Source: Accumulibacter sp. (lineage in GTDB: Bacteria; Pseudomonadota; Gammaproteobacteria; Burkholderiales; Rhodocyclaceae). Taken from it: 64,000 nucleotides of DNA. This document shows positions 1 to 64,000 of this stretch, piece after piece. The stretch covers positions 62,001 through 126,000 of the forward strand of contig NZ_JAMTDQ010000023.1 in NCBI RefSeq assembly GCF_023806635.1, given 5' to 3'. The position numbers and the translations under genes are program-made. The notes beneath the pieces were generated by a model. That model was given only the letters and a program-made list of their open reading frames with translations. It was not told where the DNA came from and searched no databases. The first letter of the stretch is position 1, and the number at the start of each line of letters is the position of its first letter.

Positions 1-420
1 TCGAGGACACGCAAGATGACCGACGAGCGGATCGCGCAGGTGGCCGGCAAGGCAGCAGGTACCTGGGACCGGCTCGAGCAGGTCTTCGAGGACCGCGTGG
101 CGCGTGCGCTGGGCAGCCTCGGCGTTCCGAGCAAGCAGGATATCGAGCGGCTGTCGCGGCGCGTCGTCGAATTGAGCGCGGCCGTGCAGGCGCTGACCGA
201 AGGGAAGGCCGCGCCGAAGGCGGCTGCGCGGGCCGCCAGGCCGACAGCGCCGGCTACCGACAGCGCGGTCGCCGGGCTGGAAGAGAAGGCTCCCGCCAGC
301 AAGCCGGCGACGGTACGGGCGGCACCACGCCGTGCCGCTGCCAAACCGACCACGGCCAAGGCGCCGCCGCCGGTGACGCCGGCCGACGTTCTGAACACGA
401 TTCCACAGACCGGCGAGTAG
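1..420 (+). CDS. PHA granule-associated protein (phasin family), 5' truncated by window edge
   Basis: The visible part covers the end of a poly(hydroxyalkanoate) granule-associated protein of the PhaI/PhaF phasin type, which coats PHA granules and can tether them to the nucleoid. The conserved block (WDRLEQVFEDRVARAL, then GVPSKQDIERLSRRV) is the middle of that family. It is followed by an Ala/Lys/Pro-rich, histone-like tail of about 70 residues ending at 420. The frame is open to base 1, and family members carry another 50-80 residues before this block. The ATG at 16 is therefore probably internal and the gene starts outside the window. Family assignment is from motif recognition; the granule role is family knowledge. 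The storage-lipid genes that follow fit this call. Confidence 0.75.
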   Translation, partial: SRTRKMTDERIAQVAGKAAGTWDRLEQVFEDRVARALGSLGVPSKQDIERLSRRVVELSAAVQALTEGKAAPKAAARAARPTAPATDSAVAGLEEKAPASKPATVRAAPRRAAAKPTTAKAPPPVTPADVLNTIPQTGE

Positions 421-645
421 GCTGGTGCGTGCGGGACCGCTACGTCCCGCTGCCCGCTTCTCGTTTCGGGCTCGGCCAACTCCGTGGGGACGGTTGCACT
501 CCGCGAGTGGGCAAGCCCGCAGCATGCTTGGCTTGCCGCCGTGGACTTCTGACGTCGCTGTCGAAGCGAAGTCGACGGGCTTGCTCGCGAAGCCGTCGGC
601 CAGCGACTGTTGCATGCCGTTTCCCCATCGCCAAAGGAACGACCG

Positions 646-1863
646 ATGAACGCTGCGACGATGCACCCATTGATTGGCCTCGCGCTTGCCGGCGGTGGCC
701 CGGTTGGGGGAATCTATGAGGTTGGCGCGATGGCAGCTTTGGCAGAGGCGCTCGAGGGCGTCGACTTCACTGCCTTCGGAATCTACGTCGGCGTCAGTTC
801 GGGTGCTTTCATCGCGGCGGCGGTGGCCAACGGGCTTGGGCCCGACAAGCTGGCGCGGATGCTGGTCGAGAACGACACGGACGAGGTGTTCGATCCCGAG
901 ATGCTGCTGCGGCCCGCCTTCGGGGAGTACGTGCGGCGGGCGCTGGCAGTGCCGGTCCTGTTCTGGTCGTCGCTTCGCCAGTACCTGTCGGATCCGTGGC
1001 ATCTACGGCCGATCGAGGCCTTCCAGAGCATGAGTCATGCCATTCCGGCCGGCGTCTTCAACAGCGCCGGCATCGATCGACTGCTCCGCCGGCTGTTCTC
1101 CAGTGGTGGCCGCACGAACGATTTCCGGCAGCTGAAGCAGCGGCTGTTCATCGTCGCGACCGACCTCGACACCGGTGAGTCGGTTGCCTTTGGATCGCCC
1201 GAGCACGCCGACGTGCCGATTTCGGTCGCAGTGCAGGCCAGTGCCGCGCTGCCGGGACTGTTTCCGCCAGTGCGAATCGGCGAACGCTACTTCGTCGATG
1301 GCGCCCTGATCAAGACGCTGCACGCGTCCGTGGCACTGCAGGCCGGTGCCGAACTCCTCATCTGCATCAACCCGCTCGTACCCTTCGACTCGCGACTGGC
1401 TGCCCAGCGACCGCTGCACGAGAATCCTCCGCATGCGCCCGAGCACCTCGTCGACGGCGGCCTGCCGGTAGTTCTGTCGCAGACCTTTCGCGCCATCATC
1501 CATTCGCGGATGCGCACCGGGATGGATCGCTATCGGCACGAATTCAAGGGACGCGATGTCGTCCTGTTCGAGCCGACCCGCGACGATGTAGACATGTTCT
1601 TCACCAACGTCTTCAGCTATCGTGGGCGCAGCCGTCTCTGCGAGCATGCCTATCAGCGGACGCGCAGCGATCTCTACCGTCGCCGGCACGAGTTGCGGCC
1701 GATCCTTGCCCGCCACGGCATCGAGCTCAATCTGGGTGTGCTCAAGGACCACAGCCGTTCGTTGCTGCCGCACAAGCGCCGGCCCGACCTGGCAACGAGC
1801 GCGGGCGCGCTCGAAGCCTCCCTGGCGGATCTCGAGCGCTGGTTGCGGACGCAGGGAGACTGA
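646..1863 (+). CDS. Patatin-like phospholipase/acyl hydrolase (cytoplasmic)
   Basis: A 405-residue patatin-family serine hydrolase, expected to cleave acyl esters of phospholipids or neutral lipids with a Ser-Asp dyad. The glycine-rich oxyanion loop is GGGPVGG (residues 16-22). The nucleophile elbow is GVSSG (49-53, Ser51), and the catalytic Asp lies in the FVDGAL motif near residue 218. No signal peptide is visible. The ATG at 646 is chosen over an upstream in-frame ATG at 610 because AAAGGA sits just before it and the domain starts at once. A tetR gene and a TPR gene follow on the same strand at short spacing, suggesting one unit. Next to phasin and WS/DGAT genes, a role in storage-lipid turnover is plausible but inferred. 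Confidence 0.85.
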   Translation: MNAATMHPLIGLALAGGGPVGGIYEVGAMAALAEALEGVDFTAFGIYVGVSSGAFIAAAVANGLGPDKLARMLVENDTDEVFDPEMLLRPAFGEYVRRALAVPVLFWSSLRQYLSDPWHLRPIEAFQSMSHAIPAGVFNSAGIDRLLRRLFSSGGRTNDFRQLKQRLFIVATDLDTGESVAFGSPEHADVPISVAVQASAALPGLFPPVRIGERYFVDGALIKTLHASVALQAGAELLICINPLVPFDSRLAAQRPLHENPPHAPEHLVDGGLPVVLSQTFRAIIHSRMRTGMDRYRHEFKGRDVVLFEPTRDDVDMFFTNVFSYRGRSRLCEHAYQRTRSDLYRRRHELRPILARHGIELNLGVLKDHSRSLLPHKRRPDLATSAGALEASLADLERWLRTQGD

Positions 1864-1972
1864 GGCACTCGCGTCGCCGTGGCGCCCGGCTGGCGGTACT
1901 GTCGACAAGGATTCCCTGGCACCACGCAGAGTGCTATTCTGGTTTCCGTGGAGAGGTCGACACGGAGAGCTG

Positions 1973-2620
1973 ATGGAGAGGAAGCCGAAGCGGCGTACGC
2001 GCGAGCGGATCATCGAGACGAGCCTGCGCCTGTTCAACGACTTCGGTGAACCGAACGTCACGACGACGGTAATCGCGGACGAGATGAACATCAGTCCGGG
2101 CAATCTCTATTATCATTTTCATAACAAGGACGAAATTCTGGAGTCGATCTTTGCCGTCTTCGAGCGGGAGATCGAGGACACGCTCGCTGCGCCCACCCGG
2201 CGACCGGCCGACGTGGAAGACATCTGGCTGTTCCTGCATCTGCTTTTCGAGCAGATCTGGAAGTACCGCTTCTTCTACCGCGACCTGAATGACCTGCTGA
2301 CGCGCAACCGTCTGCTGGAAGTCCATTTCCGACAGATTCTCCTGCACAAGGTGCGGACGGCGACGACGCTCTGCGAGGGTCTCGTTCTTGCTGGCGCCAT
2401 GCGCGCCAGCAGGGACGAGTTGCGGGCGCTGGCGACGAACATGACGGTCATCGCCACTTACTGGCTGTCCTATGAGTACGCCTGCGATCCGCGCGGCAAG
2501 CTCGAAAGCGGCCGTATCGGACGTGGAGTCCATCAGGTGATGGCGATGTTGTCGCCCTTTCTGGTCGGAGAATCGAAGGGCCTGCTCGACAGGCTCGCAC
2601 AGGAGTACCTCGCGGCCTGA
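1973..2620 (+). CDS. TetR/AcrR family transcriptional regulator
   Basis: A 215-residue TetR-type repressor. The N-terminal helix-turn-helix is typical: RERIIETSLRLFNDFGEPNVTTTVIA as a region, then SPGNLYYHFHNKDEIL. The C-terminal ligand-binding region is helical, with an aromatic stretch (WKYRFFYRDLNDLL) resembling the TetR_C domain of fatty-acid or PHA-linked regulators. The start at 1973 follows GGAGAG. Longer in-frame readings from 1622 would run through the end of the patatin gene and are not credible. It lies 109 bp after the patatin gene and 48 bp before the TPR gene, so it may control this unit or the acyltransferase opposite. Ligand unknown; target inferred from position only. Confidence 0.85.
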   Translation: MERKPKRRTRERIIETSLRLFNDFGEPNVTTTVIADEMNISPGNLYYHFHNKDEILESIFAVFEREIEDTLAAPTRRPADVEDIWLFLHLLFEQIWKYRFFYRDLNDLLTRNRLLEVHFRQILLHKVRTATTLCEGLVLAGAMRASRDELRALATNMTVIATYWLSYEYACDPRGKLESGRIGRGVHQVMAMLSPFLVGESKGLLDRLAQEYLAA

Positions 2621-2668
2621 TCCGACGCGGGTGAGCGTTCTTTCCCAACCCATCGAGGAGGATGTCCA

Positions 2669-3442
2669 ATGGCATGGACCAAGTTTCCGTATCCCGACAA
2701 GGCGTACAACCATTCCGGCCCGGCGTTGCAAAAGAACTGGGCTCGTCTGCATCGTGGCGACTGTGAGCCATTCCCGGCCGACGCGAAGCTGCAGGATGCC
2801 TGGCGGGGTTACCACGCCGGTGATTTCGAGCAGGCGGTCGCCGCCGGGTTGGCCTGCGGCCGGGCTGGCTACAACGTGGCCAACAAGGCGGCGACGATCT
2901 ACGCCAGCTATCTGGAGACCAACGACGAGCGCAAGCTGAGCCTGTTGAACGAGGTGGCACAGCGCTGCGAGGAGCAGCAGGAAGAGACGCCGGACGATGC
3001 CAACGCATGGTATCTGCATGCCTTCGCGCTCGGTCGCTACAGCCAGAGCATCTCGGTCGTCAAGGCATTGGCGCAGGGGCTGGGTGGCAAGATCAAGCAC
3101 AGCCTGACACAGGCATTGGCACTGCAACCCGCGCATGCCGACGCTCATCTTGCCCTCGGCGCCTATCATGCTGAAGTGATCGACAAGGTTGGTGCGCTGG
3201 TCGGCGGCATCACTTACGGCGTCAAGAAGGATGTCGGCAAGGATCTCCTCGATACGGCGATGAAACTCAACCCCGAGTCGGCGATCACCCGCATCGAGTA
3301 CGCCAACGCGTTGCTCCTGATGTTCGGCAAGGCGAAGATGAAGGAGGCCGAGCGGCTTTACCAGGAAGCGGCCGCCTGCGTTCCTTTGGACGCCATGGAG
3401 CGGCTCGACGTCGAGGCTGCGAAGGCCGAACTCGCCGATTGA
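2669..3442 (+). CDS. TPR-like repeat protein of unknown function
   Basis: A 257-residue soluble protein with no signal peptide. The sequence is rich in alternating helices with TPR-like spacing: YHAGDFEQAVAAGLACGRAG, then ALALQPAHADAHLALGAYHA and AMKLNPESAITRIEYANALL as regions. This suggests three or more degenerate tetratricopeptide units and a protein-protein scaffold. A strong Shine-Dalgarno (GAGGAGG) precedes the ATG. It is 48 bp behind the tetR gene on the same strand and converges on the WS/DGAT gene. No catalytic motif is visible and I cannot assign a function. Confidence 0.75.
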   Translation: MAWTKFPYPDKAYNHSGPALQKNWARLHRGDCEPFPADAKLQDAWRGYHAGDFEQAVAAGLACGRAGYNVANKAATIYASYLETNDERKLSLLNEVAQRCEEQQEETPDDANAWYLHAFALGRYSQSISVVKALAQGLGGKIKHSLTQALALQPAHADAHLALGAYHAEVIDKVGALVGGITYGVKKDVGKDLLDTAMKLNPESAITRIEYANALLLMFGKAKMKEAERLYQEAAACVPLDAMERLDVEAAKAELAD

Positions 3443-3528
3443 GCGATCGTCGGGGAAGTCGTACCGGACTCGTTGCGTGACGAAGACCGGCCGCGCAGCA
3501 GGGGGCACCCACGACCGCCGCGGTTGGC

Positions 3529-5040
3529 TCAGGAAGCCGCGTGAGCGTCGTGCCGCTTGCTCAGGGCGTTCACGTCGTCCGCCACGAGCAGCGGATCAGC
3601 CAGCCGTTCGGGTGTTTCGAGCAATGCCAGCCAGAGCAGCTTCTCGAATTCGCGGCCGAACTGGTCGGCAATCCATTGCGGATCGTCGACCATGTTCCGG
3701 TCGGTGATGAGGCCAAACTGGACGCGGCCATTGTAGGACAGGATGCTGACACCGACACCGATGTCGCCGGCTTGTGGCACCCAAGCCAGTTGCTGCTCGA
3801 TCTGGCAGCCGGCGAGGAAGCGCGCCTCGGCTGACCCCGGGACGTTGGTCATCACCGCCGTCGCCTTGCTGGTCAGCAGCCTGAGGATCTGGTCCTCGAT
3901 GAAGCGCGGTGCCATGCCGGCCGCGCCGAGCAGGGCGAAGGTCAGCATCGCCTGATACGACGCCTTCAAGGCAGCCATCCTGGCGCGCGTTGCATGGAGG
4001 CGGACGAGCGGGTTGTCGCTGCCGAGCGGCAACTCGAGCGCGACCAGGCCGAAGTGGTTGCCGAGTTCCTCGCCATCACCCGCTCGGCGCAGGTTGACGG
4101 GGACCATGGCGCGAATCTCCGCCCCTTCCACGGCATCGCCCTTGTGTACCAGATAGCCCCGCATGGCACCGGCGGCCGCGGCGAGCAGCAGGTCGTTGAC
4201 CGAGCACGAGAGCGCTTGGCCGACGGCCTTGATCTCAGCCAGCGGCAGCGGCTGGGACCAGGCGACACGCTTGATGGTACACGCCGTTCCCTTGAAACGG
4301 GTCGGTGTGTCACCGGGCATCAGGGCGAGCCTGCCGATCTCCTCGGCGACTGCCCGGACTACGCTGGTGTAATCACGCAGACCTGCGGGATCGCGTCGCA
4401 GACCCTGGTACTGCCCCCAGAGGTTGCCGCCCAGACTCAGCGACGCCTGTGCGAGATCGACGAGCGGCTCGAACACGGTGCGCCAGATGGCGGAGCCCGT
4501 GTCGTCGTTCGCCGTGTCGCGATCGGGCGTCGGCGGCGCGCCTGCCTCTGTGTCCAGTTGCCCCGTCTGCGGCGGCGCATCGGCCCGCTCATCGGTGAGT
4601 GAGTGGATGACGCCAATGAGGGCGATTCCGTCGGCGATCGCGTGGTGGATGCGGATGACGATCGCAGAGTTGCCGTCGGCCGTTTCCACGACGTTGAATT
4701 CCCAGCGTGGACGTGCCGGATTGAGCGGCACGCTGGCCATCTCGGCGACGAAGTTCTGCAGTTCGACCTTGCCACCGGGTGGTGGCAGAAGCGAACGGCG
4801 GACATGCGCTGCTATGGCAAAGTCGGCATCGTCGATCCACCAGAGGCCGTCAGCGTCTTCCTGGATGACCTGGCGAAAGCGGCGGTAGCGCAGCAGACGG
4901 CCGGCAACCGTTCGTCGCAGTCGCTCGTCATCGATGCGGCCGTGGCAAACCATCACGCCCACGATCTGCATCAGGTTCTCCGGCCGATCCATTCGCAGCC
5001 AGGCGGTGTCGACGCTGGAGACTCGTTCGCGCGCGCTCAT
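3529..5040 (-). CDS. Wax ester synthase / acyl-CoA:diacylglycerol acyltransferase (WS/DGAT)
   Basis: A 503-residue bifunctional acyltransferase of the AtfA/WS-DGAT family. It esterifies fatty alcohols or diacylglycerol with acyl-CoA, making wax esters or triacylglycerols. The active-site motif HHxxxDG is intact as HHAIADG at residues 132-138. The family N-terminus is clear (AWLRMDRPENLMQI), as is the C-terminal block with TNVPGS and the late SYNGRVQFGL motif. The length matches the family. It is divergent from the acyl-CoA-binding protein gene across 71 bp, an arrangement suggesting shared control of acyl-CoA supply and use. Presence of this gene predicts neutral-lipid storage in addition to PHA. 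Confidence 0.92.
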   Translation of the reverse strand: MSARERVSSVDTAWLRMDRPENLMQIVGVMVCHGRIDDERLRRTVAGRLLRYRRFRQVIQEDADGLWWIDDADFAIAAHVRRSLLPPPGGKVELQNFVAEMASVPLNPARPRWEFNVVETADGNSAIVIRIHHAIADGIALIGVIHSLTDERADAPPQTGQLDTEAGAPPTPDRDTANDDTGSAIWRTVFEPLVDLAQASLSLGGNLWGQYQGLRRDPAGLRDYTSVVRAVAEEIGRLALMPGDTPTRFKGTACTIKRVAWSQPLPLAEIKAVGQALSCSVNDLLLAAAAGAMRGYLVHKGDAVEGAEIRAMVPVNLRRAGDGEELGNHFGLVALELPLGSDNPLVRLHATRARMAALKASYQAMLTFALLGAAGMAPRFIEDQILRLLTSKATAVMTNVPGSAEARFLAGCQIEQQLAWVPQAGDIGVGVSILSYNGRVQFGLITDRNMVDDPQWIADQFGREFEKLLWLALLETPERLADPLLVADDVNALSKRHDAHAAS

Positions 5041-5111
5041 CGCAGCGACCCCCGGGAAAACTCAAGACCATATAATAGCGTCGCAACCGACCATCAACCG
5101 GAGAAACCAGA

Positions 5112-5372
5112 GTGAGTGACCTGAAAGCCCAGTTCGAGGCCGCCGTGGCCCAGTCCAAGACATTGCCCGAGCGCCCCGACAATGCCACCTTGTTGAAGCT
5201 GTACGCGCTCTACAAGCAGGCTGCCGATGGCGACGTCGCCGGCAGGCGCCCGGGTTTCACCGACATGGTCGGCCGTGCCAAGTTCGATGCCTGGGCAGCG
5301 CTGCAGGGCACCGCCGGCGAAGATGCGATGCACCAATACGTCGCGCTCGTGGAGCAGTTGCGGGCAGGCTGA
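5112..5372 (+). CDS. Acyl-CoA-binding protein (ACBP)
   Basis: An 86-residue single-domain acyl-CoA-binding protein, the usual size of the family. The signature is recognisable: LLKLYALYKQAADGD followed by RPGFTDMVGRAKFDAWAAL, covering the conserved Tyr/Lys positions that hold the CoA adenine and phosphate. It buffers and delivers long-chain acyl-CoA in the cytoplasm. The start is GTG at 5112 behind GGAGA; a TATAAT box lies at 5071-5076. It is divergent from WS/DGAT, whose substrate it would carry. ACBPs are uncommon in bacteria, so the pairing is notable. Confidence 0.9.
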   Translation: MSDLKAQFEAAVAQSKTLPERPDNATLLKLYALYKQAADGDVAGRRPGFTDMVGRAKFDAWAALQGTAGEDAMHQYVALVEQLRAG

Positions 5373-5400
5373 GAAAGCACAATCCAGAGCCCGGCGTGTT

Positions 5401-5679
5401 TCAGACGGGGAAGTTCTCGTCGAAGAAGCGGTGGATCTCGCGTTCGATCGTGGGCTTCAGGGCGAAGAGCAGGAGTCCGAGGTGGATGTTGAGAGCGACG
5501 TCCCGTTCGTCGACCGTCAGGTCACCCGAGACACCGGGACGCTTGAAGCGCATGACATTCCCGTTCCAGGAATGGCTCAGGTCGAATTCCTCGTTCAATT
5601 CGGTCGCCATGTGTTCGGCCGAGGCGCGTGCCTCGGCGAGGCTCTTGCCGTGAAGGCGGCGGATGCGGATGTCGCTCAT
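5401..5679 (-). CDS. Polyhydroxyalkanoic acid system protein (PHA_gran_rgn family)
   Basis: A 92-residue protein matching the small PHA-granule family found next to PHA genes. Typical features are the opening DIRIRRLHGKSLAEARA, a central SHSWNGNVMRFKRPGVSG, and the end KPTIEREIHRFFDENF. Its biochemical role is not well defined in the family; association with PHA granules is inferred from family context. GAGGAGC lies 8 nt before the ATG. It sits 21 bp after rsgA on the same strand and could be read as the last gene of the M48-pcd-rsgA run. Confidence 0.82.
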   Translation of the reverse strand: MSDIRIRRLHGKSLAEARASAEHMATELNEEFDLSHSWNGNVMRFKRPGVSGDLTVDERDVALNIHLGLLLFALKPTIEREIHRFFDENFPV

Positions 5680-5700
5680 GCGAGGGCTCCTCGTGGAAGG

Positions 5701-6567
5701 TCAGTTGATCTCGGCGCAAAGTGCGCGAAAGGCAGCGAAGCGGCGGGGGTCGATTTCCCCGCGTGACAGCGCAGCCCGGACTCCGCAATCCGGTTCCCGG
5801 TCATGGCGGCAGTTGCGGAAGCGGCAACTGCCGAGCAGCGGGCGCAACTCGATGAAGGATTCCGCAATCTCTGCGGACGACAGGTGGTGAAGCCCGAAGG
5901 CGGTCAGCCCGGGCGAGTCGATGATTGCCGCATGCCGGTTCGGGCGATAGAGGCGGGCGTGGGTCGTCGTGTGCTTGCCGGTGTGCAGCGCGTGGGATAG
6001 CTCGCGCGTCGGGGCACGCGCGCCCGGGATCAGGGCATTGATCAGTGTGGACTTGCCCATGCCGGATTGCCCGATCAGCAGGCTCAGGTGATGCGAAAGA
6101 TGCTCCGTGAGCGGGCTGGCGTCGCGCCGCGCAGTCAGTCTGAGGACGCGGTAGCCGAGCCTCTCGTACGGCGCCAGCATGGCGGCCGCTGTGGCCAGCC
6201 GGTCTTCGAGATCGCACTTGTTGAGGACGATCAGGGCGGCGATGCCCTGGCTTTCCGCGGCGACGACGCATCGGGTGACCAGTTCGTCCGAAAACGGCGG
6301 TTCGGTGGCGACGACGATGACGATCTGCGTCACGTTGGCTGCAATGAGTTTCTCGCGGCCGGCGTCGGAGCGATAGAGCAGGCTTTGCCGTGGTGCGAGT
6401 GCCTGGATCACTCCTTGTTGCGAGTCGAGCCTGTCGATCATGACGCCGTCGCCGCAGACGAACTCGCCCTTCTTGCCGCGAGGCACACAGAGCACGGTCG
6501 CGCCGTCGGTGAGCTCGACACGATACTGTCGCCCGTAGGCGGCGACGACCGTTCCGGTTACGGTCAA
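5701..6567 (-). CDS. rsgA: Ribosome small subunit-dependent GTPase A
   Basis: A 288-residue circularly permuted GTPase that acts in late 30S subunit maturation. The N-terminal OB fold is followed by the permuted GTPase motifs: NKCD (residues 116-119), then the P-loop GQSGMGKST (166-174), then DSPG (217-220). The C-terminal zinc site is Cys248, Cys253, His255 and Cys261. All motifs are intact and the length is normal. Its start overlaps the end of the pterin dehydratase gene by 4 bp, so translation is probably coupled. Order M48 peptidase, pcd, rsgA opposite orn is common in betaproteobacteria. Confidence 0.96.
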   Translation of the reverse strand: MTVTGTVVAAYGRQYRVELTDGATVLCVPRGKKGEFVCGDGVMIDRLDSQQGVIQALAPRQSLLYRSDAGREKLIAANVTQIVIVVATEPPFSDELVTRCVVAAESQGIAALIVLNKCDLEDRLATAAAMLAPYERLGYRVLRLTARRDASPLTEHLSHHLSLLIGQSGMGKSTLINALIPGARAPTRELSHALHTGKHTTTHARLYRPNRHAAIIDSPGLTAFGLHHLSSAEIAESFIELRPLLGSCRFRNCRHDREPDCGVRAALSRGEIDPRRFAAFRALCAEIN

Positions 6568-6905
6568 ATTCCCGCCAGTGCCTCGATCTTGGCCGCACAG
6601 ACGAAATCATTGCGCGACAGCCCGCCGACGTCGTGGGTGCTGTAGCGGACAATCACGTGGCCATAGCCGACCTCGAGATCGGGGTGGTGATTTTCGCGTT
6701 CAGCCAGGCCGGCGACGATGTTCACGAAAAGGACGGCGCCGGTGTATCTGTCGAAGCCGAACCTTTTCCAGAGAACGCCGGTGGCGTCGATCTGCCAGCC
6801 CGGCAGGTCGACGAGCATTTGGGTTGCCTGCATCGGGTCGATGGCGTGCTCAGTACCGCGCAGCGGACGGCAGCGATCAGCAGCCAGATCCTGTTGTCCT
6901 GACAT
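6564..6905 (-). CDS. phhB: Pterin-4a-carbinolamine dehydratase
   Basis: A 113-residue PCD/DCoH protein that dehydrates 4a-hydroxytetrahydrobiopterin, recycling the cofactor of aromatic amino acid hydroxylases. The catalytic histidine block ENHHPDLEVGYGHV and the late LSRNDFVCAAKIE are present. The ATG at 6905 is preferred because GAGGAGG lies upstream at good spacing; an earlier in-frame ATG (6986) adds 27 non-conserved residues. The stop overlaps the rsgA start by 4 bp. No phenylalanine hydroxylase gene is in the window. Confidence 0.92.
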   Translation of the reverse strand: MSGQQDLAADRCRPLRGTEHAIDPMQATQMLVDLPGWQIDATGVLWKRFGFDRYTGAVLFVNIVAGLAERENHHPDLEVGYGHVIVRYSTHDVGGLSRNDFVCAAKIEALAGI

Positions 6906-6933
6906 CGTGTGGCCTCCTCGTCGTCGCTGGTTC

Positions 6934-8172
6934 TCAGGTTCTCTGCAGGCGCGCGATGCGCAGTGCAGCGGGTGGATGGGAGTCATAAAAAAGCGAGTGT
7001 AACGGGTCTGGCGTCAGGGTGGCTGCATTGTCCTCATAGAGCTTCACCAGCGCCGCGACGAGGCCCTCCGCCGAGGCGTTCGTCGCGGCGTAACGATCGG
7101 CTTCGAATTCGTCCCGGCGCGACAGCAGACTGAGCAGAGGGGTAAGCAGGAAGGTGAAGACCGGGCCGACGAGGAAGAAGAGGAGCAGTCCGAGAGCCAT
7201 GTTCCTGTCGCGTAGACCGAGGCCACTGAAGAACCACTCGGCATTGATCAGCTGACCCAGCAGGGCGAGGAGTGCGAGCGAGATGGCGAACAGCATGATC
7301 ATTCGCTTGACGACGTGACGATGCTGGAAGTGACCGAGTTCGTGCGCCAGTACGGCTTCGATCTCGCCTGGCTGCAGGCGGGCGAGCAGGGTGTCGAAAA
7401 AGACGATCCGCTTGCTTTGGCCAAAGCCGGTGAAGTAGGCGTTGCCGTGGCTGGACCGCTTCGAGCCATCCATGACGAAGAGCCCGGAACTGGCAAAGCC
7501 GCAGCGTGCGAGGAGTGCTTCGATGCGCGCCTTGAGGGCGTCGTCGTCGAGCGGGGAGAACCTGTTGAACAGGGGGGCGATCCAGCTCGGGTAGAGCTGC
7601 AGCAGGAGGAGATTGAACGCGCACCAGAAGAGCCAGACGTAGAACCACCACCACGGCCCCATCCGTTCCATCAGCCAAAGCACCGCAAGTATTGCCGGGG
7701 CACCGATGACCAGTCCGAGCACGGCCTGCTTCGCCAGGTCGACGAGAAACAGGGCTGCCGTCATGCGGTTGAAGCCAAAGCGCTCTTCGATGACGAACTG
7801 CCTATGGATCGTCAGCGGCAGGTCCACCACGGCCGAGATCATCACGACGCTGAGGATCACGGCGACGCCGTAAGCCAGGTCGTCGAGACGCGGCGACCAG
7901 AAGTCGTGGATCGCTTGCAGACCGCCGCCGAACGTGAGCAGGAGCAGCAGACACATTTCGACGCAGAGGCAGACCCGGCCGAAGCGGCTGCGGGCCAGCG
8001 TGTAGTCAGCCGCTCTCTGATGCGCCCCGAGATCGATCCGATCGGCGAAGCCGGCGGGGACCGCTGCCCGGTGCGCCATGACGCAGTTCATCTGGCGCTG
8101 CGTCAACCACAGTCGGCAACCGCACATCAGCAGCAGGGCGACGATGAACGAAAGGGAGAAGGTGTTTGGCAT
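6934..8172 (-). CDS. M48 family zinc metallopeptidase (Ste24/CAAX-protease type)
   Basis: A 412-residue membrane metalloprotease. Several hydrophobic segments fill the first 200 residues and two more follow the active site. The zinc motif HELGH is at residues 277-281, and the third ligand lies in EFEADRYAA near the C-terminus. The block [20 protein letters not shown] is typical of Ste24-like proteins. The family cleaves membrane or misfolded substrates at the inner membrane; the bacterial substrate is unknown. The ATG at 8172 avoids an N-terminal extension that would overlap orn. It is the first gene of the run into pcd and rsgA. Confidence 0.92.
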
Positions 8173-8216
8173 GGGGCTGTGACACAATGGCGCTTTTCGG
8201 GACCAGATCGGATTAT

Positions 8217-8762
8217 ATGGCACAGGCCGACAATCGCCTCGTTTGGCTGGACATGGAAATGACGGGGCTCGACCCCGAGCGGGATCGCATCATCGAATTG
8301 GCGATGGTCCTTACCGACGACCAGTTGGTGACCATCGCCGAGTCACCAGTCTGGGTGGTGCACCAGATGGACTCTTGTCTCGATGGAATGGACGAGTGGA
8401 ACCGCAAGACGCACGGTCGCTCGGGGTTGATCGAGCGGGTCAGGGCGTCGCGGCTCGACGAGGCTGCAGTCCAAGCGGCGGCGCTGGATTTTCTGCGAGT
8501 ACACGTGGTGCAGGGGGCGAGTCCGATGTGCGGCAATTCGGTTGGCCAGGATCGTCGATTCATGCTGCGCTACATGCCACAGTTGGAGGCATGGTTCCAC
8601 TATCGCAATCTCGACGTCAGCACGCTCAAGGAGCTCTGCCGGCGATGGCAACCCGAGGTCGCCAGAGCGTTCGTGAAGAAGGCCGATCACACGGCGCTGG
8701 CAGACGTCCGTGAGTCAATCAGCGAACTGCAGTACTACCGCGAGAACTTCATCCGGGCATGA
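8217..8762 (+). CDS. orn: Oligoribonuclease
   Basis: A 181-residue DEDDh 3'-5' exoribonuclease, the same length as the E. coli enzyme. It degrades 2-5 nt RNA to mononucleotides and also removes pGpG, linking it to c-di-GMP turnover. Exo I ([12 protein letters not shown]), the middle [10 protein letters not shown] block and the final [11 protein letters not shown] motif are present. The ATG at 8217 gives the standard length; an in-frame ATG at 8166 would overlap the divergent M48 gene. The 44 bp between the two starts must hold both promoters. Confidence 0.96.
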
Positions 8763-8934
8763 GCGGAGGAGAGTGCGCGTTCGTTCCGGCGACTCAGAGA
8801 TTGTGATGACTCCACTGCGCGACTGACCTGCGGCGTCGCCCACTCGCTCCCTCCTTGCCTGGCGATCGGACGTGTTTCGTCGCTCGCTCGTGCCTTCCAT
8901 CTCGGCCCGCTCGCGACGATTTCTGCACTACCCC

Positions 8935-10599
8935 TCAGGTGCCGGCTGTGGTGCTCCGCTTGCCACCGCGCACGTAGAGCTGCAACTTCTCGCTGTCGCG
9001 GCGATCGGAGGGGCGGCCTCCTTGCCATATCTTTCGCCAGTCCCGCCCTGCCGTCAGACCGCCGTCCTTGGGTGAGCCATGGAACAGGAACAACTGGCAG
9101 TGCGCAGCGGCGGGCGATGCCGCTGACACCGTGCGAATACCCTCGAAGTAGTCTAGTGAGGCCAATACGGGATCCGCGACGTTGACGCTCACGATGCACC
9201 CATAGCCTGCCGGCAGGTTTCTGGCAAGTGATGCGGCGGCCTGACGATAGGTCTTGATGTGGTCGATCCAGGGCATCCAGAGGGTAGCGATCAGTAGCCA
9301 GAAGAGCGTCAGTCCCGCCATCCAGTGCATGATGCCGCGCATCGGTGAGCGCGCCGTGGTGGCGATCAGCCAGCACCACGCGGCCGTCGCCAACAGTGCG
9401 AAGCCGGCGGCGACGACGCTGAAGTGGGCGATGAAACCGGGTGCCAGGCGCAGGGACTGCCGGCCCAGAGTCGCCGGCCAGCCGAAAACCATGGCGCACC
9501 AGCCAATCCAGGCAAGCACTGCCAGAATACTGAAGGTGATCATGCCGAACCAGTCGAACGCGTTTGCGGCGCCCCGCCGCAGCGAGCTGACTCCGGGAAC
9601 TGCGAGCAGCACCAAGGGTGGCAGCAGCAGCAGCGCCGATGCACTGCGCGCATCCAGCCAGAAGCTGATCATGGGTAGCGCGGACAGCAGGGCGAAGAGG
9701 GGCAGGGCAAGCGGCGTGCTCGGCAGATGCCTTCGCTTTGCCCACAGAGCCCAAGCGGCGAGTGGGAAGGCCGGCCAGGCATACCAGGGCAGCATGAGCA
9801 GGAGGCGCAGCAGTCGTGGCCACGGTTGCGCCGTGCCGGCGAGCTGGCTCAGCTCTGTGAGACTGAAGGCGGCCAGGTAGGACGGGTCGCGCAACGCCAG
9901 AGCCGCCAGCCACGTGGCCGCAGGAAGGGTGGCCAGCAGGACGGAGGCCGCCAGCAGGAGGGCCACACGTTGCCGGTTGTCGGCGCGCCAAGCGACGAAG
10001 GCGGCGACTGGCAGCAGGGGCAGCATCGCTGCCAAGCCGTTGGTCAGGAGACCGAGGCCAAGGGCGATGGCGAAAACGATGGCGCCGCGGCGCGGTCGCC
10101 GCGCCAGTTGCGTCAGGCCCCAGTAGGTGGCCGCATGAGCCGCCAGCGTCGCCAGCATCGGTTGCGCTTCATGCGCGTGGAACAGGAAGCCGATGCTGCC
10201 GGCGAGCAGCAGAGGCGCCGCTGGCGCCTCGGTGCGGCCATGCAGTTCGCGCCCCGCGAGCAGGATGAATGCCAGCGCCAGCAATGTGCATGCTCCGCTG
10301 GCCAGGCGGGCGCCGTCATGCAGCGGCAGCAGCCAGGATGACAGGTAGGCGCTGCTCGCGGCCAGCCAGTAGTAAAGGGGGGCGTCAGGATAAGGGCGGC
10401 CGGCGAGTCCGGGTGTCAGCCAGTTGCCACTCGACAGCATCTCGTGCACGACGCCGATGGTCACCGCGTCGTCGTTCTTCCAAGGGTCGTGGCCGATCAG
10501 GCCCGGCAGGACGTAAAGCGCGAGCAGGACGGCCAGGCTCCAGCCGCCGGGCGGCAGCGTGAGGCCCCGTAGGCGAGCCGGCTGCGCGGTTGCCAGCAT
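8935..10599 (-). CDS. GT39/GT83-type membrane glycosyltransferase (ArnT-like)
   Basis: A 554-residue polytopic protein with about a dozen hydrophobic segments. The first periplasmic loop carries KNDDAVTIG and YPDAPLYYW, matching the acidic catalytic pair and the PPL-like motif of dolichyl-phosphate-mannose/undecaprenyl-phosphate-sugar transferases (GT-C fold). Such enzymes move a sugar from a lipid carrier to lipid A, protein or polysaccharide. The acceptor here cannot be told, since no arn or glycan cluster is adjacent. Convergent with orn across 172 bp in which I see nothing; downstream of rpmE on the same strand, separated by a terminator. Confidence 0.8.
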   Translation of the reverse strand: MLATAQPARLRGLTLPPGGWSLAVLLALYVLPGLIGHDPWKNDDAVTIGVVHEMLSSGNWLTPGLAGRPYPDAPLYYWLAASSAYLSSWLLPLHDGARLASGACTLLALAFILLAGRELHGRTEAPAAPLLLAGSIGFLFHAHEAQPMLATLAAHAATYWGLTQLARRPRRGAIVFAIALGLGLLTNGLAAMLPLLPVAAFVAWRADNRQRVALLLAASVLLATLPAATWLAALALRDPSYLAAFSLTELSQLAGTAQPWPRLLRLLLMLPWYAWPAFPLAAWALWAKRRHLPSTPLALPLFALLSALPMISFWLDARSASALLLLPPLVLLAVPGVSSLRRGAANAFDWFGMITFSILAVLAWIGWCAMVFGWPATLGRQSLRLAPGFIAHFSVVAAGFALLATAAWCWLIATTARSPMRGIMHWMAGLTLFWLLIATLWMPWIDHIKTYRQAAASLARNLPAGYGCIVSVNVADPVLASLDYFEGIRTVSAASPAAAHCQLFLFHGSPKDGGLTAGRDWRKIWQGGRPSDRRDSEKLQLYVRGGKRSTTAGT

Positions 10600-10634
10600 C
10601 TGGGCTCTAGTGCCGGAGGCGCATGTCTGGCGGA

Positions 10635-10663
10635 AACGAAAAAGGCAGCCTGGGGGCTGCCTT
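10635..10663 (-). terminator. Rho-independent terminator of rpmE
   Basis: A 9-bp perfect inverted repeat (AAGGCAGCC, loop of 4, GGCTGCCTT at 10642-10663). It is followed on the minus strand by a T-rich run. It lies 23 bp beyond the rpmE stop and separates rpmE from the glycosyltransferase gene. Confidence 0.85.
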
Positions 10664-10686
10664 CCTGGTCGAACCCGCCGTTCGAC

Positions 10687-10902
10687 CTAGGCCGTCTTGC
10701 GCATGGCGCCGTACTTCTGATTGAACTTCTCGACCCGACCCGCCGTGTCGATGATCTTCTGCTTGCCGGTGTAGAACGGATGGCAGGCTGAACAGACCTC
10801 GACGTGCAGCGCCTTCTTCATCGTCGATCGCGTGGTGAAGACGTTGCCGCAGGAGCAGCTCACCGTGATCTCGTTGTATGCGGGGTGAATCTTTTCTTTC
10901 AT
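10687..10902 (-). CDS. rpmE: 50S ribosomal protein L31 (zinc-binding type)
   Basis: A 71-residue L31 protein. It is the C+ (zinc-binding) form: the cysteines are in SCSCGN and in [13 protein letters not shown] paralogue without cysteines, used under zinc starvation, is not in the window. It lies downstream of rho, as in many proteobacteria, and is closed by a strong terminator at 10635-10663. Confidence 0.97.
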
Positions 10903-11111
10903 CTGTTGTTCTTCCGGTACGTTGGAAATGGCGCGCTATCAGCCGCGCCATCGGCAATGGGCCTTGCGCGGGTGGTCGGTCTCTCCGCAGGGCCGGATTA
11001 TCCGCGATTTCTCGCTCGGCTGCAATCTGCCGTTGCCCCGGCTGGCTGCGTCAGGCACGCCATTGGTCCGGGGCCGACGGGAACGGAATCGATGGCCGCT
11101 TTCGCCGCGGA

Positions 11112-12368
11112 TCAGCGGCGCATCGAGTCGAAGAACTCGCCGTTGTTGCGCGTTGCCTTGATCTTGTCCAGCAGGAACTCCATCGCTTCGAGATCGTCCA
11201 TGTTGTAGAGCAGTTTGCGCAGGATCCACATCTTCTGCAGGACGTCCGGTTTAAGCAGCAGTTCTTCCCGGCGCGTGCCCGATCGATTGACGTTGATTGC
11301 TGGGTAGACGCGCTTTTCCGCCATCCGGCGATCAAGGTGGATCTCCATGTTGCCCGTGCCCTTGAACTCCTCGTAGATGACGTCATCCATCCGACTGCCG
11401 GTATCGATCAGGGCGGTGGCGATGATGGTCAGGGAGCCGCCTTCTTCGATGTTGCGCGCGGCACCGAAGAAACGCTTCGGCTTCTGCAGTGCATTGGCGT
11501 CGACACCGCCGGTAAGGACTTTGCCGGACGCCGGCTGCACCGTGTTGTAGGCGCGCGCCAGGCGGGTGATCGAGTCCAGCAGGATGACGACGTCCCGCTT
11601 GTGTTCGACCAGGCGCTTGGCTTTCTCGATGACCATTTCGGCAACCTGTACATGGCGGGTCGCCGGCTCGTCGAAGGTCGATGCCACGACCTCTCCACGC
11701 ACCGAGCGTGTCATCTCGGTCACCTCTTCGGGGCGTTCATCGATGAGCAGCACGATCAGCGAGACGTCCGGGTGATTGCTGGTGATGGCGTGCGCAATGT
11801 GCTGCATCATCACGGTCTTGCCGCTCTTCGGGCTGGCTACCAGCAGCCCCCGCTGTCCCTTGCCGATGGGCGCGATGATGTCGATGATGCGGCTGGTGAT
11901 GTTCTCCTCGCCGCGGATGTCCCGTTCGAGTTCCAGATGCTCGGCCGGATGCAGTGGTGTCAGGTTTTCGAACAGGATCTTGTTCTTCGATGCCTCTGGT
12001 GTCTCGCCGTTGATCCGGTCGACCTTGACCAGGGCGAAATAGCGCTCCCCCTCCTTGGGCGTTCGAATCTCCCCTTCGATGGTGTCCCCTGTGTGCAGGT
12101 TGAAGCGCCTGATCTGGCTCGGACTGACGTAGATGTCGTCGGTGCTTGCGAGGTACGAGGTGTCCGGCGAGCGGAGGAAGCCGAAACCGTCGGAAAGGGT
12201 TTCGAGCGTGCCGTCGCCAAAGATGCTTTCCCCCTTGCGGGCCTGGTTCTTCAGCAGGGCAAAGATCAGCTCATGCTTGCGCAAGCGATTGGCGCCCTCG
12301 ATGTTGTTGTTGACCGCCATATCGAGCAACTGGCTGACATGTAGCGCTTTGAGTTCGGATAGTTGCAT
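11112..12368 (-). CDS. rho: Transcription termination factor Rho
   Basis: A 418-residue Rho hexamer subunit, standard length. The N-terminal RNA-binding domain opens with [15 protein letters not shown] and holds DGFGFLRS. The RecA-like ATPase carries the P-loop SPKSGKTVM, preceded by [10 protein letters not shown], and the Walker [14 protein letters not shown]. The Q-loop/R-loop region follows and the C-terminus is conserved. It terminates untranslated transcripts. It lies 200 bp after trxA on the same strand, reproducing the trxA-rho order of enterobacteria; that leader holds no recognisable gene and may be where rho is autoregulated. Confidence 0.98.
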
Positions 12369-12568
12369 GTGCTGACGAGAAATGAGGGAATGGCCGGGCG
12401 ACCGCTCGCAGGCAGATCGACCCGGGATGTGCGGCGACCGCCGCGCGAGGACGGCTAGGACTGATGCAAGAGAGCGAGAGTGCCTGAACGCTTTGGACCG
12501 GGCGGGGGGGCTTCGAGCGGGAGATTCGCGTCGGCCCCCGGTACCATCAGGCCGCGAGGGTAGTGGCT

Positions 12569-12895
12569 TTAGAGATTGCTGTCAATGAAAGTGACCAACT
12601 GGGCGCGTGACAGAGCCCCCACCTTCGTCGCCTCGACGTTGCCGTTCTTGAACAGCATCAGCGTCGGGATGCCCCGGATGCCGTAGCTTGCCGGCGTCCT
12701 CTGGTTGTCATCGATGTTCAGCTTGACGACCTTCAGGCGGCCCGCATAGTCGGTGGCGATGTCGTCGAGCAGCGGCGCGATCATTTTGCACGGGCCGCAC
12801 CATTCTGCCCAGTAATCGACCAGAACCGGTTCTGCCGACTGCAACACGTCGGCAGCGAAGCTGTCGTCCGTGACGTGATGGATGTGTTCGTTCAT
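12569..12895 (-). CDS. trxA: Thioredoxin 1
   Basis: A 108-residue thioredoxin, the length of E. coli TrxA. The redox motif WCGPC is at residues 32-36, with the buried Asp in LVDYWAEW and the cis-Pro in [11 protein letters not shown]. It is a general protein disulfide reductase in the cytoplasm. First gene of the trxA-rho-rpmE series and divergent from the ferredoxin gene. Confidence 0.97.
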
Positions 12896-13028
12896 TCAAA
12901 GCCTCTTGCGGGATCTTGGATGGGGAGCTTGGTGAGCGCAGACGGGGGGCTGCCCTGGGAGCGACCTGGACTCCAATCGGCTAGCCACGCAATGCTAGCG
13001 AAAAAAACTCGCCAAGGGAAGCCGTGCG

Positions 13029-13059
13029 TTGGCCTGAACCGCTGCAATTACGTTATAGT
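13029..13059 (+). promoter_or_regulatory. Possible sigma-70 promoter for ferredoxin gene
   Basis: TTGGCC at 13029-13034 and TATAGT at 13054-13059 are separated by 19 bp, just upstream of the ferredoxin start at 13092. The spacing is wider than the usual 17 bp, so the -35 assignment is weak and the -10 is the firmer element. Confidence 0.35.
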
Positions 13060-13091
13060 CGTCTTCGTCTCATATCTTCAGAAACACAATC

Positions 13092-13415
13092 ATGGCGTAC
13101 GTTGTTACAGAGAACTGTATCAAATGCAAGTTTACGGATTGCGTCGACGTCTGTCCGGTCGACTGCTTCCATGAAGGGCCGAACTTCCTCGTGATCGATC
13201 CCGAAGAGTGTATCGACTGTACCCTTTGCGTCCCGGAGTGTCCGGCGGAAGCAATCTTCGCCGAGGATGATGTACCGCAGGCGCAACAAGGGTTCATTGC
13301 CCTGAATGCGGAACTGGCACAGATCTGGCCGGTCATTTCAGAGCGCCGGGAAGCATTGCCGGATGCCGACGAGTGGAGCGGCAAGCCGGACAAGCTGAGA
13401 TATCTGGAGCGTTGA
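13092..13415 (+). CDS. fdxA: Seven-iron ferredoxin (FdxA type)
   Basis: A 107-residue [3Fe-4S][4Fe-4S] ferredoxin. Nine cysteines lie in the first 50 residues (9, 12, 17, 21, 25, 40, 43, 46, 50), giving the pattern of the Azotobacter FdI/FdxA family. The C-terminal extension ([13 protein letters not shown] region) is typical of FdxA. It is a low-potential soluble electron carrier; the partner enzyme is not evident. It is monocistronic or nearly so: fadD starts about 250 bp later with its own ribosome-binding site. Confidence 0.93.
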
Positions 13416-13666
13416 TCCGGTTGCCGCTCGTTCCTGGTGGCGACGGCGAGTGCTGACTGACCAGCAACGATGTGCATCGATCGATCACCCGTTCGCTGCG
13501 GTAGCCGGGAAACAGCCATTCGGGCAGCAGCGTCAGGGCAAATCCTCTAGAATGGTGTGGGCTTGCGTTCATCAGGACGCTTCTGCCCGGCCGGCTGGAG
13601 TGGCCGTGGATCTGATGGGCATGCAAGAGTGAAAATATTGGACAAGGTAACCACAGGAGGAGAACC

Positions 13667-15343
13667 GTGGAAAGAATCTGGCTTCAGAGCTATCAGAAGG
13701 GTGTGCCAGCAGAGGTGGACCTGAGCGACTTCCAGTCGCTCGGTGAGTTGTTCGAGAGGAGTGTCGGTCAGTATCGCGATCGTGTCGCCTACATCAGCAT
13801 GGGGGCGCAGATCACCTACGGCGAACTCGACAAGCTGTCACGGGATTTTGCCGCTTACCTGCAATCCGTTCTCAAGCTGCCGCAGGGCGCACGCGTGGCG
13901 CTGATGATGCCGAATGTCCTGCAGTATCCGATCTGCATCTTCGGCGCGCTGCGCGCGGGCTATGTCGTAGTCAATGTCAACCCGCTGTATACGCCGCGCG
14001 AGCTCGAACACCAGCTCAAGGACTCGGGTGCCGAAGTGATCGTCATTCTCGAGAACTTCGCCGTGACACTCGAACAGGTGGTCGCCCGGACGCCGGTCAA
14101 GCACATCATCGTGGCTCGTCTGGGTGACATGCTTCCCTTCCCAAAGGGAGCGGTGGTCAACTTCGTCGTCAAGTACGTGAAGAAGATGGTCCCCGCCTGG
14201 ACCCTGACGCGGGCGGTCAATTTCCGGACGGCACTCGGCAAGGGGGCGGCTGCCGAACTGAAGGCGGTCAGCGTGCAGCAGGAGGATTTGGCCTTCCTGC
14301 AATACACAGGGGGTACCACTGGCGTCTCGAAAGGGGCGATGCTGTTGCATCGAAACATCCTTGCCAACCTTGCGCAGGCGCACGCCTGGATCAATCCCGC
14401 GCTTGGCGACGAACAGCACATGGTCGTGACGGCGCTGCCCTTGTATCACATCTTTGCCCTGACGGCGAACTGTTTCACGTTCTTCAAGATTGGTGCCAGC
14501 AACCTGCTGATCGTCAATCCGCGCGACATTCCCGGTTTCGTCGGCGAACTCGCCAAGCATCGCTTTACCGTCATTACGGGTGTCAACACGCTGTTCAACG
14601 CGCTGCTGAACAACGATGCCTTCTGCGCGCTCGATTTCGGGCACCTCAGGGTCACCCTCGGCGGTGGCATGGCGGTGCAGAAGGCGGTGGCGGAACGATG
14701 GAAGCAGGTGACCGGCAAGCCGCTGATCGAGGCCTACGGTCTCACCGAAACCTCGCCGGCGGCAACCATCAATCCGCTCGACATCCCGGCCTACAATGGT
14801 GCCATCGGTGTTCCGATTTCGTCGACCGAGGTCACGATTCGCGACGATGCGGGCAGGGACGTGCCACTCGGCGAGCGCGGCGAACTGTGCATTCGTGGCC
14901 CGCAGGTGATGAAGGGGTATTACAACCGTCCGGAGGAAACGGCGAAGGTGATCATGCCGGATGGCTTCCTTCTCACCGGCGATATCGCCGTGATGGACGA
15001 GAAGGGTTTCGTGCGGATTGTCGACCGCAAGAAGGACATGATTCTCGTCTCCGGTTTCAATGTCTACCCGAACGAGGTCGAGGACGTGGTCGCGCAACAC
15101 GCCGGCGTTCTGGAGGTGGCGGCAGTCGGGGTGCCGCATGAGAAGTCGGGCGAGGTGGTGAAGATTTTCGTGGTCAAGAAGGATCCGGCACTGACGGCCG
15201 AGGTGCTGATCGCCCATTGTCGCGAGCATCTGACCGGCTACAAGGTTCCGGGACAGGTCGAATTCCGCAGTGAGCTGCCAAAGACCAACGTCGGCAAGAT
15301 CCTGCGCCGTGAACTGCGCGACGAAGCGACCAGGAAATCCTGA
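13667..15343 (+). CDS. fadD: Long-chain fatty acid-CoA ligase
   Basis: A 558-residue AMP-forming acyl-CoA synthetase. It activates free fatty acids with ATP and CoA. The P-loop-like [14 protein letters not shown], the adenine-binding [10 protein letters not shown], the [15 protein letters not shown] motif and the catalytic lysine motif near the end ([14 protein letters not shown]) are intact. The start is GTG at 13667 behind a strong AGGAGGAG. Length and opening ([18 protein letters not shown]) match proteobacterial FadD. Its product feeds beta-oxidation, WS/DGAT and the ACBP encoded earlier in the window. Confidence 0.95.
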
Positions 15344-15456
15344 GCGGACGAGAAGAATGGCGTGGACGCGAGCGATCGGGCGGCGAGTTGACAGCCCCGT
15401 GCCGGCGGGGCGTCGTCGTCACTATCGCTGCCGCTGCCTCGCCACCCACTTCCGGG

Positions 15457-16071
15457 TCAATCCCGCGCGGCGTACTGTCGGAGCAGTTCCGCGGTGACCG
15501 GGTGCCTGTTGCGCGAGGCGTAGAACAGCGGCGTGTTGCCGCTCTTGTCCTTGCTCTTCGTATCGGCGCCGTTCTCGACCAGGACGCGCGCCACCCTCGG
15601 TTGGCCGGTTGCCGCGGCCAGATGCAGTGGAGTCTGGCCGGTTTCGCTGCGCGCATCGACAGCGGCCTTCCTCGACAGCAAGAGTTCCACCTCGAGTCTT
15701 CCACCGGCGACAACCGCTGCATGCAGCGGCGTCATGCCGATGCGGTCGCGGGCTTCGATATTCGCGCCGCTGTTGAGCAGCAGTTCGCTGGCTCTGGTAC
15801 GGCCGTAGAAAGCAGCCATGTGCAGGGCCGTCCTGCCAAGGGTGTCGGTGTCGTCGATCTCGGCTCCTGCGTCGAGCTGCGCCCTCATGGCGGCCAGATC
15901 ACCGCGGGCGGCGGCGGTTGCCAAGGCGGGCGCCTCGGTTGGCGGCTCTTCGACGCTGATGGCTGGCGGTGCCGTCGGGATGCTGCTCTCTGGCTCCCGG
16001 CTGCAGCCACTCATGGTGATGAGGAGCATGCAGATCATCGATACGGCGGTCTGGCGCAAGGCTTTCGTCAT
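15457..16071 (-). CDS. Ankyrin-repeat lipoprotein
   Basis: A 204-residue exported protein. The ATG at 16071 gives a lipoprotein signal with lipobox ITMSGC (Cys23); a longer in-frame reading from 16239 has no signal at its start. After a Pro-rich linker come about five ankyrin units, such as GRTALHMAAFYGRTRASELLL, shown as a region, then GMTPLHAAVVAG and GQTPLHLAAATG. It is probably a periplasmic protein-binding lipoprotein; the partner is unknown. It is convergent with fadD and 198 bp downstream of the DUF4399 gene on the same strand. Confidence 0.85.
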   Translation of the reverse strand: MTKALRQTAVSMICMLLITMSGCSREPESSIPTAPPAISVEEPPTEAPALATAAARGDLAAMRAQLDAGAEIDDTDTLGRTALHMAAFYGRTRASELLLNSGANIEARDRIGMTPLHAAVVAGGRLEVELLLSRKAAVDARSETGQTPLHLAAATGQPRVARVLVENGADTKSKDKSGNTPLFYASRNRHPVTAELLRQYAARD

Positions 16072-16269
16072 CTCACAAGCTTTCCTGCCCGGTTCAAGCG
16101 GAATTCGAACGGCGACCGGGCCTCTCTGGGAGCCCGCAGGCTGGTCCCAACCGGCAGGCACGAGCCGTTCAGGGTCGCAGGTCGCAATCGGTTCGATGCA
16201 TCTTACCATCGCTGCGGCCACCGCGCCCGCCACCTCCACGGGGAACGCATCTGGCGATCGTCCGGTCCT

Positions 16270-17172
16270 TCACGGGCGGGTCATCGTCTGGCGCTTGGTG
16301 ACCGTGACCTGCAGTTGGTCGCGCAACAGGGGCTGGCCGTTGCCGGCCAGGAAGGTGAGGTCGAGATCGTAGTCGCCAGGTTCGAGATCAAGGATTGTCT
16401 CGGTCTGGCCGTCACTCAGCCGGAGGCTCCGCAGCACGGAGCGATTCTGTCTGACGTCGATCTGGAAGAACCCGGTATCTGCGATGGCCGTCCTTTCCGC
16501 TGCGACACCGAGCCCGACGACACCAAGTTTGAGCAGGAAAGGGGCGCCGACCGTCTCGCCGTTGCGCAGGTTTTTCACGTAGACGAGTTTCTCTGCCACC
16601 GGTGGCGTCGTCACTTCATCCTGGTACCACGCCTGGCAGGTTTCGGCAAAGCGAGCCGGGTCGATCTTCGGCTTCGGCAAGTCCTTTCGGCTACCCGTCA
16701 CCATGATGTTGATCTTGCGACTGAAGACGTAATATGGGCGATGCTCGTGATCGGCAAAGAGCAGGCGCAGGTTGTGCGGTCCGGGCGATAGGTCCAGCGC
16801 GACCGCTGTCTGTCCCTTGCCAAAGTGCCGGTGCTTGTCGGAGAAGGGAATCGGTTCGGCAACCGATGCCGGAAGCGGGGTGTCGATCAGCAAGTGGTGG
16901 TGGCCGGTTTGCTCGCGCTTGTTGCCGGCAGGCATCACGCCCATGCCGCGGATGCCGAACTCGACCCACAGTGGGCTGCGAACCTGGAAACCGTCGCGCA
17001 GGTTGGAGAACGTTACCGGCGTCGAGTCGGCGAACAGGTTGACGGCGGCGCGGTCAGCGGTGAACTGCAGCCAGCACCGGCGTTCGAGCGGATCATCCGG
17101 CAGCGGTCTGGCGCTGGCGCTGAGGGGGAGGAGGAGCAGTGCAGCCACGGAAAGACTGGTCCGGCGATTCAT
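16270..17172 (-). CDS. Secreted protein with two DUF4399-like domains
   Basis: A 300-residue protein with a cleavable signal (RRTSLSVAALLLLPLSASA). Two related halves are visible. The first carries the family markers VEFGIRGMGVMPAG, TGHHHLLID and LSPGPHNLRLLFADHEHRPY. The second is a diverged copy around LLKLGVVGLGVAAE and LEPGDYDLDLTFLAGNG, in which the HHH cluster is lost. DUF4399 proteins are periplasmic; function is unknown, and the His cluster may bind metal (inference). The ATG at 17172 follows GAGGGAGG. The 381 bp upstream to icd hold only the icd terminator and no credible gene. Confidence 0.82.
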   Translation of the reverse strand: MNRRTSLSVAALLLLPLSASARPLPDDPLERRCWLQFTADRAAVNLFADSTPVTFSNLRDGFQVRSPLWVEFGIRGMGVMPAGNKREQTGHHHLLIDTPLPASVAEPIPFSDKHRHFGKGQTAVALDLSPGPHNLRLLFADHEHRPYYVFSRKINIMVTGSRKDLPKPKIDPARFAETCQAWYQDEVTTPPVAEKLVYVKNLRNGETVGAPFLLKLGVVGLGVAAERTAIADTGFFQIDVRQNRSVLRSLRLSDGQTETILDLEPGDYDLDLTFLAGNGQPLLRDQLQVTVTKRQTMTRP

Positions 17173-17493
17173 CGGTGGCCTCCCTCTGGGCAGTTGGTGG
17201 TTGCGACGCACGGCGCTCGCGGTGCAGGGTGTGGCCGGCCGCCGCGCCCCCCTCGGGAGACTGGCCGCGCAGCCGATCCTTTCCCCGGCACCTGGCGGCG
17301 TGGAATCCAGGGCGACATCGCCGGGCCAGAACGGTGGGATGCCGTCGCTCCGATGTTGTGGGCGATTCTACCGCATCGTCCGCGCGACTGGGCAAGGGCC
17401 TGCCGAGGGCTTGCGACTGACGGGCAAGCGAGCGGGATGATGCCAAGAAGGCCATTGGGACGTGCTCACCCGATGACCGAGAAAAGAAAAAAA

Positions 17494-17513
17494 GGACCCC
17501 CTCGCGGGGGTCC
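17494..17513 (-). terminator. Rho-independent terminator of icd
   Basis: A perfect 8-bp GC-rich stem (GGACCCCC, loop TCGC, GGGGGTCC) followed on the minus strand by a T-rich tract (complement of 17481-17493). It sits 41 bp beyond the icd stop codon. Confidence 0.88.
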
Positions 17514-17553
17514 CTCGTGGTGCGGCAAGCCAGGCTTGCGTCGCATCGACTCC

Positions 17554-18783
17554 CTACATGCGGGCAATCATGGCGTCGCCGAATTCCGAGCAGGAGACCT
17601 CGGTGGCCCCATCCATCAGGCGCGCAAAGTCGTAGGTGACGACCTTGTCGCCGATCGCCGCTTCCATCGAGGCGATGATCAGGTCTGCGGCTTCGAACCA
17701 ACCGAGGTGGCGCAGCATCATTTCTGCCGAGAGGATCAGGGAACCCGGGTTGACCTTGTCGAGACCGGCATACTTGGGTGCCGTGCCGTGCGTCGCTTCG
17801 AAACAGGCGTAGGCGTCGGAGATGTTGGCGCCCGGAGCGATGCCGATGCCACCGACCTGGGCGGCCAGCGCGTCCGAAATGTAGTCGCCGTTCAGGTTCG
17901 TCGTGCAGATCACGTCGTACTCCGCCGGGCGCAGCAGGATCTGTTGCAGGAACGCGTCGGCGATCGAATCCTTGATGACAATGCCATTGGGCAGCCTGAG
18001 CCACGGCCCACCATCGATCTCGACGCCACCGAACTCCTTCTTCGCCAGCGCGTAAGCCCAGTCACGGAAGGCGCCCTCGGTGAACTTCATGATGTTGCCC
18101 TTGTGGACGATCGTCACCGATTTGCGCTTGTTGCTGATCGCGTACTTGATGGCTGCGCGAACGAGGCGCTCGGTACCCTCCTGTGACACTGGCTTGATGC
18201 CGATTCCCGAACTGGCCGGGAAGCGGATCTTCTTCACGCCCATCTCATCCTGCAGGAACTTGACGACCTTCCGGCAGCCCTCGGAATTCGCTTCCCACTC
18301 GATGCCGGCGTAGATGTCCTCCGTGTTTTCGCGGAAGATGACCATGTTCGTCTTGGCCGGATCCTTGAGCGGCGAGGGCACACCCCGGAAGTAGCGCACC
18401 GGGCGAACACACTGGTAGAGATCGAGTTCCTGGCGCAGCGCCACGTTCAGCGAGCGGATGCCACCACCGACCGGCGTCGTCATCGGCCCCTTGATCGATA
18501 CCGAGAACTCCTTGAGTGCGCCAAGGGTTTCGGGGGAGAGCCAGACGTCGGAGCCGTACATCTGCGTCGACTTTTCGCCGGCGTAGACTTCCATCCAGAA
18601 GATCTTCTTCGCCCCACCGTAGGCCTTGGCTACTGCCGCATCGACCACCTTGATCATCACCGGCGTGATGTCGATGCCGATGCCGTCGCCCTCGATGAAC
18701 GGGATGATCGGATTGTCGGGGACAGCCTGCCCCGGAACGATTTTCTGGCCGCCTTGTGGGACTTTGATCAGACTTGCGCTCAT
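17554..18783 (-). CDS. icd: NADP-dependent isocitrate dehydrogenase
   Basis: A 409-residue homodimeric enzyme, very close to the E. coli form. It oxidatively decarboxylates isocitrate to 2-oxoglutarate in the TCA cycle. The active-site block [13 protein letters not shown] is present. Ser111 in it corresponds to E. coli Ser113, the residue phosphorylated by AceK. The NADP-type C-terminal half ([28 protein letters not shown] equivalent) is intact. The ATG at 18783 gives the family N-terminus; a 27-residue upstream extension is non-conserved. It is divergent from aceK, the kinase/phosphatase that controls it. Confidence 0.97.
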
Positions 18784-19105
18784 GCCAACTCCGTGTAATG
18801 TCGTGTGGGTGAAACATCCGCTTCGGGTGCCAGCGCCGCTGCTCCCGGCCTGCGGTGCTGGCACCCGAACCGGGACTGTCGCGTTGCTGATTGTTCGTGG
18901 GCTCGAGGGACTCTGTCAGAAGCAAACCATCCAGCGGCGCCACGCGCGATTATCTAGCAAAAGCCGACGATTTGCCAGTGGCGAATGTTCTGCCGGCTGG
19001 CTCGTAGAGGGGGCTTCGAGGCGATTCGCGCAGAGTGCTCCAGCCGTCGCCGCCGTGGTCCGGAGCGCTGCCCGCAGCGCCTTTGGTGCGGCGCAACAGG
19101 CGCGG

Positions 19106-19114
19106 TGCTAGAAT
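19106..19114 (+). promoter_or_regulatory. Extended -10 promoter element for aceK
   Basis: TGCTAGAAT is an extended -10 (TGn followed by TAGAAT at 19109-19114). The predicted start point, about 7 nt later, falls on or near the GTG at 19121. The aceK transcript would therefore be leaderless from that GTG, or have a roughly 24-nt leader if the ATG at 19145 is used. No convincing -35 is visible. The rest of the 361-bp icd-aceK intergenic region shows no gene. Confidence 0.5.
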
Positions 19115-19144
19115 GCCGGCGTGTTGGATTTGCGAGTGCTGGCC

Positions 19145-20896
19145 ATGGATCTTCCGAGCATTGACAACCTGCTTCCACGCCGTATCGCCGAGGCGATGAT
19201 CGATGGTTTCAACCGGCACTACCGCATCATTCGCCACTACGGCCAGCAGGCCAAGCTGCTCTTCGAGGCGGCGGACTGGAAGGGCGTTCATGATGCGGTC
19301 CGCGAGCGTATCCGTTCCTACGATGATCGGGTCAGCGAGACCGCCGAGTTGCTGTGCGCAAACTACGGTGCGGAGGCTCTCGACGACGCGACCTGGCAGC
19401 AGCTCAAGCTGTTCTACATCGGGCAGCTGATCAACCACAAGCAGCCCGAGCTCGCCGAGACCTTCTTCAACTCGGTGTGCACGAAGATCCTGCATCGAAC
19501 CTACTTCAACAACGACTACATCTTCGCCCGGCCGGCGGTGTCGACCGAGTACATCCAGTCCTACCCGCCGGTCTATCGCAGCTACTATCCGGCGCAGCGC
19601 GGACTGCGTCGGACGGTCCGGCAGATCATCGTGGACTGCGACTGGCAGCGTCCTTTCGAGAACCTCGATCGCGACGTCGATTACATCATGCGGACGCTCA
19701 GGCAGCGGATGGGCGAGTGGCCGGTGGCCGAGGCCAACGCCCAGATCGAGGTCCTGCATTCGGCCTTCTATCGCAACAAGGGAGCCTACATCTTTGGCAA
19801 GGGAATCAACGGCCACGCCGAGTACCCGTTTGCCGTGGCTGTCGTGCATTCGCCGGCCGGCGAGCTGGTGGTGGACACCATCCTGCTCGACAGCGCGCAG
19901 ATCAGCATCCTGTTCTCCCTCTCACGCGCCTACTTCATGGTCGACATGGAGGTGCCGTCGGGCTACGTGCAGTTCCTGCGCAGCATCATGCCGCACAAGC
20001 CCCCGTCGGAGATCTACACGATGCTCGGCCTCGGCAAGCAGGGCAAGATCCTCTTTTTCCGCGACCTGAAGCAGCATCTTCGGCATTCGCAGGATCAGTT
20101 CGTCATCGCGCCGGGTATTGCCGGCCTCGTGATGCTCGTGTTCACTCTCCCTTCCTACCCCTATGTCTTCAAGCTGATCAAGGATGTGTTCGGACCGAGC
20201 AAGGAGATGGATCGCGACACGGTCAAGCGCAAGTATCTGATGGTCAAACAGGTGGACCGGGTCGGCCGCATGGCGGATACGCTCGAGTTCTCGCAGGTTC
20301 TGCTGCCGAAGAAGCGCTTTTCGGTCGAACTCCTCGACGCCTTGCGCACGCTGGCGCCGTCGCTGATCGAGGAAGAGGGTGACAATCTGGTGATCAAGCA
20401 CCTGTACATCGAGCGTCGCCTGACGCCGCTCAACATCTACCTGGACGCGGCAACACCCGCGGAGATCGATCAGGCCGTTTGCGAGTATGGCAATGCCATC
20501 AGGGAGCTGGCGATCGCAAACATCTTTCCGGGCGACATGCTGTGGAAGAACTTCGGTGTGACCAGCTACCGACGCGTCGTCTTTTACGACTACGACGAGA
20601 TCGAGTACATGACCGACATCAACTTTCGTGCCATCCCGGAGCCGCCGTATCCCGAGATGGAGATGTCCGGCGAGCCCTGGTATTCCGTCGGCAGGCACGA
20701 CGTCTTCCCGGAGGAGTTCGCGAGCTTCCTGCTTGGTTCGGCAAAGGTCCGCGCGGCCTTCCTGAAGTACCATCGTGCGTTGTTGAGCGTCCGCTTCTGG
20801 CAGACTACGCAGGAAAGAATCCGCGCTGGCCACGTCGACGATTTCTTCCCCTATTCTGAAGACCTCCGTTTCTGCAAGGCCTTTGCCGAAGGCTGA
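19145..20896 (+). CDS. aceK: Isocitrate dehydrogenase kinase/phosphatase
   Basis: A 583-residue AceK. This bifunctional enzyme phosphorylates and dephosphorylates isocitrate dehydrogenase. Inactivating Icd diverts isocitrate to isocitrate lyase during growth on acetate or fatty acids. The whole length matches the family, including the regulatory N-terminal half (NHKQPELAETFFNSV, HRTYFNNDYIF) and the kinase-like half (NIFPGDMLWKNFG, RVVFYDYDEIEYM). The ATG at 19145 fits the family start (DLPSIDNLLPRRIAEAM). A GTG at 19121 would add 8 residues and cannot be excluded. It is divergent from icd; aceA lies 39 kb away in the window, so this is not an aceBAK operon. Confidence 0.96.
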   Translation: MDLPSIDNLLPRRIAEAMIDGFNRHYRIIRHYGQQAKLLFEAADWKGVHDAVRERIRSYDDRVSETAELLCANYGAEALDDATWQQLKLFYIGQLINHKQPELAETFFNSVCTKILHRTYFNNDYIFARPAVSTEYIQSYPPVYRSYYPAQRGLRRTVRQIIVDCDWQRPFENLDRDVDYIMRTLRQRMGEWPVAEANAQIEVLHSAFYRNKGAYIFGKGINGHAEYPFAVAVVHSPAGELVVDTILLDSAQISILFSLSRAYFMVDMEVPSGYVQFLRSIMPHKPPSEIYTMLGLGKQGKILFFRDLKQHLRHSQDQFVIAPGIAGLVMLVFTLPSYPYVFKLIKDVFGPSKEMDRDTVKRKYLMVKQVDRVGRMADTLEFSQVLLPKKRFSVELLDALRTLAPSLIEEEGDNLVIKHLYIERRLTPLNIYLDAATPAEIDQAVCEYGNAIRELAIANIFPGDMLWKNFGVTSYRRVVFYDYDEIEYMTDINFRAIPEPPYPEMEMSGEPWYSVGRHDVFPEEFASFLLGSAKVRAAFLKYHRALLSVRFWQTTQERIRAGHVDDFFPYSEDLRFCKAFAEG

Positions 20897-20938
20897 GCAC
20901 CTTTCCCGCTGCGGTCTGCCGCAGTCGGCTGCGAGGCG

Positions 20939-21790
20939 TCAAGGTCGGCGCGGGCTGAACGGTACGCCCGGCGAGCGCTCGGCGGTCGCACGGGGGGCCA
21001 GCCATTCGCGCGCCCAGCCGAGGCTGCCTTCAGTATCCCCGCGCCTTGGCCGGTATTCGCAGCCCAGCCAGCCGCCATAGCCGAGGCGACGAAGCAGTTC
21101 GAAGAGAAACGGATAGTTGATCTCGCCGCTGCCGGGCTCGTTGCGGCCCGGGTTGTCGGCCAGCTGGAAGTGCGCGATGCGATCGATGTTGGCTGCGATC
21201 GTTCGTGCCAGGTCTCCCGCCATCACCTGGGCGTGGTAAATGTCGTATTGCAGCCAGAGGTTGGGGATTGCCAGCTCGGCGATCAATGCAAGTCCCTTGG
21301 CGGGGGTGTCGAGCCAGAAGCCGGGCATGTCGACGCGACTGTTGATCGGTTCGATCAGCAGCCGGATGCCATGCCTCGCCAGTTGTCCGGAGGCGTAGCG
21401 CAGGTTCCGCGTCAGGGTCGCGCGCAGCTCTTCGTCGGGAACGCCGGCCGGTGCGATCCCGGCAAGACAGTTGAGCTGCCGGCAGTCCAGCGTGCGTGCG
21501 AAGTCGATGCCCAGCGCGACCGATTCGCGGAAGTCGGCCTCACGTCCCGGCAGACAGGCAATGCCTCGTTCGCCGGCCGACCAGTTGCCAGCAGGCAGGT
21601 TGTGCAGGACCTGCACCAGGCCGTTCCCACGCAGCAGCGTGCGCAATTCATCGCCATCGCAGGCGTAGGGGAACATGTACTCGACGCCGCGGAAGCCCGC
21701 TCGTGCAGCCCGCTCAAAACGTTCACCGAACTCATACTCGGTGAACAGGAAGCTCAGATTGGCACTCAGGTTCAGCACAGGCCCAGTCAC
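20939..21790 (-). CDS. hyi: Hydroxypyruvate isomerase-like TIM-barrel protein
   Basis: A 283-residue protein of the xylose isomerase-like TIM barrel family, closest in motif to Hyi (hydroxypyruvate to tartronate semialdehyde). The opening LNLSANLSFLFTEYEFGERF and the RGVEYMFPY motif are typical. So are LLIEPINSRVDMPGFWLDT, LQYDIYHAQVM and the glutamate in GWLGCEYRPRGDTEG-like context, which provide metal ligands. The GTG at 21790 is chosen because AAGGAA precedes it; the frame stays open far upstream but through another gene. About 20 extra residues at the C-terminus are non-conserved. No glyoxylate carboligase gene is adjacent, so the pathway role is uncertain. Confidence 0.85.
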   Translation of the reverse strand: MTGPVLNLSANLSFLFTEYEFGERFERAARAGFRGVEYMFPYACDGDELRTLLRGNGLVQVLHNLPAGNWSAGERGIACLPGREADFRESVALGIDFARTLDCRQLNCLAGIAPAGVPDEELRATLTRNLRYASGQLARHGIRLLIEPINSRVDMPGFWLDTPAKGLALIAELAIPNLWLQYDIYHAQVMAGDLARTIAANIDRIAHFQLADNPGRNEPGSGEINYPFLFELLRRLGYGGWLGCEYRPRRGDTEGSLGWAREWLAPRATAERSPGVPFSPRRP

Positions 21791-21839
21791 GGCGGTTCCT
21801 TGTTCTATAATCGGGAATATTTTGATCAGGAAAGCCAGC

Positions 21840-22400
21840 ATGGGCAATCGTCTGTCGAAGATCGTCACGCGGACCGGTGATGCCGGTACCACCGGCCTCG
21901 GAGATGGTACGCGCGTGGCCAAGGACAGTCTGCGCATCGAGACGATCGGCCAGGTCGACGAACTCAATTCGACCATCGGCGTGCTGTTGGCGGAAGAGAT
22001 TCCTGACGAGGTCAGGAACGCCCTGACCGGCGTGCAGCACGACCTCTTCGATCTCGGCGGAGAACTGTGCATTCCCGGTATGAACATGATCAGCGATGCG
22101 CAGGTGGTACGCCTAGAGTCCCTCGTTGAGCGCTTCAACGACGACCTGCCACCGCTGAAGGACTTCATTCTGCCCGGCGGCAGCCGCGCCGCAGCGCTGG
22201 CCCATCTGGCACGGACGGTATGCCGCCGCGCCGAGCGGCACGTGGTGAGTCTGGCCAGCAGCGAGAGCGTCTCCGAGTTCGCGCGAAAATACCTCAATCG
22301 CCTGTCGGATCTGCTGTTCGTCCTTGGTCGCGCGCTCAACCGCACAGCTGGTTGCGGCGACGTGCTGTGGGTGCAGGGCAGGAACCGTACGGCTGACTGA
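21840..22400 (+). CDS. Cob(I)alamin adenosyltransferase, PduO type
   Basis: A 186-residue ATP:cob(I)alamin adenosyltransferase that makes adenosylcobalamin. The ATP-binding N-terminus TRTGDAGTTGLGDG and the later FILPGGS, RTVCRRAER and LNRLSDLLFVLGR motifs are all present. The ATG at 21840 follows AGGAAA; TATAAT at 21806-21811 may be its -10. The start is only 49 bp from that of the divergent hyi-like gene. B12 coenzyme would serve, for example, methylmalonyl-CoA mutase, used in propionyl-CoA metabolism and PHV formation; no such gene is in the window. Confidence 0.94.
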   Translation: MGNRLSKIVTRTGDAGTTGLGDGTRVAKDSLRIETIGQVDELNSTIGVLLAEEIPDEVRNALTGVQHDLFDLGGELCIPGMNMISDAQVVRLESLVERFNDDLPPLKDFILPGGSRAAALAHLARTVCRRAERHVVSLASSESVSEFARKYLNRLSDLLFVLGRALNRTAGCGDVLWVQGRNRTAD

Positions 22401-22450
22401 CAGCGCCAGCCGTGGCAGCCGGCAGTGCTGCGTATCGATGGAGTGCCAGC

Positions 22451-23008
22451 ATGACAAGCCACATTACCGTGATCACCACCGCGAACCGTGCGCGGCGTTT
22501 CGTTCCCACCGACGAAACCAGCCTGTCGGCCATCGTCGACAGCCTGCGGCGTGGCGGGCAGTTGTTCAGCGGCAAGCCGCTGATCATCGGTTCGGGAGCG
22601 CAAACCGAGGTTTTTGCCCCTGCCGCGATCGCCTGTGTCGAGATCGAGACGACACGCGACCTTGCAGCCCATCTGCCCGGTCAGCACAACCTGAGCCTGT
22701 GCGCGTTGACGCCGGAGCAGCGTGTCGAACCCTTCTCTGGTGGCTTGGACGGCGACCACTTCAGCGCGCGGATCGAGTTCTTCTTCATCGGTGGCCACGT
22801 GCTGTACATGGCCGCCGAGGGCGTCCGCAAGCCGGCGCTAGCCGAACGGCTGATGAACCTGACCGGCCTCTTCGAACGGCCGGTGCTCCACTATCGGCTG
22901 GTGCAAGGGGGGGTCGGCCTCATGAACCCGCGCGCGCTGACGCGATTCGTCATCACTCCCGGAGTGCCCGATCTGCCGAGCGACGCATGGGTCGCCGAAG
23001 GACTGTGA
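22451..23008 (+). CDS. Conserved-looking hypothetical protein
   Basis: A 185-residue soluble protein with no signal or membrane segment. I do not recognise the family. It has normal composition for a real gene and starts 50 bp after the adenosyltransferase stop on the same strand, with GGAG before the ATG at 22451. Visible features are an alternating beta/alpha N-terminal part (HITVITTANRARRFVP, PLIIGSGAQTEVFAP) and a hydrophobic middle IEFFFIGGHVLYMAAEG. Likely cotranscribed with the adenosyltransferase gene; a link to cobalamin is not otherwise supported. Confidence 0.65.
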   Translation: MTSHITVITTANRARRFVPTDETSLSAIVDSLRRGGQLFSGKPLIIGSGAQTEVFAPAAIACVEIETTRDLAAHLPGQHNLSLCALTPEQRVEPFSGGLDGDHFSARIEFFFIGGHVLYMAAEGVRKPALAERLMNLTGLFERPVLHYRLVQGGVGLMNPRALTRFVITPGVPDLPSDAWVAEGL

Positions 23009-23150
23009 CCCGACGGGGTTGCCCGGACGGTCCGACGACTGAGCCGCAGCCAGCAGCGATCCGGGCAGTGCGCGCTGGCCGGAATGGCGAGTGGTTCGCT
23101 CGCCCGCGCCGTGCATCTCGCGCTGCTCGCGAAGACTTCCTCAAACCCGC

Positions 23151-24629
23151 TCATTGCATCGGGGTGTCGGGGTAGGGATGGAGAGTGTGAAGCGCGATGC
23201 TGCGTCCTGAGGGCTGGACGATGCGTACGTGCTCGCGGCGCAGTCCGCGCGCGTGCGGAAGACCGCAGGAGTGGGCGATCATCGCGATCTCCCGGTTCAT
23301 GTTGCGGCAGTAGGCGGCAACCCGTTCCGCCTTGTCTTCGACGACCAGGCCGCGTTGCAGGCGGGGGTCATGGGTGGTGACGCCGGTTGGGCAGGTGTTG
23401 GCGTGACAGCGCAGGGCCTGGATGCAGCCGAGCGAGAACATGAAACCGCGTGCCGTGTTGACGAAGTCGGCACCGGCTGCGAGTGCCCACGCGACGCGCG
23501 CCGGCGTGACCAGCTTGCCGGCGGCAATCAGGCGAATGCGCTGCTTGAGGCCGCTGGCGATCAGTGCATCGGCCACCAGCGGCAGCGCTTCGTCGATCGA
23601 CAGCGCCATGTGGTCGGCCAAGGCTTGCGGCGCCGCACCGCTGCCACCCTCACCGCCATCGATCGTCAGGAAGTCCGGTGCGGCATGCAGCCCCCGACGC
23701 CTGACGGCCCCCGTCAGTTGGTCCATGAACGCGTTGCCGCCGATCGCGGTCTTGACACCGACCGGCTTGCCCGTGATCGCGCGCACGTGTTCGACCTGGT
23801 CGAGCAACTGGTCGATGTTGGCGACATCACGGTGACGGTTTGGGCTGAGCGAATCCTTGCCGAGGGGAATGCCGCGAATCTCGGCGATTTCGGGTGTCAC
23901 CTTGGTGCTCGGGAGGACGCCCCCTTTCCCCGGCTTCGCTCCCTGCGACAGCTTGATCTCGAAGGCTCGGACGCATTCGTGCGCTGCCAGTTCACTCAGC
24001 CGCTGGTCGCAAAGCTGTCCGCTGGCATCGCGGACGCCGTACTTGGCGGTGCCGATCTGGAAGATGATGTCGCAGCCGCCCTCGAGATGGTAGGGTGACA
24101 GGCCTCCTTCGCCGGTGTCCAGCCAGCAGCCGGCGGCGGCAGCGCCCCGCGACAGCGCACGCACCGCGGGTCGCGAGATGGCGCCGAAACTCATGGCGCT
24201 GATGTTGACCAGCGAGCGACCGCTGAACGGGGTGGTGCAGTAACCCTCGCCAATCGGCAGTGGCGGTGTCGGTCGCTGTTCCTCGTCGAGGACCGGGAAG
24301 GGTGCGTTGACGAATACCAGTGCGCCCGGCTCGTGGATGCGGTAGGTCGAGCCAAAGCCGATGATCCCGCCCTGATTCTTCGCCATGCGATAGACCCAGC
24401 TCCGCGTTGCCCGGTCGAAGGGCATTTCGTCGCGGTCGCCAAGGAAGAAATACTGCCGGAAGTACTCGCCCAGACTCTCGAACAGATAGCGCAGATGGCC
24501 GACGAGCGGGAAGTTGCGCAGCACGGCGTGCTTTTCCTGCGTCACGTCCTGCACGTACAGGTAAACCAGGCCTCCGGCAAAGGCCAGGGCGAGCAGGACG
24601 CCCGTCGTGACGAGCAACAGATCGAGCAT
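23151..24629 (-). CDS. FMN-binding glutamate synthase-family protein
   Basis: A 492-residue protein related to the FMN/Fe-S domain of glutamate synthase large subunit, as a stand-alone form. A membrane anchor occupies residues 4-27. The barrel carries SAMSFGAIS, the flavin/2-oxoglutarate region KLSQGAKPGKGGVLP and DGGEGGSGAAP. The cysteine cluster is CIQALRCHANTCPTG, the site of the 3Fe-4S centre. No glutaminase or NADPH subunit lies nearby, so the reaction may differ from classic GOGAT. A clear GGAGG precedes the ATG. Divergent from nadC. Confidence 0.88.
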   Translation of the reverse strand: MLDLLLVTTGVLLALAFAGGLVYLYVQDVTQEKHAVLRNFPLVGHLRYLFESLGEYFRQYFFLGDRDEMPFDRATRSWVYRMAKNQGGIIGFGSTYRIHEPGALVFVNAPFPVLDEEQRPTPPLPIGEGYCTTPFSGRSLVNISAMSFGAISRPAVRALSRGAAAAGCWLDTGEGGLSPYHLEGGCDIIFQIGTAKYGVRDASGQLCDQRLSELAAHECVRAFEIKLSQGAKPGKGGVLPSTKVTPEIAEIRGIPLGKDSLSPNRHRDVANIDQLLDQVEHVRAITGKPVGVKTAIGGNAFMDQLTGAVRRRGLHAAPDFLTIDGGEGGSGAAPQALADHMALSIDEALPLVADALIASGLKQRIRLIAAGKLVTPARVAWALAAGADFVNTARGFMFSLGCIQALRCHANTCPTGVTTHDPRLQRGLVVEDKAERVAAYCRNMNREIAMIAHSCGLPHARGLRREHVRIVQPSGRSIALHTLHPYPDTPMQ

Positions 24630-24687
24630 TGGTGCCTCCTATTGGTGATAAGATCCGCGCAGTTGACGCCAGTGTACGGGATTCCTC

Positions 24688-25545
24688 ATGACCTTTGCAG
24701 CCATGCTCGAAGGCGAAGTCGAGCGCAATGTTGCCGCAGCACTGGCCGAGGATGTTGGCAGCGGCGACCTGACGGCGCAACTGGTACCGGCTGCGGGGAT
24801 CGGGCGGGCGACGGTCGTTGCGCGCGAGGACGCCATCCTCTGCGGTTCTGCCTGGTTCACCGCCTGCTTCCGGCAACTCGACCCGGCGGTGCGGATCGCT
24901 TGGCAGGCGGGTGATGGCGAACGGATCAGGCCGGGCCAGTCGCTGTGCGAGGTCGAGGGACCGGCGCGTGCCCTGCTGACCGGCGAGCGCAGCGCTCTGA
25001 ATTTCCTGCAACTGCTGTCCGGCGTCGCGACCAGGGCCGGGGAGTATGCCGGGCGGGTTGCGGGGACACGGGCGCAGGTGGTCGACACGCGCAAGACGAT
25101 TCCCGGACTGCGGCTGGCGCAGAAGTATGCCGTCCGCTGCGGTGGTGGCGGCAATCATCGGCTCGGTCTCTACGACGGAATCCTGATCAAGGAGAACCAT
25201 ATCCTTGCCGCCGGCAGCATCGCTGCGGCCCTGGCGGCGGCGAAGCAGGTCGCAGCCGCCAGCGGCGGGGTCTGCCAGTTCGTGCAGATCGAGGTCGAGA
25301 ACCTCGACGAGCTGCGCCAGGCGCTCGCCTGTGGTGCCGAGATGGTCCTGCTGGACAACATGAGCCTGGATCAGCTGCGCGCGGCGGTGGCGCTTGCGGC
25401 TGGCGGCGCGGTGCTCGAGGCATCGGGCAACGTCAGCCTCGAGACCGTCCGCGCAATCGCCGAAACCGGTGTGGATCGCATCTCGATCGGAGGCCTGACG
25501 AAGGATGTCCGGGCGCTCGATCTGTCCATGCGTTTCCAGGGCTGA
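24688..25545 (+). CDS. nadC: Nicotinate-nucleotide pyrophosphorylase (carboxylating)
   Basis: A 285-residue quinolinate phosphoribosyltransferase. It converts quinolinate and PRPP to nicotinate mononucleotide in de novo NAD synthesis. Present are the helical N-terminal domain ([14 protein letters not shown]), the catalytic block [16 protein letters not shown], and [16 protein letters not shown] with [12 protein letters not shown]. The C-terminal [17 protein letters not shown] ends the barrel. Length and motifs are standard. nadA and nadB are not in the window. Confidence 0.97.
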
Positions 25546-25697
25546 CCGGCCACGCCTTCAAGCGGTGGGCCGCATGGGGGCAGCACCGCGGCAGCGGGAT
25601 GTCCGTGCTGCCAACTGCGGCTGCCGCGGTGATATCATCCGGACGACGCGAGCGGGCCGGAGGTTGTGGCTTCCGCCAACAGGGAGAGGGTGGTCTG

Positions 25698-25835
25698 ATG
25701 CTATTTGCGCTGTTCTACGTACTGGCGATCACGATACTGATCATGCACTTCACGGGGTTCCTGGCGCGACACAATCTCGAATGGCTGGTCCTGGTCCTGG
25801 CTGCGGCCGTCTTCCCAGCGGTCATCTACCTCTGA
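25698..25835 (+). CDS. Possible small membrane protein
   Basis: A 45-residue reading frame from ATG 25698, preceded by a GGGAGAGGG run at acceptable spacing. It encodes two hydrophobic segments (LFALFYVLAITILIMHF and WLVLVLAAAVFPAVIYL) separated by a short charged turn (LARHNLE). The composition differs from the out-of-frame GC-rich translation just upstream, which supports a real small membrane protein. Function unknown. It lies between nadC and the convergent thrC. Confidence 0.45.
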   Translation: MLFALFYVLAITILIMHFTGFLARHNLEWLVLVLAAAVFPAVIYL

Positions 25836-25853
25836 AGCCCGGTCGGCGCCCCT

Positions 25854-27338
25854 TCACTGCACGTGTCGCGCGATGAAGCGCTGTACTTGGTTCACATTGA
25901 CGTCCATGACCTCGACGCGCTGCGGCAGTGTCTCGAGGCCTTCCATGCCTGCGGGTCGATCGGGTCTGTGCCCGAGCGCTTCGACGATCGTCGCCTCGAA
26001 CTTCGCCGGCAGGGCGGTTTCCAGAACGACCATCGGCATATCGGCCGTGCGGTATTCGCTGCCGACCTTGAGCCCGTCGGCGGTGTGCGGGTCGATGACC
26101 AGTCCGTAACGGTCATGGGTGCGGCGTATCGTCGCAAGGCGGTCGGCATGTGTGCTGCGACCAGAGACAAAGCCGAAGTCGGGCAAACGGGCGAAGCAGG
26201 GCATTGACGACAGGTCGAAACTGCCGCCGGCGTCGACTTGCGACCACAGTTGGCGAATGAGGTCCGGGTCGCGGCCGACCAGATCGAAGACGAAGCGCTC
26301 GAAGTTGGAAGCCTTCGAGATGTCCATCGACGGACTCGAGGTGGCTGCGGTTTCGCTGGTGGCGCGCGGGCGGTAGACGCCGCTGCGGAAAAACTCGTCG
26401 AGGACGTCGTTCTCGTTCGTTGCCAGGACCAGACGGCCGATCGGCAGCCCCATCATGCGCGCGATATGGCCAGCGCAGATGTTGCCGAAGTTGCCCGAGG
26501 GAACGGCGAAGGCGACCTGTCGCCCGCCGCTGCCGCCGAGCTCACGCGTCGCTGCGAAGTACCCCTTGAAGTAGTAGATCACTTGGGCGGCGACGCGTGC
26601 CCAGTTGATCGAATTGACTGCACCGATCCGGTAGCGCGTCTTGAACGCCTGGTCGTTCGACACCGCCTTGACTATGTCCTGGGCGTCGTCGAACGTTCCG
26701 CGCACTGCGATGTTGTAGATGTTGGGATCCTGCAGCGAGTACATCTGGGCGCGCTGGAAGGGGCTCATTCGCTGATGCGGCGAGAGCATGAACACGCGCA
26801 CGCCGCGCTTGCCACGCATCGCGTACTCGGCTGACGAGCCGGTATCGCCCGAAGTGGCGCCGAGAATGTTGATCTCCTCGCCGTTGCGCTCCAGGACGTA
26901 CTCGAACAGGTTGCCGAGCAACTGCATGGCCATGTCCTTGAAGGCCAGGGTCGGCCCATTGGACAGTTCAAGGATCGCCAGTCCGCCCTCGCCACGTCCC
27001 TGCGCCGGCGGCTCGAGCCAGCGCAGCGGCGTGATCTCGCCGGCAGCGGAATCGTTGCGCCCGTTGCCGTAGATGGCGGGTGTGTAGGTCCTGTGCGTCA
27101 GGGTCCGCAGATCGTCGAGCGGAATGTCATCGATGAAACGCGCCAGAACGGCGCAGGCCAGATCGGCATAGGACAACTCGCGCCACTGGGCGAGATCGGA
27201 CTCGTCGATCCTGGGGTATCTGGCCGGGAGATAGAGGCCTCCGTCAGGTGCCAGACCGCCAAGGAGGATTTCCGAGAACGTTCGGTTGGACGAATCCGCC
27301 GCACCGGCGGTTTGGGCACGAGTCGAGATGTAGCGCAT
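25854..27338 (-). CDS. thrC: Threonine synthase
   Basis: A 494-residue PLP enzyme converting O-phosphohomoserine to threonine. It is the longer proteobacterial/fungal-type ThrC. The N-terminus MRYISTRAQ, the PLP lysine in PTLAFKDMAMQLLG, and the phosphate-binding ATSGDTGSSAEYAMRG are intact. So are SINWARVAAQVIYYF and FGNICAGHIARMMGLPI. The usual partner hom is not adjacent, so it appears monocistronic. No attenuator-like leader was seen in the 88 bp upstream. Confidence 0.96.
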   Translation of the reverse strand: MRYISTRAQTAGAADSSNRTFSEILLGGLAPDGGLYLPARYPRIDESDLAQWRELSYADLACAVLARFIDDIPLDDLRTLTHRTYTPAIYGNGRNDSAAGEITPLRWLEPPAQGRGEGGLAILELSNGPTLAFKDMAMQLLGNLFEYVLERNGEEINILGATSGDTGSSAEYAMRGKRGVRVFMLSPHQRMSPFQRAQMYSLQDPNIYNIAVRGTFDDAQDIVKAVSNDQAFKTRYRIGAVNSINWARVAAQVIYYFKGYFAATRELGGSGGRQVAFAVPSGNFGNICAGHIARMMGLPIGRLVLATNENDVLDEFFRSGVYRPRATSETAATSSPSMDISKASNFERFVFDLVGRDPDLIRQLWSQVDAGGSFDLSSMPCFARLPDFGFVSGRSTHADRLATIRRTHDRYGLVIDPHTADGLKVGSEYRTADMPMVVLETALPAKFEATIVEALGHRPDRPAGMEGLETLPQRVEVMDVNVNQVQRFIARHVQ

Positions 27339-27426
27339 GGCTATGGCTGTCGGGCAGATGGGAGAGCACCCAGTCTACCATGCCGATCCAGGCCCTTGCT
27401 CCGGCGGCGTGCGACGCCGCCAGGCC

Positions 27427-28164
27427 TCAGCCGGCGAGTACGCGGTTCTTTCCTGCCCGCTTGGCGGCGTAGGTCGCGGCGTCGGCGCGCTCGATCGAGT
27501 CGACGAGTGACTCGCCGGGTTCCTGCACGACGACGCCGGCGCTGAAGGTCAAGGCGACGCCACTGCCCGCGACGCGGCAGTCCGCGAGTTGGCGCTGAAA
27601 GCGGATGAGGGCGGTCACGGCCGCGTCGAGCCCGGTGTCGGGCAGCATCACGACGAATTCCTCACCGCCGAACCGGCCGAGGACGTCGGATGGCCGCAGT
27701 GCAGAGCGCAGGATGCGGACGAGATGGATCAGTGCCTCGTCACCGGCGTGATGGCCAAGCGTGTCGTTCAGACGCTTGAAATCGTCGAGGTCGATCAGGG
27801 CCAGAGCCAGCGGACTTCCGTTGCGGCGCGAGCGGGCGACCTCACGCCCGTGCGCCTGCTCGAAGCCACGGCGATTGAGCGCGCCGGTCAGCGTATCGGT
27901 CATCGCTGCCGCCTCCGCGCTGCTCAGGGCACGCTCGAGATCCGCGATGCGTGCCTCGGCTGCCAGCAGCTCGAGCATCGTCGCTTGCGTCGCCATGATC
28001 CTGCTGCGCCGCATCCGCCTGTGGTGCGCCCCGCCTTCCGCGACGGCGCTCGCAGCATGCGAGTGGCCCGTCGGCAGGTCGCCGGGGAGGGCCGGACGAC
28101 GATGCAGCCGACGCGATGCATGGCGCGATGAGTGCATCTGAGGGAAATGATCGTGCTTGAACAT
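27427..28164 (-). CDS. Diguanylate cyclase (GGDEF domain) with intact inhibitory site
   Basis: A 245-residue protein. The first 60 residues are basic and His/Arg-rich with no recognisable sensor. A short coiled segment (residues 64-86) leads into a full GGDEF domain opening with MTDTLTGALNRRGFE. The active site is GGEEF (166-170), a functional variant of GGDEF that makes c-di-GMP from two GTP. The inhibitory I-site RxxD is present as RPSD (157-160), at the correct five-residue spacing, so product feedback is predicted. The ATG at 28164 follows GGAGCGAG. It probably feeds the c-di-GMP pool that controls biofilm; no effector is adjacent. Confidence 0.9.
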   Translation of the reverse strand: MFKHDHFPQMHSSRHASRRLHRRPALPGDLPTGHSHAASAVAEGGAHHRRMRRSRIMATQATMLELLAAEARIADLERALSSAEAAAMTDTLTGALNRRGFEQAHGREVARSRRNGSPLALALIDLDDFKRLNDTLGHHAGDEALIHLVRILRSALRPSDVLGRFGGEEFVVMLPDTGLDAAVTALIRFQRQLADCRVAGSGVALTFSAGVVVQEPGESLVDSIERADAATYAAKRAGKNRVLAG

Positions 28165-28299
28165 CTCTCGCTCCGTGGTTGGTGCTTGACCGAGTGGATC
28201 ATATCCCGGTCAACGGAGGCACCTCGCAGATCTTGAGACTTTTTTCACAAAACTCTCGGAGTATGTTGTTTTAAAGTACAAAAATAGCTCATTGTCGGG

Positions 28300-29418
28300 T
28301 TACTCTCGGTCTGTGCAGAGCGCCCTCAGAGCAACTCCAAGAAAGTGGAGAAGCGCCAACAGTGCTGGCCACAGGCCAGCCGAAATGTCGAGGCCGAGCA
28401 GAGCGCCGGCTGTCAGGAACAGTGATGCCCGTTGCGTGCCGCCGTGGCGCAGGGCGGTGTGCAGCCGGTCACGACGCGCCGTCCGCTTGCCGCGCAGCAG
28501 CCAGACCGGGAGCAGGTGCGTCAGGGCGCCGGTGACCAGGGGCAGGAGAAAGCCGACGATGAAGGCGAGGGTGCTGTCACGGCCGTCGAGCGTTCCGACA
28601 GCGTGGCCGGCTCCGAGGGCAAGCAGCAGCAGAAACCCTGCCAGTGCGCCGGCAAGGGGCGCCGCCGCACCATCGCCGAGCAGCCGGCGCCAGCCGTGGC
28701 AAGTCAGGATGGCGCGCCCAAGAGTGAGGACGACGACTGACAGCAGGAGAGCGCCCGTCAGCGCCAAGGGCAGCGATAGGGCCGCACCGATGGCGATCAG
28801 CAGGACGGCGCCAACCGCGACTGGCAAGTGTCGCCGCAGGCGCTGGCTGACGGTCGGGTCGGCGGTGTTCAGTACGGTTGGCAGCAGGACCTGCAGCGTT
28901 CCCAAGGCGGTCAGGCCGACGAAGCCGAGGACGTTGAGGTGCAGGTGGAGCAGCCTTAGTGTGTTGCGCGCCTGTGGCCACGGTGCCATGGCGGCTACCA
29001 GCAGCAGCCCCACGCCAAGCATGCTGACCGCTGCCAAGTACCAGTGCCAGCACGGATGCGGGGTGCCGAGCGCCCGCCTCGCGCGCTGGTTCATCCAGGC
29101 GGCGAGAGCCGCAGCCAGCAGCAGCGTGCCGCTGGCTGCGGTCGTGAGGGCTGGCGGTGGCGCTTCGCCGAGGACGCCGAGAACGGACACCACGCCCGCA
29201 AGCTGCAGGAGGATCGGCGCCAGCAGCAGGCTTCGTGGTGCGGCGCTGCTGCGCGTCAGGACGGGTATGAAATGGGTGATGGCGCCGAAGATCAGCGGCA
29301 TGATTCCCGCCGCCAGCAGCAGGTGTGTGATCGCTGGCAGCGATGCCTGGCCGAGAAGCAGCAACACCAGCGCGGCGACGAAGCTCGCCAGGGCCGCGAG
29401 ACCGAGGTAGATCAGCAA
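28300..29418 (-). CDS. Polytopic membrane protein, NnrS / heme-copper oxidase subunit I-like
   Basis: A 372-residue, very hydrophobic protein with about 10-12 membrane segments. Histidines placed in or beside helices (AITHLLLAAGIMPLIFGAITHF region, LRLLHLHLNVLGFVGL, ALTHLLPVWLL) recall NnrS or the subunit I fold of NO reductases and heme-copper oxidases. The copper-centre residues cannot be assigned with confidence. It is 110 bp downstream of the DUF2249 gene on the same strand, a pairing seen around nitrogen-oxide metabolism genes (family knowledge). Function is inference only. Confidence 0.6.
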   Translation of the reverse strand: MLIYLGLAALASFVAALVLLLLGQASLPAITHLLLAAGIMPLIFGAITHFIPVLTRSSAAPRSLLLAPILLQLAGVVSVLGVLGEAPPPALTTAASGTLLLAAALAAWMNQRARRALGTPHPCWHWYLAAVSMLGVGLLLVAAMAPWPQARNTLRLLHLHLNVLGFVGLTALGTLQVLLPTVLNTADPTVSQRLRRHLPVAVGAVLLIAIGAALSLPLALTGALLLSVVVLTLGRAILTCHGWRRLLGDGAAAPLAGALAGFLLLLALGAGHAVGTLDGRDSTLAFIVGFLLPLVTGALTHLLPVWLLRGKRTARRDRLHTALRHGGTQRASLFLTAGALLGLDISAGLWPALLALLHFLGVALRALCTDRE

Positions 29419-29528
29419 GATCTCATTCCGTACGCCCGGCTGAGCGCGTGCCGGTACACCGCGCCGGCTTCACGGCCTGCGCATGCAGCCGGGGACAGGC
29501 GGGCGCATACGGCAGACGACAGGGGTCC

Positions 29529-29786
29529 TCAAGCGGTTCGCAGGAAGTCGATGACGACGGCGCCGGGTTCACGCTGCACGTAGCTGACCTGCAATGCGCT
29601 GCCATAGCGGCTCTGGAGCTGCGCGAGCAGTGGCAGGGGGTCGTGGTCGTTGCAGAAGCGCATGGTCTCTCCCGGCACCAGAACATCGAGAGCACCGAAG
29701 ATCGCCGCGTGGCGAAAGCGCTTCGCGACACCGCGAGCGTCGAAGGCGTGGATGGCATCGATACGGGGCTGATCGCAGGCGTGCAT
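29529..29786 (-). CDS. DUF2249 (TusA-like fold) small protein
   Basis: An 85-residue protein with the DUF2249 pattern: a DARG motif near the start (HAFDARGVAKRFRH), then LDVLVPGETMRFCNDHDPLPLL, and a C-terminal strand GAVVIDFLR. The family resembles TusA/SirA and occurs beside denitrification and hemerythrin genes, but its reaction is not known. GGAGACC precedes the ATG at 29786. It lies upstream of the polytopic membrane protein and is divergent from the DUF2062 gene. Confidence 0.8.
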   Translation of the reverse strand: MHACDQPRIDAIHAFDARGVAKRFRHAAIFGALDVLVPGETMRFCNDHDPLPLLAQLQSRYGSALQVSYVQREPGAVVIDFLRTA

Positions 29787-29945
29787 GGTGGTCTCCGGTG
29801 GTGATGGGAATGGGCCGCCAGTCTGCGCCCGTGCTGTGCTCCTGTCTTTGATCTGGGCCGGCAAGCGCGCGCATCCGGCCTGCCGGCGCCAGTGGAGTCG
29901 CTTGCAGCGTCGCCGCCGCGCGATCGACCATCGCCGGGCGCAGCC

Positions 29946-29954
29946 TGCGATAAT
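29946..29954 (+). promoter_or_regulatory. Extended -10 element upstream of DUF2062 gene
   Basis: TGCGATAAT fits an extended -10 (TGn plus GATAAT). The gene's ATG is at 29961, so the expected start point lies on or very near the start codon and the mRNA would be leaderless or nearly so. No Shine-Dalgarno is seen between. Confidence 0.4.
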
Positions 29955-29960
29955 GCCGGC

Positions 29961-30494
29961 ATGCGCCGTTTCCTGAGAAAGTACCTTCCCGACCACGACT
30001 CGATCCGCAACAACCGCTGGTTGCGTCCGTTCGCGCCGTGGCTTCTGCATCCGCGGCTGTGGCATCTGAACCGTCACTCGGCGGCCGGGGCGGTTGCCGT
30101 CGGCATGTTCTGCGGCCTGATTCCCGGACCGCTGCAAATGATCGGCGCGGCGGTCAGCGCCCTGCTCCTGCGCGTCAACCTGCCGCTTGCCCTGCTCGTC
30201 ACGCTCTACACCAACCCGTTCACCATCGTGCCGCTCTACCTCGTCGCCTACCAGTTCGGTCGCCTGCTGATCGGCGACAGCAGCGGCTTCGTCGCCCCTC
30301 CCGCGTTCAGTGCCGGCGCGTTCACCGGCTGGGCGGCGGCGATGCAGGTTTGGATGCTGGCCGTTTCCAAGCCGTTGGCAGTCGGCCTGATCGCACTCGC
30401 CAGCAGCCTCTCGGCGCTCGGCTTCCTGGTGACCAGTGTCGTCTGGCGTCTGTATCTGATCCGCGCATGGCGGCGTCGTCAGCGTGCTTCCTGA
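29961..30494 (+). CDS. DUF2062 membrane protein
   Basis: A 177-residue protein of the DUF2062 family. After a basic N-terminus come the typical helices with NRHSAAGAVAVGMFCGLIPG as a region, PLQMIGAAVSALLLRVNLP and LVTLYTNPFTIVPLYLVAY. A fourth hydrophobic segment precedes the basic C-terminus. The TNP motif is diagnostic. Function of the family is not established. The ATG at 29961 is chosen because family members begin with such a basic sequence; there is no clear ribosome-binding site. Convergent with marC. Confidence 0.85.
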   Translation: MRRFLRKYLPDHDSIRNNRWLRPFAPWLLHPRLWHLNRHSAAGAVAVGMFCGLIPGPLQMIGAAVSALLLRVNLPLALLVTLYTNPFTIVPLYLVAYQFGRLLIGDSSGFVAPPAFSAGAFTGWAAAMQVWMLAVSKPLAVGLIALASSLSALGFLVTSVVWRLYLIRAWRRRQRAS

Positions 30495-30585
30495 TCCTGG
30501 CGAGCGAGCATCCCCACCATGCCGCATTCCTTGTGCGCGGCCGTTGCTGCGCGCTGCCCGGGACGGCAGCGCAAGCGGCGAAGTC

Positions 30586-31194
30586 TCAGGGGTGAGCCTG
30601 TGAGATCTGCAGGGCGAAGGTCTTGATGCCACGCAGGATCATCTCGATTGCCATTGCCACCAGCACCAGACCCATCAGCCGTTCCAGCGCGATGACGATG
30701 CGCTCACCGGCGATGCGCTGAATGCGCTCGGCGAGGACGAGGATGATGGCGCTGACCGCCATCGTGATGCACAGGGCGCCGATCCATTCCAGCCGGCGAT
30801 CGGGTGCCTGCGACACCAGCAGCAGAACGGTCGCCAGTGCCGACGGTCCGGCGATGGCGGGAACGGCGAGCGGCACGATCAGCGGTTCCCCTGCGGGGTC
30901 GATGGCATTGGTTCCAGGCGACGGAAAGATCATCCGCAGCGCGATCAGGAAGAGGATCACGCCGCCGCCAATCTGCAGCGACAGTTCGCTGAGGTTCATC
31001 AGGCGCAGGAAAGCCTCGCCGACGAACATGAAGAGCAGCAGGAGGACGAAAGCGATGAGCACCTCGCGCAGGATCACCCACGGCCGCCGAGCCGGCGCCA
31101 CGTGCCGCAGCGCGTTGGCGAAGATGGGAATGTTGCCGATCGGGTCGGTGATGAGGATCAGCAGGATGGTGGCAGAGGCAAAGGTATAACTCAT
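30586..31194 (-). CDS. MarC family inner membrane protein (UPF0056)
   Basis: A 202-residue MarC-family protein with six hydrophobic segments. Family marks are LILITDPIGNIPIFANALR near the start, GGGVILFLIALRMIFP, and PLAVPAIAGPSALATVLLL. The original link to multiple antibiotic resistance was not upheld; function remains unknown. The 479 bp upstream (31195-31673) contain no credible gene, only GC-rich non-coding or shadow reading frames. Confidence 0.9.
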   Translation of the reverse strand: MSYTFASATILLILITDPIGNIPIFANALRHVAPARRPWVILREVLIAFVLLLLFMFVGEAFLRLMNLSELSLQIGGGVILFLIALRMIFPSPGTNAIDPAGEPLIVPLAVPAIAGPSALATVLLLVSQAPDRRLEWIGALCITMAVSAIILVLAERIQRIAGERIVIALERLMGLVLVAMAIEMILRGIKTFALQISQAHP

Positions 31195-31673
31195 TCGTTT
31201 TCACTCTGGCTGGTGGTGACGCCGCTGCTGGTGGCAGTGCGGCATCGCGGCGGGTTGGCCGCTCGGCGCGGCGGCGCTCGGCCAGTGATTGCGTCGGCAG
31301 ATGCGGGCGATCGCGCCGGGTCGCCGGTGGGGCGGTCGGACCGCTCGCCTGCCGGGAAGAGTGCGGCCACTGCGCAGGATAACAGGCATTGCCGGCGGGT
31401 GACAAAGCGGGATTCCCTGGACAGCGGGCAGCTGCATGCCGTAGGCTCGCGCATTTTCGGTCCGTAGGGCCGGCCCCGGTCGGGAGTCTCAGGCGCGTCG
31501 CGGAAGGTGAGCCGGGGGCACGGCGTGCCGGGGTGTCGGCGATGTGGTCGGAGTGCGTCGCCCGCATGCCGACAGGTCAGCGCCGGCGACCTGCTTCTTT
31601 GGCTGGCGGCAGTCCGATTGCTGGGGTCGGTCACGCCGGCGGCTCAGCGGGTGTCTGTGGAGAGGGCGAACTG

Positions 31674-32555
31674 ATGCGCGTGCGCGACCTGTGCGACCTG
31701 GTCCTGCTGGCCGCTCTCTGGGGCGGCTCCTTCCTGTTCATGCGCTACGCGGCGCCGGCCTTCGGTCCGCTGCCGCTGATCTGGCTGCGCGTTGCGGTGG
31801 CAGCGGCCTGCCTGGCGCCCGTGCTGCTGCTGCGGCGGCAGGTCGGGGCCCTGCGCGCGCACGCGGTCGGCATCGTCGTCGTCGGTGTCTTCAGCTCGGC
31901 GCTGCCTTTTGCGCTGATCGCCTGGGCGATGCTGTCGATCACCGCCGGTCTGGCGTCGATCCTCAATGCGACTGTGCCGATCTTTACCGCGCTGATCGGC
32001 GCCGTGTGGCTGCGCGAGCGCCTCGGCGCGGCGCGTGCTGCCGGCCTCGTCGTCGGTTTCGTCGGTGTTCTCGTGCTCGCCGTCGGGCAGGCGGACTTCA
32101 AGCCCGGCGGCAGCGGCTGGGCGATCATCGCCATGCTGCTGGCCACCCTGTCTTACGGCCTTGCCGCCCATCTGACGCGACGGCTTCTCGGCGAGGTGCC
32201 GGCGCTGGTCAGCGCCGCCGGTTCGCAGATCGCCGCCGCGATTGTCCTGACGCCCCTGGCGCTCTGGTTCTGGCCGGCGGAGTCGCCCGGCCGCCTGGCG
32301 TGGGCGGCGGCAATCGCGCTCGGCGTGGGCTGCACCGCTTTCGCCTTCCTCATCTTCTTCCGACTGATCGCCAACGTTGGCGCCGCGCGTGCGGTGACCG
32401 TGACCTTCCTCATCCCGCTTTTCGGCATCATCTGGGGCAGCATCTTCCTTGCCGAGCGCCTCGATGCCGGGATGCTTTTCGGTGGCGCCATCGTCGTGCT
32501 CGGGACGGCTCTGGCAACAGGGGTGCTGCGCTGGCCTTCAAGTCGCCCGACATAG
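31674..32555 (+). CDS. EamA/DMT family transporter
   Basis: A 293-residue, ten-helix drug/metabolite transporter made of two EamA repeats. The first contains LLAALWGGSFLFMRYAAPAFGPLPLIWLR as a region and ends in a GFVGVLVLAVG segment. The second runs from SYGLAAHLTRRLL to FLIPLFGIIWGSIFLAERL. Substrate unknown; the family exports amino acids, nucleosides or small drugs. The ATG at 31674 has GGAGAGGG upstream; earlier in-frame ATGs add a non-conserved extension. Confidence 0.88.
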   Translation: MRVRDLCDLVLLAALWGGSFLFMRYAAPAFGPLPLIWLRVAVAAACLAPVLLLRRQVGALRAHAVGIVVVGVFSSALPFALIAWAMLSITAGLASILNATVPIFTALIGAVWLRERLGAARAAGLVVGFVGVLVLAVGQADFKPGGSGWAIIAMLLATLSYGLAAHLTRRLLGEVPALVSAAGSQIAAAIVLTPLALWFWPAESPGRLAWAAAIALGVGCTAFAFLIFFRLIANVGAARAVTVTFLIPLFGIIWGSIFLAERLDAGMLFGGAIVVLGTALATGVLRWPSSRPT

Positions 32556-32704
32556 GATTGCCGCCTCGGTCAGGCAGACACTACCGACGCGGGATCGGGC
32601 CACTGGGTATCCGGACGGCGGGCGATGGGCGCGACGGACATGGTCGGCGGCAGGTCGCGCGCTCGCCTGCCCTCCGGGAACGGCGGCCTTGCTGCCCGTC
32701 CGTT

Positions 32705-34177
32705 CTACGGCATGCGCGCACCCGTCGATACCGGCGGCGGCGCCGGGTCGGCGACGATGCGCGCGCCGACGTCGCGCAGCACTCGCTGGAATTCGGGCGA
32801 GTCCATGATGATCCGTCCCGCCGCCGCGCGCAGACGATCGACGGCCTCGTCGGGCAGCACGAACGAAGTCGGCTGGGCGTTGAGATAAGCCTCTTCCTCC
32901 TTGTCGTGCAACTCGCCAAACGACACGTCGATGGCATAGATCTCGGCATCCGGAACGCGCAGAGCCGAGGCCACTGCGGGATCCCTGTTGGCAGCCATTG
33001 CCGACGACTGGCCGATCAGGCGCAGGGTCTTCCAGCGCGCCGCCATGTCCCGCAGCAGTTCGACCGCTTCATAGGAGTAGCGGTCGATCGGCACACCAGC
33101 CGACTTCAGCAGGATGCTGACGGGGCCCGGTGGGCTCTCCGATTCGTCCCAGTCGGTCGGCGGCGAGGAGAGTGAATTGACGATGAAGACGATGACGCGG
33201 CGGATGCCATCGAGCGGCGTTGGTGCGCCGGCCTCGTGCAGCGCTTGCGAGATTTCGAGCGCGTCGAGTACCGCGCGCATGCCGACGTTGTCCGAGACGC
33301 CGCCATCGACCAGGTGCAGGAAAGGTCGGTGGGCGCCATCGCCGAAGCCCTGCAGGTCGCGCAGAGAACGGATCGCCCGTGCCGCCGGTCGTGGCGGCTC
33401 GGCGGCGTCGGTGAAGAGTTTCACCCACGGGGGCATTTGCGTGCGGCAGGTGCCACCGTAGTTGTTGAGCGTCACTGGTGAGAGGACCACCGGTACTGCC
33501 GACGATGCTGCGGCGGCGCGCGACAGTCGTACGGCATTGAGCTCCGAGCAGATGACGTCAAAGGTTTTCTGGTTGAAGACGAAACGGGCGCCGGTCGAGA
33601 TGTCGGTCGCCGACGCCAGGATCAGCGGTCCGCGGCCACGATCCAGATCGCCGAAGGTGGCTCCTTGAAACAGGATCTCGTCGTACAGTTCGGCCGCCAG
33701 CTCAGAACGACCCCAGCCGAGCGACCAGAGGGCGCCCCAGTTCTTTGGGCTGAAGACACGGGCGATGATCTCGCCTTGCACGTCGCGCTTGAGAAAGCGA
33801 TGTTCGTACTCGGCGAACAGGCGGTCGCCGTAGAGTCCATAGGCGAGCGCGGTGAAGCTGCCGCCGGAGACGCCGGTGATGATGTCTACTGTATCCAGCA
33901 GGCGGACAGTCTGGCCCTGCTGTCCCACCACTTCGGTACGCCGGAGAAACTCGAGCGCGCCGTAAGAGAATGCCGCGGCGCGCGTGCCGCCTCCCGAGAA
34001 GGCGAGAATGACCAGATTTTCCTTTCCCTTGGCCTGCTGCGCGTGGCGCACCTGGAAACGGTAACCAGCATGTGGGTCGGCCTCGGCGAGAGGCGGATTC
34101 ACCGGGCGGCTGGCACAGCCACCGAGGAAAAGCAGCAGCAGAAGCAGGAGAAGGGATCGCAGCGGTGATGGAGTCAT
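32705..34177 (-). CDS. Patatin-like phospholipase lipoprotein
   Basis: A 490-residue exported patatin-family hydrolase. The ATG at 34177 gives a short signal with lipobox FLGGC (Cys21), so it is probably an outer-membrane or periplasmic lipoprotein. The oxyanion loop is SGGGTR (61-66), the nucleophile elbow GVSGG (102-106, Ser104), and the catalytic Asp lies in LVDGGVSDN. Length is greater than that of the cytoplasmic patatin at 646-1863, and the two share only the core motifs. An upstream in-frame extension of 86 residues is rejected because it hides the signal peptide. Confidence 0.88.
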   Translation of the reverse strand: MTPSPLRSLLLLLLLLFLGGCASRPVNPPLAEADPHAGYRFQVRHAQQAKGKENLVILAFSGGGTRAAAFSYGALEFLRRTEVVGQQGQTVRLLDTVDIITGVSGGSFTALAYGLYGDRLFAEYEHRFLKRDVQGEIIARVFSPKNWGALWSLGWGRSELAAELYDEILFQGATFGDLDRGRGPLILASATDISTGARFVFNQKTFDVICSELNAVRLSRAAAASSAVPVVLSPVTLNNYGGTCRTQMPPWVKLFTDAAEPPRPAARAIRSLRDLQGFGDGAHRPFLHLVDGGVSDNVGMRAVLDALEISQALHEAGAPTPLDGIRRVIVFIVNSLSSPPTDWDESESPPGPVSILLKSAGVPIDRYSYEAVELLRDMAARWKTLRLIGQSSAMAANRDPAVASALRVPDAEIYAIDVSFGELHDKEEEAYLNAQPTSFVLPDEAVDRLRAAAGRIIMDSPEFQRVLRDVGARIVADPAPPPVSTGARMP

Positions 34178-34482
34178 CGGTTCGGCTCGGCAGTCTGCAG
34201 GAAGACTGCAGTCTAACCCGTTCCGCAGCCGCCGCGACAGCATTTTCCGACTGGCGCTGCCGCCGCGATTTCCGGCGCGGCTGGTGGCGGAGGCGAACGA
34301 TCCGATGTCGCGCGCGCGGTCGCCGCCAGCCGTCACCGGGCCCCGGGCACCGGGCGTCAGGGATCGCTTGGGTGGCGGCGAGGAGCGTCTGACAGCGGCG
34401 TCCCGGCCGGCGCTTTCTCTGCCGGTCGCGGCCATTGTGTATCATGTCGCGATCGAACCACCCGCCCACCATGGAGATGGCC

Positions 34483-35061
34483 ATGCACTCACCGATCAGT
34501 CGCTTCCCCGTGCCCGCGCTCGACGAATTGCCCGCGGATGTCCGCAACCGCATCCTCGAGGTGCAGGAGAAGGCCGGTTTCGTTCCCAACGTCTTCCTCA
34601 CGCTGGCCCACCGCCCCGATGAGTTCCGCGCCTTCTTCGCATACCACGACGCGCTGATGGAGAAGGAGAGCGGGCTCAGCAAGGCCGAGCGCGAGATGAT
34701 CGTCGTGGCAACCAGTGGTGCCAACCAGTGCCAGTACTGTGTCGTCGCACACGGAGCGATCCTGCGCGTTCGGGCGCGCAATCCGTTGCTGGCCGACCAG
34801 GTGGCGGTGAATTACCGCAAGGCGGATATCACGCCGCGGCAGCGGGCGATGCTCACGTTCGCCCTGAAAGTGGCTTTGCATTCGGCTGAAATCGGCGATG
34901 ACGATCTCGCGGCACTGCGCGAGCACGGTTTCGCCGACCCGGACATCTGGGACATCGGTGCGGTAGCCGCCTTCTTCGCGATGTCGAATCGATTGGCCAA
35001 CATGACCTCGATGCGGCCGAACGAGGAGTTCTTCCTCATGGGCCGCCTGCCCAGGAGCTAG
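34483..35061 (+). CDS. AhpD-like peroxidase-related protein (carboxymuconolactone decarboxylase fold)
   Basis: A 192-residue protein of the AhpD/CMD family, subclass peroxidase-related enzyme. The redox motif is CQYC (Cys83, Cys86) followed by His90 in CVVAH, as in the alkylhydroperoxidase active site. The first 60 residues (PEVQEK-like ILEVQEKAGFVPNVFLTLAHRPDEF region) are the usual helical N-terminus. It probably reduces peroxides or shuttles electrons with thioredoxin or lipoyl partners. Several in-frame ATGs exist between 34435 and 34483; the last is favoured by GGAG at suitable spacing. The 305 bp upstream, shared with the divergent patatin gene, show nothing else. Confidence 0.87.
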   Translation: MHSPISRFPVPALDELPADVRNRILEVQEKAGFVPNVFLTLAHRPDEFRAFFAYHDALMEKESGLSKAEREMIVVATSGANQCQYCVVAHGAILRVRARNPLLADQVAVNYRKADITPRQRAMLTFALKVALHSAEIGDDDLAALREHGFADPDIWDIGAVAAFFAMSNRLANMTSMRPNEEFFLMGRLPRS

Positions 35062-35075
35062 GGGGCTGGGCGGGT

Positions 35076-36032
35076 TCAGGCGCTCGGCGGCGTCCTGCCG
35101 GCAGCGCCGAGCACTCGCCGCGCCGCGGCGATGGCCTTCACGCCAAGCAATGCCAGGCCGCCGGCGGAGATGCCGATGAGGGCGTCGAGCAGGGCCGAGG
35201 TCAGCATCCTGAGGGCGCTGCCTGCCAGCCTGACCTCGCCCGCCAGCGCCGCCGCATGCTCGATGGCGTGATGCAGCGGCGCGATGCCGTGCGTCAGGAT
35301 GCCGCCGCCGACGAGGAACATCGCTGCCGTCCCGAGCACCGTCAGTGCGCGCATCAGTCGCGGCGCAGCCAGCAACAGGCCATTACCGATCGTTTGCGCC
35401 AGCACGCCGGGTCGCTTCAGCAGGTGGCAGCCGAGGTCATCGAGTTTGACGATGCCGGCGACGAGGCCATAGACCCCGGCGGTCATCAGCAGACCGATCC
35501 CGGAAAGCACGGCCACCTGCGTCGTGAACGGCTGTCCGGCGACCGTGCCGAGGGCGATGACGACGATTTCGGCCGAAAGCACGAAGTCCGTGCGAATGGC
35601 GCCCCTGATCCTGTCGGCCTCGAGGGCCCGCAGGTCGGCGTCGCCGCCGGCGAGGGCCGCCAGTTCGGCTGCGTCAGCATTGCCGTCGTGCGCGTGCTGC
35701 AACCACTTGTGCGCCAGTTTCTCGACCCCTTCCAGGCACAGGTAGAGGCCGCCCAGCATGAGCAGCGGGGTCACCGCCCAAGGCATGAAGCGGCTGATCG
35801 CCAGGGCAGCGGGCACCAGGATCAGCTTGTTCTTCAGGGAACCGACGGCAACCGCCCAGACGACGGGCAGTTCGCGCTCGGCGCGCACGCCCGACACCTG
35901 TTGCGCGTTCAGCGCCAGGTCGTCGCCGAGGACACCGGCGGTCTTCTTTGCTGCCACCTTGGTCATCAGGGCGACATCGTCGAGGACGGTGGCGATGTCA
36001 TCGATCAGGGCGAGCAGGCTGGCTCCGGCCAT
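35076..36032 (-). CDS. DUF808 inner membrane protein (YedI family)
   Basis: A 318-residue DUF808 protein. The opening [41 protein letters not shown] region is highly characteristic. It is followed by [17 protein letters not shown] and four to six hydrophobic segments up to [17 protein letters not shown]. Family function is unknown. The ATG at 36032 matches the family start; the frame remains open upstream but with a low-complexity Arg/Ala-rich sequence. It is divergent from the aminotransferase gene and convergent with the AhpD-like gene, 14 bp away. Confidence 0.92.
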
Positions 36033-36229
36033 GGGCGTTTCCGGTGTGGTGGGTGCGACCACGGCGCCGCTGGCAGCGGCGCTGCGCGTTCGGCGAATTC
36101 TAAAGGATCTGTGATGGCCCCGGGAGGCAGGGCGCCGACTAGCGCCGGGGGCGGACTTGGCGTTATGCTCGCGCTCCTTCGTCAGCCGCAATCCAATCAA
36201 CAAACCCAACCAGAGAACTGGAGACAATC

Positions 36230-37393
36230 GTGCCTGCACTGCTGCCCCAACCCGATCCAGAGGGTCTGCTCGAGTATTCGGTGGTCTACACCGATCGCTC
36301 CCTCAACCACATGTCGCAACGCTTTCAGGGAGTCATGCGCGACATCGGGCGCATCCTCAAGACGGTCTACAACGGCACGACGGCCATCGTCGTGCCCGGC
36401 AGCGGAACCTTCGGCATGGAAGCCGTCGCGCGCCAGTTCGCGAGCGGCCGCAAGTGCCTGATCATCCGCAACGGCTGGTTCAGCTTCCGCTGGACGCAGA
36501 TTCTCGAAATGGGGCAGATCCCGTCGGCGAGCATTGTCCTCAAGGCGCGGCGGGTCGGCGACGAGAGGCACTCGCCCTTCGTTCCACCGCCGATCGAGGA
36601 GGTGGTGGCGCGCATCCTGGAAGAGAAACCGGACCTCGTCTTCGCGCCGCATGTCGAAACCGCATCGGGCATGATCCTGCCGAGCGACTACCTGCGTGCG
36701 ATCGGCGAGGCGGTACGTTCCGTCGACGGCTTGTTCGTGCTTGACTGCGTCGCTTCCGGTGCGATCTGGGTGGACATGGTCGCGCACCACATCGATGTCC
36801 TGATCAGCGCGCCGCAAAAGGGCTGGACCGGGATTCCCTGTTGCGCGCTGGTCGTGCTTGGCGAGCGTGCACGTGCCCGCATCGACGCAACGAGCAGCAG
36901 CAGCTTCGCCTGCGACCTGAAAAAGTGGATGCAGATCATGGAAACCTACGAGAACGGAGGACACGCCTACCACGCCACCATGCCGACCGATGCCCTGGCG
37001 GCGCTGCGCGACGTCATGCGCGAGACCGAGAACTACGGTTTCGAGCGCGTCCGCCAGGAGCAACAGGAGGTCGGTCTGCGCGTGCGTGCGCTGCTGGCCG
37101 GCAAGGGCTTCGCGAGCGTTGCTGCCGAGGGTTTCCAGGCGCCGGGAGTGGTCGTCAGCTACACGGATGATCCCGAGATCCAGTCGGGTCGCCGGTTTGT
37201 CGCCATCGGCGTGCAGACCGCTGCCGGCGTGCCGTTGCAGTGCGACGAGCCGGCCGATTTCAGCAGCTTCCGCATCGGTCTCTTCGGCCTCGAGAAGCTG
37301 CACAATCCTGACCGCACGGTGCGCAACCTGGCCGATGCCCTGGCACTGCTGACTCGCCCGGACCTCGCCGAAGCGGCCTCAGCGCCGACCTGA
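36230..37393 (+). CDS. Class V aminotransferase (alanine/serine-glyoxylate type)
   Basis: A 387-residue PLP-dependent class V aminotransferase related to serine-glyoxylate and alanine-glyoxylate transaminases. The PLP lysine is in SAPQKGWTG. The preceding HVETASGMI, the aspartate in [15 protein letters not shown] and a late IGLFGLEKL support the call. The start is GTG at 36230 behind GGAGA. It could link glyoxylate, produced by the isocitrate lyase in this window, to glycine or serine; the exact amino donor cannot be read from sequence. Monocistronic by appearance. Confidence 0.88.
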
Positions 37394-37436
37394 ATGGCCC
37401 CGCCGGCGGTCACCCGATGGCCGCCGCCGTTCGTGT

Positions 37437-37679
37437 TCAGCGCGCAGCGAGCGGCAGCTTGATGCGTTGCAGACCATGGCGGACTCTTTCCGCCAGGCGG
37501 ATGGCTTCGGGATCTTCGTAGGGCTCCTGCGTCGTCCATTCGCAGAAGGATGCCATCAGAGCGGCTCGTTCGGCAGTGAACCGGGATGCTTCGAGGCCGG
37601 CCTCGATGATCGGGATGAGTGCCGCCGCGGCACGCAGGCGGTTGATTTCCGGTGTGGCGGGTGGGATCTGTCTGGACAT
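37437..37679 (-). CDS. Small hypothetical protein
   Basis: An 80-residue soluble, helical protein of unknown family (opening MSRQIPPATPEINRLRAAAAL, shown as a region; ending GLQRIKLPLAAR). It lacks a strong ribosome-binding site. The composition is balanced rather than Arg/Ala-shadow-like, which favours a real gene. It is convergent with the aminotransferase gene and divergent from the nSTAND-FGE gene, so its promoter region is shared with the latter. Confidence 0.55.
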   Translation of the reverse strand: MSRQIPPATPEINRLRAAAALIPIIEAGLEASRFTAERAALMASFCEWTTQEPYEDPEAIRLAERVRHGLQRIKLPLAAR

Positions 37680-37906
37680 GTTTGAATTCTATCGGCGGCC
37701 TGCCGGCGCGCTGAAGGACATATTCCACATACGCTGCGGCAGGGGTGGCGACGGGCTTCCTGACCATCCCTGTTTGCACTTCGTTCGAGCTGGCCAACCC
37801 TGGTCGAGCTCCGTACAATGGTGGCCAAGTGGTCGAGCAGCAGGCGGAACGAGATGATTGGTCGGCAGGCAATCGATTCGCAGACCCGGCAGCCGAGGCC
37901 CAGCCG

Positions 37907-40195
37907 ATGAACGCCAAGCGGGCCGCACCGGACGGGAAGGCCGGCAGGCGGCACTCGGTCAGTGGGGCGTCTGCCGCGGAGGGTGTTGTCAATCCCTATC
38001 CCGGCCTGGCCGCTTTCAGACCGGCCGGACAGCGCTTCTTCTTCGGCCGCGAGCGCGACACCGAGCGCGTGCTCGCGCGACTGGCCGACAGCCGCCTGGT
38101 GAGCATCGTTGGCCGATCCGGAGTCGGCAAGTCGTCGCTCGTCGCCGCCGGTGTCGTCGCCAGACTGGCCGAGAGGCCGGGTGGGCTCGCTTACCTTCCA
38201 TGCGAGCTGCAGGCGAGCCCGTTTCGGCAGTTGGGGGAACTCCTGCTGCGCTCGGGGCCACTGCCGGCACGCACTGATCTGCGGGCCGCGCTGCTCGCGC
38301 ATGATCTGTCGGCAGCCAGTGAGGATCGCCTGTCGCAGGCGATCGCGACGTCGTTGCGCCAGATGCCGCAGCCGGCGCTCTTGCTGCTCGATCAGTTCGA
38401 GGATCTGTTCACCGGCACCCCGCTGGCGAGTGCGCGCCGTTTCCGCGTCCTCGTCGAGTCACTGCTCGGCGTCGATGCGCTGCACATCGTGCTGACCGTG
38501 CGCAGCGAGTTCACGGCTCGTCTGCTGGAGTGGCTCGGCGAGGATCTCCTGCGTGCCTCTCTGCTCGTCCTCGACCCCGTCACCGACGAGGCGGCGCTGC
38601 TTGCCATCATCACCGGACCGGCGGCCGCTCTGGGGGTGCCGGTGCAGGCCGATCTGCTGGCCGTCCTGCTGCCGGCGGCGATCGCTGCCCGTGGGGCGCT
38701 GCCGTTGATCTCGCTGACCCTGGAGCGGCTCTACGAGCAGCGCCATCCCGAAAAAGGCCTGACTCTCGACGCCTATCAGCGCATGGGCGGCCTGGCGAGC
38801 GCCGTCGGCAGTGTCGCCGCCGACATCGAGAGCCTGATCGCGCACGACGTCGAACTGGATGCGGCGTGCTCACGGCTGTTCGCCGAACTGGCGACGGTGA
38901 TCGACCAGGTACCTGCACGCCGCATCTTCGACGTTGCTGCGTTGCGCGCCGATCCGCCGCTGGCGCGTCTGGTGGATCTGCTGCGCCGGCAGGGCTTCAT
39001 CGTCGATAGCGACGAGAGGCATATCGAGCTCGCGCATGAGACGCTGCTCAGCCACTGGCCACGCCTGCGCCAGTGGTGCACCCGTTATCGCGACAGCCTG
39101 GCGTTGCGCCGGCAGGCCAAACAGGCGGCACGTGACTGGCGTCGCAGCGGCGAGCCGAGCGCGTGGCAGCAGGCTGCCGGCGGCAGCGAGGGAAGTGCCG
39201 GGCGTTGGCACTGGGAGCAGCAGCGACCGGCCTTGCTGGCATTGCACGAACTTGCCCACCGGCCGACGCCACCAGGCGACGAGGATTTCGGCGATGCCGG
39301 CATCGCCGCCTGGCGCGGACTCGCCGCCGGCATGGAGAAGTACCTGCACGGTTTCCTGCGACCGGAGCCGCTGATCCTCATCGACGAACTGGCGGTCGAC
39401 GGTACGACGCATGAGCGCCGTGAGGAAATCGGTCTGCGCCTCAACCAGATGGGTGATCCTCGGCGTGGCGTTGGCCTCGCTGCCGACGGTCTGCCGGACA
39501 TCGCCTGGGTCGACATCGCTGCCGGCGAGGTCGAGATCGAAGGACTGGTGCAGCACCGCTTCGTCGTCGATCCCCTGCGCGTGGCGCGCTATCCGGTCAC
39601 CTGGCAGCAGTACGGCGCCTTCGTCATGGCCAGCGACGGCTATCGTGACCGGCGCTGGTGGCGGCGGCTGGTGCAGCGCAAGCAGCCGGGCGAGGCGCGC
39701 TGGGCGGGCAACAACTACCCGGCGATCAACGTCTGCTGGGCCGATGCGGTCGCTTTCTGTCGCTGGCTCAGCGCACGCTGGGGCCTCGCGGGCGCGCAGG
39801 TGGTGCGTCTGCCGACGGAGTGGGAGTGGCAGTGGATTGCCCAAGGGGGCGCCAGTCGTCGCCGTTACCCGTGGGGTGACGACTGGCAGCCGGCGCTCGC
39901 CAACAGTCACGAGAGCGGTGTTGGCCGTACCGTTGCCGTCGGGATGTATCCGCTCGGGGCGGCCGCTGGTGTCTACGATCTGGCCGGCAACGTCTGGGAG
40001 TGGTGCCTCAACGAGTATCATGTGCCGGGCAACACGCAGGTCGGTGGCAATCAGCCACGCGCCCTGCGTGGCGGATCGTGGCTCGACTTCCCGGGCGATC
40101 TGCGCTGCGGCAGGCGGGAAGCCTTCCCGCCCGACGAGCGCGACGGCGACATCGGTTTCCGGATCGTCCTCGCGCCGCCGTTCGAGCCTGCCTAG
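37907..40195 (+). CDS. nSTAND-type NTPase fused to C-terminal FGE-sulfatase (SUMF1) domain
   Basis: A 762-residue signalling-type protein. Residues 29-57 carry the entry motif NPYPGLAAFRPA with FFFGRERDTERVL, typical of novel STAND ATPases. Walker A is GRSGVGKSS (69-77) and Walker B LLLLDQFED (158-166). The winged-helix end (IELAHETLLSHWPRL) follows. From about residue 545 to the end is a formylglycine-generating-enzyme/C-type-lectin-like domain (VARYPVTWQQYGAF, LPTEWEWQWIAQGG, DLAGNVWEWC, LRGGSW). No transmembrane segment is visible. The ATG at 37907 has GAGG upstream; the frame is open from a GTG at 37745. STAND-FGE proteins are linked to biological conflict and to retroelement-diversified recognition (family knowledge); the role here is inferred. 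Confidence 0.85.
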   Translation: MNAKRAAPDGKAGRRHSVSGASAAEGVVNPYPGLAAFRPAGQRFFFGRERDTERVLARLADSRLVSIVGRSGVGKSSLVAAGVVARLAERPGGLAYLPCELQASPFRQLGELLLRSGPLPARTDLRAALLAHDLSAASEDRLSQAIATSLRQMPQPALLLLDQFEDLFTGTPLASARRFRVLVESLLGVDALHIVLTVRSEFTARLLEWLGEDLLRASLLVLDPVTDEAALLAIITGPAAALGVPVQADLLAVLLPAAIAARGALPLISLTLERLYEQRHPEKGLTLDAYQRMGGLASAVGSVAADIESLIAHDVELDAACSRLFAELATVIDQVPARRIFDVAALRADPPLARLVDLLRRQGFIVDSDERHIELAHETLLSHWPRLRQWCTRYRDSLALRRQAKQAARDWRRSGEPSAWQQAAGGSEGSAGRWHWEQQRPALLALHELAHRPTPPGDEDFGDAGIAAWRGLAAGMEKYLHGFLRPEPLILIDELAVDGTTHERREEIGLRLNQMGDPRRGVGLAADGLPDIAWVDIAAGEVEIEGLVQHRFVVDPLRVARYPVTWQQYGAFVMASDGYRDRRWWRRLVQRKQPGEARWAGNNYPAINVCWADAVAFCRWLSARWGLAGAQVVRLPTEWEWQWIAQGGASRRRYPWGDDWQPALANSHESGVGRTVAVGMYPLGAAAGVYDLAGNVWEWCLNEYHVPGNTQVGGNQPRALRGGSWLDFPGDLRCGRREAFPPDERDGDIGFRIVLAPPFEPA
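40063..40195 (+). other. C-terminal segment resembling a diversity-generating retroelement variable region
   Basis: The last 43 codons of the nSTAND-FGE gene encode LRGGSW, then DLRCGRREAFPPDERDGDIG, then FRIVLAPPF. Diversified FGE/CLec target proteins end in the same frame (RGGSW...LR...R...PD.R...IGFRVV) with variable residues in the gaps. No template repeat or reverse transcriptase is present in the window, so active diversification is not shown; this may be an undiversified homologue. Confidence 0.4.
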
Positions 40196-40336
40196 CGCGG
40201 CGGCGGTACGCCGCCCGGCCCTCGCCGGCCACGCTCCGCCCGCAGACTGTGAATCAATCGACCATACGACCGATTCGCCGCATCGCCCGCTTGCTGCCGC
40301 CGGGCATCCCTGTCTGCCCCGGCGCCTGCGTCACGG

Positions 40337-40870
40337 TCAGGCGTCCGGGCGCTCCTGGCTGACCCAGATCAGGCGACTGGTGTCGAAACCGAGCGCGCTG
40401 GCCTTGTCGACGAGCCACTGCCGGATCCCTGGCGCCAGCTCGCGCTCGCGCGACAGGATCCAGAGATAGTCGCGGTTTGGGCCGACGACCAGCGCCCAAC
40501 GGTAATCGCGCTCATCGAGCGCGGCAATGTGGTAGCCGCCGTAGAACGGGCCGAAAAAGGAGACCTTGAGCGATCCGGTGCTGCCATCGCCAAGTGGCAA
40601 GGCCTTGCCGATCGCTTCCTTCCAGCCTTGCCGTTGCGCGCTGTAGCCGCGATTGAGCACCTCGATGCTGCCGTCCGGCAACAGTCGATAGCGTGCCGAA
40701 ACGTCGCTCAGCCCTCGCTCGAACGAATGGTCGAGGCGGGCAATCTCGTACCACTTGCCGAGGTAGCGCTCGAGCTGGAAGTTGCCGACCGGCTCGATGC
40801 CGTCCGGGATGCCGGTGCAGCCGGCGAGCAGCAGCCCGCAGCAAAGGAGCCGGGGGCGCAGGAGGTTCAT
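40337..40870 (-). CDS. blc: Bacterial lipocalin lipoprotein (Blc type)
   Basis: A 177-residue outer-membrane lipocalin. The signal peptide ends in lipobox LLAGC (Cys18). The lipocalin signature is clear (LGKWYEIARLDHSFERG), as are the later LKVSFFGPFYGGYHIAALD and YLWILSRE blocks. Blc binds lysophospholipids and fatty acids and is often stress-induced in other bacteria. Here it is convergent with the nSTAND-FGE gene and divergent from thiS; it would fit the strong lipid theme of the window. Confidence 0.92.
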   Translation of the reverse strand: MNLLRPRLLCCGLLLAGCTGIPDGIEPVGNFQLERYLGKWYEIARLDHSFERGLSDVSARYRLLPDGSIEVLNRGYSAQRQGWKEAIGKALPLGDGSTGSLKVSFFGPFYGGYHIAALDERDYRWALVVGPNRDYLWILSRERELAPGIRQWLVDKASALGFDTSRLIWVSQERPDA

Positions 40871-41000
40871 GAAGTCGAGCGTGAACGATGATGCAACGAG
40901 ACAGCGAACGCCCGCTGTCGTTCAGCAGGATTCTTGTTCGCCGTGCGGCGCCCGAGTGCCGGACCCGCCGCGGCGGCAAACGTGCTGCCGTCGGGCGGCG

Positions 41001-41009
41001 TGCTAGAAT
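41001..41009 (+). promoter_or_regulatory. Extended -10 promoter of thiS, short or no leader
   Basis: TGCTAGAAT at 41001-41009 is an extended -10 element, identical to the one ahead of aceK. The thiS ATG is only 10 nt downstream at 41019, so the transcript should start at or within a few nucleotides of the ATG. No Shine-Dalgarno is present and no TPP riboswitch (no CTGAGA motif) was seen upstream. Confidence 0.5.
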
Positions 41010-41018
41010 GGACCCCCT

Positions 41019-41219
41019 ATGGAACTCGTGATCAACGGCGAAAGCCGCAGCTTTCCCTCGTCGCTGACGGTCGCCGAACTCATCGCGGCCCTCGCGTACG
41101 GCGGCAAGCGGATCGCTGTCGAACGCAACGGCGAGATCGTTCCGCGTGGCCTGCACGGCGAGACCGCGCTGCTCGATGGTGACCGGATCGAGATCGTGGT
41201 TGCCGTCGGTGGCGGCTGA
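41019..41219 (+). CDS. thiS: Sulfur carrier protein ThiS
   Basis: A 66-residue ubiquitin-like sulfur carrier for thiamine thiazole synthesis. The C-terminus ends in the required GG (VVAVGGG), which is thiocarboxylated. It is first in the run thiS-thiG-trmB, 24 bp before thiG. Activation by ThiF/MoeB and the C2 unit source (ThiH or ThiO) are not encoded here. Confidence 0.95.
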   Translation: MELVINGESRSFPSSLTVAELIAALAYGGKRIAVERNGEIVPRGLHGETALLDGDRIEIVVAVGGG

Positions 41220-41243
41220 GCCCCATCAACCAGTGAAAGACCA

Positions 41244-42038
41244 ATGCATCCTGCAATCCATGGCCTGACGGTCGCTGGCCGGACCTACCGCTCGCGCCTG
41301 CTCGTCGGTACCGGCAAGTACAAGGATTTTGCCGAGACGCGGGCAGCGATCGAAGCTGCCGGCGCCGAGATCGTCACCGTCGCGATCCGTCGCACCAACA
41401 TCGGCCAGGATGCCGCTGCGCCGAACCTGCTCGACGTGCTGCCGCCGTCGCAGTTCACCATCCTGCCGAATACCGCCGGCTGCTACACAGCGGCCGATGC
41501 GGTGCGGACCCTGCGCCTGGCGCGCGAACTGCTCGATGGGCACCCGCTGTGCAAGCTCGAGGTCCTGGGCGATCCGGCGACGCTCTTCCCGAACATGCCG
41601 GAAACGCTCAAGGCGGCGCAGACGCTCGTCGGCGAGGGCTTCGAGGTGATGGTCTATTGTGCCGACGATCCGATCCAGGCCCGCATGCTCGAGGACATCG
41701 GTTGCGTCGCGGTGATGCCTCTCGCCTCGCTGATCGGCTCCGGGATGGGGATCGTCAATCCCTGGAACCTGCGCCTGATCATCGACAATGCGAAGGTGCC
41801 CGTGCTCGTCGATGCCGGCGTCGGTACGGCATCCGATGCGGCGATCGCGATGGAACTCGGTTGCGACGGCGTGCTGATGAACACCGCCATTGCCCATGCG
41901 CGGGATCCGGTACTGATGGCGAGTGCGATGAAGAAGGCTGTCGAGGCAGGGCGCGAGGCCTTCCTGGCCGGACGTATGGCACGCAAGCATTACTCGGCGG
42001 ACCCCTCATCACCGACGAGCGGCCTGATCGGCTCCTAG
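41244..42038 (+). CDS. thiG: Thiazole synthase
   Basis: A 264-residue TIM-barrel enzyme that builds the thiazole phosphate of thiamine from deoxyxylulose phosphate, ThiS thiocarboxylate and dehydroglycine. The opening [15 protein letters not shown], the [22 protein letters not shown] region and [20 protein letters not shown] are standard. The final [20 protein letters not shown] matches family ends. Follows thiS closely and ends 2 bp before trmB. Confidence 0.97.
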
Positions 42039-42040
42039 CC

Positions 42041-42784
42041 ATGGCCGGTAGCGAAGATGTGGAGCGCACCGGCCGTGCGGCGCACATCCGCAGTTTCGTG
42101 CGGCGGCAGGGGCGCCTGTCGAATGCCCAGCAGCGCTACCATCAGCACATGATGGCGCGGATCGGCGTGCCCTATCGTGCGGCGGCGGTGGACCTCGACC
42201 TGCTGTTCGGGCGTCGGGCAGCCCGCATCCTCGAAATAGGCTTTGGCATGGGCGAGACCTCGGCGGCGATCGCCGCGGCACATCCGGAGAACGATTACCT
42301 CGGCGTCGAAGTGCATACGCCCGGAGTCGGCAGCCTGTGCAAGCTGGTCGCCGAAATGGGGCTGACCAACCTGCGCATCGTCCAGCACGACGCCGTCGAG
42401 GTGCTGCGTGACATGCTGCCGCCGGGCTCGCTCGACGGCGTGCACATCTTCTTCCCCGATCCCTGGCCGAAGACGCGCCATCACAAGCGGCGCCTGCTGC
42501 AGCCGGCCTTCGTCGAACTGCTCGCCGGTCGCCTGCGTGCGGACGGCTACATCCACTGTGCCACCGACTGGGAGGAGTACGCACAGCAGATGCTGGCCGT
42601 CCTGTCGGCCGACAGCCTGCTGGAGAACACGGCGACCGCTTTTGCGCCGCGTCCCGCCGATCGTCAACCGACCCGCTTCGAGCAGCGAGGCCTGCGCCTG
42701 GGGCACGGAGTGTGGGATCTGATCTTCCGCCGGCGGCAGGATTCACTGCAGGCGGAAGATCACCGGCAGGATCAGCTCGCGTGA
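42041..42784 (+). CDS. trmB: tRNA (guanine-N7-)-methyltransferase
   Basis: A 247-residue SAM-dependent enzyme that methylates G46 of tRNA. The SAM site [15 protein letters not shown], the [12 protein letters not shown] motif and the RNA-binding/catalytic [16 protein letters not shown] are intact. The thiG-thiS-trmB order is usual for betaproteobacteria. The final 14 codons overlap the end of the convergent tonB gene, so the last residues ([18 protein letters not shown]) may be a recent extension beyond the conserved domain. Confidence 0.95.
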
Positions 42785-43264
42785 CTGCGCCCAGTTGGCC
42801 CGCCCCATCGCATAGGCCGCCTTCACCGCCGCCTGGTCGAGGATGGCGTGGCCACTGCCGGCAGCGACCTGGACGTCGACGATGCTGCCATCGTCGCCCA
42901 GCCGGAGGAGCAGGCGGACCTCGCCCTCGATGCCACGAGCGACGGCTTCGGGTGGATAGTAAAGATGTTGCGAGATCTTGCGTTGTGCGGCCTCGACCTG
43001 ACGTCGCGCCACTGCCCGCGACGTCGGCGTGGCGGTCGGTTGCGGTGGCGGTGTCGCGGTTGCCGGCGACGGATCGCCGCTCGACAGCGTGTTCTTCAGC
43101 AGCGGATCATAACTGGCGGGCTCCGGCCGGATTGGCGGTTGCAGTGAGGCCTGCAGCCGTGGCGTCGGCGCTGGCCGAAAGTCGAATGCGACAACGTTCC
43201 ACCACAGCACGGCGGCGTGCAGAAGGAGCGACAGGGCAAGCGCGGGAAGGAGCTGAAACGACAT
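42743..43264 (-). CDS. TonB-family energy transducer protein
   Basis: A 173-residue TonB-like protein. One N-terminal membrane segment ([18 protein letters not shown]) is followed by a Pro/Thr-rich periplasmic linker. A C-terminal TonB domain then carries [21 protein letters not shown] and [17 protein letters not shown]. It would couple the proton-motive force (through ExbBD) to outer-membrane receptors. exbB, exbD and any receptor are absent nearby. The ATG at 43264 places the membrane helix correctly. Its stop lies inside the end of trmB (42-bp tail-to-tail overlap). Confidence 0.85.
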
Positions 43265-43353
43265 GAGCCTGACATTGTGAAGCAAAAGTGCCGAAGGCGA
43301 CAACGCGAGGAGTGACTGATGGCTGTGACCGGAACCGGGTGGAGGAAAGGACC

Positions 43354-44505
43354 GTGAGCTACTCGCTGGCCAGGCCGGGCGCCTGCCTGCTGCTGATCTG
43401 CTGCCTGCTGGCGTCGCCGTTGGCGGCGCAGGTGCCGACACCCAGTCCGGCCAGCTTCGAGTTCGCGGTCGAGCGGGGTGACCTGCGAACCGTCCGGAGC
43501 TGGCTGGAGCAGGGGCTGAACCCGGAGTACGAGGCGGCGCACATCGGTACCGGCCTGATGGTTGCCGCCTGGTATGGGAACATCGAGATGATGGCGCTGT
43601 TCGTCGAGCACGGCGCCGACGTGCGGCGGGTCAATCGCCATGGGGAGCAGGCGTTGCAACTCGCGGCCTGGGGCGGACATCTGCCGGCAGTGCAGTGGCT
43701 GCTCGACCGGGGTGCCCCGCTCGATCGTCAGGGCAACCAGTGGAGCGCGCTGCACTATGCCGCCTTCAACGGCCATGGCAAGGTGGCCAGGGATCTCATC
43801 GCGCGGGGCGCCAACGTCAACGCGCGGGCGCCCAACGGCGCCACGCCATTGATGATGGCGGCGCGCGAAGGACATCTCGAGCAGGCGCGTGAACTGCTCG
43901 AAGCGGGGGCCAACGCAAGCCTGCAGAGCGACTGGGGCGACAATGCGCTGACGATGGCGATGCGCTACAACCATCTCCGTCTGGCGAAGATGATTGCGTC
44001 GCCGGAAGAGTTCGCCGTGGTGGTCAAGGCACCACCGGAGAGCTTTGGCGAAGCGAGTCGATCGGCGGCGCTGCCACCGACGGTGGAGGCGATCATGCGG
44101 GAGATCAGGGCAGCCGAGGCCGAGGGGCGGCCCAGTGCGGAACTGCACGAACGCTTGCGTGCCGCGGTCGGCGAGTTGCGTCGAGGCAGCCCGCAGCCGC
44201 TGGCACAGCGACCGATGCCACGGCCCTACCAGCCGCGCTCGATGGTCATCACGGCTCGCCGTGCGCAGCCCGCGGCGGAACGTGTGCAGGTGGTCGTCGA
44301 TGGTGCGCCGGGCGGCGCGGCGGGGGGTTCGGCCGTGGTCGGCGGGAAGCCATCGGGCGGGGCCGCGGCAGCGCGCGAGCGCAGCCTGGCGGCGGCTCAG
44401 GCGGCCGATCTGCTGCGCCAGATCCGCGTTCGCGAGGCGCAGGGGTTGCCCAGCGAAGCGCTTCACCAGCAACTGCGGCAGGCGGTCGACGCGCTGAAAC
44501 CGTAG
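43354..44505 (+). CDS. Exported ankyrin-repeat protein with repeated C-terminal motif
   Basis: A 383-residue protein with an N-terminal signal (CLLLICCLLASPLAAQ). The start is GTG at 43354, set by a strong GGAGGAAAGG. Five or so ankyrin units cover residues 35-215 (GEQALQLAAWGGHLPAVQWLL region, SALHYAAFNGHGKVARDLI, TPLMMAAREGHLEQARELL). The C-terminal third is Ala/Arg/Pro-rich and contains a short helical motif twice: EIRAAEAEGRPSAELHERLR and QIRVREAQGLPSEALHQQLR. Probably periplasmic and protein-binding; no partner evident. It is divergent from tonB. Confidence 0.82.
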   Translation: MSYSLARPGACLLLICCLLASPLAAQVPTPSPASFEFAVERGDLRTVRSWLEQGLNPEYEAAHIGTGLMVAAWYGNIEMMALFVEHGADVRRVNRHGEQALQLAAWGGHLPAVQWLLDRGAPLDRQGNQWSALHYAAFNGHGKVARDLIARGANVNARAPNGATPLMMAAREGHLEQARELLEAGANASLQSDWGDNALTMAMRYNHLRLAKMIASPEEFAVVVKAPPESFGEASRSAALPPTVEAIMREIRAAEAEGRPSAELHERLRAAVGELRRGSPQPLAQRPMPRPYQPRSMVITARRAQPAAERVQVVVDGAPGGAAGGSAVVGGKPSGGAAAARERSLAAAQAADLLRQIRVREAQGLPSEALHQQLRQAVDALKP

Positions 44506-44543
44506 TCGCGGCAGTCCGTCGCTGCGCCGGCTGGCGGCGAAAG

Positions 44544-45782
44544 TCAGTCCCGGTCGACGAGGAAGAATTCGAGCATCCGGTTGAGAAAGCGCCTCCCCTG
44601 CTCGGTGGGCGCGATTCGCTGCCCGTTGCGTTCGAGCAGTCCCGCGCGTTCGGCCTGCAGCAGTTGCGGCTCGATGAGCTGCAGCGGCAGGGCGCAGCGC
44701 GACTCGAACAGTCGTGCGTCGAAGCCATCGACCAGGCGCAGCGCATTGAGCATGAACTCGCAGGGCAGCTCGGCGGCGGCGACCGTGAACTCTTCCTGGA
44801 CCGGCGTGCCGGCCGCGGCTTGCGCCAGGTACTGCTCCGGCCGCTTCCAGCGCATCTGGCGCAGCACCCGGTCGTGCAGGGTCAGCTTGCCGTGCGCACC
44901 GGCGCCGATGCCCAGATAGTCGCCGAAGTGCCAGTAGTTGAGGTTGTGCTGGCACTGGCGACCGGGTTGCGCGAAGGCCGAGGTTTCGTAATGCCGGTAA
45001 CCGGCCGCCGCCAGTCTTCCTTCGATCGCATCCTGCATGTCGGCACACAGGTCGGGTTCCGGCAGGAGCGGCGGTTGGGCGGCAAAGGCGGTATTGGCTT
45101 CGATCGTCAGTTGATAGCAGGAGAGGTGGGCCGGTGCGAACGACAGCGCCGTTTCGATGTCCGCCAGCGCCTGCTCGATCTCCTGCCCGGGCAGGCCGTA
45201 CATCAGGTCGAGGTTGAGGTTGTCGAAGTGGCGCACCGCCTCAGCGATCGCCTGGCGGGCCTGATGACCGTCGTGGATGCGGCCGAGTGCCTGCAGATGC
45301 TGCCGATTGAAGCTCTGGACGCCGAGCGACAGGCGGTTGACCCCGGCGGCCCGGTAGGCGGCGAAGCTGCCGCTTTCGATCGTTCCGGGATTCGCCTCGA
45401 GCGTGATTTCGGCGCCGGGCAGCAGCGGCAGGCGGCTGCGCAGCGCTGCCAGCAACTCTTCGACCGCCCCTCCGGAGAGCAGGCTGGGCGTACCGCCGCC
45501 GATGAAGATGCTGTCGATACGGCGACCCCAGACCAGCGGCAGGGCCGATTCGAGATCGGCGATCAGGGCGGTCAGGTAGTCGTCCTGCGGGATCGCCGGA
45601 GAAGCTGCCGTCTTCGCGCCCTGGGCTGCCAGCGCATGTGAATTGAAGTCGCAGTACGGGCACTTGCGCACGCACCACGGGATGTGGACGTAGAGCGATA
45701 GCGGTGGCTGCCGGCGAAACTCCGCACGGCCGCCACCGGCGGCGCGCAGCGGAATGAAGCTGCGCTCGCGCGTGGCGGGCAT
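44544..45782 (-). CDS. hemW: Radical SAM heme chaperone HemW (HemN-like)
   Basis: A 412-residue radical SAM protein. The cluster motif CxxxCxxC is CVRKCPYC (Cys37, 41, 44), followed by DFNSHA. Next come FIGGGTPSLLSGGAVEELL and ITLEANPGTIE, then NRLSLGVQSFN. It lacks the extra N-terminal residues of true HemN and fits HemW, a heme-insertion chaperone. The start shares one base with the rdgB stop (TGATG), so translation is coupled. Last gene of the kinase-phosphatase-rph-rdgB-hemW run. Confidence 0.93.
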   Translation of the reverse strand: MPATRERSFIPLRAAGGGRAEFRRQPPLSLYVHIPWCVRKCPYCDFNSHALAAQGAKTAASPAIPQDDYLTALIADLESALPLVWGRRIDSIFIGGGTPSLLSGGAVEELLAALRSRLPLLPGAEITLEANPGTIESGSFAAYRAAGVNRLSLGVQSFNRQHLQALGRIHDGHQARQAIAEAVRHFDNLNLDLMYGLPGQEIEQALADIETALSFAPAHLSCYQLTIEANTAFAAQPPLLPEPDLCADMQDAIEGRLAAAGYRHYETSAFAQPGRQCQHNLNYWHFGDYLGIGAGAHGKLTLHDRVLRQMRWKRPEQYLAQAAAGTPVQEEFTVAAAELPCEFMLNALRLVDGFDARLFESRCALPLQLIEPQLLQAERAGLLERNGQRIAPTEQGRRFLNRMLEFFLVDRD

Positions 45783-46369
45783 CAGCGCCGGTTCTGCAGA
45801 CGCTCGACGAGGCGGGCCAGGGCCTGGCCGCGGTGCGACCGGCGGTTCTTCTCGCCCGCTTCGAGTTCGGCGGCGGTGCGATCGAGTTCGCGCAGGTAGA
45901 ACAGCGGGTCGTAGCCGAAACCATCGTTGCCGCGCTCCTCCCGCAGGATCTCGCCTGCCCATTCACCCTCGGCGATGATCGGTTGCGGGTCATCGGCCTG
46001 GCGAACGAAGACGATCACCGCGACGAAGCGGGCGCTGCGCTGACAGTTGTCGCCCAGTTCGGCGAGGAGCTTCCGGTTGTTGCGAGCGTCCGATCGCGGA
46101 TCGCCGGCAAAGCGTGCGGAGTGCACCCCGGGAGCGCCGCCCAAGGCGTCCACGCACAGTCCGGAGTCGTCCGCGAGCGCCGGCAGGCCGGTCATCCGCG
46201 AAGCATGGCGGGCCTTGGCGAGGGCATTCTCGACAAAGGTCCCGTGCGGCTCCTCGGCTTCGACAACGCCAAGCAGCCCCTGTGGCACGGGTTCCCAGCC
46301 CAGCGGCGCGAGGATCGCGTCGAGTTCGCCGAGTTTCTTGGCATTGTTGGAGGCGAGGACGAGTTTCAT
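45782..46369 (-). CDS. rdgB: XTP/dITP diphosphatase (Ham1)
   Basis: A 195-residue house-cleaning pyrophosphatase that removes dITP and XTP from the nucleotide pool. The start motif KLVLASNNAKKLGEL, TFVENALAKARHAS, ADDSGLCVDALGGAPGVHSAR and NDGFGYDPLFYL are intact. The ATG at 46369 matches the family; an in-frame GTG at 46381 overlaps the rph stop by 4 bp and could give a 4-residue longer form by coupling. Downstream hemW overlaps by one base. Confidence 0.95.
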   Translation of the reverse strand: MKLVLASNNAKKLGELDAILAPLGWEPVPQGLLGVVEAEEPHGTFVENALAKARHASRMTGLPALADDSGLCVDALGGAPGVHSARFAGDPRSDARNNRKLLAELGDNCQRSARFVAVIVFVRQADDPQPIIAEGEWAGEILREERGNDGFGYDPLFYLRELDRTAAELEAGEKNRRSHRGQALARLVERLQNRR

Positions 46370-46377
46370 GGCGGGTC

Positions 46378-47094
46378 TCACAGGCCGAGAGCAACCTTCT
46401 GGTGGGCAACAAGTTCGACGATTCCCTTTTCCGCGAGGTCGAGCAAGTGGTTCAGTTCGCTGCGCGAGAAGGGGTCACCCTCGGCCGTCCCCTGCACCTC
46501 GACCAGACCACGCTCGCCGGTCATCACGACGTTCATGTCGGTTTCGCAGTTGGCGTCCTCGGCGTAGTCGAGATCAAGTACCGGGACGCCGCGGTAGATT
46601 CCCACCGACACGGCTGCGACGTGATCACGCAGCGGATTGACGGCGATCCGGCCGCTGTCCAGCAAGTGCACGCAGGCATCGTTGAGCGCCAGCCAGGCGC
46701 CGGTGATGGCTGCGCAGCGGGTACCGCCGTCGGCCTGCAGGACGTCGCAATCGAGGGTGATCTGGCGCTCGCCGAGCGCTTGCAGATCAGTCACCGCGCG
46801 CAGCGCACGGCCCACCAGCCGCTGAATCTCCTGCGTGCGGCCACTCTGTTTGCCCTTCGCCGCCTCACGCCCGGTGCGGGTGTGGGTGGAACGGGGCAGC
46901 ATGCCGTATTCGGCCGTCACCCAGCCCTGTCCGCGGCCGCGCAGGAATGGTGGCACGCTGTCACCGACGCTTGCGGTGCACAGCACTCGCGTCGCGCCCA
47001 TCTCGATCAGTACAGACCCCTCGGCGTGGCAGGTGAAACTGCGGGCAATGCGCACCGGGCGGAGTTGCGACGGCTGACGTTGGCTGGGACGCAT
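46378..47094 (-). CDS. rph: Ribonuclease PH
   Basis: A 238-residue phosphorolytic 3'-5' exoribonuclease that trims tRNA 3' ends. The opening [17 protein letters not shown], the catalytic region [17 protein letters not shown] and [20 protein letters not shown] are standard, with the late [20 protein letters not shown]. The length is normal and not frameshifted, unlike E. coli K-12. The start follows 8 bp after the phosphatase gene stop; rdgB follows, the usual pairing. Confidence 0.97.
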
Positions 47095-47102
47095 GCAGAC
47101 TC

Positions 47103-48026
47103 CTATTTCGAGTACTTCTGGATGGTCGATCGGATCTCCTCGATGGCCCGTTCGATCTCGTCGTCGCTGAGGTCGGTCTTGCGGTTCGGGTGGCGCCCGA
47201 ATTCGTCCAGGCGGGTCGTCACCGTATCCCGCGGCATCGTCTTCGTCGAAACCAGTCCACTGCTGCCAAGACCGCTGTCGTCGTTGTAGGTGTCGCCCCA
47301 ACGCACGGCAATGATCGAGAGGTTGTCGGCAGTCGGGCCGCCACGGGTCTCGGCCTGGTTGAGCAGCGTCGGCACCGTCCGCATCAGGTCGGCCGACTTC
47401 AGAGCAACCGCCAGCATGTCACCCGGGAACGCGCTCCAGACCCCGTCCGTGCACAGGACCAGCAGGTCGCCAGCTTCGAGGGTGGCCTTGCGCGAGTACT
47501 CGATCTCTGGCGTCTGCTTGCCCCCCAGACAGCCGTAGATCTTGTTACGTTCCGGATGGGTGATCATCTCGGCCTCGCTGATCACTCCCTGGTCGACCAG
47601 CATGCGCACCCGCGAGTGGTCCTTGGTCTGTGCAAGAACCTTGCCGTTGCGGATCAGGTAGAGCCGCGAATCCCCCGAGTGTGCCCAGTAGGCGACGTTG
47701 TTCTGGATGATGCAGGCGACGCAGGTGGTGCGCGGCGAGTCGAGCAGGTGGTGCTTGCCGGCAAAGTCGAGAATCGCGTGATGGGCATTCTGCATTCCCT
47801 TCTGAAGAAACATGAATGGGTCTCGGGCGCGCGGCTTGAACTCGCTGGGGAACGCCTCGGTCATCGTCTGGACGGCGATCTGTGCAGCCACCTCGCCATA
47901 GTAGTGACCTCCCATGCCATCGGCGACGACCATCAGCAGGGCTTCGCGTGAATAGCAGTAGGCGAGGCGGTCCTCATTGTTGGCACGCTTGCCGGTCCGA
48001 GAATCCTGGTAGATGGTAAACTTCAT
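47103..48026 (-). CDS. PP2C-family protein serine/threonine phosphatase
   Basis: A 307-residue metal-dependent phosphatase. PP2C motifs are NNEDR (residues 17-20, metal Asp19), VADGMGG (34-40, metal Asp36), [13 protein letters not shown], and CTDGVW. A C-terminal tail of about 50 residues ([18 protein letters not shown]) is Thr/Asp-rich and could itself be a phosphorylation substrate. Its ATG overlaps the kinase stop by 4 bp, so kinase and phosphatase are translationally coupled and presumably act on the same targets. Similar kinase-PP2C pairs upstream of rph-rdgB occur in betaproteobacteria. Confidence 0.93.
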
Positions 48027-49000
48027 TGGTCCCTTGTCTTCTTCAGCTTGCCCACGACCTGCCGCAGGAGGCTGTCCTTCTGCCCGACCGAGGTCGACGC
48101 GGGCGCGATGACGGGCTCGGTGAGCGCTTTCTGCAGCGCGAAGACGCTTTGCGGGCGGTAGCCGTGGTTCAGGCTCAGGCACCAGTCGATCGTCTCGAGC
48201 AGCTGATCCGAATAGAGGCCCTGCCAGCGCACCATGGCCGGGACCAGACGGTCCTTCTCCAGGCGTTCGTCGGCCGGCTGCGGCGTGCTGCCCGAGATGC
48301 TGGCGTACATCGATGCGCCGACGCTGTAGATGTCACTCCACGGGCCGAGCAAGTCGCGCCGGTTGTAGTGCTCGGGCGAGGCGAATCCGGGCGTGTACAT
48401 GGGCTTCAGCATCGGCGTGTCACAGGCAAGGGTCTGCCTGGCGGCACCAAAGTCGATCAGCACCGGCGTGTGGCTGTTGCGCATGTAGATGTTCGACGGC
48501 TTCAGGTCGAGGTGCAGCAGGCGGTGCGCGTGCACCTCGCGCAGCCCGTTGAGCATCTTGGTGAACACGTTGCGTATGAAGTTTTCCGTCACCACCGCCG
48601 GACTCTTCTGGATCAGATCCTGCAGCGTCCGCCCGTGCTCGTACTCCATGACCATGTAGACGGTATCGTTGGCGCGGAAGAAATTGAGCACCCTGATGAC
48701 ATTCGGGTGAGAAAGTGCGGCCAGCGTCCTTCCCTCCTCGAAGAAGCACTTCATGCCGTAGCGGAAGGCTGGCAGATGCTCCTCGGAAATGATCGGTGCC
48801 GTTCGTCCCTCGCTGCGCAGGGCGAGGGTGTTTGGCAGGTACTCCTTGATCGCGACACGCTTCTGGTCGCGGTCGGCAGCGACGTACACGATCGAAAAAC
48901 CGCCCATCGAGAGCTGACGCTCGATGCAGTACTCGTCGATCTTGAAACCGGCGGGAAGAGGTTGGTTCGCTTGTTGCGCCATCCTTGTCGGGGCTATCAT
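48023..49000 (-). CDS. Eukaryotic-like serine/threonine protein kinase
   Basis: A 325-residue soluble kinase. The glycine loop is LSMGGFSIVY, the ATP lysine Lys52 (VAIKEYLP), and the paired glutamate likely Glu89. The catalytic loop is HLDLKPSN (163-170), and the DFG motif is at 183-185. The usual HRD arginine is replaced by Leu, which makes it a non-RD kinase that may not need activation-loop phosphorylation. There is no membrane segment or PASTA domain. The ATG at 49000 has GGAAG upstream at good spacing; a second ATG at 48982 lacks spacing. First gene of the five-gene run, divergent from yicC. Confidence 0.94.
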   Translation of the reverse strand: MIAPTRMAQQANQPLPAGFKIDEYCIERQLSMGGFSIVYVAADRDQKRVAIKEYLPNTLALRSEGRTAPIISEEHLPAFRYGMKCFFEEGRTLAALSHPNVIRVLNFFRANDTVYMVMEYEHGRTLQDLIQKSPAVVTENFIRNVFTKMLNGLREVHAHRLLHLDLKPSNIYMRNSHTPVLIDFGAARQTLACDTPMLKPMYTPGFASPEHYNRRDLLGPWSDIYSVGASMYASISGSTPQPADERLEKDRLVPAMVRWQGLYSDQLLETIDWCLSLNHGYRPQSVFALQKALTEPVIAPASTSVGQKDSLLRQVVGKLKKTRDQ

Positions 49001-49085
49001 TGAATCTTCCGGCCATTTTCCGGGTTTTGGGGGTGTGCTGTAAAGCTGCCCACCGATCGATCACTGTCTGCTCCCCAGGATTCGC

Positions 49086-49952
49086 ATGATCTACAGCATG
49101 ACCGGCTACGCCGCCAGGACCCGATCCGTCAGGGGCGGCACTCTGTACTTCGAGCTGAAAAGCGTCAATTCGCGCTACCTTGACGTCATCTTTCGTGTCA
49201 GCGACGAGTTGCGTGCCGCCGAGGCCGCATTGCGCGAGTTGTTTGCCAGCCGCATCAGCCGCGGCAAGCTCGAGTGCCGTGTCAGTTTCGTCTCGGCCGC
49301 TGGTGGTGGTCCGCAGGTCGGGCTCAACGACGAGGTGCTCGAACGTCTCCGCCACCTTGACCAAGAGGTGCGCCGCATCCTGCCATCGGCAGCACCACTG
49401 AGCGTGAACGACATCCTGCGCTGGCCAGGCATATTCGGTGAGGACATGGTCGACGTGGCGACTCTGGTACCGGCGTGCCTGGCACTGGCTGCCGACGCGC
49501 TTGACGATTTCGCCGCCAGTCGGGCACGTGAGGGAGAGAAGCTGGCCGCGGTGATCCGCGAGCGGCTGGCCCGCATGCGTCTGCTGGTGCGTGAGGTGGC
49601 GCCGCGCATCCCGGCTGCGCAGGCTGCGTTCAACGACAAGCTGCGGCAGCGCCTGCTCGACGCGGTGCAGGTGGTCGACGACGAGCGCATCCGGCAGGAA
49701 GTCGCCGTCTTTGCAGCCCGCATCGACGTTGCCGAGGAACTCGCGCGACTGGCGACCCACCTCGACGAAGTCGAACGGGTCCTCGCGACCGGCGGAGCGA
49801 CCGGCAAGCGTCTCGACTTCCTGATGCAGGAACTCAATCGCGAAGCCAATACGCTCGGCTCGAAGTCGCTGGTGGCGGAGGTGTCGCAGACGGCCATCGA
49901 GTTCAAGCTGCTGATCGAGCAGATGCGGGAGCAGGTACAGAATCTCGAGTAG
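49086..49952 (+). CDS. yicC: YicC family endoribonuclease
   Basis: A 288-residue YicC protein. The family is a bacterial stress-associated RNase. The start IYSMTGYAARTRSVRGG, the block VNSRYLDVIFRVSDELR and the C-terminal end (GKRLDFLMQELNREANTLGSKS region, then VSQTAIEFKLLIEQMREQVQNLE) are fully conserved. AGGA precedes the ATG. In most proteobacteria yicC is followed by gmk; here the next 1.3 kb contain no gene except a transposase remnant. Confidence 0.95.
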   Translation: MIYSMTGYAARTRSVRGGTLYFELKSVNSRYLDVIFRVSDELRAAEAALRELFASRISRGKLECRVSFVSAAGGGPQVGLNDEVLERLRHLDQEVRRILPSAAPLSVNDILRWPGIFGEDMVDVATLVPACLALAADALDDFAASRAREGEKLAAVIRERLARMRLLVREVAPRIPAAQAAFNDKLRQRLLDAVQVVDDERIRQEVAVFAARIDVAEELARLATHLDEVERVLATGGATGKRLDFLMQELNREANTLGSKSLVAEVSQTAIEFKLLIEQMREQVQNLE

Positions 49953-50285
49953 GTTTCGATGGGGTTGCCTCACACCCCCGTGCGGCGGGAGGGACTTGCG
50001 GTCAAGCTGATGGACCAGATTGCAGGCGTCATTGGCGGACTCGCTGTATGCCTCGCCGTGCCGGACGCAGCGATTCTCTTCCTTGCCCGGAGGAAGCGGA
50101 AGGCCAGGCAAAGCCGCGGTTTTCCGGGTGGCATCTCGCTCTTGCGTGGGCCCGATCGAACAGTGACGCCATACCGTGGCACCGCGCTCCACGCGGCGGT
50201 GGACAAGGCCTGCTGACAGTCCGCCACATGCGGCCGGAGATGCGCCGGCCACTCAACTGCATCGGGTGTCGCTGACACCAGCAGC
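49953..50285 (+). other. Non-coding or degraded stretch after yicC
   Basis: 333 bp between the yicC stop and the recognisable transposase remnant. Short open frames exist on both strands but none has a credible ribosome-binding site or a recognisable product. gmk, expected here, is absent. Confidence 0.5.
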
Positions 50286-50519
50286 GGCCACGTCCCCCTG
50301 ATCGATCACAATCCGCGCCGCGGTGAGAAGATCGAATTCTCCCCTGCCGACGCGATCCGCTACAACGAGCGGTCCGCCGCCGAGCGGAGCAACGCCGGGC
50401 TGAAGGATGAATTCGGCGGTCAGACCATCCGGGTCAAAGGCGACACCAAAGTGATGGCCCACCTGATGTTCGGCATCCTGGCGCTGTCCGCTGACCAATT
50501 GATGCGACTACGACGATGA
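50286..50519 (+). pseudogene. Transposase remnant (C-terminal 77 codons of a DDE transposase)
   Basis: In one forward frame the sequence reads GHVPLIDHNPRRGEKIEF, SPADAIRYNERSAAERSNAG, then LKDEFGGQTIRVKGDTKVMA and HLMFGILALSADQLMRLRR, ending at a stop at 50517-50519. This is the C-terminal catalytic end of IS4/IS5-like DDE transposases, with the YNERSAAER motif holding the last acidic residue. No start codon and no N-terminal two thirds are present; the frame upstream degenerates near 50270. No clear terminal inverted repeats were seen. It marks an old insertion followed by deletion. Confidence 0.82.
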
Positions 50520-50710
50520 CCATCCGCGCTCCCTCTCCGGCCGCGGTGCATTCGAGGAATGCAGGAGGGGGCTCGCCGCGAATGAAGCCAACCATGCCAT
50601 ACGGTTAGCCGATCCGCCAAGCAAACCTCCCTCGCGACCAAAGATCGCTCCCTGAGAGCGAATGGTGCCGCGCAGCGATTCTCGCCGGGGAGTCTTGCAA
50701 GAGGCTCTAA

Positions 50711-50727
50711 TGTCGAAGAATTTTACA
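50711..50727 (+). promoter_or_regulatory. Possible enhancer/activator site upstream of sigma-54 promoter
   Basis: TGTCGAAGAATTTTACA is an imperfect TGT...ACA inverted repeat in a locally AT-rich stretch. It lies about 90 bp upstream of the -24/-12 promoter, a normal distance for a bacterial enhancer-binding protein. PEP-CTERM genes in EpsH-type systems are often under RpoN with the PrsK/PrsR two-component system; assigning this site to PrsR is inference. Confidence 0.4.
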
Positions 50728-50814
50728 GTTGGTTCTCTGGTAGCCCGTGATGACAACCGATCGAACAGGAAAAAGACCATTGTATCAATGCCAGGTGCGG
50801 TCACCTGTGACATA

Positions 50815-50830
50815 TGGCACACATCGTGCT
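50815..50830 (+). promoter_or_regulatory. Sigma-54 (RpoN) -24/-12 promoter
   Basis: TGGCAC at 50815-50820, five bases, then GTGCT at 50826-50830 matches the RpoN consensus TGGCAC-N5-TTGCT with a single change. The invariant GG and GC dinucleotides are at the correct spacing. The predicted start is near 50841, leaving a leader of about 450 nt before the PEP-CTERM gene at 51292. Confidence 0.6.
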
Positions 50831-51291
50831 TGAAGAGAATGCGAAGCACTACATGCACCCAGCCGTATCGCCTCTTCTTTGTTCCCCGCTTGCCTGAGCG
50901 GCAAGCCGTTTTTCGAGGAAAGCAACGATGCGTGGATCGCCGAGGGTACACCGGGGCAGTCCCTGGCCGGGTGCCTCCGCTGCTGCTGCCAGCGTCAGCT
51001 GCCGCCCACGGGCGTCGACCGTGGAACGGGGGCGGCAGGCGGCGGCGTGCGCCGCGCTGGCCCTGGAGCGCTCGGCGCCCTGCGATTGACGACGGCCCCA
51101 TCCACGATGCCGAGGCGCTCGGTCACGTGTCCGTCACACGCCAGCCCCAGCATCACCCCTGCGGTCGCGCGGTCGACCGAAACCCATGAAGCACTGGTCT
51201 GCCCCAGGCCCTACCCCGCCACGCATGCCACTCGTCCCGTCGCTTCACGCCGGGCGCGCGGCATCACTGCAATCACCACTGGAGTCCCGAT

Positions 51292-52821
51292 ATGCCCCGA
51301 CCCTTCCGCCTGACGACACCCGCCCTGGCTTGCGCCATCCTGCTGCCCGTGGTCAGCGTTCCTGCGCTGGCCGCACCGACGCTGAACAGCAGGGCCTGGA
51401 CCTATGCACACGACCCCGCCAATGGCTACCTGTCCGAGATCGTCTCTTTCGATAGCGCCAGCCAGACCCTGTGGGTGGCCGGCGTCAGTGGTGTGGACGT
51501 GCTGAACGCCCGCACCGGTTCGCTGGTGCAGCGCATCGACACCCGCGCCTACGGCAGCATCAACAGCGTGGCGATACACGGAGGCATTGCGGCCATGGCT
51601 TTTGAGGCATCGGTGCGCACCGATCCGGGCAATGTCCGCCTGTTCGACACCGCCACGCGCAGCCTTCTGGCCGGCACGAATACCTTTGCCGTCGGCGCTT
51701 TGCCCGACATGCTGACCTTCACGCCCGATGGCAGCAGGCTCCTGGTCGCCAACGAGGGGACGCCCAGTACCTACGGTGCCCTTGCTTCGGTGCCGGGTGT
51801 CTTCCCACGCACGTATGGACCAGCCGCGCTGGACCCGGCGGGCAGCGTCAGCATCATCGACATGGCCAGCCGCAGCGTCAGCGCAACGGCCACGCTGACC
51901 GGCGTGGCGACCGCAGGTACGCACATTCGCTCGAACACGGGCATGGACTTCGAGCCGGAGTACATCGCCATCAATGCCGCCGGGACGAAGGCCTACGTCT
52001 CGCTGCAGGAGGCCAACGCCATGGGCGTGCTGGACATCCAGAGCGGGTCCTTCGCACGGATCGTCGGCCTCGGCGTGAAGGACTTCAGCCTGCCGGGAAA
52101 CCGCATCGATCCCCTGAACGACGGCACACCGAGCCTGATCAACGTCAACGTCAAGGGTCTCTACCAACCCGATGCCATGGCCACCTTCGAACGCGGTGGC
52201 CAGACATTCGTGGTGATGGCCAACGAAGGCGATTACCGCGAAGACGATGGCGATCGCTCGAACGCCAGCTCGGCAGGCCTGAATGCCGCGCCACCACTGA
52301 ACGCACTGCGCGTGTCGAACACCGACTCGTCAGCTGGGAACCTGTTCACTGCCGGCGCGCGTTCGTTCTCGATTCGCGACGTCAACGGCACGCTGGTCTA
52401 CGACAGTGGCGAGATCCTCGACCGGGAAGCCATCGCCGCCGGCATCTATGACGACGGTCGCAGTCGTGACAAGGGCGTCGAGCCCGAAGGCGTGGAGTTG
52501 ATGGAGATCAACGGCCGCATCTTCGCCTTCATCGGTCTGGAACGTACGCTGCAGGCGGCGATTGCTGCGTTCGACATCACCGACCCGGCGAACACGAGCT
52601 TCGTCGGGCTGCTGGTCTCCAATGGCGACCGCGCGCCCGAAGGTCTCAAGGGATATGCTCTGGACGGGCAGTATTACCTGGCCTTTTCGAATGAAGCCTC
52701 GAGCACGACTTCGGTCTTCTGGCTGGCGTCGGTGCCGGAGCCCGGCAGCCTCGCACTGGCTGGCCTGGCGCTGGTGGCGGTGGTGGGGACGCAGGTGCGG
52801 CGGGCGCGCCGGGCGGCGTGA
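51292..52821 (+). CDS. PEP-CTERM-sorted choice-of-anchor I protein
   Basis: A 509-residue secreted protein. A cleavable signal (ALACAILLPVVSVPALA) is followed by a beta-propeller-like choice-of-anchor I domain: TLWVAGVSGVDVLNARTG, LTFTPDGSRLLVANEGTPS, AYVSLQEANAMGVLDI and VVMANEGDYRED. The tail at 481-509 is a canonical PEP-CTERM sorting signal: VPEPGS, a hydrophobic helix, then RRARRAA. Exosortase (EpsH/XrtA) would cleave it for export to the exopolysaccharide matrix; no exosortase gene is in the window. GGAG precedes the ATG. Control probably runs through the sigma-54-type promoter at 50815. Confidence 0.9.
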   Translation: MPRPFRLTTPALACAILLPVVSVPALAAPTLNSRAWTYAHDPANGYLSEIVSFDSASQTLWVAGVSGVDVLNARTGSLVQRIDTRAYGSINSVAIHGGIAAMAFEASVRTDPGNVRLFDTATRSLLAGTNTFAVGALPDMLTFTPDGSRLLVANEGTPSTYGALASVPGVFPRTYGPAALDPAGSVSIIDMASRSVSATATLTGVATAGTHIRSNTGMDFEPEYIAINAAGTKAYVSLQEANAMGVLDIQSGSFARIVGLGVKDFSLPGNRIDPLNDGTPSLINVNVKGLYQPDAMATFERGGQTFVVMANEGDYREDDGDRSNASSAGLNAAPPLNALRVSNTDSSAGNLFTAGARSFSIRDVNGTLVYDSGEILDREAIAAGIYDDGRSRDKGVEPEGVELMEINGRIFAFIGLERTLQAAIAAFDITDPANTSFVGLLVSNGDRAPEGLKGYALDGQYYLAFSNEASSTTSVFWLASVPEPGSLALAGLALVAVVGTQVRRARRAA

Positions 52822-52938
52822 GCTGAAGGCAGGCCAGGGGTGGGTGCCTGCCAAACTTGATGAGCGCGCGCCGCATCCCGGGATGTGCCCGACGAGGAGG
52901 CACCGCCCGTCGCACCTCGGGACCCTGACGCCGCCACC

Positions 52939-54465
52939 TCAACCCTGGCGGCGGCCGTAGAGCCTCACCAGTTCGGCAAGCCGCCGGGCGTGTCCGTCGG
53001 CGACCTGGTGCCAGTCGAAGCGCCATTCCCAGGATCCTTCGCTCCGGCTCGGTTCGTTCATCCGGTGTGGCGAGTCGAGGCCGAGGACGTCCTGCATCGG
53101 GATGACGCAGAGCGTCGCCACCGAAGCGCAGGCGAGGCGGATCAGTTGCCAGTGCATCTCGCTGTCGGCGTCCTCATCTACCCCCAGATAGGAGCGCACG
53201 TAGGCCTGCTCGGGATGGCCGAGCGACTCCCACCAGCCGCGCGTCGTGTCGTTGTCGTGCGTGCCGGTGTAGACGACCGTATCGGCTTCGTAGTTGTGCG
53301 GCAGATAGGGGTTGCGGGGATCGCCGTCGAAGGCGAACTGCAGGATGCGCATTCCCGGCAGGCCGATCGCCTGTCGCAGGGCATTCACCTCCGGCGTGAT
53401 GATCCCGAGGTCTTCGGCGATGATCGGCAGGCGGCCTTGGCTGTCGCCCAGTTCGCGGCGCATCGCGGCGAAGACCGCTTCGCCCGGGCCCGGCCGCCAC
53501 TGGCCGTCGATCGCCGTCTCGGCAGCGGCGGGGATCTCCCAGAACGATTCGAAGCCGCGGAAATGATCGATGCGAACGACGTCGCACAGGGTCATCGTCT
53601 GGCGCATGCGGGCGACCCACCAGTGGTAGCCCTCGGCGGCATGCGCCGACCAGCGGTAGAGCGGATTGCCCCAGCGCTGGCCGGTGGCGCTGAAGTAGTC
53701 CGGTGGTACGCCGGCGACGACGCGCGGACGACCCTGCAGGTCGAGGTCGAAGAGGCCCGGATTCGCCCACACATCGGCGCTGTGCGCGGCGACGAAGATC
53801 GGCAGGTCGCCGACGATCGCGATGCGATGCTCGTTGGCGTAGCGCTTGATCGCCGCCCATTGCTCGGCGAAACGCCATTGGCAGAACTTCCAGAAGGCGA
53901 TCTCGTCGGCATGTTCGGCACGTGCTGCGCGCAGTGCGTCGGGGTGCCGGGCAGCGAGCGTCGCTGGCCAGTCCTGCCACATCCTGCCGTCGCCGCCGTG
54001 CGCGCGGTCGAGCGCCATGAACAGCGCGTAATCGTCGAGCCAGGGGTCGGCTGCGCTGCAGAAACGGCCAAAAGCCTTGTCCTGGGCCGCGTCGCGCCGC
54101 TCGCGGAAACGCTTCGCCGCCTTTCGCAACCGCGGCAGCCGATAGCGTCGGCAGGCGTCGTAATCGACCCGCCCGGCGGGGAAGGCCGGCAACGGCAGGA
54201 GATCGGCCTCGCTCAGCCAGCCGAGGTCGCGCAGCTGGCCGAGGTCGATCAGCAGTTCGCTGCCGGCGAAGGCCGATGGGCTGATGTAGGGCGAGTTGCC
54301 GGGTCCCACGCTGCCGAGTGGCAGTACCTGCCAGAGCGTCTGGCCGGCGCTGCGCAGCCAGTCGACGAAATGGTAGGCTGGCGGGCCGAGATCGCCGCAG
54401 CCGTGGGCGCCAGGGAGTGAGGTCGGGTGCAGGAGGATGCCGTTGCGGCGGGGAAGGGATGTCAT
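52939..54465 (-). CDS. malQ: 4-alpha-glucanotransferase (amylomaltase)
   Basis: A 508-residue GH77 enzyme that disproportionates maltooligosaccharides. Diagnostic motifs are NGILLHPTSLPG, QTLWQVLPLGSVGPGNSPY, the nucleophile Asp in VVRIDHFRGF, the acid/base Glu in IIAEDLGIITPEV, and GTHDNDTTRGWW. The length equals that of the short bacterial form. The ATG at 54465 begins at the conserved domain. It would recycle glycogen breakdown products; no other glycogen genes are adjacent. Divergent from the helicase fusion, 120 bp apart. Confidence 0.96.
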   Translation of the reverse strand: MTSLPRRNGILLHPTSLPGAHGCGDLGPPAYHFVDWLRSAGQTLWQVLPLGSVGPGNSPYISPSAFAGSELLIDLGQLRDLGWLSEADLLPLPAFPAGRVDYDACRRYRLPRLRKAAKRFRERRDAAQDKAFGRFCSAADPWLDDYALFMALDRAHGGDGRMWQDWPATLAARHPDALRAARAEHADEIAFWKFCQWRFAEQWAAIKRYANEHRIAIVGDLPIFVAAHSADVWANPGLFDLDLQGRPRVVAGVPPDYFSATGQRWGNPLYRWSAHAAEGYHWWVARMRQTMTLCDVVRIDHFRGFESFWEIPAAAETAIDGQWRPGPGEAVFAAMRRELGDSQGRLPIIAEDLGIITPEVNALRQAIGLPGMRILQFAFDGDPRNPYLPHNYEADTVVYTGTHDNDTTRGWWESLGHPEQAYVRSYLGVDEDADSEMHWQLIRLACASVATLCVIPMQDVLGLDSPHRMNEPSRSEGSWEWRFDWHQVADGHARRLAELVRLYGRRQG

Positions 54466-54585
54466 GCCGGTCCTTGTCGGTGTCGTCGGTCGGTGCCCGC
54501 GGTCGGGGCGTTGAGGTGCCGTAATGCTAACCTGCAACGGCCTGCGCGGTCACCGTCGGCGTTGCCGGCGGTTATCATCGCGTCC

Positions 54586-57500
54586 ATGAGCGATGCTTCT
54601 CCACGGGGCAGCAGCGAACGGCCGTTCAGGCCACGCTGCCTGTCGATCGATCTGGAGGTCGGGCTGCGTAGTGGGCGCATCCGGCAACTGGCTGCAGTGC
54701 GCGGCGACAGCGGCGAGCGGTTGCACTGCCGCGTCGGCGATCTGGCAGCGGCGCTCGCCCGTCTCGATGCACTGGCCAGCGGTTGCAGCTTCGTCCTCGG
54801 GCACAATCTGCTCGCCTTCGACCGCCCGCATCTGGCCGCGGTCGCGCCGCGACTGCGACTCCTCGAACTGCCGGTCGTCGACACGCTGTGGCTGAATCCG
54901 TTGGCCTTTCCACGCCACCCGTATCACCACCTCGTCAAGCACTACCAGGACGGCGGGCTCAGGCGTGCACAGCTGAACGACCCGCTGCTCGATGCACAGC
55001 TGGCCCTCGATCTGTTCCGCGATCAGATGCTCGCGCTGCAGCAGCGGCAGCGCGAGGAACCCGACCTGATGCTCGCCTGGCACTGGCTGACGACCTCGGG
55101 GCAATCGTCGGCGGCGGTCCACAGCCTGTTCGCGACGCTCCGCCGGCGACCGCGCCCGGACGACACCGAGGCGCGACAGGCGATCTCCCGCCTGCTCGCC
55201 GGCCGGGGCTGTGCGCAGCATGCCCTGGAAGTCGTGGACGCGGCCGCGGCGAGTGGCTGGTCGCTGGCCTACGCGCTCGCCTGGCTGTCGGTCGCCGGCG
55301 GCAATTCGGTCTTGCCGCCTTGGGTGCGCCACCAGTTCCCCGCTGCCGGCCAGCTCATCGGGCATCTGCGCGATGTCGACTGTGCCCGGGCCGACTGCTG
55401 CTGGTGCCGCGAACACCACGACGCACGGCGGGAACTTCGGCGCTGGTTTGGCTTTGCCGATTTCCGGGCGGAACCGGCTGCGGCCGACGGGGATTCGTTG
55501 CAGCAGCGCATCGTCGAGGCGGCGCTGCGTGGCGAGCACCTGCTGGCGATCCTGCCGACCGGTAGCGGCAAGTCCCTGTGCTACCAGATTCCGGCGCTGT
55601 CGCGCTTCACCCGGATCGGTGCACTGAGCGTCGTGATCTCGCCGCTGGTGGCGCTGATGGCCGACCAGGTGGCCGGCTTGCGCAGCCGTGGCATCGATGC
55701 CTGTGTCGCCATCAACGGCCTGCTGTCGATGCCCGAGCGGGCCGACGCGCTCGATCGCGTGCGCCTCGGCGATGTCGGCATCGTCATCGTCTCGCCCGAA
55801 CAGCTGCGCAGCCCGATGCTGCGCAAGGTGCTGGCGCAACGGGAGATCGGCGCCTGGATTCTCGACGAGGCGCACTGCCTGTCGAAGTGGGGCCACGACT
55901 TCCGGCCCGACTACCGCTACGTCGCGCGCTTCATCCGCGAGCAGGCCGGCGATGCGCCGGTGCCGCCGGTGATGTGCCTGACGGCAACCGCCAAGCCCGA
56001 CGTGGTCGCCGACATCGTTGCCCACTTCACCGACCGGGTCGGCATCGATCTGCGTCTGTTCGACGGCGGCGCGAGTCGCCACAACCTCGACTTCGCGGTG
56101 CTGCCGACGACGCCGGCCGCGAAGCTGGCGCACATCCATGAGCTGCTGGCCGCCGAGTTGCCCGCCGACGGATCGGGTGGCGCCATCGTCTATTGCGCGA
56201 CGCGTGGCAACAGCGAGGAAGTGGCTGCCTTCCTGCGACAGAAGGGGATGGCGGCGGCCCATTTCCATGCCCGGCTGCCGCCCGAAAGCAGGAAGAACGT
56301 CCAGGAGGCGTTCATCCGCGGCGATCTGCGGGTGATCGCCGCGACCAACGCCTTCGGCATGGGCATCGACAAGCCGGACGTGCGCCTGGTGGTGCACGCC
56401 GACATTCCGGGATCGCTCGAGAACTACCTGCAGGAGGCGGGCCGCGCCGGCCGCGATCAGCAGGCGGCGCGCTGCGTCCTCCTGTACGCGACGGAGGACG
56501 TCGAGCGGCAGTTCGGCATGTCGGCGCGCTCGCGGCTGAGCCGCCGGGAAATCCAGGCGATCCTGCGCGCCCTGCGGCAGCTCGATCGTCGCCAGCGCCG
56601 GGGTGGGGAAGTCGTTGCCACCGCCGGCGAGATCCTGGCCGAGGAAGACGAGGGCGAGTTCGAGCGTGACGCCACGACCGACGACACGCGCGTCCGCACG
56701 GCGGTCTGCTGGCTCGAGGAAGCGCAGCTGCTGACGCGCGAGGAGAACCGGGTGCAGGTCTTCCCGTCGTCGCTGCGCGTTGCCTCGCTCGAGCAGGCGC
56801 GGCAGCGGCTGGCACGCGTCAGGCTGCAGGCCGAATATCAGCGACAGTTGCTGGCGCTGGTCGAGGCGCTGATCGGCGCGCCGCCGGACGAGGGATTGTC
56901 GACCGACGAACTGATGGCCGTCAGCGGTCTCGCCCCGGAACGGCTGCGGGCTGCCCTGTACGATCTCGAGCGGCTGGGGATCGCGAGCAACGACACTGCC
57001 CTGACCGCCTACCTGCAGGTCGGCGTCGACAACCCGTCTGCGCAACGACTGGCCAGCGCCGCGCAGCTCGAGAAGGCGCTGATCGACCTGTTGCGCGAGC
57101 AGGCGCCCGATCTCGCGCGCGGCGAATCGTCGCTGCTCCACCTGCGACGCCTGAGCCAGCGCCTGCAGGATGATGGCCATCGGCAGGCGCTGCCGGCGAG
57201 GCTGCGGCAACTGCTGGGGAGCCTCGCCGCAGACGGTCGCGGCGACGAGGGCGGTGTCGGCAGCCTCGCGATGCGGCGAATCGATGCCGAAACGGTGACG
57301 ATCGTCCTGCAGCGCGACTGGTCGGCGCTGGCGCGAACGGCCGAGCTTCGCCGCGCCGCTGCCACCCACCTGCTCGACCATCTGCTGGCCTGCCTGGCGC
57401 CAGGCTCGCGTGGTGCCGACCTGCTCGCCGAGACGACGCTCGGCAGGCTGCTCGCAGCCATCGAGGGCGACCTGCTGCTCAAGGCGGAGGTCAGGGAGTG

Positions 57501-59751
57501 TGCCCGCCTGCTCGACCGGGCTCTGCTCTGGCTGCACGAGCAGGAGGTGATCCGTCTCAACAAGGGGCTGGCGGTCTTCCGGCCGGCGATGACCATCCGC
57601 CTCGATGCGGACTGGAAACGCCGGTTCCGGCAGCCGGATTTCGCGCCGCTGCAGCTGCACTACGCAGAACAGGTGCTGCAGATCCACGTCATGGCGGAGT
57701 ACGTGCAGCGCGGACTGCGGGCGATGGCCGATGCGCTGCAGCTGACGCTGGATTACTTCCGGCTGTCGCGGGCCGAGTTCATGCAGCGCTGGCTGCCCGC
57801 ACGGCAGCAGGAGGTGGCGCGGCAGACGACGCCGCAGTCGTGGCGACAGATCGTCGAGGTCCTGGCGAATCCGGAGCAGCAGGCGATCGTCGCCGACGAC
57901 CGCGAAAGCGGTAATGTGCTCGTTCTCGCCGGACCGGGTTCGGGCAAGACGCGCGTCGTCGTCCATCGCATCGCCTATCTGCTGCGGGTGCGCCGCGAGA
58001 ATCCGCGCGGCATTCTGGCGTTGGCCTACAATCGCCACGCCGCGGTGCAGATTCGCCAGCGGCTGGCGGCACTGGTCGGTGACGACGGGCGGGCGGTCAG
58101 CGTCCTGACCTGCGATGCCCTGGCGATGCGGCTGGTCGGCGCCAGCTTCGCCGGGCGCGAACGGCAGCTGGCCGACGGCGGTCTGGAGGCTGCGTTGCAG
58201 ACCATCCGGCGACGCGCCGTCGCCCTGCTGCGCGGCGACGAAGGGCCGCCCGAGGACGCCGACGAGCAGCGCGAGCGACTGCTGCGCGGCCTGCGCTGGA
58301 TCCTGGTGGACGAGTACCAGGACATCGGTCCGCAGCAGTATGAGCTGATCGCCGCGCTGGCGGGGCGCAACCTGGCCGCCGCGGATGCTCGGCTGAACCT
58401 CTTCGCCGTCGGCGACGACGATCAGAACATCTACGCCTTCAGTGGCGCATCGGTCGAGTTCATCCGCCGCTTCGCGGCCGACTACGGCGCCCGGACGCTG
58501 CATCTGGTGGACAACTACCGCTCGACGGCACACCTGATCGAAATCGCCAACCAGGTGATCGCGCCAGCGGCGCAGCGCATGAAGGCTGCCCAACCGATCC
58601 GCATCGACGCTGCGCGCCGGCAACTGCCGCCGGGCGGCGAGTGGGCGCGGATCGACGCCGTGGCGCAGGGTCGCGTGCAGATCCTGCCGGCGGGCCAGGG
58701 CGCGCGAACGCAGGCGCTGGCGGTGATCGGCGAACTGCAGCGCCTGGCCGACCTGACGGCCGCATGGGACTGGGCACGCTGCGCCGTGATCGCGCGCGAG
58801 TGGCAATGGCTGGAACCGGTGCGCAGCCACTGCGAGCGGCAGGGCCTGCCGGTCCAGGTCGCGCGTGAGGAGGGCCTGCACTTCTGGCGGCAACGGGAAA
58901 CGCAACAATTGCTCGACTGGCTGCACGATGCCGGTTCGCTCGTCACTGGGCGAACGATCGCTGGTTGGGTTGCCGGGCAGGCGTCGACATCGGCCTGGGA
59001 GATGCTCACTGAAGCGGTTGCCGAATACCGCGCTGAAACCGGTGATGCCGAGCTGCCGCGGCAGCATTTCATCGAGTGGCTGGTCGACTGGGGCCGTGAA
59101 GCCCGGCGTCGGCAGAGCGGGTTGTTGTTGCTCACGGCGCACCGGGCGAAGGGACTCGAGTTCGATCATGTCGCGGTCCTCGATGGCGGCTGGGGACCAG
59201 GCAGCCGGCACGATGCTCCGGTGGACGCCGACGCCGAACGGCGCCTGTACTACGTGGCGATGACCCGCGCGCGGCAGACGCTGCTGCTGGCGCAGTTCGC
59301 CCGGCGTGTGCCACTGCTCGACGCACTGCCCGCGTCCGCCGCCCTGCTGCGCCGACTGCCTGTGGCGCTGCCGGCGCCGCCGGCCGAGCTGTCCTGGCAG
59401 TACCGGCAGCTCCACCCTGGCGAGGTGGACATTGGCTTTGCCGGGCGCCGGGCAGCGGGCCATCCGGTGCAGCGAGCCATCGCCGCGCTGCAACCGGGAG
59501 ACCCGCTGCACCTGCGCCACGAGGGCCGGCGCTGGCTGCTGCTGGACATGAAGGACCGGCTGGTCGGCCGTCTCGCCGCCAGCTACGCGCCGCCGGTCGG
59601 GATGAAGTGCGTCGCCGCGCGCGTTGCGGCGATCGTGGTCCGCTGGCGAAGAGATGACCACTCGACCGAGCACGCGCACCGGATCCGCTGCGAACGCTGG
59701 GAGATCGTCCTGCCGGAGCTGGTGTTCGCCCCGGCGCACAGCGGCGCATAG
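54586..59751 (+). CDS. Giant helicase fusion: DEDD exonuclease-like + RecQ (SF2) + UvrD/PcrA (SF1)
   Basis: A 1721-residue protein. Residues 1-150 look like a DnaQ/DEDD exonuclease (SIDLEVG with Asp22/Glu24; [23 protein letters not shown]). A Cys/His cluster follows (Cys266, 271, 272, 274, His277, 278), possibly zinc-binding. The RecQ core has Walker A TGSGKS near 326, DEAH at 427-430 with [12 protein letters not shown], and QEAGRAGRD; the usual RQC zinc cysteines are missing. A helical linker (about 680-1080) leads to a full SF1 helicase: AGPGSGKT near 1116, DEYQD at 1242, [14 protein letters not shown], and [13 protein letters not shown] near 1517. It is presumably a DNA repair or anti-element enzyme. 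No Shine-Dalgarno is evident before ATG 54586; no partner genes are adjacent. Confidence 0.88.
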
Positions 59752-59820
59752 TCTGGTCCATTTCACCGAAGAGAATCGCCTTTCGCATTGCGGAAGACGT
59801 CGGCTAAGCAGCTGTTTCGG

Positions 59821-59828
59821 TTTGCAAA
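59821..59828 (+). promoter_or_regulatory. TTTGCAAA palindrome upstream of aceA
   Basis: A perfect 8-bp palindrome in the AT-rich aceA upstream region. It equals the core bound by RamB/ScfR-type short-chain fatty-acid metabolism regulators in other bacteria (established there, for example on actinobacterial aceA). Whether such a regulator acts here is inference. Confidence 0.4.
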
Positions 59829-59842
59829 AAAATATATCTTAT

Positions 59843-59856
59843 GTCTTATATAAGAC
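59843..59856 (+). promoter_or_regulatory. 14-bp perfect palindrome abutting the aceA -35 box
   Basis: GTCTTATATAAGAC is a perfect palindrome that ends 2 bp before the -35 hexamer of the aceA promoter. The position suits a transcription factor that activates or occludes RNA polymerase. The cognate protein is not known to me. Confidence 0.6.
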
Positions 59857-59858
59857 TG

Positions 59859-59887
59859 TTGCCGTCGTGGCAAAAGATCTCTATACT
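59859..59887 (+). promoter_or_regulatory. Sigma-70 promoter of aceA
   Basis: TTGCCG (59859-59864), a 17-bp spacer and TATACT (59882-59887) form a good housekeeping promoter. The predicted start is near 59894, giving a leader of about 100 nt before the aceA ATG. Confidence 0.65.
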
Positions 59888-59992
59888 TCTCCCCATTGGC
59901 CGCCCCCGCTTTGGCATGCAACGGTTCCCCAGCCAGGCCGCGGGCGTCGCCATAGCCCCCTCTGCACTTGCCAATTTTTCGTGAGGACAATC

Positions 59993-61291
59993 ATGAGCAC
60001 TAGAGAGCAACAGATCGCCGAACTCGAGAAGGACTGGGCCGAGAACCCCCGCTGGAAGGGAATCAAGCGGGGCTATTCGGCGGCCGATGTCGTCCGCCTG
60101 CGCGGCTCGTTCCCGATCGAGTACACGGTCGCCCGGCGCGGCGCGGAGAAGCTCTGGAAGCTGGTCAATAGCGAACCCTATGTCAACTGCCTCGGCGCGC
60201 TGACCGGCGGTCAGGCGATGCAACAGGTCAAGGCGGGAGTCAAGGCGATCTACCTGTCGGGCTGGCAGGTTGCCGCCGACAACAACTCCTACGCCGCGAT
60301 GTATCCCGACCAGTCGCTGTACCCGGTCGACTCGGTACCGAAGGTCGTCGAGCGCATCAACAACTCCTTCCGCCGCGCCGATGAAATCCAGTTCTCGAAA
60401 GGCGTGAACCCCGGCGACAACGGCTACATCGATTACTTCGCACCGATCGTGGCGGACGCCGAGGCCGGTTTCGGCGGCGTGCTGAACGCGTTCGAACTGA
60501 TGAAGGCGATGATCCGGGCCGGCGCGGGCGGGGTGCACTGGGAAGACCAGCTGGCGTCGGTCAAGAAATGCGGCCACATGGGTGGCAAGGTGTTGGTGCC
60601 GACGCAGGAAGCCGTGCAGAAGCTGATCGCCGCCCGTTTCGCCGCCGACGTCTGCGGTGTGCCGACGCTGGTGATCGCGCGTACCGATGCCGAGGCGGCC
60701 GACCTGCTGACTTCAGACTGTGACGAGAACGACCGGCCCTTCGTCACCGGCGAGCGCACCTCGGAAGGATTCTACAAGACCCGCAAGGGTCTGCAGCAGG
60801 CGATCTCGCGTGCCGTCGCCTATGCCGAATACGCCGACCTCGTGTGGTGCGAGACCGGTACCCCGGATCTCGAGTTCGCCCGCCAGTTCGCCGAGGCGGT
60901 GCGCGGCAAGCACCCGGGCAAGCTGCTGGCGTACAACTGCTCGCCGTCGTTCAACTGGAAGAAGAACCTCGACGACGCGACGATCGCCAAGTTCCAGCGC
61001 GAACTCGGCGCGATGGGCTACAAGTACCAGTTCATCACCCTCGCCGGCATCCACAACATGTGGTACCACATGTTCGACCTGGCGCAGGACTATGTCGCGC
61101 GCGGCATGACGGCCTACGTCGAGAAGGTGCAGGAACCCGAGTTCGCTGCCCGTGACCGCGGCTATACCTTCGTCTCGCACCAGCAGGAGGTGGGTACCGG
61201 TTACTTCGACGAGGTGACGACGGTCATCCAGGGTGGCACTTCGTCGGTCACGGCACTGACCGGATCGACCGAGGAAGAGCAGTTCCACTAG
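59993..61291 (+). CDS. aceA: Isocitrate lyase
   Basis: A 432-residue isocitrate lyase that splits isocitrate to glyoxylate and succinate, first step of the glyoxylate shunt. The signature KKCGHMGGK has the catalytic Cys193. WEDQL, the acidic block [12 protein letters not shown] and the C-terminal [29 protein letters not shown] region are intact. GAGGA precedes the ATG at 59993. It stands alone, with a strong promoter region upstream and a terminator downstream; malate synthase is not in the window. It competes with Icd, which is regulated by the AceK encoded at 19 kb. Confidence 0.97.
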
Positions 61292-61356
61292 GTCGCTGGC
61301 GAAGCCTGCAGCGACCGGGTGCCCGTGCCCGATCGCCGCACGCCACCCGATGGCCG

Positions 61357-61384
61357 AAGCCGCGCCGCGAGCGCGGCTTTTTTT
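61357..61384 (+). terminator. Rho-independent terminator of aceA
   Basis: A 9-bp stem (AAGCCGCGC, 5-nt loop, GCGCGGCTT at 61357-61379) followed by a run of seven T. It lies 65 bp after the aceA stop. The rest of the 338-bp interval to the next gene holds nothing recognisable and no yybP-ykoY riboswitch. Confidence 0.88.
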
Positions 61385-61629
61385 GTCTTCTGCCAGCGCG
61401 GGCGTCGGCAGGCGACTCCGTCCGGCGCAGAGTCTCGGCCGCATCTGCTGCGGTGCAGCAATCAAGCCTTGTGGTGCCAATCAGACGGAACTGCCGCGAA
61501 AGCATCACTTCGCTGCCGCTGGACTTGAGCGGGCAACGGCGCGCGCGCTATCATCGCCCGGTTTCGCTGCCGGATCGCTGAGCGGCAGCGGACGCTCCAT
61601 TTTCCCTGATCGTTCGCCGGGAGACCCGT

Positions 61630-62277
61630 TTGGAAGACGCGACAGGCCTGCTGCACCACCTCTCCTCACTCTTTGGCGGCGGCAGTGTCATCGAGATTTC
61701 GGCTGCCGCAGCAACCAGCTTCGCGCTCATCGCTGCGGCCGAGATCGGTGACAAGAGCCAGCTGGTCTGCATGACCCTGGCCTCGCGGCATCGGCCGCTG
61801 CCGGTGATGCTCGGTGCCCTGGCAGCATTCTCGCTGCTCAATACGCTGGCCGTCGTCTTTGGCGTCGCCATCGCCAGCTGGTTGCCCGAATGGGTCGTCA
61901 GCGCCGTCGTCGCCTTGCTGTTCTTCGCCTTCGGCGTGCACGCCCTGCGCGCGCCAGCCGACGACGACGACGAGGATGTCGAGGAGAGAAGCGGTCACGG
62001 CATCTTCCTCACCACCTTCCTGCTGCTGACGGTGGCGGAGTTCGGCGACAAGACACAACTCGCCGTCGTCGCGATGAGCAGCACGCACGTACCGGCTGGC
62101 GTCTGGCTCGGGGCGACGCTCGCGTTGGTGACGACTTCGGCGCTCGGAGTCCTTGCCGGCAGGACGATCCTGCAGAAGATTCCGCTGCAGTTGTTGCACC
62201 GCATCAGCGGCGCCTTCTTCGTCGCCCTGGCGGTGTTCGCCGCCCATCAGGCGTACTCGGCATTCATCGCCGGCTAG
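61630..62277 (+). CDS. GDT1/TMEM165 (UPF0016) cation transporter family protein
   Basis: A 215-residue membrane protein of the GDT1/TMEM165 family, whose members exchange Mn2+ or Ca2+ for protons. Two ExGD(K/R)(S/T) motifs define it: EIGDKS (38-43) and EFGDKT (about 137). Each lies in a helix of one half of the pseudo-symmetric protein, with an acidic central linker (ADDDDEDVEE). The likely start is TTG at 61630 behind GGGAGA; no nearer ATG precedes the first helix. Monocistronic by appearance. Manganese export is the likeliest bacterial role (family knowledge). Confidence 0.9.
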   Translation: MEDATGLLHHLSSLFGGGSVIEISAAAATSFALIAAAEIGDKSQLVCMTLASRHRPLPVMLGALAAFSLLNTLAVVFGVAIASWLPEWVVSAVVALLFFAFGVHALRAPADDDDEDVEERSGHGIFLTTFLLLTVAEFGDKTQLAVVAMSSTHVPAGVWLGATLALVTTSALGVLAGRTILQKIPLQLLHRISGAFFVALAVFAAHQAYSAFIAG

Positions 62278-62594
62278 GCTTCGGCTGACGAGCGGTCATC
62301 GCCGACCAGCGACTGTGGCAATCGATCGCCTGTGGCAACAACCTCGCTCCAAGGGTGGATTACTTCACGCGTGGCGAGGTCTTGGCGGGCTAAGCTGCAG
62401 ACAGATCGGGAGGTCAAGGTGTCAGGAAAGCGGCAGCGCAGCCTCCCGGATCGGCCGGCTGAAGACTGGCTCACCGTCGTTCAGTCGGGTATGACCGGCC
62501 CGGTGCTTGCGAGGAGAACCTGCCAATGGCTTCAAACCCGTCGGGTGGACAGCAGTTTTAGAGGAAATTACTCACCTTTCGAACGGCTATTCGC

Positions 62595-62600
62595 TATAAT
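62595..62600 (+). promoter_or_regulatory. Consensus -10 box of the 62686 gene
   Basis: TATAAT in a short AT-rich patch (tcgctataatatgctgc). No good -35 at 16-18 bp is visible. The transcript would start near 62607. The remaining 62278-62594 interval shows no gene. Confidence 0.5.
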
Positions 62601-62626
62601 ATGCTGCACTGCAACAGAAGCCTGCA

Positions 62627-62649
62627 GCGGGGCGGACGATCCGCCCCGC
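62627..62649 (+). promoter_or_regulatory. 10-bp perfect hairpin in the 5' leader
   Basis: GCGGGGCGGA, loop CGA, TCCGCCCCGC. The stem is perfect and very stable, lies between the -10 box and the AGGAG of the 62686 gene, and has no T-run, so it is not an intrinsic terminator. A role in mRNA stability or translation is possible. Confidence 0.5.
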
Positions 62650-62685
62650 GGGGTCGGGCAGCAACCGAACTTCAGGAGTACCACC

Positions 62686-63033
62686 ATGAAAGCACCGAAA
62701 ATCCTGCCGTGGATCGCGCACCGCACCCGTATCAGCGAAGAGCTGGCGCTCAAGCTGTGGCGGCGGGCTGCCGGCGAGGCCGAAGTGATCGCCGGTTGCT
62801 GCACCAGTTCCGAATATCATCGCCTGGCGGTCGAACGTTTCATCGACTATGCGGAGGCAGAGGGCGACCGCTCGGTGGCCCGTGACGCGCTCGCCGCGAG
62901 AACCTGCGTCTCGTGGCTGCTGCGCCACCAGAACCGCATCTCGAAACTCAACCTGATCACGGCGCACAGCCTCGTCCGCCTTTGGCAGTCGCAGTGGGTG
63001 GAGATCTTCGGCCCGCAGCGGCACGCCTTCTAG
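62686..63033 (+). CDS. Hypothetical protein, 115 residues
   Basis: A soluble, helical, positively charged protein of unknown family. It opens MKAPKILPWIAHRTRIS, then ELALKLWRRAAGEAE, and contains YHRLAVERFIDYAEAEG and a Trp-rich end (TCVSWLLRHQNRIS, VRLWQSQWVEIFG). An ideal AGGAG lies 7 nt before the ATG, and a TATAAT box and leader hairpin precede it, so the gene is well supported although unrecognised. No nucleic-acid-binding or enzymatic motif is identifiable. Confidence 0.75.
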   Translation: MKAPKILPWIAHRTRISEELALKLWRRAAGEAEVIAGCCTSSEYHRLAVERFIDYAEAEGDRSVARDALAARTCVSWLLRHQNRISKLNLITAHSLVRLWQSQWVEIFGPQRHAF

Positions 63034-63121
63034 CGGCAGGCGCCGCGCGGCCGCCCGATCCACCCGGCCTGGGCGCGCGTCGTCCGTCGCCGCTGCACCA
63101 GTCTGCGGCGGCGGGCGGGAC

Positions 63122-64000
63122 TCAGTTGCGAACGAGGCTCACCGGCGCGGGCGAAAGTGCGTTGCCGATTTCCGCGGCCAGGGCCGCTGCCTCGGCTTCG
63201 GAGGACAACGGTCCGAGCCGGAGCGCGTAGCGGTAGCCGCCCCCGGCTGCAGGCAGGGGCCTGATGCGGACGCCGTGGCCGGCAGCGCGCGCGCGGTCGT
63301 GGATCGCGAGCGCTTCTGCTTCGCCATCGACGGCAGCCACTTCTACCGACCAGCTGCCACGACGCGCAGTGCGCGTCGTGCGCGCGGGCCTCGACGCCGT
63401 CGCTGCCGGGCTCGCAGTCGCCGCCGCGGGCGGCATTCCCGTCTGTGCCGCCGACCACGCCAGCTGCGCCGCAGTGACCGTCTGCAGAACGGCCGGGCTG
63501 CCATCCTTTGCTGCCAGATAGCAACTGCCTTCTTCGCTGACCTGCCGCGCTTCGTTGTCCGGCTGGAGCAGCGTGATGCGGCCCTCGAGCAGGCAGATGC
63601 GGTCGCCGGCGCCGTCGGCCGTGCCCCAGAGGTCGGTGCCACGGACGCTGGCCGTGAGCGTACCGACGCGCAGATTGACCGCCCGTTGCTGCAGGCTGCG
63701 CGCCAGATGGCCGGTGGTGAAGCGCACGGCGCCTTGCGGCACGTCGATCGCGGCGGTGAATACCTCCGGCTCGCGTACGCCGAGCGCATTCAGTTCGCAG
63801 TGCGTGTCAGCGGCGAGGCGCAGCACGCTGCCGTCGCGCAGGCGGACTTCGACGCGCGCATTGGCGCCGGTGAGCAGCCGGTCCCGGTTCTGCAGCGCGA
63901 TACCCGCCCTTAGCTCCTGCCGCGAGCCCTGACGCTCCAGCCAGGCCGGCATGAGGACGCCGGCGACGACGGCGTCGGAACCCGAGCCGGACCCCGATGG
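63122..64000 (-). CDS. FecR-domain and SPOR-domain protein, 5' end beyond window
   Basis: At least 292 codons visible. The N-terminal part is a FecR domain (VVAGVLMPAWLERQG, LRAGIALQNRDRLLTG, VEVRLRDGSVLRLAADT), ending near VRGTDLWGTADGAGDRICLLEG. An Ala/Thr/Pro linker follows, then a SPOR-like domain at the C-terminus (GSWSVEVAAVDGEAEALAIHDRARAAG, RYALRLGPLSSEAEAAALA). SPOR binds denuded septal peptidoglycan; FecR domains are periplasmic sensors or structural modules. The frame stays open past the ATG at 63952 to base 64000, and the FecR consensus starts upstream of that ATG, so the true start lies outside. Confidence 0.8.
   Translation of the reverse strand, partial: PSGSGSGSDAVVAGVLMPAWLERQGSRQELRAGIALQNRDRLLTGANARVEVRLRDGSVLRLAADTHCELNALGVREPEVFTAAIDVPQGAVRFTTGHLARSLQQRAVNLRVGTLTASVRGTDLWGTADGAGDRICLLEGRITLLQPDNEARQVSEEGSCYLAAKDGSPAVLQTVTAAQLAWSAAQTGMPPAAATASPAATASRPARTTRTARRGSWSVEVAAVDGEAEALAIHDRARAAGHGVRIRPLPAAGGGYRYALRLGPLSSEAEAAALAAEIGNALSPAPVSLVRN

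Follow-up and report, generated by a model that had tools for sequence, protein, structure and literature searches.

What would a bacterium gain from a single protein that joins a nuclease-like domain to two helicase motors? The window analysed here, a stretch of 64,000 nucleotides, holds one such gene (54586..59751, + strand; ATG at 54586, stop at 59749-59751), which is complete and encodes 1721 residues in the order DEDD exonuclease fold, RecQ SF2 core, a mostly helical stretch of about 430 residues and UvrD-like SF1 helicase. The initial annotation had proposed a triple fusion in one chain, and both the open reading frame and 91 relatives (88 distinct) aligning across most of the protein bear this out. 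This set omits L062, L078 and L023, whose matches are split, and includes three near-copies (L070, L092, L014). The initial annotation named two grounds on which it would fall, the lack of a DEDD fold and a sequencing error joining separate genes, and neither holds: the fold is predicted (below), the relatives share the architecture, and the 88 distinct sequences rule out a sequencing or assembly artefact. An antisense ORF (54550-59766) was also rejected as a gene, with at least 1500 open antisense codons found in 0/91 relatives.

The N-terminal domain, residues about 17-205 (54634..55200, +), is identified as DEDD exonuclease-like by an AlphaFold2 model, Foldseek and a PDB profile match to DinG; its fold core extends to residue ~157, followed by helices, with boundaries set by eye. 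The model of residues 1-300 (pLDDT 92, pTM 0.88) shows a DEDD fold with the four acidic residues kept, in agreement with the initial annotation, and the protein thus combines the superfamily hallmarks of an RNase H-like fold, here predicted only, and the acidic tetrad. Foldseek matched this model to DnaQ, TREX1-like, DinG, RNase T and T7-polymerase entries (best E 6.6e-4; E<=0.001 in 3 of 337 matches). The top PDB profile match fell on the exonuclease part of Staphylococcus aureus DinG (E 3.4e-4), and the second, at E 0.0027, was an unrelated viral envelope construct. Pfam gave no match on residues 1-300 of the query protein; over 56 rows, it returned weak RNase_T matches in 6 (best E 0.0028) and DNA_pol_B_exo1 in 9 (best E 0.0046).

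Across the 92 alignment rows, motif I (D22-x-E24; 54649..54657, +) is present in 90, the other two being gaps, while motif II (G72-H73-N74 ... D79; 54799..54822, +) and an invariant lysine ahead of motif III (K118; 54937..54939, +) are each present in 91, with one gap. In motif III (N131-x-P-x2-D136; 54976..54993, +), D136 is likewise kept in 91 rows with one gap, so that every row reaching the tetrad retains it. The DEDDh and DEDDy classes are defined by a His or Tyr in this motif, and neither residue occurs there: position 131 is Asn in 88/92 rows, Ser in 3 and a gap in 1. N131 occupies the DEDDh His position and aligns with a DinG His in the profile alignment. The same Asn is found in 6/6 distant plasmid relatives and in two further deep relatives. 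The initial annotation overlooked the absent catalytic His/Tyr. Because a conserved Asn stands in its place, nuclease activity is uncertain, and the substitution may mean that the nuclease is dead.

Between the nuclease and RecQ parts lie four co-occurring cysteines, C209 (55210..55212, +) and C266-x4-C271-x2-C274 (55381..55407, +), each conserved in 91/92 rows with one gap. This set replaces the CxxxxCCxC..HH cluster initially described here, which is ruled out: C272 is Cys in the query row alone (1/92), and H277 and H278 vary across the 92 rows. All four conserved cysteines are themselves missing from several deep branches. The site is probably metal-binding, with zinc not assured. The one-plus-three spacing recalls Fe-S helicase-nucleases such as Bad, for which an excerpt of PMC7430649 describes an Fe-S cluster likely bound by four cysteines.

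The RecQ-type SF2 core spans residues about 277-658 (55414..56559, +), with Walker A K329, DEAH at 427-430 and motif VI at 616-623. It carries the RecQ-family motifs (I, II as DEAH, the aromatic-rich loop and VI), matches Pfam DEAD (4.9e-33) and Helicase_C (1.5e-20), and scores 306 bits against NCBIfam recQ_fam (cut-off 219.8). Against the canonical RecQ equivalog TIGR01389 it falls short (336.7 bits vs a cut-off of 640.2), aligning to profile positions 4-352 of 591 only. As first noted, there is no sign of the RQC zinc-cysteine motif, and HRDC is absent among the 10 Pfam rows for the protein. The UvrD-like SF1 helicase, residues about 1095-1575 (57868..59310, +), has Walker A K1121 and DEYQD at 1242-1246, with motifs I-VI recognised in the alignment and Pfam matches to UvrD-helicase (4.7e-36; 125.3 bits, cut-off 23) and UvrD_C (1.4e-17); its SF1A motifs place it in the UvrD/Rep group, below the equivalogs uvrD (156 bits vs 1144.45) and pcrA (162.6 vs 911.2). 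Both cores are therefore complete, with intact ATPase motifs, as originally claimed, and the ATPase sites of both motors are kept in the relatives. Between them, residues 659-1090 (56560..57855, +) are mostly helical (model pLDDT 88), with some weak winged-helix-like Foldseek matches. An RQC-like identity for this region is unsupported: Foldseek with a model of residues 635-1092 gave neither an RQC match nor any match at E<=0.001, and the best 50 matches listed contain no RecQ. A moderately conserved C-terminal tail (residues 1576-1721; 59311..59748, +) completes the chain.

The fusion gene is accessory. A near-full-length copy occurs in 15/398 genomes at phylum level; with fragments counted, the gene is carried by 13/369 genomes at class level, 39/248 of one family and 22/28 of the genus of the query. 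It is found in 0/9 genomes of other genera of the query's family, and the first 3915 bases of the gene are unmatched in Escherichia coli at blastn level. Cyanobacteriota, Deinococcota, Bacteroidota and Campylobacterota also have proteins of this architecture, at 26-37% identity, and six distant relatives keep the DEDD motifs together with helicase motifs that are recognisable by eye, with local changes. Moreover, the tree mixes phyla: its 76 labelled rows show 13 changes of label, where 9 is the minimum possible. Within one genus, where 20 of 21 other carriers were taken in (G770 was left out), the copies fall into three ranges of identity to the query (73-98%, 66-67% and 45-52%) and occupy different places. 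Additionally, 16 plasmid records hold the gene at >=80% cover, five copies lie on viral contigs, several with adjoining phage-like genes (by eye), and broken copies exist. The reading as a phage gene was rejected, as none of 50,697 phage records reached >=80% cover. The family is scattered over several phyla and seems to have moved horizontally many times. Canonical RecQ is also present in 60/66 carriers, and the fusion therefore does not usually replace it.

In the window, the gene stands alone outside any repair operon, as annotated, between a divergent 4-alpha-glucanotransferase gene (malQ; 52939..54465, -) and isocitrate lyase (aceA; 59993..61291, +), both outside the system. Ten ORFs scanned around it include no clear defence gene; their sole PADLOC match joins a PP2C-like protein to a candidate model (5.8e-15). 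In some other genomes, the neighbours include CRISPR I-D, type I RM, type IV restriction, Druantia-like and Mokosh-like proteins, PDC-S36 candidates and HNH proteins. A small matched test started from 20 gene stretches. Controls existed for 17 of them, and the removal of L227, in which no ORF of the family exceeded the score limit, left 16 pairs; L223 contributed 6 neighbour ORFs only. Defence genes were placed at 3/16 gene loci vs at least 1/16 controls, and the tally also holds PtuA, PtuB and PDC-S33, not placed at loci. Defence proximity counts cover three families and are partly circular, since they include cases already seen; without these, 1/15 PDC-S36 copies counts as new (P about 0.18). 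Pfam neighbour tallies reached 122 families on the gene side vs 120 on the control side, with McrBC (2) and AAA_21 (4) on the gene side only among the best 25 families listed for each, which is not decisive. Any defence-gene enrichment near the fusion gene is thus weak. No enrichment of N6 methylases was found (3/141 vs 1.8 expected, P 0.26). No conserved operon partner was seen either: the largest neighbour cluster, an ABC transporter ATPase by eye, spans 12/91 loci at a median distance of 8 kb. Among PADLOC-DB 2.0.0 models, the best 25 of 85 matches listed include none for the whole protein, the best stretch of each lying within one helicase part.

Several known systems resemble parts of the fusion. 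WRN, a DEDDy-type enzyme with RQC/HRDC, also places a DEDD exonuclease ahead of a RecQ core in one chain; the fusion differs in its motif III Asn, its lack of an RQC match and its extra SF1 motor. Gram-positive DinG shares an N-terminal exonuclease, the closest solved one by profile, but carries a His where the fusion has N131, lacks RecQ and UvrD parts and, in an excerpt of PMC12525004, has one XPD-like motor. RqlH/PsyrT and DpdF (toxin-antitoxin/defence) resemble the RecQ core (DpdF 2.4e-115, PsyrT 5.4e-89), but their profiles cover residues about 277-682 only, leaving the exonuclease and UvrD parts unmatched. GajB and other UvrD-like defence helicases share the UvrD core (1.2e-50), but GajB is a separate subunit with GajA as partner, whereas here the UvrD-like part is joined to exonuclease-RecQ. 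RecBCD, AddAB and the DNA2-like Bad unite motor and nuclease in one machine, but their nucleases belong to the PD-(D/E)XK superfamily and they are not known to have a RecQ motor. Bad, moreover, is described as running 5'-3' in the excerpt of PMC7430649.

The accessory, mobile distribution leans towards defence or mobile-element biology. We tentatively favour, at somewhat short of an even chance, an accessory-genome helicase-exonuclease, self-contained and directed at invading DNA; its substrate, polarity, coupling, nuclease activity, metal and defence role we infer. The best-known members of the RecQ and UvrD families have 3'-5' polarity. The protein would load on a 3' single-stranded end, gap or fork; both motors would run 3'-5' and open the duplex, the DEDD domain would degrade or grip the 3' end of the tracked strand in the same direction, and the four-cysteine site may staple the nuclease to RecQ. 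The conserved ATPase sites and DEDD tetrad, patchy presence, mixed phyla, diverged copies at different places, plasmid and viral-contig copies, accompanying canonical RecQ and defence neighbours argue for this reading. Against it stand the window locus, the weak enrichment, the several annotated plasmid neighbourhoods without any defence gene by name, the missing whole-protein model among the PADLOC matches listed and the possibly dead nuclease.

The main rival is an accessory repair or fork-restart enzyme, a bacterial WRN analogue with a UvrD motor that would have spread horizontally because of its use under damage or replication stress, which we consider possible but rather improbable. The WRN-like exonuclease-RecQ order, WRN cores among the PDB matches, the housekeeping neighbours in the window and the high carriage within the genus speak for it, as does the nearest solved exonuclease by profile, that of DinG, which the excerpt of PMC12525004 links to overcoming replication stress. 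Patchy presence outside the genus, diverged copies at different sites within a genus, the broken, plasmid and viral-contig copies and the canonical recQ of most carriers weigh against it. Less probable still is a helper processing replication or transfer intermediates of carrier plasmids, prophages or integrative elements: the plasmid and viral-contig copies suit it, as do parA/parB adjoining the Aliarcobacter copy and ssb and parA genes 2.5-6 kb from the Bacteroides copy, but elsewhere the gene is chromosomal, the copy in the window being one example, the best 30 neighbour clusters of the 91 loci hold no recurrent replication or transfer partner (by eye), and phage records lack the gene at >=80% cover. 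Finally, the N-terminal domain could be a pseudo-nuclease that binds 3' ends, making the protein a two-motor helicase without nuclease action. We hold this to be doubtful: the Asn in place of the general-base His/Tyr, shared by deep relatives, points to it, but the four acidic residues that bind metal are kept wherever rows reach them, and a domain that only binds would have no need of them. A pseudo-nuclease is compatible with a defence, repair or mobile-element role.

Returning to the invading-DNA reading, its boldest form, which we think unlikely as a whole, would be a single-gene anti-mobile-element machine with two 3'-5' motors of different superfamilies, a 'DEDDn' exonuclease and an Fe-S-like four-cysteine staple, found in many phyla and repeatedly reacquired within a genus. 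'DEDDn' is a proposed exonuclease subclass with Asn instead of His/Tyr. Helicase-nuclease engines have a central place in repair and bacterial immunity, and no description of RecQ, UvrD and DEDD exonuclease in one chain was found in the open-licence PMC literature. The fusion would open two questions to experiment, namely how motors with identical expected polarity work on a shared substrate and whether an Asn-type DEDD site is catalytic, and a defence role, if true, would add a widespread system, given the carriage in one family. Plasmid records name the protein 'RecQ family ATP-dependent DNA helicase'.

The exonuclease-RecQ-UvrD fusion (1721-aa ORF, window 54586-59751, + strand) is almost certainly real, one member of a family sharing its anatomy. 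Pfam and NCBIfam both place a RecQ core at residues ~277-658 and a UvrD-type SF1 helicase at ~1095-1575. Because the match to the canonical RecQ model is confined to the first 352 of its 591 positions and HRDC is absent from the Pfam matches, neither RQC nor HRDC is seen at sequence level, in agreement with the initial annotation, in which the RQC zinc cysteines typical of RecQ were missing. Residues 1-300, where Pfam has zero matches, had been called DEDD exonuclease-like, and their predicted model (pLDDT 92) indeed has a DEDD exonuclease fold, with Foldseek matches to a DnaQ domain, TREX1-like proteins, Staphylococcus aureus DinG and RNase T at modest E-values (best 6.6e-4; ≤0.001 in 3 of 337 matches). 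A 56-row profile also matched the S. aureus DinG exonuclease (E 3.4e-4), by a narrow margin, since the second-ranked hit (E 0.0027), a viral envelope construct, is unrelated. For the predicted model of residues 635-1092 (pLDDT 88), Foldseek gave zero matches at E≤0.001; the weak top-ranked matches are mixed, several being winged-helix judging by their names (6h24, 5meb, ROQ, RepE). We found no description of such a fusion in the open-licence PMC literature searched, and its label in plasmid records is ‘RecQ family ATP-dependent DNA helicase’. A stand-alone UvrD-like helicase on a Sphaerotilus plasmid (L131, 7746-9800) matches query residues 1095-1714, tail included, at 37.6% identity, and is possibly a relative of the source of the SF1 half.

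Conservation of the exonuclease and helicase motifs was counted over 92 aligned rows (the query and 91 relatives). D22 and E24 are kept in 90 rows and D79 and D136 in 91, the remaining two and one being gaps, in loci with late ORF starts (L039, L103). Both motors had been credited with intact ATPase motifs, and RecQ K329 and DEAH and UvrD K1121 and DEYQD are kept in 92/92 rows. With near-copies removed, the tetrad positions stand at 87/89 or 88/89 and the four recounted helicase positions at 89/89. K118 is kept in 91/92 rows (one gap). Residue 131 is Asn in 88 rows, Ser in three and a gap in one; in the profile alignment it faces a His of DinG, presumably the catalytic one, and because of N131 nuclease activity is left uncertain. 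By eye, D-x-E, GHN..D and N-x-P-x2-D are retained in all six distant plasmid-borne relatives (Calothrix, Deinococcus, Phocaeicola, Aliarcobacter, Bacteroides and Pseudanabaena; 26-37% identity), and their helicase motifs can still be made out, though altered in places: Calothrix has DEVH, and RecQ motif VI differs in Deinococcus and Aliarcobacter. The Pseudanabaena frame stops early, inside UvrD motif VI.

The CxxxxCCxC..HH cluster reported initially survives in part: C266, C271 and C274 are conserved, whereas C272 is Cys only in the query and H277 and H278 are variable. C209 is additionally conserved, each of these four cysteines being present in 91/92 rows (one gap). By eye, both Bacteroidota relatives (Phocaeicola, Bacteroides) have all four, and the set is missing from the Calothrix, Deinococcus, Aliarcobacter and Pseudanabaena relatives; two class-level relatives also lack it (L144 and L229, the latter being the gene also listed as L142). 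These deep relatives (L125, L126, L128, L130, L229, L144) keep the DEDD and N-x-P-x2-D motifs. Such all-or-none presence supports the four cysteines forming what would be one site. AddB/DNA2-type enzymes space their Fe-S cysteines as a lone Cys and a group of three, and since the fusion's arrangement resembles theirs, zinc should not be assumed. For the DNA2-like helicase-nuclease Bad, four cysteines are reported as likely to bind its cluster (PMC7430649).

The fusion is very probably an accessory, horizontally spread gene. Its own genome (draft, 4.47 Mb, 119 contigs, 99.99% complete) also encodes a canonical RecQ (793.9 bits, above cut-off) and, at full length, a UvrD-like helicase that scores 974.7 bits, short of the 1144.45 required for uvrD; the fusion is therefore additional to these. 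In a contig search, at least 581 of 592 pattern matches were tblastn-level relatives, which may include ordinary RecQ or UvrD kin; 78 of the best 80 of these, which were retained, align over >1400 residues. At phylum level, matches of >1300 residues occur in at least 15 of 398 genomes, the own genome counted, the other matches listed covering the RecQ core only. Below phylum level, exonuclease-profile counts, fragments and weak matches included, are 13/369 genomes for the class, 39/248 for one family, and 24 among 61 relatives (genus 22/28, other genera of the family 0/9, order 2/24). A FastTree of 85 rows is clustered by phylum label, not cleanly vertical: phyla are mixed, with 13 label changes over 76 labelled rows against a least possible 9 and a shuffled mean of 20.8. 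Wrongly binned contigs can inflate the observed mixing.

Within the window, the gene lies between a divergent malQ upstream (start 54465) and isocitrate lyase downstream (start 59993), and its nearest named relatives among the matches listed come from Accumulibacter genomes, at 77% and 74% identity. Among stretches from 20 of 21 other carriers in the genus, seven have the gene beside isocitrate lyase (L167-L172, L174; 73-98% identity to the query), L171 missing residues ~382-572. L173 holds residues 1-379 and malQ, and L184 has isocitrate lyase with no match to the fusion gene at E≤1e-30, the exonuclease profile alone finding a fragment with a stop; L182 likewise gave no match at that threshold. 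Copies lie at other places in L175 (74%), in L165, L166, L176 and L180 (66-67%), and in L177, L178, L179, L181 and L183 (45-52%, save one weaker end piece of L183). Judged by identity to the query, not by tree, the copies within this one genus fall into no fewer than three diverged groups that occupy different sites. A gap of ~2.4 kb divides the L180 copy (9768-12199) between residues 14-114 and 114-1716, and the ORF that follows has 794 aa; in L181 and L183 the gene is split over frames. These are decay or assembly faults.

That the fusion acts in defence against invading DNA is a tentative reading, falling somewhat short of an even chance; that it is a repair enzyme is less likely. Around 16 gene loci and 16 same-genome control stretches (126 ORFs per side), 58 versus 35 PADLOC families matched at E≤1e-15 (best 25 of each listed). 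Individual rescanning of eight of the 126 gene-side proteins, plus four more, placed type IV restriction at L216 and L226, DruE at L222 and a Mokosh-like protein at L226; PtuA, PtuB and the candidate defence model PDC-S33 are in the gene-side tally, not tied to individual loci, and the controls yielded kinase-like matches as well as a type II RM. At 15 of 91 loci there is a neighbour from a BLAST cluster whose representative, the one member scanned, matches PADLOC (PDC-S36, type IV restriction, HNH, type III methylase, PDC-S01), a count without control. Counts within 25 kb of the fusion, over 66 carriers, were 2/12 for strong type IV restriction against 0.16 expected (2/23 against 0.30 with weak matches), 2/15 for PDC-S36 against 0.20, 3/141 for N6 methylase against 1.8, and 1/60 for canonical recQ, the control, against 0.8. 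Because type IV restriction and PDC-S36 were chosen after seeing genomes G946, G966 and G023, only G367 is new, giving P ~0.18; the proximity is suggestive, not proof.

Mobile elements carry the gene as well, and a role as helper of such elements is still more doubtful than one in repair. Sixteen plasmid records, and none of the phage records, cover ≥80% of the query; five IMG/VR viral contigs (L260-L264) encode the exonuclease, four carrying almost the entire protein and one truncated by the contig end, and L261-L264 have some phage-like neighbours by eye. Plasmid neighbours include a type I-D CRISPR 4-5 kb away (Thiothrix), a type I RM within 1-7 kb (Allochromatium) and toxin-antitoxin genes within ~1-5 kb (Rhizobium, Cereibacter, Sulfitobacter). 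The Pseudanabaena plasmid has a WYL-domain regulator immediately upstream (L130, 5823-7028); hypothetical genes and large helicase genes come farther out. Transposase genes make up 5 of 17 features in the Microvirga neighbourhood. The annotated neighbourhoods on the Calothrix, Deinococcus, Aliarcobacter and Bacteroides plasmids hold no gene with a defence name; the Phocaeicola record carries no annotation.

An antisense 1738-aa open frame (window 54550-59766, - strand) spans the whole gene; with at least 1500 open antisense codons in 0/91 relatives, it appears to be a GC-driven shadow. Window 51292-52821 (+) encodes a choice-of-anchor I family protein (485 bits against a 300-bit cut-off). Outside the window, a tyrosine integrase lies ~14 kb downstream of the fusion gene (C23, the own contig, 136064-136588), and one likewise lies ~15 kb from the 98% identical copy in genome G761.
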